33,684 bases of DNA, from assembly GCA_001791325.1 (NCBI GenBank), contig MGEK01000039.1:65175-98858 (forward strand). The letters run 5' to 3'. Positions 1 to 33,684 of this stretch are shown here, one piece after another (positions within the stretch are counted from its first letter, which is position 1; each line of letters starts with the position of its first letter). Origin of the DNA: Candidatus Uhrbacteria bacterium RIFCSPLOWO2_01_FULL_47_25. Lineage in GTDB: Bacteria; Patescibacteriota; Patescibacteriia; GWA2-46-9. The position numbers and the translations under genes were made by a program. A model generated the notes under the pieces. The model was not told where the DNA came from, made no database searches, and worked only from the letters and a program-made list of their open reading frames with translations.

Positions 1-5
1 AAATA

Positions 6-569
6 TTAAGAACTACTAGGACGAATGCCTGTTTCGGACCGTTCAAGAAATGAACGCAACGCCTCAATGTCTTTTGTTAACTTACCTTTCCTCTCCAACA
101 ACCGCATAACGCCTAAAATCCGAGTGCGCTGGCGAGCATTAGCCTGCCGCGCAATCTCTTCCATAAGAAGCTGCGGCCAAAAATACATAGGGTATTTTCG
201 TCTAACATAGCGCCGCTCTTTTTCCCACACGCTTGAGGGGCGCTTTTTTATTCGATATTTTGCTCCGCGTTCATAAAGCAAGCGAAACCCCTCCCCTGCT
301 TCTTGTAACCACAAATTTATTCTCGCGACAGTCGCCGGGCTCGTCTTTATTTGCTTGCAAATATAAGAATATTTATGACCATCAATAAGATGAATGGCAA
401 TTTGCAGACGCTTGGCGATCATGGCTACTTCCTGTTTGGAAAGAAGATCACCAAAAGCTTGTGCCATCTCCTGAGGCGATCGCAATTCAGAAAGATAACG
501 GCAAAACTGGATAAAAATTTCACCGGCTGCTGTGTCCGATAAACGATTATGGGGTGAATATTTACTCAT
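6..569 (-). CDS. TrpR/YerC-YecD family DNA-binding regulator with extended C-terminus
   Basis: The N-terminal ~105 residues look like the Trp-repressor/YerC family, an all-helical fold with a helix-turn-helix at about residues 66-88 (YSYICKQIKTSPATVARINL). The lead-in SKQEVAMIAKRLQIAIHLI is typical of that family. YerC proteins are usually about 100 aa. This one is 187 aa and carries a basic tail after residue 105 with several Trp/Tyr/Arg residues, which I do not recognise. The ATG at 569 fits because the family-like sequence begins soon after it. The gene is complete, with TAA at 6-8. Upstream lies a 14-bp-arm palindrome (602-633) that overlaps a plausible promoter, so autoregulation is a reasonable inference. 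The ligand is unknown; tryptophan binding should not be assumed. The family call is fairly sure, the target genes are not. Confidence 0.8.
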   Translation of the reverse strand: MSKYSPHNRLSDTAAGEIFIQFCRYLSELRSPQEMAQAFGDLLSKQEVAMIAKRLQIAIHLIDGHKYSYICKQIKTSPATVARINLWLQEAGEGFRLLYERGAKYRIKKRPSSVWEKERRYVRRKYPMYFWPQLLMEEIARQANARQRTRILGVMRLLERKGKLTKDIEALRSFLERSETGIRPSSS

Positions 570-601
570 AGAAAAGTATCGTTAAGCTAAAAATTAAATA
601 C

Positions 602-633
602 AAAACTATCATACTCTATAGTATGATAGTTTT
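602..633. promoter_or_regulatory. Perfect 14-bp inverted repeat, candidate operator or weak terminator
   Basis: AAAACTATCATACT (602-615) is followed by a CTAT centre and then the exact reverse complement (620-633). It lies 33 bp upstream of the TrpR/YerC-like start at 569. On the minus strand it sits between a possible -35 (TTGTCA) and -10 (TATGAT) of that gene, as an autoregulatory operator would. Alternatively, as RNA in the minus direction the hairpin is followed by a T-rich stretch and could end transcripts running in from the 3500-738 operon. The stem is AT-rich, so it would be a weak terminator. I favour the operator reading. Confidence 0.55.
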
Positions 634-638
634 GACAA
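608..638 (-). promoter_or_regulatory. Candidate promoter of the TrpR/YerC-like gene
   Basis: On the minus strand TTGTCA (633-638) and TATGAT (608-613) are each one base from the sigma-70 consensus. They are separated by 19 bp, slightly longer than ideal. The -10 lies 38 bp upstream of the ATG at 569. Both elements overlap the 602-633 palindrome. Confidence 0.4.
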
Positions 639-737
639 ATTTACAATAACACTTATGCACATAACACCACTCGTCTACATAAAGCCTACGCTTGAGTGGC
701 AATGCCATACCTTGCCATCATAGTGACGACAATGGAT

Positions 738-1145
738 TTATACCATTCTTTTTGTATAACTCTTTTTGCGTAATTCTACGAAAATAATCACCACCAGCAG
801 CACAATAATGAAACTTGCAACTTCTAAAAAAATATTGCGGGCGGTAATCGCTACACCCGCTTTATTTAAAAAATAGACAATCAATGGCACCACGGCAATA
901 GACAGGGCAAATGATAATGTAAACCGCTCAATCCAATCAAGTTGTTTTTCCTCTGTTGGCGCATGGCGCGGAAAAGCTAACTCAATGATGAAAAATCCTG
1001 GTAAAAAAAGCATAAATACTGTGCCGAAAACAATCCGCAATGCTCCACGAAACGGTAGCCAAGAGCTCAAAGCTGCAGACAGAATCAACAAACTCAAAAT
1101 AATACCACCAATAACGAAGAGATTTTTTTTAATCTTCTCTGACAT
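738..1145 (-). CDS. DUF1616-like membrane protein, short form
   Basis: A 135-aa protein with about four membrane segments (roughly residues 9-29, 34-54, 72-92 and 103-124). The block 'GALRIVFGTVFMLFLPGFFIIE', then a proline/charged loop, 'LDWIERFTLSFALSIAVVPL' and 'NKAG' matches the N-terminal membrane half of DUF1616 proteins, which are usually longer and carry an extracytoplasmic C-terminal domain. Only the membrane part is present here. It is the last gene of a three-gene minus-strand set: its start overlaps the end of the preceding gene by 17 bp, implying translational coupling. The function is unknown; DUF1616 genes often lie in surface-polysaccharide regions. Confidence 0.7.
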   Translation of the reverse strand: MSEKIKKNLFVIGGIILSLLILSAALSSWLPFRGALRIVFGTVFMLFLPGFFIIELAFPRHAPTEEKQLDWIERFTLSFALSIAVVPLIVYFLNKAGVAITARNIFLEVASFIIVLLVVIIFVELRKKSYTKRMV

Positions 1146-1869
1146 AATAATTATCTACCATGATTAAGATTGATATCAACAAAACCAATAACGCGGAAAG
1201 AATGGCTACGGCGAGTCCTGTCCAGCCCATCGCCCCAACTTTCCAATAAACGATTAAACCTGCACCTGCTGTCAATATACCAATAATCCCCCATTCTCTC
1301 CAGCCAATGTGCTGTCTAGAATTATTCTCTTGCAACTGCGTAATTGTTCCGCCTTTTTGAACATTCAAACTCACGGAAACTATGCCCGCAAATATTAACC
1401 AGACAAATAAGGTATTTAATTTAAGCTGTAAATTGATCAAAGCCCAATTCGTTTTAAACTCTTCAATAACGAGTAAACATAAATACAAAATGAGAAACCA
1501 AGAAAAAACTGTTCTTGATAAGACGGACAGTCTTTGAACTAACGTCTGACCGTTTAAAATTCGCTCCTTAAAAAATCCAACAACAGTATCCGCTTTTATA
1601 ATCAGTCTAACTAAAATCCTAATCAATAATTTGCCGCCCCTAAAATCACTTCGTTTCTCGCGCAACCACAGTCTGATTCCGTCAATATGATATAAAAATT
1701 TTAAAATCGCGCTTATGCCGACAAAAGCATACAAGGGGCCAATGAGAAGACCAGTGTCCATAAGCCATCCCTTTGTTAATTTATTAGCAATCAAAAGTCC
1801 GGCTAAGCCAAAGACATAAAATCTAAAACTAACTTCGTTTACTTCCAAAATTGCCGTGGCCAATTTCAT
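1129..1869 (-). CDS. Six-TM integral membrane protein of unknown function
   Basis: I place the start at the ATG at 1869 because it shares an ATGA with the stop of the upstream gene (1866-1868), a classic coupled overlap. An in-frame ATG at 1899 would add ten residues inside the upstream gene. The 246-aa product has about six hydrophobic segments, two near the N-terminus, two in the middle and two near the end. A basic, amphipathic stretch (after 'LWLREKRSDFRGG') lies between segments 2 and 3. I do not recognise a family. The surroundings (a GT-C-like protein upstream and a DUF1616-like protein downstream) suggest a membrane partner in glycan assembly or export. Confidence 0.7.
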   Translation of the reverse strand: MKLATAILEVNEVSFRFYVFGLAGLLIANKLTKGWLMDTGLLIGPLYAFVGISAILKFLYHIDGIRLWLREKRSDFRGGKLLIRILVRLIIKADTVVGFFKERILNGQTLVQRLSVLSRTVFSWFLILYLCLLVIEEFKTNWALINLQLKLNTLFVWLIFAGIVSVSLNVQKGGTITQLQENNSRQHIGWREWGIIGILTAGAGLIVYWKVGAMGWTGLAVAILSALLVLLISILIMVDNYYVRED

Positions 1870-3500
1870 GGCAGGTTTTTTAATGGTTGGTATTCCCATA
1901 TATGTGCACTAATTCTCTTACTATATTTATTTAAAAATTCTCTCATTGGCTTGTTCTCATTCTGCCTTGAGCCGACGAAAATATAAATTGGGTCGTCCCC
2001 ATAACGTCTTAACAATTCAACGCGCTCGTCGTCTGTTCCTTTATACCAAAATTTTTCCCACTCTTCAAGGGACCAGTAATTGATAAAATACCCCGGAGCG
2101 ATAGTGCGCTCTGTTAAATACCCGTAAACCCATGGCGTATAATATGCATCAGTTGCCATTCCATAAGCATTTGGTTCAAGTTGGTGCGAGGCCATATTAA
2201 GTTCTTTGAGCTCTACTGGCGAAATCCACGGCTCCCGCGTCCAACTATAATAAAGTATCACTCCTGAAAATCCCACTACAAAAATCGCTAGTAAAATACG
2301 CCCCCAGTGTGTATCTTTGAAATATTCAATCAACTGCGCCAAGGCCACGCTCGCAAAAATGATTATAAAAAGATCAAGAATAATAAGATAACGTTGATAA
2401 AATACAACACGCCCTAATATGAGAATAAAAGTAGTGATAAAAAATGATAAGAGAAATATTAGGCCATTAGCTGATACCGTCATCCACCAAATTTTGACTC
2501 GTTTCAAAAGCATCCAAGCACCAAGCAGGGCCAGCGGGGTGTAAAAAAGTGTACTTAAACGAAAAGCTGTAAAGTTTAAATACAAGCCCGTAAGTTCAGC
2601 ACTCAAAAATGGCTCAAAATTTGCCAATTGCAATTTACGTTCAATTATATAAGGAAGGTACCCGCGAAGTTCGTGCCAATTCACAAGGATAGCAAGCGCC
2701 AAAATGCCAAGACCAGTGACAATTACTTTTTTAATTATTCTATTGCCATCCAAGTTGATAAAACGGTGGCGCCACCATAACCACCTACCTACCATCACTA
2801 TTGTATAAACACCATATGCCAACCCAAACACCAAAAACGTAGCCGGATGCAATGCGCCAGCAAACCCGCCAGTCAAAATAGCTAACCACGACTGACGCGA
2901 GACCAGAGCAATGGTCACCATAAACAGCATCACGGAAATCATCATCCTATAAAACATCCAAATATAGGCCTCGTGCTGGGCAATAGACAAAACAAAAATT
3001 AAAAGGGCAGACAGGGCAATAATTTGATTACGGAACAATGATTTAGCGGCCGTATAGAGAGATAATCCCAATAAAACATTAAAAACCGCCAGAAAACCAT
3101 ATAGCATCGCATTGACCGAAAATCCAAGGGCTGATAAAATATGAACAATCGGTGAAAGCGGTCCGGCTTGTCTGGTCCCAACCAAATATTGTTCAAATGC
3201 CCTCAAATAAATTCCTGTATCATACCCCAGAGGCGTTTCGCCCCAATGAAAAAATGGCACTATTCTTATACTCAAAAGAAGTATCAATATTCCAGCTAAT
3301 AAACCTTGAGGATATTCCTTAATATTTTTTTTACCTTGCTCCCAAAAATGCGCCATCCAAAACAAAAAAATCGCAAACAACAAAAAACTGACCCGATACC
3401 ACCAGACCATCTGGCGAGGCGTTACTAAAACAATAATGAGGAAGTACGCCAAAGCAAATATCCAATAACGATAAGAAGCGCGCATAGTTTTAGTCAGCAT
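1866..3500 (-). CDS. GT-C-like polytopic membrane protein, putative lipid-linked-sugar glycosyltransferase
   Basis: A 544-aa protein with about 11-12 predicted membrane helices and a soluble C-terminal ~110 residues, the architecture of GT-C glycosyltransferases. After the third helix comes 'GYDTGIYLRAFEQYL' (residues 92-106). This places an acidic residue (D94) in the first large outer loop, where GT-C enzymes keep a catalytic or metal-binding carboxylate. The C-terminal part ('MASHQLEPNAYGMATDAYYTPWVYGYLTERTIAPGYFIN') resembles the periplasmic tails of oligosaccharyltransferase-like proteins. It heads the minus-strand trio and is divergent from the epimerase gene at 3533, with only 32 bp between them. 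Donor and acceptor are unknown. Fold assignment is from topology and motif position only. Confidence 0.7.
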   Translation of the reverse strand: MLTKTMRASYRYWIFALAYFLIIVLVTPRQMVWWYRVSFLLFAIFLFWMAHFWEQGKKNIKEYPQGLLAGILILLLSIRIVPFFHWGETPLGYDTGIYLRAFEQYLVGTRQAGPLSPIVHILSALGFSVNAMLYGFLAVFNVLLGLSLYTAAKSLFRNQIIALSALLIFVLSIAQHEAYIWMFYRMMISVMLFMVTIALVSRQSWLAILTGGFAGALHPATFLVFGLAYGVYTIVMVGRWLWWRHRFINLDGNRIIKKVIVTGLGILALAILVNWHELRGYLPYIIERKLQLANFEPFLSAELTGLYLNFTAFRLSTLFYTPLALLGAWMLLKRVKIWWMTVSANGLIFLLSFFITTFILILGRVVFYQRYLIILDLFIIIFASVALAQLIEYFKDTHWGRILLAIFVVGFSGVILYYSWTREPWISPVELKELNMASHQLEPNAYGMATDAYYTPWVYGYLTERTIAPGYFINYWSLEEWEKFWYKGTDDERVELLRRYGDDPIYIFVGSRQNENKPMREFLNKYSKRISAHIWEYQPLKNLP

Positions 3501-3532
3501 ACACTAAAATAATTTATTCGTCATCCAAAATT

Positions 3533-4462
3533 ATGAGAATTCTCATCACGGGTGGTTTGGGTTTTCAGGGCAGTCACCTAGCCGAACACTTCCATAAAAA
3601 GGGACACGAAATCACTATTCTCAACACTTTTTCTAATAGAGCCAAGACTCTCTTAGAGCAATTCAATTTGCCATGGCACTGTGTTTGGGGCAGTATCACC
3701 GATCGAGAGTTAGTGGAAAAAACAGTCCGTGACCACGATGTTGTATTCCATCTAGCGGCTAGAATTAACGTTGATGAATCCATTAAAGACCCGGAGGCCT
3801 TTTTAACGACCAATGTCTATGGAACCTATAATGTCTTGGAGGCAGTAAAAAAATACGACAATAGACTTATCTTTGCCAGCAGCTGTGAGGTTTATGGAGC
3901 TCCCACAGAACACATATTAGTCAATGAAAAAACCGAATTGCGTCCGCACAGTCCCTATGCCGCCAGCAAAGCAGCCGCCGATCGCCTTTGTTTTTCATAC
4001 TACAAAACTTATGGAATAAATGTGACAATCGTAAGACCGTTTAATATATACGGCGAACGTCAAAAAGAGGGTCCGGGCGGTGCCGCGGTGGCAATTTTTG
4101 TAAGAAAATCACTACAGAATGAGTCAATTACCATATTTGGCGACGGCTCACAGACGCGAGATTATTTAAATATTGATGATTTAGTTCGGGCCTATGATTT
4201 AGTTTTCCAACATAAAGAACTGGCCGGTGAAACAATTAATTTCGGCACCGGTAAAGAAACTTCAATCAAAGAAATCGCAGAATATGTATCCAAGAAGTTG
4301 AATACCAATATAGAGTATAAAGAATCACGACTAGGCGAAGTAAAAAGTTTTGTGGCGGCCGAGATTACCAAAGCGCGCTCCTTGGGGTTTGAGCCAAGGG
4401 TTGATATCTGGACAGGTGTTAATCGCTATATCGAGTGGCGTAAACAACAACCACTTGCATGA
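3533..4462 (+). CDS. Extended SDR NAD-dependent sugar epimerase/dehydratase
   Basis: A 309-aa extended short-chain dehydrogenase acting on NDP-sugars. The NAD-binding GxxGxxG is at residues 7-13 (GGLGFQG). The catalytic set is Ser116/117 (FASSCEVYG) and Tyr142-x3-Lys146 (SPYAASK). 'RPFNIYGERQ', 'GDGSQTRDYLNIDDLVRA' and 'NFGTGKETSIKEIAEYV' are typical of the UDP-glucose 4-epimerase/dTDP-glucose 4,6-dehydratase group. The exact reaction cannot be told from sequence by eye. It is the first gene of the long plus-strand run, and its stop overlaps the next start as ATGA at 4459-4462. Cytoplasmic, and likely supplies an activated sugar to the adjacent glycosyltransferases. Confidence 0.85.
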   Translation: MRILITGGLGFQGSHLAEHFHKKGHEITILNTFSNRAKTLLEQFNLPWHCVWGSITDRELVEKTVRDHDVVFHLAARINVDESIKDPEAFLTTNVYGTYNVLEAVKKYDNRLIFASSCEVYGAPTEHILVNEKTELRPHSPYAASKAAADRLCFSYYKTYGINVTIVRPFNIYGERQKEGPGGAAVAIFVRKSLQNESITIFGDGSQTRDYLNIDDLVRAYDLVFQHKELAGETINFGTGKETSIKEIAEYVSKKLNTNIEYKESRLGEVKSFVAAEITKARSLGFEPRVDIWTGVNRYIEWRKQQPLA

Positions 4463-5118
4463 AACCGATAGTAGTTATTCCCGCTTACAATGAGCAAGAA
4501 CATATTGCTGAAGTGGTACGCTCGGCAAAGCAATATGTGCCTCAAATAATTGTCGTGGATGACGCCTCAAAAGATGATACAAAAATCAAGGCGGTAAACG
4601 CGGGCGCGCTGACCATTGATCACATTGTCAATCTCGGCAAAGCCGGCGCCATTAAAACTGGCTGTGATGCGGCAGTATGTCTAGGCGCAGATATAATTAT
4701 TCTTATGGATGGAGACGGCCAACATGATCCGTCTCGTATTCCAACATTCCTGGATATCCTAAAAGATGACACTGTAGAAATAGTTTTTGGCTCACGCACT
4801 GATTTGCGAGAGATGCCCTTTGTCCGACGAGCTGGCACAAAACTATTGGAATATTCAATGCGCTATCTCTTTCAGATGAGTATTTGTGACATGCAATGCG
4901 GCTATCGCGCGTTTAGAACAAGAGTGTATCCACTGCTCCGATGGGATTCAAAAAATTACCATGCCGACGCAGAGATTACCGCCCGTACCGGCAAATATCA
5001 TCTCCCCTATAAAGAAATTCCTATTAAAACTATTTACCACGACTCATACAAAGGAATGACTATCATTGACGGGCTCATGCTTTTGGGCAAAATAGTCATT
5101 TGGAAATTTACTCTTTAA
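4459..5118 (+). CDS. GT2 family glycosyltransferase, DPM1/polyprenyl-phosphate type
   Basis: A 219-aa GT-A enzyme with 'VVIPAYNEQEHI' at the N-terminus, 'IIVVDDASKDDT' around residues 31-41 and the metal/nucleotide motif MDGDGQHDP with the acidic pair at 84-87. 'MQCGYRAFR' and the acceptor-side 'YHADAEI' complete the polyprenyl-phosphate mannosyl/glucosyltransferase pattern. It is short, with no C-terminal membrane helices, which fits cooperation with the separate DUF2304 membrane protein encoded 12 bp downstream. It is coupled to the epimerase by an ATGA overlap. Likely transfers a sugar from an NDP donor to undecaprenyl phosphate on the cytoplasmic face. The sugar is unknown. Confidence 0.85.
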   Translation: MKPIVVIPAYNEQEHIAEVVRSAKQYVPQIIVVDDASKDDTKIKAVNAGALTIDHIVNLGKAGAIKTGCDAAVCLGADIIILMDGDGQHDPSRIPTFLDILKDDTVEIVFGSRTDLREMPFVRRAGTKLLEYSMRYLFQMSICDMQCGYRAFRTRVYPLLRWDSKNYHADAEITARTGKYHLPYKEIPIKTIYHDSYKGMTIIDGLMLLGKIVIWKFTL

Positions 5119-5130
5119 CTTCTAACTAAT

Positions 5131-5466
5131 ATGATTACCATACAGCTCATTGGCGTTGTCGTCGGACTTGGCGCAATTCATCTTACTTACCTTTATTACA
5201 AACGAGCAAATTTTACTAAAAAAGAGGTACTTCTTTGGAGCACTATATGGCTCACTTTCATTTTTGTGTCAATATTCCCTAACAGTGTGCGGCCAGTTGT
5301 GGGATATCTAGGACTCCAACGCCCCATGGATCTCATAATGCTTATAGCGTTTATTGTATTGTTTTTACTTAGTTTCCATAATTACGCTGTTACGCACCGT
5401 CAAGAAAGACGCCTAGAAGAGTTCGTGCGGAAAGCGGCCTTAGCCAACTTTAAAAAAAATCAATAG
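5131..5466 (+). CDS. DUF2304 small membrane protein
   Basis: A 111-aa protein with three hydrophobic segments (about residues 4-22, 33-53 and 65-85) and a charged C-terminal tail (HRQERRLEEFVRKAAL). The 'KKEVLLWSTIWLTFIFVSIFP' block and the tail match the DUF2304 family, which usually follows a DPM1-like GT2 gene as here. By association it probably anchors or assists that glycosyltransferase at the membrane. The spacing on both sides is tight (12 and 11 bp), consistent with one operon. No biochemical role is established for the family as far as I know. Confidence 0.8.
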   Translation: MITIQLIGVVVGLGAIHLTYLYYKRANFTKKEVLLWSTIWLTFIFVSIFPNSVRPVVGYLGLQRPMDLIMLIAFIVLFLLSFHNYAVTHRQERRLEEFVRKAALANFKKNQ

Positions 5467-5477
5467 CGCTATGGGGT

Positions 5478-6650
5478 ATGAATAAACTCCTCATCTTCGC
5501 CGCGGTTTATCATCCCTACAAAGGCGGATATACGGAAAGTATGCATGAGCTAGCAAAACGACTTGCACAAAAAGGATGGGCCGTTACTGTCCTTGCTTGT
5601 AACACCCACCGGCGCGCCGAACAGGAAATTATTGACGGAATAGAAGTAAAACGAATTCCCTGTGTAAATCCAAAGTGGCTCAACAGTACTTTCCCCATTC
5701 CTCTGCCCTTTCCGAAAACATTCCGAATTTTAAAAATTGCACTCTCCCCTATACCCGATCTCATCTCAACCCAAACCAGGTTCTTCCCCACAGCATGGCT
5801 CGGTTTTTTTATTGGTAAAATAAAAAATATCCCGATCGCCCACACTGAACGAGGAGCAATTCACAGCATTGTTTCTTCACGCCTTATTTCGTGGATATCC
5901 GCCATAATAGACCATACGCTTGGTTGGATTATTGTTCGTTTTTCAAATATGGTAATAGGCGTTTCAGACGCTTCTTGTCAGTTTCTAAGGCACCTCGGCG
6001 CTAAAAATCCATTAAAAATTTACAACGGGGTGGACACAGTATTTTGGCAAAACCCCTCTGTCATCAGTCATGGGTCATCAGTCATAAGTCAACTATCAAT
6101 CACTTTTGTCGGCCGTCTCATCTACTCTAAGGGTGTACAAGATTTGTTGCATGCGGTGGTGCAAATTAAGAACGTAAGAAAGCAAGAACCTAAAAACATT
6201 ATAGTAAATATTGTGGGCGACGGCACGTACCGCCCCGTACTTGAGAGGTTTACCCATGAACTTAAACTTGATGATAACATCCGTTTCCTCGGAGAAATGA
6301 CGAAAGAACAGGTGCGGGAAATATTGTGGCAAACCGATATTTTTGTGAATCCCTCTCATTCCGAAGGCCTGCCGCGCTCTGTCCTAGAAGCAGCCGCCGC
6401 AGGTTTGCCTATCATCGCGACTGATGTTGGCGGCACCAATGAAATTATTCCCGACGATAGCTATGGACTATTGATCCCTTCCAAAAATCCCAATGCCCTT
6501 GCTGAAAAATTAGCCGCACTGACTAATGACGAAAATTTACGGACACATCTCGGCGGCAATGCGCAACGATACGTTAAAGAACACTTTGATTGGGATAAAA
6601 TCACCGAACAATATATAGGGGTGATGGAACAATTGACAATTAACAATTGA
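5478..6650 (+). CDS. GT4 family glycosyltransferase with 7-bp-repeat-encoded interdomain linker
   Basis: A 390-aa GT-B enzyme. The N-terminal Rossmann half begins 'HPYKGGYTESMHELAKRLAQKGWAVTVLAC'. The C-terminal half has 'ITFVGRLIYSKGVQDLL' and the GT4 E-x7-E motif at E296/E304 (EGLPRSVLE). Between the halves, residues 195-208 are encoded by a tandem array of degenerate 7-bp repeats (6060-6101) that starts exactly on a codon boundary. The last residues and the stop codon lie in a second 7-bp array (6631-6679). Both repeats look like later additions to an otherwise normal enzyme. It likely adds a hexose to the lipid-linked glycan. Donor and linkage cannot be read from sequence. Confidence 0.88.
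   Translation: MNKLLIFAAVYHPYKGGYTESMHELAKRLAQKGWAVTVLACNTHRRAEQEIIDGIEVKRIPCVNPKWLNSTFPIPLPFPKTFRILKIALSPIPDLISTQTRFFPTAWLGFFIGKIKNIPIAHTERGAIHSIVSSRLISWISAIIDHTLGWIIVRFSNMVIGVSDASCQFLRHLGAKNPLKIYNGVDTVFWQNPSVISHGSSVISQLSITFVGRLIYSKGVQDLLHAVVQIKNVRKQEPKNIIVNIVGDGTYRPVLERFTHELKLDDNIRFLGEMTKEQVREILWQTDIFVNPSHSEGLPRSVLEAAAAGLPIIATDVGGTNEIIPDDSYGLLIPSKNPNALAEKLAALTNDENLRTHLGGNAQRYVKEHFDWDKITEQYIGVMEQLTINN
6060..6101 (+). repeat. Tandem 7-bp repeat array inside a GT4 gene
   Basis: Six consecutive heptamers fit the pattern GTCAtNN. Four begin GTCAT, the fifth is GTCAACT and the sixth is ATCAATC. The array is 42 bp, in frame, and encodes the linker between the two Rossmann halves of the glycosyltransferase. 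On the reverse strand the units read NNATGAC, close to the NNTTGAC units at 6631-6679. Confidence 0.75.
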
Positions 6651-6679
6651 CAGGTGACTATTTACATTTGACATTTGAC
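6631..6679 (+). repeat. Tandem 7-bp repeat array, upstream flank of four-helix-bundle gene
   Basis: Seven consecutive heptamers of form NNTTGAC: AATTGAC, AATTAAC, AATTGAC, AGGTGAC, TATTTAC and two of ATTTGAC. The array starts within the last codons of the GT4 gene and supplies its stop (6648-6650). It ends 17 bp before the four-helix-bundle start at 6697. The array at 7092-7126 has the same consensus in the opposite orientation. Confidence 0.8.
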
Positions 6680-6696
6680 GAAGAATAATCCTTTTT

Positions 6697-7071
6697 ATGA
6701 AGAAATTTAGATTTCGTCAATTTAAAATCTATCAAGATGTGAGAGAATTCCGAAAGGAGATTAAATCACTAAGCAAGGACAAATTCCCAAAAGAAGAGCA
6801 GTTTTGTCTTATATCACAACTGTGGCGTGCCTTAGATTCAATCCTACTCAATATCGCTGAAGGATCTGATCGAGGAACAGATAAAGACTTCGCTCATTAT
6901 CTAAATAATTCACACACTTCATTAAACGAAGTCGTCGCTTGTCTAGACGTTGCGCTGGATGATGAGTACATTACAGTAGAAGATCATCAAAAATACTTAG
7001 GAAACGCTGAAAAACTTGCTAACCAATTAACAGCATTTAGAAAAAATCTTCTTGAAAGGCCAACTAAGTGA
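6697..7071 (+). CDS. Four-helix-bundle protein (23S rRNA intervening-sequence/S23 family)
   Basis: A 124-aa, highly helical protein. 'FKIYQDVREFRKEI' near the N-terminus, 'FPKEEQFCLISQLWRALDSILLNIAEGSDRGTDKDFAHYLNNSHTSLNEV' in the middle and a C-terminal 'LANQLTAFRKNL' helix are the signature of the four-helix-bundle family first seen in 23S rRNA intervening sequences, related to the Avd accessory protein of diversity-generating retroelements. The biochemical role of stand-alone copies is not established. No reverse transcriptase or variable repeat is nearby, so an Avd role is not supported. It is unrelated to glycan synthesis and sits between inverted 7-bp arrays, which looks like an insertion into the operon. 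Confidence 0.85.
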   Translation: MKKFRFRQFKIYQDVREFRKEIKSLSKDKFPKEEQFCLISQLWRALDSILLNIAEGSDRGTDKDFAHYLNNSHTSLNEVVACLDVALDDEYITVEDHQKYLGNAEKLANQLTAFRKNLLERPTK

Positions 7072-7091
7072 CATGAGACTAATTCTCCAAG

Positions 7092-7126
7092 GTCAAATGT
7101 TAATTGTTAAATGTCAATTGTACAAA
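7092..7126 (-). repeat. Tandem 7-bp repeat array, downstream flank, inverted orientation
   Basis: Five consecutive heptamers of form GTCAANN (GTCAAAT, GTTAATT, GTTAAAT, GTCAATT, GTACAAA). This is the reverse complement of the NNTTGAC units at 6631-6679. The array ends four bases before the asnB-like start codon at 7131, so it makes up the whole leader of that gene. Confidence 0.8.
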
Positions 7127-7130
7127 ATCT

Positions 7131-9041
7131 ATGTGCGGAATTACCGGTAAAATATACTTCCACAATGGAGGGCGGGTGTCCGAAAAAGAGATCCATCGAA
7201 TGAACGAAAAAATCAAACACCGTGGACCTGATGGTGAAGGCATTTATATAAACCAGCGCGGCAATGTTGGGCTTGGCCACCGCCGTCTTGCGATTATTGA
7301 CCTCTCTCCCGCCGGGCATCAACCGATGTCAAACGAAGATGGAACAGTTTGGATTGTGTTCAATGGAGAAATCTACAATTTTCAGTCCCTTCGTCATGAT
7401 TTAGAAAAACAAGGACACAAATTCAAATCCCATACCGACACAGAAATCATCATCCATCTTTGGGAGGAACACGGCGAGAATTGTCTTAAATACCTGCGCG
7501 GTATGTTTGCTTTCGCAATCTGGGATGAACGAAAGCAAAAACTCTTTTTAGCCCGCGATCGTGTTGGGAAAAAACCATTAAAGTACTACATCGGCAAAGA
7601 TTTTATTGTTTTTGCTTCAGAGCTCAAAGCGTTTCTTGGCGAGCCGGATGTGCCTCGAGAGATGGACTTTGAAGCGATTCACCACTACCTCACCTTCCAG
7701 TACGTGCCGCATCCGATGACTGGATTTAAAAATGTTAAAAAACTTCCGGCCGCCCATTATCTTACTATTAACCTTTTTGGAACTACGCCAAAAATCTCTG
7801 AACCAACTCGCTATTGGAACCTTGATTATTCAAAAAAACTTAATCTTTCAGAAGAAGAATGGTGCGAACGAATCCTCGCCAAGCTTAATGAATGTGTAAA
7901 AATCCGCATGATTGCTGATGTCCCACTTGGTGCATTCCTTTCCGGTGGAGTAGATTCCTCTGCTATTGTCGCGCTCATGGCTAAAAATTCTCCCCAACCA
8001 GTAAAAACATTTTCTATTGGATTTAGCGAAAAGGCGTTTAGCGAGCTTCCGTATGCGAGAATGGTGGCAGAACGATACGGTACAAACCACCAAGAATTCA
8101 TTGTTGAACCTAACGCGATTGAAGTACTGCCTAAATTAGTTTATCACTATGAAGAGCCGTACGCCGACTCGTCGGCTCTCCCCACTTTTTACCTCTCTCA
8201 AATGACGCGACAATATGTGACAGTTGCACTCAATGGAGACGGTGGGGATGAAAATTTTGCAGGGTACCCTTGGTATCATGTAATGCATATTGCTGCACGA
8301 TACAATAAATTACCTTATCTCATAAAGAAAACAAATCATCTTATTGTTGATACAATAGCAAGATTCATGCATCAATCGGCTTTTCTTCGTTATGGCATGA
8401 TCTATACAAAGGGGTCTCTTTCGTCGCCTGCGTATATGCACACTGAACTACTTGCGTACTTGAATGAACAAGAAAAGGAAACTATGTATAATAACGAATA
8501 CCTTAGCCTGCTTGAAAGCCATCCTACATGGAAATTCCTTGAGCAATATTACATGCAGGCGCGTAGGTATGATCCGATTGATGCCGCGCTGTTTACTGAT
8601 ATCAATACCTATCTTGCGAACGATCTCCTCCCAAAAGTTGATGTCGCCTCAATGTCGGTCTCTCTTGAAGCACGATCCCCTTTGTTGGATCATGAATTTA
8701 TGGAACTCGTTGCACAAATACCTTCTTCCCTGAAAATTAGACATGGCGAAAAAAAATATATCTTCAAAAAACTCCTTGAACCATTGGTACCAAGAGAAGT
8801 TATGTATAGAAAAAAAAGGGGGTTCAATATCCCGATTAATCTTTGGTTTCATACCTCTCTCTATGAATATGCAAAAGAAATACTTCTCAACAACAACGCA
8901 CTCAACCAACTAATACTAAAAGAAAACGCTGTTGAGTCACTTCTTAGTCGCCATCACCAGGTGGCGAAAGAAGGACGCCGGATATGGCTCCTGCTCACGC
9001 TGGAACTTTGGTTTCAAAACTTTTTAAAATACAAAGCATAG
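7131..9041 (+). CDS. asnB: Glutamine-hydrolysing asparagine synthase-type amidotransferase
   Basis: I set the start at the ATG at 7131 because it makes Cys2, the catalytic nucleophile of class-II glutamine amidotransferases (MCGITGKIYF). An upstream in-frame ATG at 7104 would bury that cysteine and lies in the 7-bp array. The 636-aa product has the glutaminase domain (HRRLAIIDLSPAGHQPM, NGEIYN) followed by the ATP-pyrophosphatase domain with SGGVDS at residues 271-276, then 'GDGGDENFAGYPWY', 'RSPLLDHEFM' and 'KKRGFNIPI'. It is full length and all key motifs are present. In a glycan cluster such proteins may amidate a sugar carboxylate, as proposed for WbpS-like enzymes. True asparagine synthesis is the alternative. 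Confidence 0.9.
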   Translation: MCGITGKIYFHNGGRVSEKEIHRMNEKIKHRGPDGEGIYINQRGNVGLGHRRLAIIDLSPAGHQPMSNEDGTVWIVFNGEIYNFQSLRHDLEKQGHKFKSHTDTEIIIHLWEEHGENCLKYLRGMFAFAIWDERKQKLFLARDRVGKKPLKYYIGKDFIVFASELKAFLGEPDVPREMDFEAIHHYLTFQYVPHPMTGFKNVKKLPAAHYLTINLFGTTPKISEPTRYWNLDYSKKLNLSEEEWCERILAKLNECVKIRMIADVPLGAFLSGGVDSSAIVALMAKNSPQPVKTFSIGFSEKAFSELPYARMVAERYGTNHQEFIVEPNAIEVLPKLVYHYEEPYADSSALPTFYLSQMTRQYVTVALNGDGGDENFAGYPWYHVMHIAARYNKLPYLIKKTNHLIVDTIARFMHQSAFLRYGMIYTKGSLSSPAYMHTELLAYLNEQEKETMYNNEYLSLLESHPTWKFLEQYYMQARRYDPIDAALFTDINTYLANDLLPKVDVASMSVSLEARSPLLDHEFMELVAQIPSSLKIRHGEKKYIFKKLLEPLVPREVMYRKKRGFNIPINLWFHTSLYEYAKEILLNNNALNQLILKENAVESLLSRHHQVAKEGRRIWLLLTLELWFQNFLKYKA

Positions 9042-9067
9042 TTCACAACGATGTAATACATATACGT

Positions 9068-11917
9068 ATGCATAAAAAAATGGCGCGAAGGGCTTATATA
9101 CTGACTTTCATCTTGTTTTTTGTTGCACCACAGATTATCTTGGCCGCACCTCAATGGCCACAATGGAGAGCGAATGAATTTCACACCGGAACAATAGAGG
9201 GGAAGGGAGTAATTCAAAATCCTAAAATTGTCTGGCGTTATCCACTTGGCGGCACATTGCTTCCGGAACATATCGTCATACAAGATATTGATAAAGATAA
9301 CAAAATAGATATTTTAGTAATCAATAATGGCAAGCTGATACGATATACTGAAAACTTTGGCATACACTGGATAAGTCCACAAAGCAGTATCCAAAGCATT
9401 TATGGATTCCTTTCTCGCGATAATCGTATTCAATACATTGTCGCTGGTAACGTCTCGCCTTTCTCCTCACTGAGTCAGCTCATCCTTATCAATATTACAA
9501 CCGGACAAATCGCGGCTGAATCACCAATAATTCAAAATGGCATTGGGGCGGTAAAAATAAAAGATATCAATCGCGACGGTTTTGAAGAAATTATTTGGCA
9601 TCCTGCTTTCTCCAATACGGTTTGGGTATACGCGACAAAGAATAATTCTTTTGAGCTCCTCTGGGAAACAACTATACCTAACTATATTTCCGACCCATTT
9701 TCATTTTCCCCCATGATAATAGGTGACCTCAATAATGATGGGCACGATGAAATCATTATAGCTGGCGGACGAGGATTACGTCCTATTATAGTTATAGACC
9801 GAAATGGCAATATCCTTGATCGTTTAGATTATGGTGAAAAGAGTGGTGAAACTGGCGGAAAAAATCACTTCGTCTCCATATTGGAGGGTGAAAATCCAGG
9901 TCTTGTAATTGTCGGAGGATGGCCGAGATCAGAGAACTACATGTTCCAAGGGATCGGCGTATTTAAAATGGACGGCAATACTGTGCGCGAAATATGGGTG
10001 AAAGAAATTGTACCCGATGGACTAAGTTATCTTGCTAGCCCCTTGGTAGATATTAATGGAGACCAAAAACCAGAAATCGTCATTAATACCTTAAAATTGG
10101 ACGCTGGTCCTAAGGATATTGAAATCTACGATTTAGAAACAGGTGGGATAATCTGGCGACAGGCTGGTAAGCTCATAAATATACTCAATAAAGATAGCGA
10201 CGGCTCATCAGACTTGATAATCCAAAAAGAAAATGAGCTGAATTTTTCATTAATAGAATTCTCACCACAACCACAACAAAAACAAGAATTGCTACCAGTA
10301 AACACCTATGCGCTCCCCGAAAATGATCTAGTTTTTGCTCCGCCCGAACTGCCAATTAGAACGCTAGAAAGCAATAGATCCAAGCAACCACACTATTTTC
10401 AAACCCCCTCGTCATGCAAAATACAACAACAATATACGTTTACGCGGTTAGATCAGAATACCAATTTAATTCGAATGTCTGAAGCTTGTCCGACAAAAAA
10501 TATGGCACAAAAGATATTAAGATGGATAAATGAAAGGATATTTTTTCAGCTTTCCAAACAAGAAAATATTATTGAACGCTCGCAAAATATTGCTTTCTTG
10601 GGGAGCGATATAAAACACAGGGGAAGATGGACTCGCGCATCATTCTGGTTTCAAATTGACAACAAAATCATCCGACTTGAAAAAGGGTACTTCTCCAGAA
10701 AAATCAAGGAAAAAGACTTTATTGTCTTAAATAATTTCTATAAAAATCAGTGGGGTAAATGGGGAAATACACACGGCACCGAAGTTGCCATTATCACGGA
10801 CCGTGATGGAGACGGCCGTAATGAAATTGTGACAATAAACGCAAAAAATGAATTGCAGGAAATAAAAAACGTTCTCGAGGCGCCAATAGTCACTACACTC
10901 TATCGCGGTTCCACCCAAGAGCTTTTGAGCTTTGACCATGATAATGATGGCAAAAAAGAACTCATAGTCCGCGACTACTTGTCTGTTCCTAAAATCGCGC
11001 TTCTTGATTCGCGCAATAAGATATTGTGGGAACACGAATTCGCAGACGCAAGCAACATAACTGGATTTTCTTACGGCGATTTTAACGACGACGGCACGCA
11101 GGATGTAGTAGCATTTGTCCGTACGCCCCTACACACATATCCCTATGAAACATTCGTGCTCAACGGGAAAGATGGCACAACTCTTTTTCACAATGACAAA
11201 TTTGGAGCATATTCCAATGCCACAAGTATTGTTCTGGATATCAATCGTGACAAAAAAGAAGACATAATATTCAACGCAAACGTATTTAAGATGGTTATAC
11301 TTTCCCCTTCTGATGACACCACAATCTTCCCTGGAGTAAATATCGCTTCTCCGGACTTTCCAGACTATGGCGGGGTTCCAATCTTTATCAAGTTCAATGG
11401 CAGAGTAGCTCAGTTTGTTAGTGCTGGTGATAGTAAAAGTACTATTGGATTTAAAACTGGAAATGGAGTTTCACAAATCACTTGGCACGCGCCCCATCAA
11501 TTTGTTAATCAAGAATTGTTATCACTGCCGACAGTTATACATCGCGGCAAAAATAAGTCCCCCCTTCTTATTAATGGCACGGCGGATGGTAAACTTATTG
11601 CCAGAAACGAACTATCGGGAGATACGGAATGGACCATAAAGCTCATGAACGGCGCTATTGCCGCGGACGATCAAACGATAATAAACCAGCTAAGCAGTGT
11701 GGTCACTGCCGATATTGATGGCGATACGGCAATGGAAATTGTCGTCGGGGGATATGATGGCTGGCTTTATGCTCTTGAAGGAGAAAGTGGAAAACTGGAA
11801 TGGTCTATTAATATACACAACGCTGTTGGTGATCCAATTTTGGGAGATGTTGACGGAGATGGATTAATTGATATTCTCGCGCCAACTGCGGATGGCTATC
11901 TCAATCTTGTTAAATAA
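9068..11917 (+). CDS. Exported FG-GAP/VCBS beta-propeller protein
   Basis: I choose the ATG at 9068, 26 bp after asnB. It gives a clean signal peptide: basic MHKKMARR, hydrophobic core to about residue 25, and cleavage after 'ILA' or 'LAA'. The 949-aa product then has PQWPQWR, a motif common at the start of PQQ-type propellers. About ten calcium-binding FG-GAP loops of form DxDxDGxxE/DI follow, from residue ~73 (DIDKDNKIDILV) to ~927 (DVDGDGLIDILAP), for example DLNNDGHDEIIIAGG and DRDGDGRNEIVTI. Residues ~440-560 lack these loops and may form a separate insert. Secreted or surface-held; likely binds or displays a ligand. No sortase or peptidoglycan anchor is seen. Confidence 0.85.
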   Translation: MHKKMARRAYILTFILFFVAPQIILAAPQWPQWRANEFHTGTIEGKGVIQNPKIVWRYPLGGTLLPEHIVIQDIDKDNKIDILVINNGKLIRYTENFGIHWISPQSSIQSIYGFLSRDNRIQYIVAGNVSPFSSLSQLILINITTGQIAAESPIIQNGIGAVKIKDINRDGFEEIIWHPAFSNTVWVYATKNNSFELLWETTIPNYISDPFSFSPMIIGDLNNDGHDEIIIAGGRGLRPIIVIDRNGNILDRLDYGEKSGETGGKNHFVSILEGENPGLVIVGGWPRSENYMFQGIGVFKMDGNTVREIWVKEIVPDGLSYLASPLVDINGDQKPEIVINTLKLDAGPKDIEIYDLETGGIIWRQAGKLINILNKDSDGSSDLIIQKENELNFSLIEFSPQPQQKQELLPVNTYALPENDLVFAPPELPIRTLESNRSKQPHYFQTPSSCKIQQQYTFTRLDQNTNLIRMSEACPTKNMAQKILRWINERIFFQLSKQENIIERSQNIAFLGSDIKHRGRWTRASFWFQIDNKIIRLEKGYFSRKIKEKDFIVLNNFYKNQWGKWGNTHGTEVAIITDRDGDGRNEIVTINAKNELQEIKNVLEAPIVTTLYRGSTQELLSFDHDNDGKKELIVRDYLSVPKIALLDSRNKILWEHEFADASNITGFSYGDFNDDGTQDVVAFVRTPLHTYPYETFVLNGKDGTTLFHNDKFGAYSNATSIVLDINRDKKEDIIFNANVFKMVILSPSDDTTIFPGVNIASPDFPDYGGVPIFIKFNGRVAQFVSAGDSKSTIGFKTGNGVSQITWHAPHQFVNQELLSLPTVIHRGKNKSPLLINGTADGKLIARNELSGDTEWTIKLMNGAIAADDQTIINQLSSVVTADIDGDTAMEIVVGGYDGWLYALEGESGKLEWSINIHNAVGDPILGDVDGDGLIDILAPTADGYLNLVK

Positions 11918-11922
11918 AGACT

Positions 11923-13023
11923 ATGAGGAAAATTGCGCATCTTATTACCGGGCTAGATGTCGGAGGGGCAGAGCAGACTCTTTTGGATACTTTGCCGCGC
12001 TTGCAGGTCCAAGATTTACGCCATACTGTTTATTGCGTTATTGGCCACGGCCATATAGGAGATAAACTGCAAAAAATGGGAATTCCTGTTTTTTATCTAA
12101 ACTACAAAGGATGGCTTGATCTTATACCAATGGCCTTGCGCCTTTGGCGCGCACTCAAATCCGCTCGTCCTGATATCCTTGTAACTTATTTAATACATGC
12201 CGATCTTTTGGGAAGACTTATGGCTCCTCTTGCGGGAATAAATAAAGTAATTACGTTCAGGCACGGCGCGCTTCTGCAATGGGAATTTCTCAAACACGTC
12301 GATAAAATGACAAGCTTTCTCGTAACTCATTACGTGGCAGTGTCTGATGTGCTTAAAAATAAATTGGTCAATGAATTGCATATTCCCTCTTCAAAAATAA
12401 CTGTTATCTTTAACGCTATTGATTTAAACAAATACGCGCCTGAAAATAATGAAGTCATCAAAGATGCGCTCAACGTACCTGCTGGCGCATTAACCCTTGG
12501 AGTAATCGCAAACTTACGGAAGGGCAAGGGCCACCACGATCTTCTGCTCGCATTTAATCAACTTCTTCAAAAAAAGCATAGCAAAAAACTTATACTCCTC
12601 ATTGTTGGTGGCGGAGAGGAACGAGCATCACTTGAAAAATTAACTATCCAACTTCACTTAACAGAAAATGTTATATTCACTGGATATAGGGACGACATTC
12701 CCAATATTCTTAAAACCATTGATATCTTCGTTCTCCCTACGTACTTTGAGGGAAAATCAATCGCTCTTCTTGAAGCGATGGCGGCGCGAAAACCCATCAT
12801 AACAACCTCAATCCCAGAAAATCTTGAAATACTCGCTCATAATGAAACTGCTCTACTCGTCCCTCCAGGAAATATCAATGCGCTCTCCAACGCGCTTCTT
12901 AAACTAATTGAGCAAACAACTCTACGCGACCGTTTGAATAAACGAGCGTACGCGGAATGCGCGCAAAAATACGACATTAACAAAACAGTTCTTCTGTTCA
13001 AAAAAATACTCCTTGAATTATGA
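11923..13023 (+). CDS. GT4 family glycosyltransferase
   Basis: A 366-aa GT-B enzyme. It starts 'KIAHLITGLDVGGAEQTLLDTLPRL', the usual N-terminal nucleotide-fold opening of GT4 proteins acting on surface glycans. It continues with 'VIFNAIDLNKYAP', 'LGVIANLRKGKGHHDLL' and the E-x7-E motif E276/E284 (EGKSIALLE). It lies five bases after the propeller gene, and its stop overlaps the next start as ATGA at 13020-13023. Cytoplasmic or peripheral to the inner face. Donor sugar unknown. Confidence 0.88.
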   Translation: MRKIAHLITGLDVGGAEQTLLDTLPRLQVQDLRHTVYCVIGHGHIGDKLQKMGIPVFYLNYKGWLDLIPMALRLWRALKSARPDILVTYLIHADLLGRLMAPLAGINKVITFRHGALLQWEFLKHVDKMTSFLVTHYVAVSDVLKNKLVNELHIPSSKITVIFNAIDLNKYAPENNEVIKDALNVPAGALTLGVIANLRKGKGHHDLLLAFNQLLQKKHSKKLILLIVGGGEERASLEKLTIQLHLTENVIFTGYRDDIPNILKTIDIFVLPTYFEGKSIALLEAMAARKPIITTSIPENLEILAHNETALLVPPGNINALSNALLKLIEQTTLRDRLNKRAYAECAQKYDINKTVLLFKKILLEL

Positions 13024-14525
13024 ACATTAAACCTTTCCTACGACCAGAACACAGAGGTCTGCAAGTGATACTAACACTGGCCCTCTCTATGATCTTCATT
13101 ATTCCACAAATTTCACAACAGCTATTGAATGACGCTCTGCCAATAACCGGGGATCTCATCCATCGCCGCGCTGTTTATTTACTCACCAATTTCCCAAACT
13201 TTGAAACCCCCGCAATGGTATCTTCACATTCACAGCTGTATCATTATTTTATTTCGTACTTTAACATCCTAACTGGACTCACGGATAATATGGCCTTCTA
13301 TGGTATGAGTGTCATTAATCTCCTGATGCTACCATTAGCTGGTCTCATCACGTTGATATTGGCAAGGCGAGTCAATGTTCGGTACGCATTTTTTGCTCCT
13401 CTTCTTTTCTTAAATAACCCCAACCTTGTACTGCCATTTTTTGGTCACGCGGATCAACACTTAATATTCATTTTTTTTGGTTTATTCACGTTCGTTATTC
13501 TCTATCTTGACGCTACAATATTTACAAAAATCATTGCCACCTTATTTCTAGGCATAACATTAAACAGCAGTATCACCATATGGCTTGCGCTTGCCATTAC
13601 CTTATTTATTCTTGAACAATATCGTCCGAGGTATAAACCACTACTCCTATGCCTTCTTGCGCTTCTGCTCTATCTGCCATTTCTAACTCCACCCATCGCT
13701 TACCTTGTTTTTAATGATTATTCTGGAACACTAGCATCACTTCCCCGTCTTCTCCTTATACTGCTCGCTGCGTTTGTGTTGTTATTCTCTATTTATCGCT
13801 TTGACCGCCATCACACGTCTCTCAAACGATATGTTTTTCTCTACGCCGGAAGTATTCTCTCCTTTCTCTTCTTTATCATTGCAAGATCATCTGGACCTTT
13901 TTCTGGAAATATTTTACCCGAAACAGTAGAAACGGCAAAAACAGCGTTTTGGTCATCACTTAACATCATCAATAACCTGTTCGTCATCAATCCAAATAAG
14001 GGCATAGAAGGATTTGATATCTATGTGCCAATCGTGTTGCTTCTCCTGTTTTTAAGCACCGCTACATTCTTTAAATCAAAAACCAAACCAAATGAAATAA
14101 CTAATTTACTCTCATTCATTATCCTCATACCAATCGTTCTTACACTGCTACGCTTGAGTCTATTTATGGTATCGTATGAGTATTTCACGCGAACCCCTTT
14201 ATACCAACTCCACCCCGGGCGTATTATGTCTATTTCATTTTTTCTTCTGCCCATCATTGTTGTTGCTTTCCTGCCTCAACTCAAATTATACATTTCTAAA
14301 TGGGGACTCCTCACTATTACAACCGCTCTCGTTATTAACATAGCGTTTATTAGCTCTTTTGCCTCACGACGCGTCTATCCTAACTGGACACAACAAAGCT
14401 ACCAGCAACTACTAAAACAATCTCTCGAGCTTGGCATTGGAGAGCACCTCTCCCCGCCCGAAGGGCGCTATGCTTGTCGATTTTACCATCATTGCGACGT
14501 TCAATACACTGGCGGTCGTTTTTAG
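13020..14525 (+). CDS. Polytopic membrane protein, possible GT-C glycosyltransferase or polymerase
   Basis: A 501-aa protein with about 11-12 hydrophobic helices. The first is at residues ~15-31. An outer loop follows with 'ITGDLIHRRAVYLLTNFPNFETPAMVSSHSQLYHYFISYF', then closely spaced helices. A second large loop falls around residues 295-335 and a soluble Cys-containing tail comes after ~460. The topology suits either a GT-C transferase or a Wzy-like glycan polymerase, since a flippase-dependent cluster needs a polymerase and no clear Wzy is seen elsewhere in the window. I could not identify family motifs. It is coupled to the GT4 gene before it and lies three bases before the GT2 gene. Confidence 0.65.
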   Translation: MNIKPFLRPEHRGLQVILTLALSMIFIIPQISQQLLNDALPITGDLIHRRAVYLLTNFPNFETPAMVSSHSQLYHYFISYFNILTGLTDNMAFYGMSVINLLMLPLAGLITLILARRVNVRYAFFAPLLFLNNPNLVLPFFGHADQHLIFIFFGLFTFVILYLDATIFTKIIATLFLGITLNSSITIWLALAITLFILEQYRPRYKPLLLCLLALLLYLPFLTPPIAYLVFNDYSGTLASLPRLLLILLAAFVLLFSIYRFDRHHTSLKRYVFLYAGSILSFLFFIIARSSGPFSGNILPETVETAKTAFWSSLNIINNLFVINPNKGIEGFDIYVPIVLLLLFLSTATFFKSKTKPNEITNLLSFIILIPIVLTLLRLSLFMVSYEYFTRTPLYQLHPGRIMSISFFLLPIIVVAFLPQLKLYISKWGLLTITTALVINIAFISSFASRRVYPNWTQQSYQQLLKQSLELGIGEHLSPPEGRYACRFYHHCDVQYTGGRF

Positions 14526-14528
14526 TCT

Positions 14529-15308
14529 ATGGTCAGTATTCTTATTGCGGTCAGAAATGGCGAAATATTTCTGCCTGATACACTAAAAAGTATAGCCCAA
14601 CAAACATATAAAAATTGGGAACTTGTTGCTGTTGATGATGCATCAGGGGACAATACGCTATCAATAATGATGTTATTTCAAAAACGTTACCCTGATCAAG
14701 TAGCTATTCTTCAAAACAACCAAAACCTCGGTCTTACTAAATCACTTATCCGAGCAGTCAAGGAAGCACACGGAGAATATCTCGCCCGAATTGATGCTGG
14801 CGATACATTTGCGCCAGATAAATTAGAGAAACAGATAAACTTTCTTGCAGATCACCCTGAATGTGAACTTATTGGTTGCAATTATATGAACATTTTCTTG
14901 CCTTCCAATCAACAAAAGAGGAGTAATGTCCCTTTAACTGATTCGCAAATACGCGCCTCAATAATCAAAAAAAATCCGTTTGCACATAGCTGCATAATAA
15001 TCCGTACCGATATATACAAAAAAACTGACGGATACGATCCAAATATAAAGTATGGTCAAGATTATGAGCTTTGGTTCCGTGTTCTCAAAATTACCAAAGC
15101 TACTAACCTCCCTGACAACCTCTGCACACGCACTATGTCGGATGAATCAATCTCCTATCGAAAACAAAAAGAACAGATGTGGCAATGTTTCAAAACACGG
15201 TGGAAATATATGAATAAACTAAATCCCCTGCATTATCTCTACCTTCTTGAGCCTCTCTTAATCGTTCTTGTACCGAAAAAGATTAAGCGTTTCCTAAGAA
15301 AATTTTAA
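14529..15308 (+). CDS. GT2 family glycosyltransferase
   Basis: A 259-aa GT-A enzyme. It opens 'VSILIAVRNGEIFLPDTLKSIAQQTYKNWELVAVDDASGDNT' and has the metal-site motif as RIDAGD (D89/D92), where most relatives have RMDADD. 'GYDPNIKYGQDYELWFRVLK' supplies the acceptor-side acidic (ED/QDYELW) motif of the spore-coat SpsA-like GT2 group. The C-terminal ~30 residues include a hydrophobic, membrane-associating segment. It is the last gene of the plus-strand run and converges with the GT-C gene at 15329, only 20 bp away. Confidence 0.85.
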   Translation: MVSILIAVRNGEIFLPDTLKSIAQQTYKNWELVAVDDASGDNTLSIMMLFQKRYPDQVAILQNNQNLGLTKSLIRAVKEAHGEYLARIDAGDTFAPDKLEKQINFLADHPECELIGCNYMNIFLPSNQQKRSNVPLTDSQIRASIIKKNPFAHSCIIIRTDIYKKTDGYDPNIKYGQDYELWFRVLKITKATNLPDNLCTRTMSDESISYRKQKEQMWQCFKTRWKYMNKLNPLHYLYLLEPLLIVLVPKKIKRFLRKF

Positions 15309-15328
15309 TGTAGCACAAAACCCATTTA

Positions 15329-16891
15329 TTAGAGAGGGCCTATTCTTTCTATTTTGTACAAACGAATTACTCGCAAAGTATCGGCCTCTGGGGTAGGCCA
15401 TGGTATGAGCCGCACTTGAACCTTGCGACCAACACCATCAACCCCTGGAAGCACTTGCAGAGTTGCTGTTGTAATCACATCTCCATCTTTGGCAGTAAAA
15501 TAAGCATTAAGTCCAGTGCTCCTTAGCCACTCCGCCAACCTGTCATCGCGCAGGGCTCTTTGAAATTCAAAACTATTCGTTAAACCATCCATATTAAGAC
15601 AGCGCTGACGAGAAAGAGTCCCGAGAATACCGCAATCGCCTGATGCAAAAATAATTGATTCTTCGGGTAGTTTAGCAAGATCAACCGCCCTGTCATAAGC
15701 GCCTGTAAAACTGCTGGGATGGTTCATTTTGCCGTAGATGGTAACGGCCAATAACGTAAGGCAAAAAACAACAGTCAATCTAGAAACCAGGGGACGAGAG
15801 ACCTTAAGTTTAGATATATCATAATTTTCAATAGAATATGGTAGGATAATCGCGCCAGAAAATACAACGGGGACAAAATACCAATTATATGTTTCGGCAC
15901 TCCCCTTTGCTGCAACAAGGACCATATAAAGCAGATTGGAAAGACAAAGCCAGCTCGGTATCGCCATTTTGAATAGTAGTGTCGAGGGATTTTTATGTAG
16001 ATAGCTAATCAAAAACTGAACTAAAATCACTAATCCAATGATAGTAATGATAATGGCCAAGAAAAAAAGTATACTTTGAGGAATTGTCAAAGAAAATAGT
16101 GACGAACGACCCGCTTTCACCATAGCACTCACAGTTAACCAATGACCCCAAACGGTCACATTATAAATGAAGTATGCCGAAATAATAGCTAATTGAAATA
16201 ATAAAAATACAAGAAACGGACGCCAAAGTTCCATTCGATTATCCTTAAATCTAATAAATAATCCCATGATGATTAAATCTAAAGCTCCTACCCAAACGAG
16301 CGTATCAAGGCGTGAAAGAAAAAGTAGCCCTGATAGCAATCCGCATAGAGCCGCCCTTTTTAAATTCAAATGGGAATGTATTCTTGGCAGGTAATAAATT
16401 AATCCGGCAAGAATAAATACTACCAGTGGTGACTCCAAACCATATATAGTCGCAAAAATTAATGAACCAGCAAACCAGTACCAAACCAACGACGCAGCTT
16501 GATTATGGTTTTCTTTAAGCGTCCAATACACAAACACACCGGCAAAAAAAACGAGCGCGACCCCAAATGCCGCCAACACACGCATAAATAGCTCCATATC
16601 GCTAAACCAACCTGATGGAATGATAAGCAGCCATTGTAAAAGTGGATGATATCCATTGGTCGGATTGATACCGTCAAAAGTTGAAAAACCTAACTGATAC
16701 CAATTGGAAGCGATACGTAGATAATAAAATGCGTCGTCATGCACAAATCGCAACACTGTATCGCGCATTGATCCAAATAGCATAATTAAAAAAAGTGAGA
16801 ATGCAGATAACGCAAAAAGTGAGAATGCTAGAGTGTGCTCGCGCGACTTGGCATGTTTATCACCCAAAATTAGCTGTTGCTCGTTAATCAT
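15329..16891 (-). CDS. GT-C-like membrane glycosyltransferase with NGYHPL motif
   Basis: A 520-aa protein with one N-terminal helix (about 22-40), an outer loop and then about ten further helices. The loop holds 'HDDAFYYLRIASNW' (51-64) and 'DGINPTNGYHPLLQW' (73-87). The DDAFYY acidic pair and NGYHPLW-type motif mark a widespread group of uncharacterised GT-C proteins related to the PMT/ArnT superfamily, and the acidic pair is the expected catalytic site. A soluble tail of ~100 residues follows the last helix. It is the third gene of the fcl-GT2-GT-C set, 34 bp after the GT2. Probably uses a polyprenyl-phosphate sugar on the outer face, made by the preceding DPM1-like GT2. Confidence 0.75.
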   Translation of the reverse strand: MINEQQLILGDKHAKSREHTLAFSLFALSAFSLFLIMLFGSMRDTVLRFVHDDAFYYLRIASNWYQLGFSTFDGINPTNGYHPLLQWLLIIPSGWFSDMELFMRVLAAFGVALVFFAGVFVYWTLKENHNQAASLVWYWFAGSLIFATIYGLESPLVVFILAGLIYYLPRIHSHLNLKRAALCGLLSGLLFLSRLDTLVWVGALDLIIMGLFIRFKDNRMELWRPFLVFLLFQLAIISAYFIYNVTVWGHWLTVSAMVKAGRSSLFSLTIPQSILFFLAIIITIIGLVILVQFLISYLHKNPSTLLFKMAIPSWLCLSNLLYMVLVAAKGSAETYNWYFVPVVFSGAIILPYSIENYDISKLKVSRPLVSRLTVVFCLTLLAVTIYGKMNHPSSFTGAYDRAVDLAKLPEESIIFASGDCGILGTLSRQRCLNMDGLTNSFEFQRALRDDRLAEWLRSTGLNAYFTAKDGDVITTATLQVLPGVDGVGRKVQVRLIPWPTPEADTLRVIRLYKIERIGPL

Positions 16892-16925
16892 AGCCTGAAC
16901 TTCATTATAAAAAACCTCCGCTGTA

Positions 16926-17660
16926 CTAGCGAGTATAATCTTTTGCCGGTTTTCTTTTTTTCCGCAGGACCCAAAGATTTCTTAGGGCCTCATTGATATT
17001 TGTCGCTCCAACCTTGCTACTAGGATTGCGATAAGTAATAGGAACTTCAACCCAATTGAAATCATGCATCATAGTGCGTATCTCTGTTTGAAAAAAATGC
17101 GCACGGCTCTTGACCCCTTCTTTTACCACGTACTCTAATGCCTCTCTCGTAAAACATTCAAAACCACTGGTCATGTCCTTCATCTTTGTTCCCAAGAGAA
17201 TATTGGTTAACCAAGTTCCCACCAAGCTAATGAGGTAGCGACCCCTGCGTTTAAGGTACTTACTTCCTTTCATGAAACGGCTTCCTCCAACATAATCAAA
17301 ACCCTGCTCCATAGCCCTTAAAAATAGAGGGATTTCTTCTGGTTGATGACTCAAGCCCCCATCCATCTCTAAAATCCAATCACATTCGTTTCGCAGTGCT
17401 TCCTTATACCCACGAAAATATGCATCAACTACACAACGATCTTCAGGAGCCCAAACAAGCACCACTCGTGGATCTTTTTCTCCCCATTCCTGAATCTTTT
17501 TAAATGTTTCATCATTAGAAATCTTATCAAGCACGCAAAATACATTCGTATTTTGCGGCACCTGCTTCAAAATGCGCGCGAGCAATTCATCGATCGTCTT
17601 CTCTTCATTCGCAAGAGGAATAACAATGCCCAGCTTAGCAGATCGCGCGTCGCCCCTCAC
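16926..17660 (-). CDS. DPM1-like GT2 glycosyltransferase
   Basis: The GT-A fold starts at 'KLGIVIPLANEEKTI' and continues with 'VFCVLDKISNDET', the metal-site block 'ILEMDGGLSHQPEEIP', 'VGGSRFMKG' and 'KDMTSGFECFTREAL'. These are the landmarks of polyprenyl-phosphate mannose synthase-like enzymes, except that the usual MDAD is MDGG. The start is uncertain. A GTG at 17660, seven bases after the fcl stop, gives a normal N-terminus and 244 aa. ATGs at 17705 or 17735 would add residues overlapping the fcl tail. It probably charges polyprenyl phosphate for the GT-C protein encoded next. The sugar is unknown. Confidence 0.82.
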   Translation of the reverse strand: MRGDARSAKLGIVIPLANEEKTIDELLARILKQVPQNTNVFCVLDKISNDETFKKIQEWGEKDPRVVLVWAPEDRCVVDAYFRGYKEALRNECDWILEMDGGLSHQPEEIPLFLRAMEQGFDYVGGSRFMKGSKYLKRRGRYLISLVGTWLTNILLGTKMKDMTSGFECFTREALEYVVKEGVKSRAHFFQTEIRTMMHDFNWVEVPITYRNPSSKVGATNINEALRNLWVLRKKRKPAKDYTR

Positions 17661-17667
17661 TTGTAAA

Positions 17668-18624
17668 CTACCATTCGGTAATGGAGAAACGAGCGTTGGC
17701 GCCATAGGTGATATAATAATCAATGACTTTGCCAAGACCTTCCTTGAGAGAAATCTTGTGTTTCCAGCCCAAGGCGTGAAGACGAGTCAGGTCAAGCAGT
17801 TTCCTAGGAGTGCCGTCGGGATGTGTCTTGTCAAAAATTAACGCGCCCTTATAGCCAAGCAACTCCGCGATTAAATGAGCTACTTCCTTTATGGTTATCT
17901 CTTCACCGGTACCGACATTAAGAAAAAGTTTATCTTCATAATATTGCATAATAAAATAAATGGCATCTGCAAGATCGTCCGCGTACAGAAACTCTCTCTT
18001 AACCATTCCGTTACCCCATAGTTTAACTTCTGGCTTATTTTCAATCATTGCCGCATGGATTTTTTGAATTAATCCGGGGATCACATGTGAATGTTCTGGA
18101 TGAAAATTATCGTTTGTCCCATATACATTTGTTGGCATACAACTGATAAACTGTTTACTATATTGTTCATAAATTTTTTCGCATAATTTCATGCCTGCGA
18201 TTTTGGCAATAGCATATCCCTCGTTTGTACTTTCGAGCTTCCCTCCCAAAAGATACTCTTCTCTAATTGGCTGCGGGCAGTCGCGCGGATAAATGCAACT
18301 GCTTCCCAAAAAAAGGAGTTTTTTGACACCATACTGATGAGCATTCCAGATAACATTACTCTGGATCATTAGATTATCGTACAAAAAATTAGCTTGATAA
18401 GTCAGGTTCGCCAGAATACCGCCAACATGGGCGGCCGCCAAAATGACATAGTCTGGTCTTTCATTTTGAAAAAAAGCTGCAACTGCTGCTTGATTGATTA
18501 AATCAAGCTCATTTCGTGTCTTAAGAATAAGATTATCATAGCCTTCATTTTTAAGCTTTTGGACAACAGCGGATCCAACCAAACCACGGTGTCCGGCAAC
18601 AAAAATTTTATCGTTCTTTTTCAT
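17668..18624 (-). CDS. fcl: GDP-L-fucose synthase
   Basis: A 318-aa SDR epimerase-reductase that converts GDP-4-keto-6-deoxy-mannose to GDP-L-fucose with NADPH. It shows GHRGLVG at residues 11-17, the catalytic Ser109 in GSSCIYP, and Tyr137-x3-Lys141 (GYAIAK). Family-specific blocks 'AAHVGGI', 'TNVYGTNDNFHPEHSHVIPGLI' and 'NVGTGEEITIKEVAHLI' are present, and the length matches Fcl/WcaG. It is divergent from gmd across 85 bp, so both steps from GDP-mannose are encoded side by side but on opposite strands. GDP-mannose supply genes are not in this window. Confidence 0.93.
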   Translation of the reverse strand: MKKNDKIFVAGHRGLVGSAVVQKLKNEGYDNLILKTRNELDLINQAAVAAFFQNERPDYVILAAAHVGGILANLTYQANFLYDNLMIQSNVIWNAHQYGVKKLLFLGSSCIYPRDCPQPIREEYLLGGKLESTNEGYAIAKIAGMKLCEKIYEQYSKQFISCMPTNVYGTNDNFHPEHSHVIPGLIQKIHAAMIENKPEVKLWGNGMVKREFLYADDLADAIYFIMQYYEDKLFLNVGTGEEITIKEVAHLIAELLGYKGALIFDKTHPDGTPRKLLDLTRLHALGWKHKISLKEGLGKVIDYYITYGANARFSITEW

Positions 18625-18679
18625 AAAATACGCAATGCCATCTTGCCTATTGACTGCGATAAGTGTATCTTAACAAAAG

Positions 18680-18685
18680 TATAAT
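18680..18685 (+). promoter_or_regulatory. Candidate -10 box in the gmd/fcl divergent region
   Basis: A perfect TATAAT occurs 24 bp upstream of the gmd ATG at 18710, within the 85-bp gap between the divergent gmd and fcl genes. No good -35 is found at 16-18 bp; TTGACT at 18650-18655 is 24 bp away. On the opposite strand the same place reads TATACT and could serve fcl. A weak call. Confidence 0.3.
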
Positions 18686-18709
18686 ACATTAATATTAATC
18701 CCCAGTCCA

Positions 18710-19777
18710 ATGTCCAATCAAAATAGAAAGGTGGCCCTTATTACGGGAATTACCGGTCAAGATGGTTCTTATCTAGCAGAGCTCCTCCTGCATAAAGGAT
18801 ACCAAGTGAACGGAGTCATTCGAAGATCAAGTTCGTTCAATACGAGTCGGGTGAACCATATTTACCAGGATCGCCATGAAGTTGATGATTACAACTTTAG
18901 ACTCCATTACGGAGATCTAACGGGGATGAGCGGAATTTTGAAAATTCTTCAAAAAATTCAACCGGATGAATTGTATAACCTCGGAGCGCAAAGTCATGTC
19001 CGTGTGAGTTTTGATATACCGGAATATACGGCTCAGGTTGACGCTATTGGCACACTATCCATTCTAGAAGCTATTCGTTCACTTGGTTTAAAGACTAAGT
19101 TTTATCAAGCTTCTTCAAGTGAAATGTACGGATCGTCCCCACCTCCCCAATCTGAAAATACTTCATTTCACCCAAGAAGCCCTTATGCGGTTTCTAAGGT
19201 GTTTTCTCACCATATCACAATTAACTACCGCGAAAGTTATAATATGTTCGCGTGTTCCGGCATCTTGTTCAATCACGAATCGCCGCGGCGCGGAGAAACT
19301 TTTGTTACTCGTAAAATTACTCGAGCAATTGCGAATATTTTAAATAAAAAGCAGGATAAGCTGTATCTAGGCGATTTGGACGCAAAGCGCGATTGGGGAT
19401 ATGCCCCCGAATATACAGAAGCCATGTGGATAATGCTCCAGCAAGAAAAGCCCGATGATTACGTAATCGCTACAGGAGAAACTCACTCCGTTAAAGAATT
19501 TTTAAACTATGCCTTTGAACTTGTTGGATTGGATTGGAAGAAATATGTTGAAATTGATCCATATTATTTCCGTCCCGCAGAAGTGAACGAACTCTGTGGT
19601 GATCCAACAAAATCTCGAGAAAAATTAGGATGGAAGCCAAAAGTTACCTTTAAGGACCTTGTCAAAATTATGCTAATAGCCGACCTGGAGAATAACGGAT
19701 TAAATTCAAGAATATTGGGTTTAGACTACACTTGCCTTGATTTAATTCCAAATTTTTTAAGACATAAGACGCACTAA
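18710..19777 (+). CDS. gmd: GDP-mannose 4,6-dehydratase
   Basis: A 355-aa extended SDR giving GDP-4-keto-6-deoxy-D-mannose. '[23 protein letters not shown]' holds the cofactor motif (residues 13-19), and '[15 protein letters not shown]' is the Gmd NADP(H) loop. 'ASSSEMYG' (134-141) and Tyr159-x3-Lys163 (YAVSK) form the active site, and '[21 protein letters not shown]' is diagnostic of Gmd. Length and motif order are normal. The start codon overlaps a duplicated GTCCAAT heptamer (18705-18718). It pairs with fcl for GDP-L-fucose, though GDP-D-rhamnose could also derive from the same intermediate. The STELLO-like gene follows after 12 bp. Confidence 0.95.
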
Positions 19778-19789
19778 CCGCGCCTAAAC

Positions 19790-20779
19790 ATGCCTTCTAA
19801 ATTTATTATAATTACCAGCATTAATGGAATTACTTCAGCTGTTAAAGCTTTTTCAAAGTTGCATGATTGGCATGTTATTGTAGTGGGCGATAAAAAGACC
19901 CCTCCTCTTCGTAAAAATCCTTTTCCTAATATTACCTTTCTTTCTGTTGATGATCAAAAAAAATTAAAGTTCTCATTTCATGACGTTTGTCCATTTAATC
20001 ATTACGTTAGAAAAAATCTTGGCTATCTCTATGCCATACAGCAGGGTGCCACATGGATTACCGATTCTGACGATGACAATTTCCCCTACGAAAACTGGGC
20101 TAGTGACATTAATGAAACTGCTTCGATAGAAACCCTATCAGGGGCTAAGGTAGTTAATATCTACCGGTATTTTACTAACCAATTTATCTGGCCGCGCGGA
20201 TTTCCCTTAAACAGCATTCTGGGCTCTATTCGTCCAAAGATTAATCACGCCAAACAAAATAAGATTGCTGTATGGCAAGGTTTGGTTGACAAAGATCCCG
20301 ACGTCGATGCCATTTATCGCCTGATCATCAACAAACCTATTACCTTCAAAAAACGTCCTCCATTAGCCTTAGAGCCGGGAACATATTGCCCATTCAATTC
20401 TCAAAATACAATTTGGACGCTCAAAGCATGTTTCCCTTATCTCTATTTACCGATTTCTGTGACATTCCGTTTTTGCGATATTTTGAGAGGATACATAGCG
20501 CAACGTGGAATTTGGGCAATGAGGGCAAAACTGGCCTTTACATCAGCGTCGGCATATCAGGAACGTAATGCGCATAACTTCATGGATGATTTCATAGATG
20601 AAATTCCTTGCTACAAACAAATAGGCCAGGTGATTGATCTTCTTGATACTATTAAACTTGGAGGAAATCCTTCTGAAGATATTGTTTTTGTGTACAAAAG
20701 ATTGCAAAAACTCGGCATTGTGAACCAGAACGATCTCCTGGGCGTTCAGGCGTTTGTTCATGATATGCAACATCTTTAA
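19790..20779 (+). CDS. STELLO-like (DUF288) glycosyltransferase
   Basis: A 329-aa protein opening 'KFIIITSINGITSAVKAFSKLHDWHVIVVGDKKTP'. It has 'CPFNHYVRKNLGYLYAIQQGATWITDSDDDNFPYENW' (67-103), where the DSDDDN run (92-97) is the nucleotide/metal motif. This arrangement matches the STELLO/DUF288 glycosyltransferase group, known from plant Golgi proteins and nematodes and present in some bacteria. The C-terminal half ('FRFCDILRGYIAQRGIWAMRAKLAFTSASAYQERN') is also family-like. There is no membrane anchor, unlike plant STELLO. Co-transcription with gmd suggests it acts in the fucose-containing glycan. Its last four bases overlap the end of the convergent SMR-like gene. Confidence 0.75.
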   Translation: MPSKFIIITSINGITSAVKAFSKLHDWHVIVVGDKKTPPLRKNPFPNITFLSVDDQKKLKFSFHDVCPFNHYVRKNLGYLYAIQQGATWITDSDDDNFPYENWASDINETASIETLSGAKVVNIYRYFTNQFIWPRGFPLNSILGSIRPKINHAKQNKIAVWQGLVDKDPDVDAIYRLIINKPITFKKRPPLALEPGTYCPFNSQNTIWTLKACFPYLYLPISVTFRFCDILRGYIAQRGIWAMRAKLAFTSASAYQERNAHNFMDDFIDEIPCYKQIGQVIDLLDTIKLGGNPSEDIVFVYKRLQKLGIVNQNDLLGVQAFVHDMQHL

Positions 20780-21129
20780 ACTTTCCCTGAAACAAGAATA
20801 ATGCCAATAATTAAAATAAAGATTCCTCCCATCTGAACAGGCGTGATTGTTTCTTTAAGAAATGTATAAGAAATGATGGTGATTAAAATGAGTCCCCCAA
20901 TGGTCATGATTGGATAAGCGATGGAAAGATTTATTTTCGATAAAGCTAAAATATAGAAAATGATATTCATAGCAAAAAGAACAATACCAATAATAACAAC
21001 ATAGTTTTTCAATAAACCATAAATCAGCCCGTATTCTCTAAATAGGTGTATATTATTTGACCCCGCTTTTATCATCATATTGGCAGAGGCGTTTAGTACA
21101 AGAGCAATGATTAAAAAGAAATAGCCCAT
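20776..21129 (-). CDS. Small DMT-superfamily (SMR/EamA-like) membrane protein
   Basis: A 117-aa protein with four membrane helices (about 2-20, 40-62, 68-88 and 96-114). 'LVLNASANMMIKAGS' in helix 1, 'ALSKINLSIAYPIMTIGGLILITIISYTFLKE' and a Gly-rich last helix fit the small multidrug resistance/half-EamA fold. The conserved membrane Glu of EmrE-type pumps is absent from helix 1 (Asn/Ser instead). That argues against a proton-coupled drug pump and fits ArnE/F-like lipid-carrier flippase subunits better. It has its own promoter (21159-21187). A likely role is moving a polyprenyl-phosphate sugar for the GT-C enzymes; this is inference. Confidence 0.75.
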   Translation of the reverse strand: MGYFFLIIALVLNASANMMIKAGSNNIHLFREYGLIYGLLKNYVVIIGIVLFAMNIIFYILALSKINLSIAYPIMTIGGLILITIISYTFLKETITPVQMGGIFILIIGIILVSGKV

Positions 21130-21158
21130 ATTGATTTATTAGATTCTAAAACATTATT

Positions 21159-21187
21159 ACTATATCACCCGAATACCTATTCATCAA
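21159..21187 (-). promoter_or_regulatory. Sigma-70-like promoter of the SMR-like gene
   Basis: On the minus strand TTGATG (21182-21187) and TATAGT (21159-21164) are separated by exactly 17 bp. The -10 ends 29 bp before the ATG at 21129. This is one of the best promoter matches I found in the window. Confidence 0.55.
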
Positions 21188-21205
21188 CAAGCGTCCGATA
21201 AATTA

Positions 21206-21325
21206 TCAACTCTCTCTCTCAATTTTTCTATCAAGATTGTAATTTTGCAAAATATACTTCCTCGCATTCTTCCCCATCTTCATTTGTAAAGCTTTATCCC
21301 CCATCAAATTAAAAGCGCCTACGAA
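21206..21325 (-). pseudogene. C-terminal remnant of a GT4 glycosyltransferase
   Basis: The minus strand encodes about 38 residues ending at TGA (21206-21208). They read 'LMGDKALQMKMGKNARKYIL' followed by 'QNYNLDRKIERES'. This is the typical last helix of GT4 enzymes (compare 'LGGNAQRYVKEHFDWDKITEQY' at the end of the 5478-6650 product). Further upstream on this strand the frame runs into the antisense of the intact plus-strand GT4 gene that starts at 21330, where the resemblance stops. The rest of the old gene is missing. It probably marks the junction where the 21330-22954 block was joined to the locus. Confidence 0.65.
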
Positions 21326-21329
21326 AGTT

Positions 21330-22316
21330 ATGAAAGTTTGTATTCCGTTCAAAATAAATGATGTTGGCGGCAGTTCGACCTTTGTCAAAAATTTTATTAA
21401 CCAACTTAAGGGCAAAGGCATTGAAATAACAGACAACCCAAAAGAGCACTCAGACATATTTTTCGTAATGACGAGCCGCCCTCTAATAGAGATATGGAAA
21501 GCTAAGCAGAGAGGTGTAAAAATCGTCCAGCGATTGGATGGAGTGTACTACTATGCCGTACACGGAATAAAATATCTATTTCTCAATATTCGCATGAGAT
21601 TTATTCATCAATATCTTGCGGATTATGTAATTTATCAAAGCAAATATTCAAGAGTCTGCTGTAATCTGTTTCTGGGGCAAAGTCGCGCCCCTTGGAATAT
21701 AATTTATAATGGCATTGATACCGATATGTTTTCACCTGACGGACCGTCACATATACTTAAAACAAACCCTAAACAAATAATACTCATTTCAATTGGAGAC
21801 TTCAGGCGCCGCGAACAAATTCAACCACTCATTGAAACCTGTTCTCTTCTGCATGGCAAATTTGATATTAAACTTATACTCATAGGGTCTATTACTTCCA
21901 ACTTGAAGCCTTTAGTTAACTTGCCGTTTATCTCTTTATTAGACGTAATTCCCAACCAAGAGCTCCACTCGTATCTCCGCGGCGCAGATATTTTTTTGTT
22001 TTCTGATCGTTCTGCTTGCCCAAATGCCGTACTGGAGGCGTTGGCGTGCGGGTTGCCGGTCGTTGCCTTTCAAAAAGGTGCCATGAAAGAGCTTGTGCCG
22101 GATGGTATGGGGATACTCATTCCTTATGATCTGCAAAATTTTTTTAAACAAATCGCGCCCAGTGATTACAAAACTATGGCGCACATTATTGAAGATGTTC
22201 TTCAGCGCAGGATACTACTGAATGATAAATATACTATTGCTAATTACGCACGGCAATATTTCTCTTTAGAGACTATGACGGAAAACTATTTGGAAATTTT
22301 CCATTCTCTTATATAA
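21330..22316 (+). CDS. GT4 family glycosyltransferase
   Basis: A 328-aa GT-B enzyme opening 'MKVCIPFKINDVGGSSTFVKNFINQLKGKGIEI'. It has 'VIYQSKYSRVCCNLFLG' and 'IIYNGIDTDMFSPDGP' at the domain junction, and the C-terminal nucleotide-binding block 'SACPNAVLEALACGLPVVAF'. The second Glu of the E-x7-E motif is kept (E236) and the first is Ser228, a variation common in this subgroup. It is slightly short for GT4. The start is about five bases from the end of the GT4 remnant on the other strand. It is followed after two bases by a methyltransferase gene, so the two act as a pair. Confidence 0.85.
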   Translation: MKVCIPFKINDVGGSSTFVKNFINQLKGKGIEITDNPKEHSDIFFVMTSRPLIEIWKAKQRGVKIVQRLDGVYYYAVHGIKYLFLNIRMRFIHQYLADYVIYQSKYSRVCCNLFLGQSRAPWNIIYNGIDTDMFSPDGPSHILKTNPKQIILISIGDFRRREQIQPLIETCSLLHGKFDIKLILIGSITSNLKPLVNLPFISLLDVIPNQELHSYLRGADIFLFSDRSACPNAVLEALACGLPVVAFQKGAMKELVPDGMGILIPYDLQNFFKQIAPSDYKTMAHIIEDVLQRRILLNDKYTIANYARQYFSLETMTENYLEIFHSLI

Positions 22317-22318
22317 AT

Positions 22319-22954
22319 ATGGAAACATACGGACTCTATAATCATAACGACAGGTTAGATCGTGCAAAATTTGTCACCCAGCGCTTCCGAGATGCTCTAC
22401 AACAAGCCCCGCGCGTCTTAGATGTTGGCTGCTGGAATAATGATCTAAAAAATATCATAGGTCCAAAAGTCTACGGAGTAGACATTGCCGGAAAACCGGA
22501 CAAAATAGTCAATCTCGAAAAAGAAAAAATACCTTTCGCCGACCAGTCCTTTGACTGTGTTGTATGCGCCGATGTTCTTGAGCATCTTGATAACCTTTAT
22601 GATGTTTTTGATGACTTGCTAAGAATAAGCAAAAAATTCGTTATTATCTCCCTGCCGAATAATCTTGATATCATAACCAGATTGATGTTTCTGTTCAATC
22701 GCCCAATGCGTTTTTATGGCCTTCCTGCCATAAAACCAAACGATCGACATAAATGGATTTTCTCCTACCAAGAAGCGGAGCGCTTCGTTGCCTCACGAAC
22801 AAAAGTAAGGCAATATTCTATACAATCATTTCCTTCTTTCCCTAATAGGTGGTATTTCCGGAATCCAATCTTTGCACTGTTGCAGAAGCTATATCCCCGC
22901 CTTATTCAAAACTTTTTCGCCAAAGCATACTGGTGTTTACTAACCATAAAGTAA
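22319..22954 (+). CDS. Class I SAM-dependent methyltransferase
   Basis: A 211-aa Rossmann methyltransferase of the Methyltransf_11 type. Motif I is RVLDVGCWNND (32-42), the acidic residue binding the SAM ribose is D55 (VYGVDIAG), and motif IV is 'FDCVVCADVLEHLDN' with 'IISLPNN' after it. The C-terminal ~70 residues have a hydrophobic, basic tail (PIFALLQKLYPRLIQNFFAKAYW) that may hold the protein at the membrane. It is directly downstream of a GT4 gene and probably O-methylates a glycan residue or caps the chain. The acceptor is unknown. Confidence 0.82.
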   Translation: METYGLYNHNDRLDRAKFVTQRFRDALQQAPRVLDVGCWNNDLKNIIGPKVYGVDIAGKPDKIVNLEKEKIPFADQSFDCVVCADVLEHLDNLYDVFDDLLRISKKFVIISLPNNLDIITRLMFLFNRPMRFYGLPAIKPNDRHKWIFSYQEAERFVASRTKVRQYSIQSFPSFPNRWYFRNPIFALLQKLYPRLIQNFFAKAYWCLLTIK

Positions 22955-22993
22955 TAAAATCTAGCATCCGCGCGAGAGAACTCGCACGGCTAG
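22950..22993 (-). terminator. Terminator-like hairpin downstream of the ten-gene operon
   Basis: The arms CCGCGCGAG (22968-22976) and CTCGCACGG (22981-22989) pair at eight of nine positions around an AGAA loop. They can be extended by CTAG (22961-22964) with CTAG (22990-22993) across a three-base bulge. Read on the minus strand the stem is followed by a T-rich run (ATTTTATTAC), as in an intrinsic terminator, about 115 bp after the stop at 23109. The plus direction has no T-run. The rest of the gap 22994-23108 shows nothing I can name. Confidence 0.5.
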
Positions 22994-23108
22994 AGTATCG
23001 TGTGCATATAATGGCATGAAGAACCAAATAGCCAATTAAATACCATCTTACCGCTCTTACCACAATAATTGACATGGGGATTAAGAATGATTAATCTCAT
23101 ACAACTAG

Positions 23109-24245
23109 CTAATGGGCTATAACTATATCACCAAAGAGCGCCCCGTACTGCCCCGCGATCCTGCTAATATTGTGATTCTCTTTTGCATAAATATATGCAT
23201 TTTCTGACATTTTATCCCACGCTCTTTTGTCGTCTAAAATGTTCGCCAAATCATTAACTAGTTTTTCAAAACTTCCGTTCGCCAATTTCCCTATCTCATA
23301 TCTTCCTAGAATGCTCTCGGGGTTAACCTGCAATGAAAGAATGGGCGTTCCATTTTTTGCCGCTTGCACAAATGTATTAGGAAACCCCTCCGATGAGGAA
23401 GTATTGACAAATATTTTCGCTTTTTTGAAATAATAATCCGTATCTTCAAATGGCACATTCTTTTTTATTTCTAGATTACCTATATGATTGGTGGCATACC
23501 TGAACTGCGATGTATCGGAGTTAGTGATGAATAAAAATTTCTCCTTAGGAAACTTTTCTGCCAGCCGGACAAAAACTTCCGGCTGTTTCCATGACGCTAA
23601 ACGTCCCACCCATAGTATATATTCTCGCGACTCCCGGCCTCCAATTTGTGATTCATCTTCTATTGCGTACATTGACGGAATAACAGTTGCGGTGATACCA
23701 AAATTTTTCTTGAACGCATCTTGCTGTTCCTTATGCTGACAAATTACCGCGTCAGCATTATTTAAAGCGTATCTAAACAACACATTAACATACCAAGGTT
23801 TTTTATCAAAAAAATCAAGGTTGCTATCTCTGTCATGCGCAGAGGAATAAATAAATTTTCTCCTTAATATTTTTTTCGCAAGAAAGGCAACTTTTCCAGC
23901 CAATGACCCCCCACCCCTAATCATATAAACATCCGCAGATGTTTTTTTCATCGCCCGATATAATCTCCAAAAATCCGCTACGCCGTCAATGAACATATTT
24001 CTCCCATGGCATCGCGCGGTCTTATATAGCGTAAGCACTCCTCCATCAACCCTCACCCTTTCAGCATCTGGTTGTCCGTCATAAAAATCGCCAACCAAAA
24101 AACTGATTTCAAAATTTTTGTCCTTCACTAACTCTTTGCCAAGCTGATACTGCTGAACCTCGGATCCGCCAAAAGATAAAGCTCTTTCATCTTGCGGATG
24201 GAAGAGTTTATACGCGTAAAGAGACACCAAACACACCTTGGTCAT
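23109..24245 (-). CDS. GT4 family glycosyltransferase
   Basis: A 378-aa GT-B enzyme. The N-terminus 'KVCLVSLYAYKLFHPQ' with 'FGGSEVQQYQLGKEL' is a familiar GT4 opening and supports the ATG at 24245 despite a 38-bp overlap with the methyltransferase gene. The C-terminal half has 'ILWVGRLASWKQPEVFVRLAEKFP' and 'NTSSSEGFPNTFVQAAKNGTPIL'. In the E-x7-E motif E286 is kept and the second position is Gln294, as in one recognised GT4 subgroup. It is the last gene of the 33503-23109 operon, followed by a hairpin terminator. Donor and linkage unknown. Confidence 0.87.
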   Translation of the reverse strand: MTKVCLVSLYAYKLFHPQDERALSFGGSEVQQYQLGKELVKDKNFEISFLVGDFYDGQPDAERVRVDGGVLTLYKTARCHGRNMFIDGVADFWRLYRAMKKTSADVYMIRGGGSLAGKVAFLAKKILRRKFIYSSAHDRDSNLDFFDKKPWYVNVLFRYALNNADAVICQHKEQQDAFKKNFGITATVIPSMYAIEDESQIGGRESREYILWVGRLASWKQPEVFVRLAEKFPKEKFLFITNSDTSQFRYATNHIGNLEIKKNVPFEDTDYYFKKAKIFVNTSSSEGFPNTFVQAAKNGTPILSLQVNPESILGRYEIGKLANGSFEKLVNDLANILDDKRAWDKMSENAYIYAKENHNISRIAGQYGALFGDIVIAH

Positions 24246-25020
24246 ATTTTTTAATTCTCACAATAACATCATATCCGCCCGGCATAGTATAAAAATAACT
24301 CTTCCATAAACTCTCAAACCATGTTTGCCTTTTTGAAAAAACTCGCCTGCCCACCCATTCAGCAATATCAACCAGAACCTCGCCAATCAAAGCAAAGATA
24401 TTATTCACGCAATAGCTCAGATGAGGAACAATAGGAATCATTTTGAATATTGCGATATTTTCCAAAACAACATTCCAGATAAAAAATGGTGTTGCTAAAC
24501 TTCGATTCGTTTCTTGCAAAAGTACAATTTCATCTTTTTTGAATAGATCAAAATATTTATATCTTGTAATGCGCTGAAAATCATAGGGCACGCCGTGTTC
24601 GCCCAAAATGAATGGCGTAGAAATATACACTAATGCACCGTTTTTTGCCACCCGCCGTAACTCACCAACTGCTTTTTCTAATTGTGGAGCATGCTCTAAA
24701 ACTTCGCTGGCGATAACTGCATCAAAAGAATTGTCTTCAAAAGGCAACTGGTCAATAGATGCCTCTACATCAGCCGCCGAGCGATTACGATCAAAATCTA
24801 CACCGATGTATTTTTCAATATTTACTCCGCCAAGCAACTGCTGGAATGGTTTGTAACCACAACCCAAATCAAGAAACTTTCGCGGCGCATTCGTCTCCTT
24901 TAGTAGTTGTTTAAACCGCAGAAACGCCTTGAGATGGCTACGAGTTGTCAAAAAACAAAAATCAAAGATACTAGGATTTATCCTTTGACGAACGATTTTT
25001 GTTGTATCCTTGTTAGTCAT
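24208..25020 (-). CDS. Class I SAM-dependent methyltransferase
   Basis: A 270-aa Methyltransf_11-type enzyme. Motif I is KFLDLGCGYKP (48-58), followed by 'YIGVDFDRNRSAADVEASIDQLPFEDNSFDAVIASEVLEHAP', giving the ribose-binding Asp and motif IV. 'VYISTPFILGEHGVPYDFQRIT' is typical of the group found beside surface glycan GTs. The region after residue ~185 is hydrophobic and may dock to the membrane. It overlaps the GT2 gene before it by 8 bp and the GT4 gene after it by 38 bp, so the three are tightly coupled. The acceptor is unknown. Confidence 0.83.
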   Translation of the reverse strand: MTNKDTTKIVRQRINPSIFDFCFLTTRSHLKAFLRFKQLLKETNAPRKFLDLGCGYKPFQQLLGGVNIEKYIGVDFDRNRSAADVEASIDQLPFEDNSFDAVIASEVLEHAPQLEKAVGELRRVAKNGALVYISTPFILGEHGVPYDFQRITRYKYFDLFKKDEIVLLQETNRSLATPFFIWNVVLENIAIFKMIPIVPHLSYCVNNIFALIGEVLVDIAEWVGRRVFSKRQTWFESLWKSYFYTMPGGYDVIVRIKKYDQGVFGVSLRV

Positions 25021-26236
25021 AAGCTACGCTAATCTTTTTTAATAACTGCATCAAGGAACCGTGTATTGAAGCCGCTTTATATGAATTGATTTTCCGGCCA
25101 CCTAATACCTCTTTGATGACCTGTTCTCCAAATAAAGGTTCGACAACATTCGTGGCTTGCCTTTCTGCACACGTAACCAGATTGACAAAAGATCGCCCAA
25201 AACACCAAAAGGCCTTCCGCCAAAGCACGGCAAGGGATACCCAGATACATTTTCCTTCCATGCGGGAAAAAGGATGCATAAGCAGGTGCCAAGTAATAAA
25301 AATTAAATACCGCATATAGAAAAATAACTCCTTTAACGTATAGACGCTTTTAACACGGTAGATGTGACCCATGGCCGCCGTTGCCCCTCGCAATGCCGCT
25401 GGTGTAATGGCGTTTTCTAAAAAGTTTTGAAGCTTTTCATTCTGATAAACATCAAAAAACTCCATCACAGTAGCAATACGGTGGGCATAAAAATTATTAT
25501 GACAATTCATCTCTCTCTTAATACTTTCCGGGCTAAATTTTGCATAGTCAGTATAAGTAAGCTGATAATCTGATTTGAAACTTGGCCGATAATCAAACCG
25601 GGTAACTCCCTTGACCAATGAGTTAATGCCGACTTTGAGTCCCAGTTGATTCATATAATGCGCGGCGGAATAATTCATAAACCGATCCGCTAACGCTCCC
25701 CGATATATCAAGTCGTCCGATAGCATTTTCTGTATGGCGGAACGCCGGTAAAGTGTATAGTTAGAGTCGGTGAGAGTAAAATATTCAAAATAAAAAAGTT
25801 GAAACTGATCAAGCAAATAAGTTTTATCCTCTGGATGAAATAAATAAAATAATTTTTTATTTAAATGAACAATCAACGGACAAAACGTCATGATATCCAA
25901 ATCAAGCCGCGTTACCTCGCGTAAGGCTGATTCAATAAAATTACTACTAAAAACATTATCATCGTCTAATCTGACAAAATAATTCCCCTTGACGTATTGA
26001 AAGGCCGCGTTCCAATTCTCAGCCATGGCAAGATCTCGATTGGCCCGATGATATTCCATGCGATGATCAATAAGATATGGCTTCACCACCTCCGGTGTTT
26101 CATCTGAAGAATTATTATCATGCACAATAACCTGTATGTTTTTATATGTTTGGCCTAACACAGAACGTATCGCATAAGGAAGCAAGGTGCTGCGATTTCG
26201 AGTCGGAATAATAATAGAAACTAATTCAGATTGCAT
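25013..26236 (-). CDS. GT2 family glycosyltransferase, long form
   Basis: A 407-aa protein whose first ~230 residues are a GT-A domain: 'SIIIPTRNRSTLLPYAIRSVLGQTYKNIQVIVHDNNSSDET', then 'GNYFVRLDDDNVF' with the acidic metal motif at 91-93. The remaining ~170 residues hold one or two hydrophobic helices ('LKELFFYMRYLIFITWHLLMHPF') and a cysteine-containing tail, suggesting membrane attachment. It lies nine bases after the flippase gene. Likely adds a sugar to the lipid-linked unit before flipping. The sugar is unknown. Confidence 0.83.
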   Translation of the reverse strand: MQSELVSIIIPTRNRSTLLPYAIRSVLGQTYKNIQVIVHDNNSSDETPEVVKPYLIDHRMEYHRANRDLAMAENWNAAFQYVKGNYFVRLDDDNVFSSNFIESALREVTRLDLDIMTFCPLIVHLNKKLFYLFHPEDKTYLLDQFQLFYFEYFTLTDSNYTLYRRSAIQKMLSDDLIYRGALADRFMNYSAAHYMNQLGLKVGINSLVKGVTRFDYRPSFKSDYQLTYTDYAKFSPESIKREMNCHNNFYAHRIATVMEFFDVYQNEKLQNFLENAITPAALRGATAAMGHIYRVKSVYTLKELFFYMRYLIFITWHLLMHPFSRMEGKCIWVSLAVLWRKAFWCFGRSFVNLVTCAERQATNVVEPLFGEQVIKEVLGGRKINSYKAASIHGSLMQLLKKISVAYD

Positions 26237-26245
26237 AAACTAATA

Positions 26246-27616
26246 TCAGTGTGGAGCCAGTATTCGAACAATGTCAGCAGCATTACCGGACCCGTTCATA
26301 TCAACAAGTATGCGCCTAGAGTATAGAGAAAGACCAATTAAAAAAAGCAAGGAAACAATAATAACTGAAAGGATCGCGCCTGCAATTCCAAACGCGGGGA
26401 TCATAAAAAGATTAAGAATAAAAACCAGAAATGCCATACTGACAGACCAAACCGAGTAAAACCTTTGCCCACGAACACCCTCTGAAACTAACAGAGAGCC
26501 CTTCGCGTTAATAAAAGTATACAAAATTGCATTGAACGCAAAAAGGAAAATCCATACAACGTCCACCGGATAATCTTTTCCATAGATCAGGAGCAAGATA
26601 TAAATAATAAAAGCATTAAATAGAAAGAGAGGGAAAAACGTAACCTTCATCAATCTGTTAAGCTTTCTATCAAGACCTGCTTTATCCTGACTGCTACTTG
26701 CTGTAGGAAGAAATACTTTCATAAAAACAGAAATAAAACGTCCCAAAATCATCAATGAAGCCCCGTAATAAACTGCGTAGATTCCGACACTTCTAATATC
26801 AAGAAATTTATTGAGAAAAAAACGGTCACTGCCCCATAAAATAAATAAACTGATAGACCCCACAATACTATAAAACCCATAGTGGAGAAGAGTTTTTAGT
26901 GTCTTTCTATCAAAAGATGACACTCTAATATATTGCTTGTTACGCATAAAGACAGTAAGGGCGTACACCAACAACCCAACAGAAAATGTTATGAGATAAT
27001 CAACAAATGTCAGCATCAACCGTTTACTCAAAAAAAGTCCAAAAAAAACAAAAAAGGTGATCACTGAATACAGAACATCCATAACCGCCTGCGTGCGAAA
27101 TTGAAGCATACCTTTCAAAATAGACTCAGCGCCAAGTTTGACAGCCGTAAAGACACTGTACACAATCGCAATGGTAACGATCCCGAAGGGAATGTCAAAA
27201 AGGCGGGCCATCATATCACGAGCAACAACGAACAGAATAGCAAAAATACCCATAAAAAAAATACCGCCGGCCACGCCTGTTGATATAACCATTGTTTGTA
27301 TATTCTGTTGCTCTTTGTATTCTGGAAGATATTTTATAACACTTGCCTGAAGACCCATAAGCATAAAGAGTGGTAAAAAATTCGCAGCAGTAAACACAAG
27401 CGCCACCTTGCCATACTCTTCTGGACCCAAAACCCGGACAGCGACAACCTGCACCACAAACAATATGACGCCTGACACGATAGCGCCCAACCCCATGTAA
27501 CTCATATTTCTGACAAAGCGCACCATATCACTGCCAATATCTTTGCCAAATACAAACACATGCGCTCGATTGATGATTCTATTTCCGAGTAGATTTATAC
27601 TTTGAAAGACCCACAT
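26246..27616 (-). CDS. Wzx-type lipid-linked oligosaccharide flippase
   Basis: A 456-aa MATE/MOP-superfamily membrane protein with about 12-14 helices. After a hydrophilic lead-in, 'SYMGLGAIVSGVILFVVQVVAVRVLGPEEYGKVALVFTAANFLPLFMLMGLQASVIKYLPEYKEQ' is the standard N-terminal signature of polysaccharide transporters. 'ILGRFISVFMKVFLPTAS' follows at mid-length. The first ATG at 27616 gives ~35 extra residues before helix 1; an ATG at residue 31 is an alternative. It moves undecaprenyl-linked units across the inner membrane, so the cluster is of the Wzx/Wzy-dependent type. It separates the sugar-synthesis half of the operon from the transferase half. Confidence 0.88.
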   Translation of the reverse strand: MWVFQSINLLGNRIINRAHVFVFGKDIGSDMVRFVRNMSYMGLGAIVSGVILFVVQVVAVRVLGPEEYGKVALVFTAANFLPLFMLMGLQASVIKYLPEYKEQQNIQTMVISTGVAGGIFFMGIFAILFVVARDMMARLFDIPFGIVTIAIVYSVFTAVKLGAESILKGMLQFRTQAVMDVLYSVITFFVFFGLFLSKRLMLTFVDYLITFSVGLLVYALTVFMRNKQYIRVSSFDRKTLKTLLHYGFYSIVGSISLFILWGSDRFFLNKFLDIRSVGIYAVYYGASLMILGRFISVFMKVFLPTASSSQDKAGLDRKLNRLMKVTFFPLFLFNAFIIYILLLIYGKDYPVDVVWIFLFAFNAILYTFINAKGSLLVSEGVRGQRFYSVWSVSMAFLVFILNLFMIPAFGIAGAILSVIIVSLLFLIGLSLYSRRILVDMNGSGNAADIVRILAPH

Positions 27617-27630
27617 ACCGCAAGCACACG

Positions 27631-28761
27631 TTATTCAAAAATTTCAACCTTCTTATTGATCTCCTTGAGTTGTCTAAAAATTTCATCTCGATATGGCCCG
27701 ACTTTCAAGATCACTGCCGGTTTCTCGACATCGCGCAGTATCTCTGGATCCGCTACCATAAGCCGGGAACCATAGAGACGTTTACCTTGTTTAAGTTTTG
27801 AATTATCAAGAATACAAGTAATTTTATCGCCACGTAGCCCAAATTCAAGTAAGTACTGTGAAAAGATATGTCCTCCAAAAAGATATACATCACCTTCAAA
27901 TGAATTTATCTGCTTATTTAATTGGCCAACAATGGTTGTGTGGTAACTAATAAACTCCATAAATAGATCTTTATATTCATTATATTTGCTTTCTAGAAAG
28001 GGCAGGGTATTCACTTCGCCAACTTTTTCCGCAGTGTAATAGACACTGTGCTCCTGATAGAACCGCTTGTCAGTAATCCGGAAACCGTGCACCGCAAGTA
28101 AGTAATCAACAAAATAATCAGTCAGCAACATATTGTGTTCAAAATTCAGGGCGGTAGTGTATTTATTTTTAAGCCATACGTCAAGCTGTGGATACGCAAA
28201 TATAAGTCTTCCTCCCTCTGGCAGGTATGAAGCAATGGCTCGTAAAAACTCATTCGGATCATAAGCATGCTCAAGGGTATGAGAAAATACGACGGCATCA
28301 TACTGTTCTTCTGATTGAAAACGCTCATCAAAAAACGCGGGTATTACTTTGATGCGTTCATCAGAATCGCGAAGCGGATTGGGTTCTACAATTGTCCATA
28401 TGGTATCGTCCGTTTCCTCAACAAAGACTTCTCCCAATGTTCCTTTTCCTCCGCCGATTTCCAAAATTTTCTTTGGAGACTGTTTTGCGATGTACTTTGT
28501 GAAATCCTTATAAAATGCCTGCCAAGTGGGTCCGGTTCCGTCCATATGCTGCGCTTGATACAACACCTCAAGGGGAAGCAGTTTGTCAATTTGAATAACG
28601 CCTGTTTCGGGGCATATTGCAAAACTCATATCCGCGCGCACATCCTCTCTAGAATCATGATCAACACAACCAAAAAATACGGGGAAATTTTTAAATGTAT
28701 ACAATGGTTCTAAATTCTCCTTGCTAGTAATCACGCTTTTATTCCGAATAATATAATTCAT
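27631..28761 (-). CDS. C-methyltransferase-like SAM enzyme with C-terminal Rossmann domain
   Basis: A 376-aa protein with three parts. Residues 1-~75 resemble the N-terminal region of sugar C-methyltransferases (Methyltransf_13) but keep only one or two cysteines, so zinc binding is doubtful. Residues ~95-230 are a class I domain with KKILEIGGGKGTLG (97-110) and 'YDAVVFSHTLEHAYDPNEFL'. Residues ~285-376 ('VYLFGGHIFSQYLLEFGL...CILDNSKLKQGKRLYGS') match the Methyltransf_14 C-terminal domain. This organisation is that of NDP-keto-sugar C-methyltransferases. It lies three bases after the KdsC-like gene and is probably a late step in the same NDP-sugar pathway. Confidence 0.78.
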   Translation of the reverse strand: MNYIIRNKSVITSKENLEPLYTFKNFPVFFGCVDHDSREDVRADMSFAICPETGVIQIDKLLPLEVLYQAQHMDGTGPTWQAFYKDFTKYIAKQSPKKILEIGGGKGTLGEVFVEETDDTIWTIVEPNPLRDSDERIKVIPAFFDERFQSEEQYDAVVFSHTLEHAYDPNEFLRAIASYLPEGGRLIFAYPQLDVWLKNKYTTALNFEHNMLLTDYFVDYLLAVHGFRITDKRFYQEHSVYYTAEKVGEVNTLPFLESKYNEYKDLFMEFISYHTTIVGQLNKQINSFEGDVYLFGGHIFSQYLLEFGLRGDKITCILDNSKLKQGKRLYGSRLMVADPEILRDVEKPAVILKVGPYRDEIFRQLKEINKKVEIFE

Positions 28762-28764
28762 AAT

Positions 28765-29331
28765 TTACTGCGCCTCTGACGGTCCTGACCAAGCGCCTGA
28801 ACCGCGTTCAAAGGTTAGTTTAAATACATCAAATCCGTCAAAAAACTTTTCCAAAATGTGAACACAAGCTTCTGCTACCGCACCTTCGGACCCACGCGCG
28901 TTGGTTGCAAAGTCCGCCAGTGCCTTTGTTTTACAAAACGCGTTTGCGGGAGCAATGCTGTATGCCACTTCTTTAAATACAAGCGCATCATAGATTCCAT
29001 CTCCCATAAAAATTGTTTTGTTTAAATCAAATCGTTCTTTCATCCATTTTATACGATCAAAGGTGCTAACAAGATCAAGGGGATACTTCATATCATCAAT
29101 GCGCTTTTTAGTGATTGGAAAACCGCGCTTGTCACCGGAAATCATGTGAATCGTCAATTTGTGGCGTAAAATACTCAACGCGTCAGCATCGTCGGGTCCG
29201 AATTTTTTCATTACTTTTCCTTCCGCAGTATAATAAAATTTCCCATCTGTAAGTACGCCATCAACATCTATTACGAAATATTTTGGTACAAATTGCCCTT
29301 TTTCAACTAGTCCTGATTTAAAACTTTCCAT
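28765..29331 (-). CDS. KdsC-like HAD-family sugar phosphatase
   Basis: A 188-aa HAD hydrolase of the KdsC/YrbI type. Motif I is FVIDVDGVLTDG with the nucleophile and acid Asp22/Asp24. 'MISGD' is motif II, a Lys follows, and 'IFMGDGIYDALVF' is motif IV with its Asp pair. There is no cap domain, as in KdsC, which dephosphorylates Kdo-8-phosphate. No Kdo synthase or cytidylyltransferase accompanies it here, so the substrate is more likely an intermediate of the operon's own sugar pathway. Its start overlaps the end of the upstream kinase fusion gene by 25 bp, and the next gene follows after three bases. Confidence 0.82.
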   Translation of the reverse strand: MESFKSGLVEKGQFVPKYFVIDVDGVLTDGKFYYTAEGKVMKKFGPDDADALSILRHKLTIHMISGDKRGFPITKKRIDDMKYPLDLVSTFDRIKWMKERFDLNKTIFMGDGIYDALVFKEVAYSIAPANAFCKTKALADFATNARGSEGAVAEACVHILEKFFDGFDVFKLTFERGSGAWSGPSEAQ

Positions 29332-30899
29332 AAATTTAACTTCCCAAAATAAAACAAAAAAAGATCAAAAGGGTGATGATGTAGTGGCGACATATTAAGC
29401 CAGATAATCGTGGTAAGAATTTTTACTTTCTTTAGATCATATCCGTGCTCCAGAATAAACTGATGTAAAATTTCCTGACACAGCACCAATTTATGCGGCC
29501 GCATGATATCACAAGTTACATTCCCATTTGAATCTTCAATAGTAAAAAGATTGGCATCTATGATGTCATGGTTAACCGTGAGATTATGATTCAGTTTGCC
29601 AAGGTCATAGTACATATCGCCTGCTTGTAAAAGTCCACCAAAATTTTGTCGCCAGTCAAGCAGACAATAGCCGCCCGGTGTTCTAATAATATTATCTAAA
29701 ACTAGATCACCATGAAATCGCGACTGCTTTGTACTAGTCAACCAGTCAAAATCCACCTTACTAAGAAGCTCTGCAACCGAAAGCACGTGCTCGCCGTTTA
29801 TAACATCTGCCTGATCCTGTATTCCTTTTTTCTCTAAAAACTTAGATACTCTCTCTTTGGTCTTAGTTGAATAAAAATCATAACATATCTGCTGAAATTT
29901 GTCAGCATCTAATTCATGCGCTTTTTGCCAAATATTTTGATCAGCCCATTCTAAAAATTGCCTAAAATCTCTAGGAGTCACCACACGAGGATATAGCTCC
30001 CCTTTCGCGAAGGTATACCGATAAAAATTCTTTCCGGTTGCCTCTATTTCCGGCACCAGACCCTTAAGTTCCCTTGCTCGCGCTACCCTGTCGCGTACCA
30101 TTTCTTCTTTTGCAAAAAACTTTATTACAAATGTATCATCAAAGATAAAAATTGATTCATCAAGTTTATCAAGCACAGTGATCTTGTCGGGAATATTCTT
30201 GCGAGCATACTGTAAACTCGTCTGGTTGCCAATATCCAACCATACATTATACGGCACCCACTCAAATGACACATCTTTGTGCAACATTTGATCCAGCACA
30301 TGCACCTCGGAAAGAGATTGATCTAAAGGATTGTTTTGATACAACTGTTCCAAGATTTGCCAAAACATTTGATAATCCTGAATACCATCAAGACCGATGT
30401 GGATAGATTGAAAATCGGACTCGCCCTTATCAAGAAGTTTAACAATACGTTCACCCTCAACCTTATGTGTCCGATATTGAGCCAAGGGCATACCTTGCTC
30501 TATCGCTCTTTCAATACAAAATCCGGCAATCCAATTTCGATCAAGTGCCGGAATTGGTTCAGTCACAATAGTGTCACAGGCATGAAAAATAAAGGGACAT
30601 TGTAAATGCTCTTTCGCATGCAACATTGAATAACCCAAACTACTACCCGGACCTTCAAAGTTATCCACCTCAACAAACGTAACTTTTCTATCTGGATAAG
30701 CAAGTTTGACAAACTCTTTTACATGATCACGAAAATATCCAACTGTAATCACAAGCTCAACCTCTTTTTGATATGCCTCAATAATATAAGAAAGCGCCGG
30801 CTTTTTACCCACTCTTACTAGCGCCTTGTTGGTATATTTTGTGATATCGCCCAAACGAGAACCCGTACCAGAGGTGGTAATAAGCACCTTATAATTCAT
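29307..30899 (-). CDS. Bifunctional nucleotidyltransferase-APH/choline-kinase-like kinase
   Basis: A 530-aa fusion. Residues 1-~230 form a RmlA-type nucleotidyltransferase: loop TTSGTGSRLG (8-17), catalytic-position Lys25 (TNKALVRVGKKP), Asp109 (HACDTIV) and the second metal Asp in 'VWLDIGN'. Residues ~245-520 form an aminoglycoside-phosphotransferase-fold kinase with the catalytic loop HGDLVLDN (396-403) and metal site LLDW (413-416). All catalytic residues I can check are present. This suggests phosphorylation of a sugar or small alcohol followed by nucleotide activation in one protein. A LicC-LicA-like phosphocholine route is an alternative. It is paralogous at the N-terminus to the 31591-32850 product. 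Confidence 0.82.
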   Translation of the reverse strand: MNYKVLITTSGTGSRLGDITKYTNKALVRVGKKPALSYIIEAYQKEVELVITVGYFRDHVKEFVKLAYPDRKVTFVEVDNFEGPGSSLGYSMLHAKEHLQCPFIFHACDTIVTEPIPALDRNWIAGFCIERAIEQGMPLAQYRTHKVEGERIVKLLDKGESDFQSIHIGLDGIQDYQMFWQILEQLYQNNPLDQSLSEVHVLDQMLHKDVSFEWVPYNVWLDIGNQTSLQYARKNIPDKITVLDKLDESIFIFDDTFVIKFFAKEEMVRDRVARARELKGLVPEIEATGKNFYRYTFAKGELYPRVVTPRDFRQFLEWADQNIWQKAHELDADKFQQICYDFYSTKTKERVSKFLEKKGIQDQADVINGEHVLSVAELLSKVDFDWLTSTKQSRFHGDLVLDNIIRTPGGYCLLDWRQNFGGLLQAGDMYYDLGKLNHNLTVNHDIIDANLFTIEDSNGNVTCDIMRPHKLVLCQEILHQFILEHGYDLKKVKILTTIIWLNMSPLHHHPFDLFLFYFGKLNLWKVLNQD

Positions 30900-30902
30900 G
30901 AT

Positions 30903-31589
30903 TTATTTCAAATTAGCGTCTATTGTCTCTTGCAAGTCTTTTATTCTTTCGGCTACGTTTTCACCCTGCTTAAATATCGTGGAACTTCCGCAAACGAGTC
31001 GTGTCGCCCCGCGGCGCACCATTTCTGGCGCGCTTTCAGGAGTGACTCCTCCATCAATCTCTATTTCAATCGCGCGCCCTGCAAATTTTTTTTTCAAATC
31101 GCTAATCTTGTCTAGTACCCTTGGAATAAGCTTATGTCCAACTATTCCCGGGTTAATAGCCATCAGCATCACAACTTGAATATCGTCCAAGACATAATCC
31201 AGCACATTCAGCGGCGTGGCGAGATTGAGTGCCGCGCCGGCATTGGCACCAGCGTCGCGTATTTTTTTTAGCGCGCGATGCAGGTGTCGGTGCGACTCTA
31301 CATGAGGCATAATAGTCGTTGCGCCGGCTTTTACGAATGTCTCGATGTATGGCTCAATATCCTCAACCATAGCGTGAACATGAATTGGCAACGAAGTTAT
31401 TGAGCGAATTTCGGCAAGCATTTCGGGATGTAATCCGTACCGTGGCACAAACAAAGCATCCATGACATCAAAATGGAGTGATTCAATACCGCCCTTTTCC
31501 AGTCGCTTAATCTCTTCGCCTAACTCCAACATATTGGCGCAGATAAGCGAAGCTGTTAAAGTATAAGACCGTGTAGCTGAAGTTCCCAT
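30903..31589 (-). CDS. Ribulose-phosphate 3-epimerase family protein
   Basis: I set the start at the ATG at 31589, one base after the TAA of the upstream gene (31591-31593). An upstream in-frame ATG at 31646 would overlap that gene. The 229-aa product is a TIM barrel of the Rpe family, opening 'TASLICANMLELGEEIKRLEKGG'. The four metal ligands of Rpe are conserved: His39 and Asp41 (LHFDVMD), His72 (IHVHAM) and Asp179 (IEIDGG). The phosphate-loop region NPGIVGHK departs from the usual NPGFGGQ, and DVMDA replaces DVMDG. It is probably an active C3-epimerase acting on a ketose phosphate other than, or besides, ribulose 5-phosphate. Confidence 0.85.
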   Translation of the reverse strand: MGTSATRSYTLTASLICANMLELGEEIKRLEKGGIESLHFDVMDALFVPRYGLHPEMLAEIRSITSLPIHVHAMVEDIEPYIETFVKAGATTIMPHVESHRHLHRALKKIRDAGANAGAALNLATPLNVLDYVLDDIQVVMLMAINPGIVGHKLIPRVLDKISDLKKKFAGRAIEIEIDGGVTPESAPEMVRRGATRLVCGSSTIFKQGENVAERIKDLQETIDANLK

Positions 31590-31590
31590 A

Positions 31591-32850
31591 TTATTCAAGA
31601 TTAGAATGCCGTGACCACATAGTTTCATGCATCTCACCAGTTTCAAGCATAAGGCGGAGTACTATAGCATCAAAAAAAATTCCTAAACATTGTTCATTTA
31701 ACGTTGTCATTGGCTGAATACTCCTAAACCCATCAATTGGCTTAGTTTTTGAAGGGGCGGGAATCACCACCACAATATCAGCGAGCTTACCCATGCGTGA
31801 CTCTGGATTCGCAGTAACAAGCGCTATTCTTGCTCCCCGATCCTTGGCGAGGGTCACAAGATCATAAATTGTCTGCGTCTCACCAGAGCCAGAAGCGACC
31901 AAAAATAGATCATCCTGCCCAATCGCGGGCACCACTGAATCTCCCAAGGTAAACGCTCGTAATCCAAGATGCCCCAAGCGCATGGTAAATCCACGTACAG
32001 CCATACCTACCCGCCCCGCGCCGCAGGCGACAATTGTTTGAGCGTTCAAAACTGCCTGTGCCAATCTCTCTGTTTGCCCTATGTCAATCTTGCCCAATAC
32101 AAAATCGATCTCTTCAAGGATTTTACTGATATGATCCTTTGAATTAACGGGAATACCATCGCTGAAATACTCCCGAGCGTGTTCAAGGCTTTCTGTATTG
32201 CCAATATCATGCCATGTTTCAAACGGCCGTACAACAAACTCCTTGCCATTTTTAATCATCTCATTTATTACTCGGCAATCATTTAAACTTCCGTCATTAA
32301 GGTCAGCAAGATAGAGTCTTTCAAGATGCGACCAAAATTCCTGATAATCATGAACTCCTACTAAGCCAATATGAATATAATCAAAATCAAGATTGCCCTT
32401 GTTTTTAATTTCTTTAATATAATTATCGTTCACCTGAAACGAACTATAGATTGCCGAATCGTTTCCTTTAAAACCGCCGCTCCAGTTGGATGACGGAGGC
32501 AATACTGGTTCTTTGACAATAGTATCGCTCGCATGAAAAACGAAGGGGCATTGAAGATAATCCTTGGCTTTTAGCATAGAATAACCTAGACTACTGCCCG
32601 GTCCTTGATATTTATCAACTTCAACAAAGGCAAACTTCCGAGTAGGATAAGCGAGCTTAACAAAATCTTTAACCTGTTGGCCAAAATGTCCAAGGGTAAT
32701 AACGCTCTCAACTTCAGACGGATAGGCATCAATAATATGAGCAAGGGCGGGTTTACGGCCAACTCTTACGAGCACTGGATTTGTGTGTTGCGGAATTCCA
32801 CCCAAGCGAGATCCTGTCCCAGAAGTGGTAATCAATACTTTATAATCCAT
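31591..32850 (-). CDS. Nucleotidyltransferase-like domain fused to HxlB-type SIS isomerase
   Basis: A 419-aa fusion. Residues 1-~230 are a RmlA-like nucleotidyltransferase paralogous to the one in 29307-30899; 41 of the first 60 residues are identical by eye. The catalytic-position Lys is Pro25 here (TNPVLVRVG). Residues ~240-419 are a SIS domain like 6-phospho-3-hexuloisomerase (HxlB): CGAGRVG (276-282), GSGET (321-325), 'IQPMTTLNEQ' with Glu386, and the end 'MWSRHSNLE' with His415. These are nearly the same landmarks as Bacillus HxlB. It probably interconverts a ketose and an aldose phosphate. No HxlA (hexulose-phosphate synthase) is nearby; the neighbour is the Rpe homologue. Confidence 0.82.
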   Translation of the reverse strand: MDYKVLITTSGTGSRLGGIPQHTNPVLVRVGRKPALAHIIDAYPSEVESVITLGHFGQQVKDFVKLAYPTRKFAFVEVDKYQGPGSSLGYSMLKAKDYLQCPFVFHASDTIVKEPVLPPSSNWSGGFKGNDSAIYSSFQVNDNYIKEIKNKGNLDFDYIHIGLVGVHDYQEFWSHLERLYLADLNDGSLNDCRVINEMIKNGKEFVVRPFETWHDIGNTESLEHAREYFSDGIPVNSKDHISKILEEIDFVLGKIDIGQTERLAQAVLNAQTIVACGAGRVGMAVRGFTMRLGHLGLRAFTLGDSVVPAIGQDDLFLVASGSGETQTIYDLVTLAKDRGARIALVTANPESRMGKLADIVVVIPAPSKTKPIDGFRSIQPMTTLNEQCLGIFFDAIVLRLMLETGEMHETMWSRHSNLE

Positions 32851-32861
32851 AGATTGCGTGT

Positions 32862-33503
32862 TTATTTAATACGTTTTCCGTTCACGGTAAGTTCATAAAT
32901 GCCAATATAATTAGATCCCTCGGCTTGAACCCGAAGTTGCGAGAGTTCCTTTTTATCTACTTTTACAATTGACCTTGAGGCAAGTGGAAAACCACCATCC
33001 TCCAAGAGAATCCATGGACTGTCGTCAGATACGCCTAATCTTCCTTCTAGTTTCCAGTTCTTAATATAATTTGGATCAGTTCCCATAGTACCCCAATATA
33101 GCACGACCTCGCTCAATTCCACATTTCCTCCAAGATCCACCACATAATCAATATTTATATTTCCGGGCGCCGCTTGGGTCCCTATGACTCCGTCAATAAG
33201 TTTATCCGACGTAGTCTGGGCCTGAATAGCGCCCCCTGATTCAGGAATTAAACTCACGACATAATTACTCTTTAACTGTAACGGGCCTACTCGTTTTGCT
33301 TTGGGATTAACTCTTAGCTCATCAAAAAGTTTATTTTGCAAAACACGAAAATTAAGGGTTATTACTAATATAATAATAAGGAGTCCCAATAAACTTACCC
33401 CGCCAACTTCAAACGTTAAAATAGCGTAAATTTTCTTAACAGAACGGTTTATCAAGGGAATTTTTTGAGCAATTTTTATCTCAAGCTCTTCTTCTCGTGT
33501 CAT
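32862..33503 (-). CDS. Membrane-anchored discoidin (F5/8 type C)-like protein
   Basis: A 213-aa protein with a charged cytoplasmic N-terminus (1-~27), one membrane helix (~28-51, VGGVSLLGLLIIILVITL) and an outer domain. The outer domain (~75-213) has 'ESGGAIQAQTTSDKLIDGVIGT', 'DYVVDLGGNVELSEVVLYWGTMG', 'YIKNWKLEGRL' and a closing 'LRVQAEGSNYIGIYELTVNG'. This is the order of strands in discoidin/galactose-binding-like domains that bind carbohydrates. It is the first gene of the operon, 11 bp before the nucleotidyltransferase-SIS gene. A role in holding or sensing the finished glycan outside the cell is an inference. No enzyme motifs are seen. Confidence 0.72.
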   Translation of the reverse strand: MTREEELEIKIAQKIPLINRSVKKIYAILTFEVGGVSLLGLLIIILVITLNFRVLQNKLFDELRVNPKAKRVGPLQLKSNYVVSLIPESGGAIQAQTTSDKLIDGVIGTQAAPGNINIDYVVDLGGNVELSEVVLYWGTMGTDPNYIKNWKLEGRLGVSDDSPWILLEDGGFPLASRSIVKVDKKELSQLRVQAEGSNYIGIYELTVNGKRIK

Positions 33504-33541
33504 ATAATTGCAAGATATAAAAAAAATAATTTATAACTATG

Positions 33542-33556
33542 TTGATTATGAATCAA
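33542..33556. promoter_or_regulatory. Short palindrome upstream of the ten-gene operon
   Basis: TTGATT-ATG-AATCAA is a perfect 6-bp-arm inverted repeat about 39 bp upstream of the operon's first ATG (33503). Nearby on the minus strand TATAAA could act as a -10 with TTGATT as a -35, but the spacing is 15 bp. The rest of 33504-33684 is AT-rich and shows nothing else I can name. Confidence 0.3.
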
Positions 33557-33684
33557 TCACTAAGGCGATAGCCCAAAAATATAAAATTAGGTCGCTAAAA
33601 CTCAAAATTGGTTTTCTTAAACTAAGCGCGTAATCCATAATTATACATTAAAAATTTTTATAAACACTTGTAAATAGCATCAGC

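Follow-up and report, generated by a model that had tools for sequence, protein, structure and literature searches.

A conserved kinase-nucleotidyltransferase cassette that probably supplies an activated rare sugar for surface glycans

Five genes beside a polysaccharide flippase gene in the 33,684-nucleotide stretch of DNA analyzed here (the window), which comes from a bacterium with a tiny genome, raise the question of which sugar such a set could make and activate. Sequence comparison identifies them as a variant of a conserved cassette whose core is an NT-APH protein, a nucleotidyltransferase (NT) fused to an APH-family kinase, usually accompanied by a KdsC-like phosphatase. This undescribed set probably starts from a sugar phosphate of central metabolism and yields an activated rare sugar that goes into surface coats.

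The locus and its core enzymes

All five open reading frames lie contiguously on the minus strand, in the order given by an earlier note on this DNA, with neighbors spaced or overlapping by a few bases up to some tens, and the Wzx gene that the note placed next to them was found as a flippase-like gene:

31591–32850, minus strand: NT-SIS fusion, 419 aa; NT at about residues 1–234, HxlB-like SIS at about 239–419
32776–32778, minus strand: Pro25 codon of NT-SIS, aligned with a conserved lysine (K25 of the NT-APH protein)
30903–31589, minus strand: Rpe, ribulose-phosphate 3-epimerase family, AlsE-like
30969–30989, minus strand: Rpe loop after beta-strand 8, GSSTIFK
29307–30899, minus strand: NT-APH fusion, 530 aa; NT at about residues 1–235, APH-family kinase at about 241–530
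28765–29331, minus strand: KdsC-like HAD phosphatase, sharing 25 bases with the end of NT-APH
27631–28761, minus strand: methyltransferase, deoxysugar C-methyltransferase fold
26246–27616, minus strand: Wzx-like polysaccharide flippase (Polysacc_synt match), downstream context

The Rpe start is most likely the ATG at 31589, directly past the NT-SIS stop, the listed open reading frame beginning at TTG 31646. The right edge of the window is the end of the contig, and upstream operon genes may therefore be missing. Scanning the window with Rfam and PADLOC gave no matches.

The fusion of a nucleotidyltransferase to an APH kinase had been recognized correctly. The APH-family (PF01636) motifs HGDxxxxN and D-W are kept, with H396, G397, D398 and D415 invariant and N403 present in at least 90% of 40 members, and the window protein itself is a borderline PF01636 match in Pfam. 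The AlphaFold model of NT-APH has a pLDDT of 94.5, and structure comparison places LicC (best), IPCT and MurU nearest to its NT domain, which looks active from its motifs. Searched by profile against the PDB, the APH domain gave no real relative, so the substrate of the kinase could not be narrowed, and the anomeric site that we assign to this domain, which is without a close solved relative, is putative. The match to LicC, together with the fact that LicA is an APH-family kinase, would fit a LicA/LicC-like kinase-cytidylyltransferase acting on an amino alcohol or polyol, with the sugar enzymes as bystanders. We consider this very unlikely, since a sugar-phosphate epimerase or isomerase gene adjoins NT-APH in all 81 viral loci and in the great majority of the 76 cellular ones, unlike what bystanders would do; the cassette differs from LicC/LicA phosphocholine activation in being surrounded by sugar phosphate enzymes.

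The second nucleotidyltransferase counted in the earlier note was not borne out. The conserved NT motif is G,G,R,K,D, but NT-SIS has G,G,R,P,D; of the 62 loci that have just one NT domain, 60 keep all five positions, lysine included. Because P25 replaces the conserved lysine, this domain has probably lost activity and would not provide a second working nucleotidyltransferase. The phosphatase was aptly named KdsC-like: it is a HAD protein with DxD and GD motifs, scoring 69.2 bits against the KdsC model TIGR01670, below the cut-off of 106.95. The methyltransferase matches Methyltransf_14 at its C terminus and TcaB9, MtmC and KijD1 over its whole-length fold (TM 0.76–0.82, far ahead of other methyltransferases) at about 15% identity, and an E208-H209 pair invariant in 23 members is pattern-matched, without superposition, to the TcaB9-type catalytic Glu224-His225. 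In the TylC3-type family an N-terminal Cys region binds zinc; the cassette N-terminal region differs in having only one near-invariant Cys, C32.

A shared core with two front ends

Cassette loci were recovered by an alignment-based search of genome contigs with NT-APH; a single-sequence search of the same kind gave no matches. They comprise 76 cellular loci, from bacteria of various phyla and from DPANN archaea, and there are matches in at least 327 viral stretches, 80 of which were examined. Cultured carriers include Marinomonas colpomeniae (L062), which has a GatZ-like enzyme and a cupin, and Aliiglaciecola lipolytica (L067). Large phages are among the viral carriers, and plasmid sequences hold partial cassette relatives only. 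Two kinds of front end accompany the core: type A, as in the window, is an HxlB-like SIS plus Rpe, and type B is a GatZ/KbaZ-like enzyme plus a PMI-like cupin. A GatZ-like gene is absent from the window itself. SIS and Rpe stand together in 22 of the 22 SIS-bearing loci among the 76, a pairing that chance would not produce, and 9 of 9 viral SIS relatives accompany Rpe and NT-APH. The GatZ-like enzyme and cupin stand together in 39 of 41 loci. The two front ends are mutually exclusive, GatZ-like genes occurring in 0 of 22 SIS+Rpe loci versus 41 of 54 others (p = 2e-10) and the cupin in 1 of 22 type A loci. That one locus (L090), with SIS, Rpe and cupin together, was rejected as an exception to the exclusion because it is a recombinant, in which an AroE–NT-APH–cupin block of type B lies within a type A locus and the old NT-APH survives as its final ~30 codons ahead of the phosphatase.

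The NT-APH tree shows at least seven front-end exchanges. What the sequences show directly is the set of genes and how it is conserved, this interchange, the catalytic motifs, the probable loss of function of the second NT and the AlsE-type loop described below. The earlier view of the five genes as a conserved unit thus stands insofar as the set is kept across loci and SIS and Rpe are always linked, but it has to be redrawn: the core is NT-APH plus phosphatase (20 of the 22 type A loci have the latter), Rpe plus SIS is one of two interchangeable front ends, and the methyltransferase is an optional member, found in 30 of the 76 loci. Outside the window, SIS is a stand-alone protein in nearly every type A locus, L034 and L087 among them. 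A search of a literature library for the gene combination found no published description and no assignment to a characterized sugar, in keeping with the earlier statement that no pathway with this gene set had been described.

Probable substrates of the isomerase and epimerase

The SIS domain is HxlB-like, as had been proposed, scoring 181.8 bits against the HxlB model TIGR03127 (equivalog cut-off 160), with 199.3 bits for the SIS of locus L034; because they exceed the NCBI HxlB cut-off, such proteins would be read as formaldehyde-assimilation enzymes. Automated family names, together with a weak HxlA-family relative elsewhere in the window genome (70.7 bits against a cut-off of 200), would make SIS and Rpe ordinary ribulose-monophosphate or pentose-phosphate enzymes present by chance in a glycan locus. 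This is hardly credible and is already largely refuted by the neighborhood data, as SIS and Rpe travel with NT-APH, in phages too. Among 381 genomes of the window's class, HxlB-level SIS matches occur only in the three type A genomes, all in the cassette. A profile search found HxlA (hexulose-6-P synthase) over the cut-off in none of these three, and in G346 and G362 nothing matched HxlA at all. Moreover, a second Rpe, adjoining transketolase (G000:C19), is the housekeeping enzyme of the window genome, so that the cassette Rpe is not its sole copy.

Membership of the window epimerase in the Rpe family, metal ligands included, was confirmed (PF00834, E 1e-57; H, D, H, D in the alignment), and its scores fall below the equivalog cut-offs of both the RPE model TIGR01163 (205.2 versus 212.6 bits) and the AlsE model NF007266 (145 versus 271 bits). 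The loop after strand 8 is of AlsE length, one residue longer than in RPE, in 21 of 21 complete cassette proteins, reading GTSTIF or GSSTIF versus GTSGLF(N) in AlsE (T196-S197-G198 region); viral type A Rpe proteins have it with few exceptions, and E. coli Rpe and 1rpx have the shorter loop. The point about the phosphate loop reportedly comes from the AlsE structure of Chan et al. 2008, Biochemistry. An AlsE-length phosphate loop makes a hexulose 6-phosphate the likely substrate, which narrows the "ketose phosphate" of the earlier note. A pentose or heptose version, in which ribulose 5-P or sedoheptulose 7-P would be epimerized, isomerized to an aldose phosphate and activated, draws on the overall proximity of the window Rpe to RPE and on the use of C5 and C7 ketose phosphates by other SIS isomerases; it seems improbable, as the AlsE-type loop suits a 6-phosphate and models for GmhA, HddC and KdsD fall far below cut-off.

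Alternatively, HxlB activity might be kept. The known reaction of this family moves the carbonyl between C2 and C3 and is not an aldose-ketose isomerization, and C4 of a 3-ketose corresponds to C3 of ribulose 5-P; fructose 6-P would thus become 3-hexulose 6-P, Rpe would invert C4, and HxlB would yield tagatose 6-P. GatZ and KbaZ are fructose-6-P 4-epimerases that convert fructose 6-P to tagatose 6-P (PMC11907403), and SIS and Rpe doing jointly what GatZ does alone would explain the front-end swap, as well as agreeing with the score of SIS above the HxlB cut-off. Nevertheless, we think this unlikely and down-weight it because of the AlsE-type loop: it needs an RPE-length phosphate pocket, in which the phosphate is two carbons away from the carbon that reacts, whereas all 21 Rpe proteins have the longer loop. 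In addition, type A loci, the recombinant excepted, lack the cupin that accompanies GatZ, and the Gly-Glu of the HxlB strand-2 loop (PDB family members) is Gly-Asp in nearly all cassette SIS proteins. The GatZ-like proteins of the cassette keep Asp87, His88 and His257 in 43 of 43, but Cys20, Glu44 and Lys279 are all replaced.

Proposed route and related systems

We tentatively favor a scheme that leads through allulose 6-phosphate to a rare aldohexose, activated with a nucleotide and destined for a surface glycan. The AlsE-like Rpe would epimerize fructose 6-phosphate at C3 to D-allulose 6-phosphate, which the HxlB-derived SIS would isomerize to D-allose or D-altrose 6-phosphate. The KdsC-like HAD would then remove the 6-phosphate, the APH domain would phosphorylate the anomeric hydroxyl of the free sugar, and the NT domain of NT-APH would couple the resulting 1-phosphate to a nucleotide, giving an NDP-sugar for the neighboring glycosyltransferases and the Wzx flippase; in loci that have the methyltransferase, this enzyme may add a C-methyl group to a keto intermediate. 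Epimerase, isomerase, phosphatase/kinase and nucleotidyltransferase acting in this order, as already proposed, would fit all findings; we infer the chemistry itself, the sequence of the three steps from phosphatase to nucleotidyltransferase and the identity of the sugar from the enzyme families. Against the allulose scheme, the window Rpe is overall nearer to RPE than to AlsE, and the reaction known for the SIS family is the carbonyl shift. The repeated swapping with a GatZ-like module, whose characterized relatives are C4-epimerases, suggests either that both routes give the same product or that the core is tolerant, neither of which follows directly from the allulose scheme.

A broader reading, which we hold more loosely still, is that Rpe+SIS and GatZ-like+cupin, two unrelated gene pairs, are independent routes to the same rare sugar phosphate, which one conserved kinase-nucleotidyltransferase takes up from either. 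The cassette would then circulate among phages, bacteria and DPANN archaea, and where phages or small genomes carry rpe, hxlB and gatZ, taken until now for central-carbon genes, these would serve the glycan coat. The cassette itself would be a way of making an activated rare sugar that is widespread yet undescribed, automatic names would be corrected in many genomes, and the repeated front-end exchange would amount to a natural experiment on surface-sugar diversification. Judging from the viral copies, phages too may make or copy sugars of this kind.

The logic of isomerase, kinase, phosphatase and nucleotidyltransferase is that of heptose activation (GmhA, HddA/HldE, GmhB, HddC/HldE), but the cassette has an HxlB-type SIS, an APH kinase, a KdsC-type HAD and an extra epimerase. 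That its families are unlike those of the heptose pathway, as had been stated, agrees with scores far below the equivalog cut-offs (GmhA 17.2 of 209 bits, HddC 24.1 of 300 bits). MurNAc/GlcNAc salvage by MupP-AmgK-MurU uses a phosphatase, an APH-family anomeric kinase and a nucleotidyltransferase in the same step order, and MurU is among the folds nearest the cassette NT; these are, however, separate proteins with amino-sugar substrates and no epimerase/isomerase front end. The E. coli D-allose route, with AlsE and allose-6-P isomerase (RpiB), is the analogue of the allulose scheme in reverse. This pathway (AlsE, RpiB, AlsK) shares the Rpe-family C3-epimerase and its phosphate-loop length with the cassette but runs in the catabolic direction, with another isomerase and no nucleotidyltransferase.

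Gene content and distribution of the cassette

The five minus-strand genes that the earlier note took from the sequence as a candidate undescribed NDP-sugar operon are all present as described; the note was correct, and its observation extends further than the window alone shows. They encode a nucleotidyltransferase fused to an HxlB-like SIS isomerase (NT-SIS), an Rpe-family epimerase, a nucleotidyltransferase fused to an APH kinase (NT-APH), a KdsC-like HAD phosphatase and a methyltransferase:

27631-32850, minus strand: five-gene cassette, transcribed in the order NT-SIS, Rpe, NT-APH, KdsC-like HAD, methyltransferase

The likeliest start codon of Rpe is ATG 31589, immediately past the NT-SIS stop, and a Wzx-like flippase and glycosyltransferases are encoded downstream of the methyltransferase. 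Because the right edge of the window is the terminus of a 98,858-base contig, one of 40 in this 1.2-Mb genome, more operon genes may lie upstream. Directly upstream, close to where the contig ends, 32862-33503 encodes a short protein with a membrane anchor and a weak F5/8-type C (carbohydrate-binding-like) domain; at 7104-11917, an asparagine-synthase-like gene precedes one for a 977-aa protein with FG-GAP repeats, with glycosyltransferase genes on both sides. In the literature searched we found no published description of this gene combination and no assignment to a characterized sugar, and as far as that literature shows it is undescribed. We regard the cassette as an NDP-sugar pathway put together from known families, of which the sugar, nucleotide, and methylation are putative.

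Of the 381 class genomes, 8 encode NT-APH or its nucleotidyltransferase domain. Searching species genomes with an NT-APH alignment gave at least 76 loci, in Patescibacteria (the nearest named cassette-bearing relatives of the source genome), Woesearchaeota, Nanoarchaeota, Chlamydiae, Bacteroidota, Alpha- and Gammaproteobacteria, Campylobacterota, Bdellovibrionota, Spirochaetes, and others. Neighborhood profiles of 76 loci, the window included, bear out a conserved unit, its core being NT-APH with the KdsC-like HAD (at least 60/76). All neighborhood tallies cover the loci listed by pattern-seeded searches; contig ends truncate many of these loci, and most come from metagenome-assembled genomes. 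The gene set proposed earlier holds with amendments: the methyltransferase is an accessory member, since less than half of the loci have it (30/76), and SIS with Rpe is just one of two front ends. Rpe accompanies SIS in 22/22 loci (type A; p=3e-18), and a PMI-like cupin accompanies a GatZ/KbaZ-like protein in 39/41 (type B; p=1e-12); GatZ is absent from every type A locus (p=2e-10), making the types mutually exclusive, all three p-values assuming independent loci. Exclusion does not reflect a single inherited event, because the type label switches 9 times on the NT-APH tree, at least 7 of them forced by well-supported branches. The cupin occurs in one type A locus only, the visible recombinant L090, where AroE-like, NT-APH, and cupin genes of type B are inserted as a block (1108-4083) and ~30 codons of the former NT-APH remain ahead of the phosphatase gene, a direct trace of cassette exchange. 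A shikimate-dehydrogenase-like (AroE) protein is encoded in 19/76 loci (e.g., L017 7515-8339), 18 of which are of a type other than SIS/Rpe. Also frequent near the cassette is a conserved protein without a Pfam match, beginning MLTIFANI.IN...RLQHLKDSF (L029 738-1604, L017 5765-6952, and the N-terminal part of L028 3083-4840), possibly a glycosyltransferase using the cassette product.

Candidate sugar phosphates of the two front ends

The window Rpe, which the earlier note allowed might be the genome's only housekeeping Rpe, is not the housekeeping copy: a second Rpe-family gene adjoins a transketolase gene on another contig (G000:C19) and scores 90 bits, the window copy 195. Among the 381 class genomes, SIS matches at HxlB level are confined to the source genome (184 bits), G346 (140), and G362 (187), exactly those with an Rpe-type cassette; all others score ≤48 bits. 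A search for HxlA relatives found none at all in G346 and G362 and one weak relative in the source genome (70.7 bits; cut-off 200). A lone divergent hexulose-6-P-synthase-family gene below that cut-off (L232, G000:C14:3032-3757) adjoins a lytic transglycosylase/LysM-like gene.

AlsE acts on hexulose 6-phosphate and RPE on pentulose 5-phosphate, and AlsE reportedly differs by one extra residue in the post-strand-8 loop that lengthens the phosphate pocket. All 21 complete cassette Rpe proteins have the AlsE-length loop (G[ST]S.IF, matching GTSGLF of AlsE), as do viral type A copies save a short divergent one in L144; the corresponding stretch in E. coli Rpe and 1rpx is GSA[IV]F. Cassette Rpe proteins also have an altered strand-6 loop in common, mostly NPGI[VL]GH instead of NPGFGGQ. 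Cassette SIS proteins retain the C-terminal His and Glu of HxlB, with Gly-Glu changed to Gly-Asp in nearly all members. From these loops and motifs, we favor a route in which fructose 6-P would be epimerized at C3 to allulose 6-P and then isomerized to allose or altrose 6-P.

The known reaction of GatZ and KbaZ is the reversible conversion of fructose 6-P to tagatose 6-P (PMC11907403). Their cassette relatives keep Asp87, His88, and His257 (43/43) but have Cys20, Glu44, and Lys279 replaced, and for this reason their product may differ. That the front ends have swapped so often on one core favors the same sugar from both, whereas the known activities speak against it; identity or difference of the two sugars is the most interesting point.

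Proposed activation and methylation

We checked nucleotidyltransferases for the G, G, R, and K of the pyrophosphorylase loop and a later D. This motif is intact in 60/62 loci with a single such domain; of the 14 loci with two, 12 keep it in one domain only, 2 keep it in both, and none has lost it from both, and NT-APH keeps it in only 3 (p=4.5e-9 versus single-domain loci). The window is among these three. The plural nucleotidyltransferases of the earlier note therefore stand for NT-APH, which is intact, and not for the SIS-fused domain, in which Pro replaces Lys, so the window should be read as having one probably active enzyme and one degenerate, perhaps structural copy. NT-SIS was seen in the window alone; the L028/L038 fusion is of other make-up (glycosyltransferase-like domain, degenerate cupin-like stretch, SIS).

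AlphaFold models NT-APH with high confidence (pLDDT 94.5). Its nucleotidyltransferase part is closest in fold to LicC, inositol-1-P cytidylyltransferases, and MurU; the APH part has the full set of catalytic motifs, and no close relative of it was found among solved structures. Together with the HAD, the combination resembles MupP-AmgK-MurU salvage, an analogy that supports an order in which the sugar would be dephosphorylated, phosphorylated at C1, and then nucleotidylated.

The window methyltransferase model (pLDDT 93) matches MtmC, TcaB9, and KijD1 from end to end, all other methyltransferases scoring far lower. Among cassette members, a Glu-His pair is invariant. Because enzymes of this type methylate the carbon adjacent to a ketone, a keto intermediate would be expected as substrate.

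Cassettes in viruses

Marine virus AG-345-E15, one record of a phage collection, encodes a full-length NT-APH (48% identity), and an IMG/VR scan gave at least 327 matching stretches. Across 81 viral loci (80 from IMG/VR plus AG-345-E15), GatZ-like proteins occur in 73, the cupin in 72, and SIS with Rpe in 5; a second scan, with SIS alone, found nine viral relatives, each of which has Rpe and NT-APH genes nearby. The KdsC-like HAD is missing from most viral type B loci. Since an unrelated small HAD gene lies near nearly half of the viral cassettes (37/81), the phosphatase step may be needed and supplied by differing enzymes. Small HADs of ~118 aa (L113 5291-5647, L117 9615-9974, L131 5326-5673, L181 4395-4754) may replace the KdsC-like phosphatase. 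PHROGs lists NT-APH without function and labels the cupin "cysteine dioxygenase." Phage-like contigs of up to 281 kb (L112-L192, e.g., L113, L117, L131, L161) carry cupin, NT-APH, GatZ-like operons that adjoin GDP-mannose-dehydratase-like, NDP-sugar epimerase, and glycosyltransferase-like genes.
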